DNA of 5,839 nt from a bacterium (GTDB taxonomy: Bacteria > CAIJMQ01 > JAADFP01), in assembly GCA_027021085.1 (NCBI GenBank), contig JALUVB010000185.1:1-5839 (forward strand), in the 5' to 3' direction. A model generated the notes under the pieces. That model saw nothing but the letters and a program-made list of their open reading frames with translations. It was not told the DNA's origin and made no database searches. Shown piece by piece: positions 1 through 5,839 of this stretch. Each line of letters begins with the position of its first letter. Positions within the stretch are counted from its first letter, which is position 1. A program made the translations under genes and the position numbers.

Positions 1-206
1 GACTTTATAGTGTGAATGGTAGTGGGTAGCGGGGAAATGGTAGCGAGTAGATAGTAGTTAGTAGCGAGGGGGAAGCAGGAAAGACTATAGACCTTAGACT
101 ATAGACTGTAGACTGGGAGAGGGAGCATAGTAAGCAGTGAACAGTGAATAGTAAGCAGTTAAGGGTCACATGGTATCCTGGTTCCCTGGTAATCCTGGTT
201 TCTCGG
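1..206 (+). repeat. Heptad-register mosaic repeat, arm 1 (left inverted arm)
   Basis: From base 19 to 165 the sequence divides without slippage into 21 units of 7 bases. Units at 19-67 mostly begin GTAG. Units at 82-116 begin AGAC (for example AGACTAT at 82 and 96). Units at 131-158 alternate TAAGCAG and TGAACAG-like forms. From 166 to 206 the period becomes about 8, each unit ending in CTGG or CGG (TATCCTGG at 174, TTCCCTGG at 182, one 9-base unit at 190). Bases 1-18 look like the end of another AGAC-type block in the same register, so the repeat probably continues past the left edge. The same module order occurs in reverse orientation at 2956-3141. In plus sense the TAG-bearing units place stops in all three frames, so it is not coding in that sense. 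Confidence 0.85.
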
Positions 207-255
207 TAAAGGGGATAGATTGCACAGGAATGACAAGAGGGGAATAGAAATAGGG

Positions 256-291
256 AAAAAGCAGTCAGAAAGGGCGACCCCCCCGCCTTTC
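256..291 (-). terminator. Weak terminator candidate after cbiO
   Basis: On the minus strand, starting inside the cbiO stop codon, GAAAGGCG (291-284) can pair with CGCCCTTTC (276-268) with one bulged C and a 7-base G-rich loop. A run of five T lies at 260-256, seven bases beyond the stem. The distance to the T run and the bulge make it a poor intrinsic terminator, but it is the only such structure after the last gene. The rest of 207-289 shows nothing else I can name. Confidence 0.3.
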
Positions 292-952
292 ACCCCTGCG
301 CTTTCAGCCGTCCATTCTCCAGGATATAGAGTTTCTCCGATACTTTTCCCAGAAAATCCATATCATGCGAAACTATACAATAGGTAAGCTGTTTTTGAGA
401 GGCGAGGAGGGCTACTATCCTCCCGGTGGTTTCCTGGTCAAGGGCAGTGGTGGGTTCATCCAGCAAGAGCACCCTGGGCTCCATGGCCAGGATAGTGGCC
501 AGAGCCACCAGTCTCTTTTCTCCGTGAGAAAGCGTGTGGGAAAACCTATCCCTCAGGTTTTCAATACACAGGAGAGAGCACATCTCTTCCACTATCCTTT
601 GCACTTCCTCGCGTGACTTCCTCAGGTTCAGAGGACCGAAGGCTATATCTTCTTCTACCGTGGGAGAAAAGAGCTGGTCGTCCGAATCCTGAAAAAGCAG
701 CCCGATACTCCTTCTCACCTCCCGGAAATCTTTCTCTTCCCTCCTCTCCCTGCCAAAAATTTTAATTACCCCGGCATCAGGCTTAATCAGCCCCATCATT
801 ACGTGGAGAAGCGTGGTCTTTCCGCTGCCATTTGTCCCCTTTATCCCCACCTTCTCCCCCGGGTAAAGATTAAAGTCTAGATTGCTCAACACCTCGCCCC
901 TTCCCGGGAAAGCGATACTTATACCGACAAGTTCAATAAGGGGCATACTCAT
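290..952 (-). CDS. cbiO: ECF nickel/cobalt transporter ATPase CbiO (NikO)
   Basis: Cytoplasmic ATPase that drives the nickel/cobalt ECF transporter. In the 220-residue form chosen here, Walker A is GTNGSGKTT (39-47), the Q-loop is at Q88 in a LFQDSDDQLFSPTVEEDIAFG context typical of CbiO, the ABC signature is LSHGEKR (141-147), Walker B is VLLLDEP (161-167), the D-loop is ALD (170-172) and the switch histidine is H196. All catalytic elements are intact. At about 220 residues it is a short CbiO without the C-terminal extension of longer homologues. The chosen ATG overlaps the cbiQ stop as ATGA, matching the GTGA overlap of the previous gene pair. An ATG two codons upstream (958) or two codons downstream (946) is also possible. 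No Shine-Dalgarno site favours any of them, so translation is probably coupled to cbiQ. It is the last gene of the operon. Confidence 0.95.
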   Translation of the reverse strand: MSMPLIELVGISIAFPGRGEVLSNLDFNLYPGEKVGIKGTNGSGKTTLLHVMMGLIKPDAGVIKIFGRERREEKDFREVRRSIGLLFQDSDDQLFSPTVEEDIAFGPLNLRKSREEVQRIVEEMCSLLCIENLRDRFSHTLSHGEKRLVALATILAMEPRVLLLDEPTTALDQETTGRIVALLASQKQLTYCIVSHDMDFLGKVSEKLYILENGRLKAQG

Positions 953-1698
953 AACCATTTAAGATAACATAAACCCAGAAAATAAAGAAAAAAAATCAGC
1001 CCGGCTAAACCATCCGCCTTCCTCCACCGAAAATGGTGCAGGGTCCAGAAAGTTCCCTGGAACCCCCGCGCCAGCATAGCCTGGTATATCCTCTGGGACC
1101 TCTCGTAGGCACGCAGGATAAGCATTCCTATCAGGTATCCTGTGGAACGATAAGTGTGCAGATTATTCCCCGGCTGAAATCCCCTGACCTTCGCCGCCTG
1201 GGACAGCCGGGTATATTCTCTGTGCATCACGGGTATATAGCGATAGGTAAAGTAGAATAACTGCACCAGCCTGGAAGGGAGCTTGAGATGATGCAGGGCA
1301 TGCACCAGATGGAAAATGGGGGAAGTAGAAAGCAACAGGAGGGTAGTAAGAAAAATCAGGTTGGATTTCCAGGTCAGTATAAGGCAGTAAAAAATCCCTT
1401 CCCGGGTAGCGGCAAGAGGGCCCAGGGTAAAGACTTGTTCCCCCGGAAAAGAAAAGGGGAGAAACAACCAGAGCAGTAAAATAAACCCGTTCACAGGCAA
1501 CATTCTCTTGGCCACCTCTTTTATGCGCAAACGGGAAAGGAAGAAAAGCACCAGGGGCAGGAAAGAAGCATAGAGAAGCACTGCGGGGCTTCTTTCCACT
1601 GCTATCAGGAAGGAATAGAGGGAAATAACCAGTATTTTCACGCGGGGATCCAGGGCGTGGAGAATACTTTTCCCTTGAGAGAAAGGAGAGTCTATCAC
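949..1698 (-). CDS. cbiQ: ECF nickel/cobalt transporter T component CbiQ (NikQ)
   Basis: Integral membrane coupling protein that transmits ATPase movements to the metal-binding S component. The 249 residues include hydrophobic stretches near 20-34, 39-54, 67-83, 103-123 and 230-247. The cytoplasmic region carries the two short Arg-Gly motifs that define T components: KVRGF (170-174) and LARGF (209-213), which in this family dock onto the ATPase. The N-terminal HALDPRVK (14-21) is also typical. The start is GTG, overlapping the nikL TGA stop by four bases (GTGA), with AGGGGG five bases upstream in the nikL coding end. This implies translational coupling. Length and motifs are normal for CbiQ. 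Metal specificity cannot be read from this subunit; nickel is inferred from the neighbouring NikL and NikK. Confidence 0.95.
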   Translation of the reverse strand: MIDSPFSQGKSILHALDPRVKILVISLYSFLIAVERSPAVLLYASFLPLVLFFLSRLRIKEVAKRMLPVNGFILLLWLFLPFSFPGEQVFTLGPLAATREGIFYCLILTWKSNLIFLTTLLLLSTSPIFHLVHALHHLKLPSRLVQLFYFTYRYIPVMHREYTRLSQAAKVRGFQPGNNLHTYRSTGYLIGMLILRAYERSQRIYQAMLARGFQGTFWTLHHFRWRKADGLAGLIFFLYFLGLCYLKWL

Positions 1699-2234
1699 TT
1701 TTTCCCCCTGCTCAAAAAGTAGAGAGCCACTCCGGCCAGCCCCAGGATATAGCCTATCCCTCCCAGGATATCCGTCAACCTGAGGCGGCGATTTTCCTCC
1801 TCTATCATTTTAATCACCGGCTTCATTGCTTTCTCCACAGAGACCTCCACTATCTTTTCTATCTCATTGCCTCCCAATTTTTTAGCCTCCACCCTCTCCG
1901 CTTTCTCTGTCTGCAAGGGCAACCCTCCTCCTATGGAAATAGAGGTTTCTGCCCGGTGCCCCATGCTGGCTAAAAGCACTATCTTCAAATCGCCTTTCCC
2001 CTGCGGCACAGGAAAAGCAAATTCTCCCTTTTCATTAGTCTTCCCCTCCAGGATTTTCCTGCCCTCCTGGTTATACACCTCAACCTTAGAGTCCCGCGCA
2101 GGAGTGCCGTCGCTGAAGTAACCCTCCAGGCAAATTTTATCTCCTTCCTTATAGGCAAATACATTCACCCGGTGAGCAAAGAGCGAAGAAGAAAGGAGAA
2201 GAAGAAAGCAAAAAAGAAAGATGCCTTTTCTCAT
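1695..2234 (-). CDS. nikL: Nickel ECF transporter accessory protein NikL (CbiL type)
   Basis: Exported, membrane-anchored accessory subunit that replaces NikN/CbiN in some nickel ECF transporters. The sequence shows a signal peptide (about 1-20, ending SLFA) and then a mature part that begins HRVNVFAY, a beta-rich domain resembling carboxypeptidase regulatory domains (about 21-108, with DGTPARDSKVEVY and a conserved-looking MGHRAE at 101-106), a charged helical stretch likely to be coiled (about 130-160) and one C-terminal membrane span (about 161-176) followed by SRGKK. H21 and H103 are candidate metal ligands. ATG start; the Shine-Dalgarno GGAGG lies nine bases upstream, inside the end of cbiM, with only four bases between the genes. 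The exact function of NikL is not settled, so the metal-binding role is inferred. The symbol nikL avoids confusion with the cobalamin gene cbiL. Confidence 0.85.
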   Translation of the reverse strand: MRKGIFLFCFLLLLSSSLFAHRVNVFAYKEGDKICLEGYFSDGTPARDSKVEVYNQEGRKILEGKTNEKGEFAFPVPQGKGDLKIVLLASMGHRAETSISIGGGLPLQTEKAERVEAKKLGGNEIEKIVEVSVEKAMKPVIKMIEEENRRLRLTDILGGIGYILGLAGVALYFLSRGKK

Positions 2235-2238
2235 TTTA

Positions 2239-2838
2239 TCAGCCCTCCAGAATTTCTGGTTTCACCTTTCTCAAAAATACCACAATAAACCCGGTAACCA
2301 CTCCCTCTATAAACATAATGGGAAGATGCACAATTATTACCAACCTGGCTACCTGCCGGAAATATTCTCCCGTAAACACCAGAGAAAGAGCCACCATCAG
2401 CCCGGAAAGAAGCACTCCCAGGAAACCGGCCAGGAAGCCGGCTATTCCGGCCAAGGCCGGGCTCTTATTTTTCACCCACACATGAAAAAGGAAGTAGCAA
2501 ATCACCGCAGGCAGTGCCATGTTCATGGTATTCACCCCCAGCGTGGTCAGCCCACCAAACTGGAAAAGAGCCGCCTGGAGAGTAAGTCCCAGCAAAATAG
2601 CCGGGAAAGCCGCCCAGCCCAGGAGTATCCCCACCAGCCCATTCAGAATAAGGTGTGCACTGGAAGGACCTACGGGAACATGAACAAGGGAAGCCACGAA
2701 GAAAGCAGAGGATAAAAGTGCTGTGCGGGGTATTTTCTCCTCCTTCATTCCCCTCAGTCCCAGGGCAGTGCCTACCATGGTAACGCCTGCCCCGCTAAGG
2801 AGCACCGGAGCGGAAAGAATTCCTTCAGAAATATGCAT
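2239..2838 (-). CDS. cbiM: ECF nickel/cobalt transporter substrate-binding membrane protein CbiM (NikM)
   Basis: Substrate-specific membrane component that binds Ni(II) or Co(II). The 199 residues are strongly hydrophobic and would form about six or seven membrane helices. The protein begins MHISEG. In characterised NikM/CbiM proteins the free N-terminus and His2 enter the membrane core and bind the metal, which fixes this ATG as the start. Other motifs: HVPVGPSSAHLILNG (63-77), with H63 and H72 (H72 aligns best with the third metal-ligand histidine), GGLTTLGVNTMNM (105-117) and HLPIMFIEG (181-189). There is no convincing Shine-Dalgarno site: only TAGAG touches the ATG. A possible 15-codon ORF ends two bases upstream, so reinitiation is one explanation; read-through from nikK is another source of transcript. 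It lies first in the tightly packed M-L-Q-O block. Nickel rather than cobalt is inferred from NikL and NikK. Confidence 0.95.
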   Translation of the reverse strand: MHISEGILSAPVLLSGAGVTMVGTALGLRGMKEEKIPRTALLSSAFFVASLVHVPVGPSSAHLILNGLVGILLGWAAFPAILLGLTLQAALFQFGGLTTLGVNTMNMALPAVICYFLFHVWVKNKSPALAGIAGFLAGFLGVLLSGLMVALSLVFTGEYFRQVARLVIIVHLPIMFIEGVVTGFIVVFLRKVKPEILEG

Positions 2839-2840
2839 CT

Positions 2841-2888
2841 CTATATTAAAAGAGTTGTGAGTTGCAGGTTGTGAGTTACCAGTTCCAT
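2841..2888 (-). CDS. Possible 15-residue leader ORF upstream of cbiM
   Basis: An ATG at 2888 opens MELVTHNLQLTTLLI and a TAG stop two bases before the cbiM ATG. A GGAG core lies five bases upstream of the ATG within a purine-rich stretch, a better ribosome site than cbiM has. Most of it is written in the GTT-type heptad repeat (2854-2888), so the open frame could be chance. I recognise no homologue. If translated, it could deliver ribosomes to cbiM by reinitiation. Confidence 0.3.
   Translation of the reverse strand: MELVTHNLQLTTLLI
2854..2888 (+). repeat. Short GTT-type heptad block
   Basis: Five consecutive 7-base units each begin GTT on the plus strand: GTTGTGA at 2854 and again at 2868, with GTTGCAG between them, then GTTACCA and GTTCCAT. 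The period matches the two long arms but the unit sequence is different. It lies between arm 2 and cbiM. Bases 2889-2955, between this block and arm 2, contain no repeat or structure I can name. Confidence 0.7.
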
Positions 2889-2955
2889 CTGCTCTCCCAC
2901 CTTTTTTAAAATCCTAAAATCCACGCTAACCTCGCGGAAACCATAATGCTTGCTC

Positions 2956-3141
2956 CCAAGAAACCAGGATTACCAGGGAACCAGGATACCGACTTACCCC
3001 TAACTGCTTACTATTCACTGTTCACTGTGCTCCCTCTCCCAGTCTAAAGTCTAAAGTCTGTAGTCTTTCCTGCTTCCCCCTCGCTACTAACTACTCGCTA
3101 CCCACTACTGACCACAGTCTATGGTCTAAAGCCTAACGTCT
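2956..3141 (-). repeat. Heptad-register mosaic repeat, arm 2 (right inverted arm)
   Basis: Read on the minus strand, this repeats the module order of 1-206. AGAC-type units lie at 3141-3114, then a 5-base spacer (3113-3109; arm 1 has a 5-base spacer at the same place). From 3108 to 2997 come 16 uninterrupted 7-base units: GTAG type, a GGGGGAA and GCAGGAA pair identical to arm 1, AGAC type (AGACTTT twice), GAGAGGG, then TGAACAG and TAAGCAG types. Bases 2996-2956 are the 8-base CTGG block, with TATCCTGG, TTCCCTGG and a 9-base unit exactly as in arm 1. The outer units overlap the 3' end of nikK and provide its stop codon. Confidence 0.85.
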
Positions 3142-3916
3142 TCCCTCCATACGCCTTCACCCAGATAACCGCGCCGATTTCCACCGGTTTTTCTTCACCC
3201 TTATAGCTTATCTTTTTTTCGTCTTCATTCAAAGCGGCAAATCCCCACCAGCCTGCCCAGGGAATAGTATAAGTAAAGACGCCATTAGCATCACTTTTTA
3301 CTACCTGGGTGACAAAAGTCTCCCGGGGAGCTTTTACCTTCCCCTCTTCATTAAAATACTCCACCTCCACCTCCGTAAAAGGAGCTATCTTGCCATTTAC
3401 CTTTACCACTCCCTGGAAGGTATTTCCGGCATACAGGCCGTAAGGACGGGTAAGCGGCACTATCTCTGTTTTTAAGCCTACCTCCTTATCCCAGCCTTCT
3501 TCCCGGCCAAAGGCATCCACAATCACCTTGGTATAATGCACAATAAACTTATCCTCTGCCGGTTCCCAGTAAGGCTGCGGCGCACAGTAAAAAACATAAT
3601 CACCCGGACGCTTCAGGGTAAACCTGGCCACCCATCCCTCATGCGCTTTCTGGTCAGCATAGCCCTTCACCCGCACCGGTTGCAAAGAATCAAGCAGCGA
3701 ATACTTTTTCCCGCGCACCATCACCCCGAACTGCACGGGTTTTTTCATATCCAGGCTATTTCCTGCAAAAGGATGAGCAAACATCACCCGAAGGGTAATT
3801 ACATTACTTTCTCCCTGCTGCACAATATCCTGAGAGGGAATAATCATACCAAAGTGCGCATAGGATGCAGTAGCCAGCAAGAGAGAAAAACCGACTAAAA
3901 AAACGCTTTTTAACAT
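3119..3916 (-). CDS. nikK: Exported DUF4198 protein, nickel ECF accessory NikK (CbiK type)
   Basis: A 265-residue DUF4198-family protein, found in other genomes beside nikMLQO and regarded as an extra extracytoplasmic component of nickel uptake; its biochemical role is not established. It has a signal peptide (1-20, ending ASYA), after which the mature chain starts HFGMIIPS. Typical family stretches follow: [12 protein letters not shown] (46-57), a [20 protein letters not shown] region in the middle, AFGREEGWD, a second beta domain beginning near TRPYGLYAG, and [11 protein letters not shown] close to the C-terminus. No C-terminal anchor is visible, so it may be periplasmic or surface released. 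The start is firm: GGAGG lies six bases before the ATG. Promoter elements and a dyad lie just upstream. The last seven residues (KTLGFRP) and the TAG stop fall in repeat arm 2, so the original end may have differed. The symbol nikK avoids confusion with the cobaltochelatase gene cbiK. Confidence 0.85.
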
Positions 3917-3929
3917 CTTTCACCTCCCT

Positions 3930-3964
3930 TATTATAACACGTTTTAAAAATTCGTGCTATTATA
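3930..3964 (-). promoter_or_regulatory. Large dyad overlapping the nikK promoter (operator candidate)
   Basis: On the minus strand TATAATAGCACG (3964-3953) and CGTGTTATAATA (3941-3930) are inverted copies matching at 10 of 12 positions around an 11-base A/T centre. Both arms contain a TATAAT and the right arm ends directly before the nikK Shine-Dalgarno site. The position fits a repressor site for a metal regulator, but I cannot assign the regulator. In RNA it could also form a hairpin with one mismatch and one G-U pair. No T run follows, so it is not a terminator. Confidence 0.45.
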
Positions 3965-3988
3965 TCAACACAAAAATTAATAAAGCAA
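3959..3988 (-). promoter_or_regulatory. Sigma-70-type promoter for nikK
   Basis: A perfect -10 box TATAAT (3964-3959) lies 18 bases downstream of TTGCTT (3988-3983), a 4-of-6 match to the -35 consensus, in A/T-rich sequence. Initiation would fall near 3952. A second TATAAT (3936-3931) lies closer to the gene but has no -35 partner at the usual distance and sits against the Shine-Dalgarno site, so it is less likely to be the main promoter. This is the only good promoter in the window and probably serves nikK and, by read-through, the four downstream genes. Confidence 0.5.
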
Positions 3989-4018
3989 GAAAATATTCCC
4001 CTTTTATCCGTTTTTTCC

Positions 4019-5839
4019 TTATCCCAGCCCAAGTGCTTTACCTCCCTGGAAAACCAAAAAAGCAAGTATCCAGGCTATGCCAGTGGTGTAAAAAGCAGCA
4101 AAAAGCGGCCAGCGGAAGGAATTGGTTTCCCGGTAAATTACCCCGATAGTTGCCACACACGGTATGTAGAGAAGAACAAACACCATGAACGCGTAAGCAA
4201 CCAGGGGAGTCCACACCTTTCTTCCGTCAGGCCACTTTGCCTTCCTGAGCGCTTCCCGCAAACTTTCTTCCTCCTCTCCCACGGCATGGAGGGTTCCCAG
4301 AGTACCCACCACTATCTCCTTGGCAATAAACCCGGCCATAAGTGCTACCGCAGGCTTCCAGTCCCCGAAGCCAAGAGGCCTAAATACCGGCGCCACAGCT
4401 TTCCCTATCCTTCCCGCAAAGCTCTTCTCCAGCTTTTCTTCTGCTCTCTCGTTTTTAAGTTTACTCACCAATTCCTCTTTATCTTTAGCTTTCTCTATAA
4501 GCGCCTGGTAATTCCTGGAGTATTGAATGTTATAAGGGAAATTGCTTAGGGCCCAGATTAGAATACACCCGGCAAAGATTACGGTGCCGGCTTTCTTAAG
4601 GTACACACCCCCTCTCTCCCACATGTGCAGCAAGGCACCTTTCAAGGTAGGCAGTCTGTAAGGCGGAAGTTCCATAACAAAAGGCATGGGAGCCCCCTTG
4701 AAGAGATACTTCCTGAAGAGTTTTGCCATAATGATTGCCACCAGTATTCCCAGCAGATAAAGAGAAAAAAGCACATTACCCGCATGCCTTTCAGAGAAAA
4801 ATGCCCCCACAAACAGGGTATACACTGGCAATCTCGCTCCACAGCTCATAAACGGATTTACCAGAATGGTCACCAGCCGTGCCTTTTTATCCTCTATCAC
4901 CCTGGTGGCCATAATTCCCGGCAGATTACACCCGAACCCCAGCATCATGGGAATAAAGGAACGGCCGTGGAGCCCTATCTTGTGCATCAGTCTATCCATG
5001 ATGAAAGCACCCCTGGCCAGGTAACCGGAATCTTCCAGAATAGCAATGGCAAGAAACAAGAGAAAAATAATGGGGACAAACACCAGTACACTGCCCACTC
5101 CCCCGATAATGCCGTCCACCACCAGGGAATGAATAGCACTCTCTTCAGGCAATAAATTACCCAGGAAACCTCCCAGCCAGCCCATGAAACTTTCAATCCA
5201 GCCCATCATGGGTTCGCTCAGCTTAAAAACAAGTTTAAACATCAGCCACATCATGCCCAGGAAAATAGGCAGCCCCAGTATCCGGTTGAGAAGAATTCTG
5301 TCTATCCGGTCAGAAATGGTATGTCTTACCTCGTAACTCTTCTTCACTGCCCGGGAACAGGCGCCGCTTATAAATCCATAGCGTCTGTCCGGAATCACCG
5401 CCTCTACCTCATCTCCGAAAACACCCTCCAGATGCGCGCTGCTCTTTTCTGCCTGTGACAGAATCTCCCGGCCAAAAGCACTTGCCTTTACCCTCTCCCT
5501 GACTTCTTCATCATTTTCCAGAAGCTTCACCGCTATCCACCTGGCAGCATACTTTCCCGCCAGCTCCCCATCCTTTCTTACTATTTCCTCAATCTTTCTT
5601 ATCTCTTCCTCAATCTCCTTTCCATACCTTATGGGCTTCCTTCTTAAGAAAATTTTCCCCTTACTCAAAGCAATTGCCCTTTCCAGAAGCTCCTCCATAC
5701 CCTGCCTCCTGGTGGCAACAGCTGGAATACAGGGAACACCAAGCAGTTCCGAGAGTTTCTTCTCATCTATCCTTAACCCCATCTTATTAGCCAGGTCCCA
5801 CATATTCAGGGTAATGATTAAATTAACTCCTAATTCCAT
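4019..5839 (-). CDS. feoB: Ferrous iron transport protein B (FeoB), 5' end outside the window
   Basis: GTP-dependent Fe(II) permease of the inner membrane. The 606 residues here include the G4 guanine-specificity motif NMWD (12-15) and a G5-like VATRRQG (41-47), so the P-loop and switch regions, roughly 100-130 residues, lie beyond the right edge. The ATG at the edge is an internal codon. A charged helical linker (about 70-150) leads to the membrane part: EDSGYLARGAFIMD (269-282), Gate motif 1 GFGCNLPGIMATR (301-313) with NPFMSCGARLPVYTLF (328-343), Gate motif 2 around FRPLGFGDWKPAVALMAGFIAKEIVVGTLGTL (486-517) and YIPCVATIGVIYRET (558-572). Cysteines C304, C333 and C561 are in their usual family contexts. 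The C-terminus is intact, with no frameshift. No feoA or feoC lies downstream; feoA could lie upstream outside the window. The gap to nikK has no obvious terminator, so some read-through is possible. Confidence 0.97.
   Translation of the reverse strand: MELGVNLIITLNMWDLANKMGLRIDEKKLSELLGVPCIPAVATRRQGMEELLERAIALSKGKIFLRRKPIRYGKEIEEEIRKIEEIVRKDGELAGKYAARWIAVKLLENDEEVRERVKASAFGREILSQAEKSSAHLEGVFGDEVEAVIPDRRYGFISGACSRAVKKSYEVRHTISDRIDRILLNRILGLPIFLGMMWLMFKLVFKLSEPMMGWIESFMGWLGGFLGNLLPEESAIHSLVVDGIIGGVGSVLVFVPIIFLLFLAIAILEDSGYLARGAFIMDRLMHKIGLHGRSFIPMMLGFGCNLPGIMATRVIEDKKARLVTILVNPFMSCGARLPVYTLFVGAFFSERHAGNVLFSLYLLGILVAIIMAKLFRKYLFKGAPMPFVMELPPYRLPTLKGALLHMWERGGVYLKKAGTVIFAGCILIWALSNFPYNIQYSRNYQALIEKAKDKEELVSKLKNERAEEKLEKSFAGRIGKAVAPVFRPLGFGDWKPAVALMAGFIAKEIVVGTLGTLHAVGEEEESLREALRKAKWPDGRKVWTPLVAYAFMVFVLLYIPCVATIGVIYRETNSFRWPLFAAFYTTGIAWILAFLVFQGGKALGLG

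Follow-up and report, generated by a model that had tools for sequence, protein, structure and literature searches.

We propose, with a probability of about 0.7, that the two inverted sequence mosaics (arms) around the cbiM-nikL-cbiQ-cbiO transporter genes of a 5,839-nucleotide stretch of bacterial DNA (the window, to which all coordinates refer) belong to a composite repeat, specific to one genus and dispersed over its intergenic DNA, whose blocks copy segments, inherit their site and strand and carry built-in stop codons. We show that the blocks are dispersed over the genome, that they have a polarity and a module order, that they prefer gene gaps, that their content turns over while site and strand persist, and that they supply stop codons. 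The analysis covered the draft source genome (1.93 Mb in 307 contigs), about 731 kb of which were analysed in detail with simple open reading frame (ORF) calls, and the draft genome of one congener, 442 kb of which were analysed in detail.

Arm 1 (positions 1–206, plus strand) occupies the gap downstream of cbiO and arm 2 (2956–3141, minus strand) the gap between nikK and cbiM. Positions 40–206 align in opposite orientation with positions 3108–2956, with 142 of 168 positions identical (∼85%, E=2e-40). The local score of this alignment is 209, as compared with a mean of 19 (SD 2.6, maximum 32) in 500 dinucleotide shuffles and a same-strand score of 18, and two indels between the arms measure exactly 7 nt, that is, one heptad. 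From the outside inwards, both arms carry module C (GTAGNNR heptads), module A (TAGACYN heptads), module B (AGTRARY heptads) and, innermost, the CTGG module E (GGTATCCTGG). In arm 1, C heptads are located at 19–32 and 40–67, A heptads at 88–115, B heptads at 129–156 and module E at 172–206. In arm 2, E lies at 2956–2990, B at 3006–3026, A at 3040–3053 and C at 3081–3108, and an additional A run (3114–3141) forms the outer edge, with recognizable heptads at 3115–3128 and degenerate ones up to 3141. Arm 1 begins at the very edge of its contig, and positions 1–67 are identical to the final 67 bases of another contig, C224, which carries a tRNA-Pro gene and non-repeat DNA beyond the 67-bp overlap and is mosaic-free between the tRNA and the overlap. 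Overlaps of 200 bases between contigs were disregarded as meaningless, since the contigs concerned are masked (all N). An Rfam search of the window matched no family.

The genes between the arms all lie on the minus strand. They are cbiO, which encodes an ABC transporter ATPase (290–958; PF00005, E=2e-31); cbiQ, which encodes a transmembrane protein and overlaps both cbiO and nikL (949–1698; PF02361, E=9e-37); a nikL-like gene for a small protein of 179 aa, recognized by its ORF and position and having only a sub-threshold match, to bMG3 (1695–2234); and cbiM/nikM, which encodes the substrate-specific component and is 95% identical in the congener (2239–2838; PF01891, E=6e-60). A nikK-like gene for a DUF4198 protein (3119–3916, minus strand; PF10670, E=5e-60) and feoB, incomplete at the contig end (4019–5839, minus strand; PF07664, PF17910 and PF07670), lie outside. 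An earlier, sequence-only reading of this DNA had described inverted arms with a shared module order and the CTGG block innermost, enclosing exactly the four core transporter genes and leaving out nikK and feoB. The alignment confirms the first point, and the ORFs and Pfam matches confirm the second, the nikL-like gene having no Pfam match above the cut-off. The four enclosed genes overlap or sit a few bases apart and leave no gap for a block. A Pfam scan of the six genes of the window revealed no transposase.

The same reading had suggested that a transporter cassette might have been inserted or inverted by means of the repeats. In this view, the arms would be terminal inverted repeats bounding a composite element, by which cbiM-nikL-cbiQ-cbiO had been moved or turned round. 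Arms that are similar, inverted and flank exactly four genes are what such an element would show, and the downstream neighbour of cbiO differs between the two genomes (a flippase gene in the congener, the tRNA-Pro contig C224 here), so that a breakpoint at the repeat is conceivable. However, comparison of the locus with the relative, a check that the reading had itself put forward, argues against mobility. The order and orientation of feoB-nikK-cbiM-nikL-cbiQ-cbiO are the same in the congener, at 87.5–88% DNA identity, and both flanking gaps hold mosaic there too, with unrelated content; the comparison revealed no inversion of the cbiM-cbiO block and no gain or loss of the cassette. Nor are the arms end-specific terminal inverted repeats, as in a composite transposon or a cassette bounded by MITEs: their sequence is found in about 145 blocks genome-wide, in both orientations, and neither a transposase nor a target duplication was reported in the earlier reading. 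The strands of successive blocks on a contig are the same in 18 cases and opposite in 17 (median spacing 2.8 kb, mostly on contigs selected by hits). Because block orientation is random, an inverted pair is an ordinary outcome; the bracket results from two facts, that the four genes overlap or nearly touch and that the nearest available gap on each side of them holds a block. We therefore regard the cassette as unsupported and its movement as very improbable.

The other possibility raised from the sequence, a repeat family that settles in the gaps of this genome, is supported instead. Compared with its own genome, arm 1 gave at least 105 matches, from 40 scored out of 188 candidate stretches; the mosaic thus occupies very many unrelated gaps, which makes the bracketing of the operon essentially coincidental. 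In contigs picked by number, 26 blocks were found in 347 kb, which corresponds to about 145 blocks per genome, while reversed-sequence controls contained none. The blocks prefer long gaps: of the 337 gaps shorter than 50 bp, 1 held a block, as compared with 22 of 58 gaps of 200–399 bp and 18 of 27 gaps of 400–799 bp. A gene gap would be a requirement for a block. The repeat is also restricted in its distribution. Triple TAGACYN heptads gave 246 matches in the source genome, 59 in the congener and 0–2 in each of the other 58 genomes; the composite of A heptads followed by B heptads was matched 166 times in the source genome and 4 times in the congener, and had no match in 384 other genomes or in viral contigs. 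On the number-chosen contigs, the distances between blocks are larger and the ratio of same to opposite strands is 5:3. Replication direction, considered as a cause of block strand, was unsupported, neighbouring blocks being as often opposite as same.

The mosaic combines three heptad families with the CTGG module and a palindrome; the composite is polar, and its parts follow a preferred order. The heptad families rank top in unsupervised 12-mer counts on number-chosen contigs. Relative to the A heptads, modules on the same and on the opposite strand number 52 and 3 for B, 52 and 3 for C, 29 and 1 for E, and 10 and 1 for D (GAGTTGT/AACTCAC). A precedes B in 59 cases and follows it in 4, and B precedes E in all 36. 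Along a block, C heptads (GTAGNNR) are followed by A heptads (TAGACYN), a GGGAG spacer, B heptads (AGTRARY) and module E (GGTATCCTGG), often with a TGTCATGCC...GGCATCCA palindrome. This palindrome module, TGTCATGCCTGCGAAAGCAGGCATCCA, shares its layout with dRS3/GGGAATGAC-type palindromic repeats; unlike in those, the palindrome here is one module joined to heptad arrays.

Heptanucleotide STRR occur in filamentous cyanobacteria, and the mosaic resembles STRR, long simple sequence repeats (LSSR) and other known heptanucleotide repeats in its unit length, in the tandem arrangement of its seven-base units in gene gaps and in its many copies per genome. Repeats of this type, expanding by slippage independently in each gap, would account for units of 7 nt with indels of 7 nt. 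Among long simple repeats, those with seven-base units are the most frequent class in most genomes, and slippage has been proposed for them (Mrazek 2007, as cited in PMC4679880). TAGAC heptad arrays are likewise found in many other phyla, where they are mostly uniform, with 64% of neighbours identical and up to 19 units. Here, in contrast, the order and polarity in which several heptad families follow one another are fixed, and neighbouring units tend not to be identical. When identical runs were entered once, and with the caution that related copies are not independent, adjacent heptads were identical in 19 of 274 pairs for B (shuffle means 33 and 49) and in 7 of 148 pairs for C (shuffle means 21 and 23), with none of 1000 shuffles as low in either family; for A, the count of 17 of 225 was low against the position-specific shuffle only. 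In the congener, avoidance of identical neighbours was found for A and C as well, and weakly for B. Run length is limited to near 5 units for A, 4–5 for B and 4 for C. Neighbour identity below chance and limited run length are the opposite of the trace left by slippage, and exact identity over 106–118 bp and several modules in unrelated gaps needs segment copying. Independent expansion by slippage is therefore an unlikely origin of the mosaic. In the composite repeat that we favour, identical adjacent heptads may be purged by deletion.

We then consider how block content changes. Exact stretches of 60–118 bp, extending across several modules, are common to unrelated gaps in one genome, and indels between paralogous blocks peak at 7 nt (262, as compared with 137 at 6 nt and 99 at 8 nt). 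In 15 orthologous gaps the mean alignment score was 47, on a par with the 43 of non-orthologous comparisons between the species; paralogous blocks within the genome reached a mean of 98. The DNA flanking the orthologous gaps is about 85% identical. In contrast to content, position is retained: 12 of 17 gaps occupied here are also occupied in the congener, and strand agrees in 10 of these orthologous gaps and disagrees in 2 (p=0.039, for 12 gaps only, which share ancestry). At the locus studied here, the mosaic in the nikK-cbiM gap of the congener lies on the same strand as arm 2 and differs in content. The comparisons show that block content turns over between sister species, whereas site and, mostly, strand persist. 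The long exact stretches in unrelated gaps suggest that blocks copy or convert segments among themselves within a genome, probably by ectopic conversion or segmental duplication. Such copying between blocks would rewrite their content between sister species, place and mostly strand being inherited. One of the two strand exceptions (locus L027) combines a conserved same-strand edge with a large opposite-strand addition present in this genome only.

Mobilization in trans of REP- or MITE-like elements, by a RAYT or an IS200-type Y1 transposase, would also disperse a repeat. The genome contains two Y1_Tnp genes (matches to PF01797), palindromes are frequent in the blocks and polarity is fixed; like REP/BIME with their RAYT, the mosaic is dispersed, polar and intergenic. 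Unlike REP/BIME, however, it is dominated by heptad arrays, and the transposase gene is not flanked by a mosaic element: the longer Y1_Tnp gene, on contig C45, is flanked by palindromes of its own (TTACACCCCCGGGGTGTAA), unlike that of the mosaic, and the gene on contig C298 has no modules nearby. Moreover, the three orthologous sites at which the congener has low or zero mosaic revealed no clean insertion boundary and no target duplication, and a search of the genome found no reverse transcriptase. Mobilization by such a transposase is thus, in our judgement, improbable, and somewhat more so than slippage.

The dispersed composite repeat also bears stop codons on its sense strand. Stops in all three frames were found in 77 of 77 three-unit runs of A, 88 of 88 of B and 58 of 58 of C read in the sense direction, while the antisense direction gave 13, 0 and 0, respectively. 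These three-frame stops follow from the unit cores (TAG, TGA/TAA and TAG, respectively) combined with a period of 7, and are partly built into the definitions of the families; a fourth heptad family (AACTNRC) has no three-frame stops. The nikK gene ends in such a unit: its TAG stop codon (3119–3121, minus strand) is the TAG of the A heptad TTTAGACCATAGAC, and the nikK gene of the congener likewise takes its stop from a TAGAC heptad, the place of which differs slightly. Among sampled genes, the stop lies inside a same-strand run in 20 cases and inside an opposite-strand run in 1 case here, and in 14 and 4 cases, respectively, in the congener. Of the sense blocks, 21 of 36 in the source genome and 18 of 22 in its congener lie within 30 bp of the stop of the preceding gene, as compared with 9 of 26 and 2 of 11 antisense blocks, respectively. 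Sense blocks are mostly more than 100 bp from the next start (26 of 34 here, 23 of 27 in the congener). In codirectional gaps, the overall excess of sense over antisense blocks is weak, at 25:15 in the source genome (p=0.15) and 18:7 in the congener (p=0.04). The asymmetry of gene stops is partly mechanical, because any ORF that runs into the sense strand of a block is bound to end in it; it demonstrates that the mosaic supplies stops and does not imply selection for that role. A stop-bearing sense strand may allow a block to abut or replace a gene end without lengthening the protein, as at nikK, and tolerance of the blocks could come via these built-in stops. A more specific version, which we put forward only tentatively, is that the mosaic is a self-copying polar array of three-frame translational stops, which would spread by copying between blocks and survive by capping gene ends, its identical neighbours being continually purged and its site and strand inherited.

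The heptads might alternatively be arrays of binding sites, with a conserved core and a free spacer, under selection for a putative RNA- or DNA-binding regulator. We know of no candidate regulator protein for them. Fixed cores, two or three variable positions drawn from a restricted set, a limited number of units and a fixed polarity are consistent with such sites, as is the retention of site and strand while content changes. A regulatory role was likewise suggested for the TAACTGA direct repeats of marine Beggiatoaceae (MacGregor 2015, PMC4679880). Those repeats, however, consist of a single uniform heptamer located mostly just upstream of starts; the mosaic comprises multiple degenerate families, often abuts gene ends, where it supplies stops, and does not have the start-codon-proximal placement. 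Blocks are placed in both sense and antisense, which argues against regulator sites, and we hold this explanation to be about as unlikely as slippage.

A literature search, mostly without subscription papers, found no account of the mosaic. Heptanucleotide repeats are already known; the mosaic differs from them in its composite order, its polarity, its avoidance of identical neighbours, its limited length and its placement at gene ends. We thus describe a genus in which heptads are combined into ordered, polar blocks, which evolve faster than the surrounding genes and supply stops to a measurable share of genes. The mosaic provides a testable handle on how heptanucleotide repeats spread and on what limits them, and calls for caution, since inverted repeat pairs around operons need not signal mobile cassettes in such genomes. 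A short D heptad array of AACTCAC type (2851–2886, minus strand), located upstream of cbiM at 13 bp from its start, falls inside the supposed bracket, and the congener has one too.

We found that positions 1-67 of the window form an exact 67-bp contig-end overlap with positions 7204-7270 of contig C224 of the same genome. This overlap suggests that arm 1, the mosaic block bordering cbiO, has a tRNA-Pro gene and a methyltransferase-like gene upstream of it. In the congener (G001), a flippase-like gene is found past the mosaic downstream of cbiO instead of these two genes. Such differing neighbours may reflect a rearrangement at the mosaic between the two species. The congener's collinear locus (L107, G001:C23) also carries an additional gene of ~1.27 kb between nikK and feoB (about 2390-3680), whose product reads like a putative outer-membrane porin; the corresponding gap in the window is 102 bp and lacks this gene.

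Upstream of cbiM, at a distance of 13 bp, is an AACTCAC-type heptad array (window 2851-2886) that shows good alignment to the congener, in contrast to arms 1 and 2. Congener mosaic blocks, at L107 and other G001 loci, contain additional repeats, none seen in the window: TTTAGAG/TTTAGGG heptads, GTGAGTAA octads and a CGTTTCGCGCTACNNAACCGCAACCG string. TAGACNN heptad arrays, mostly uniform, were found across many phyla (loci L127-L206), with hosts including Bacteroidota, Brachyspira, Omnitrophota, Holophagales and Photobacterium, among others. Within the window's own genome, a RAYT-like Y1 transposase gene (L265, contig C45, 839-1075) is flanked by TTACACCCCCGGGGTGTAA-type palindromes.
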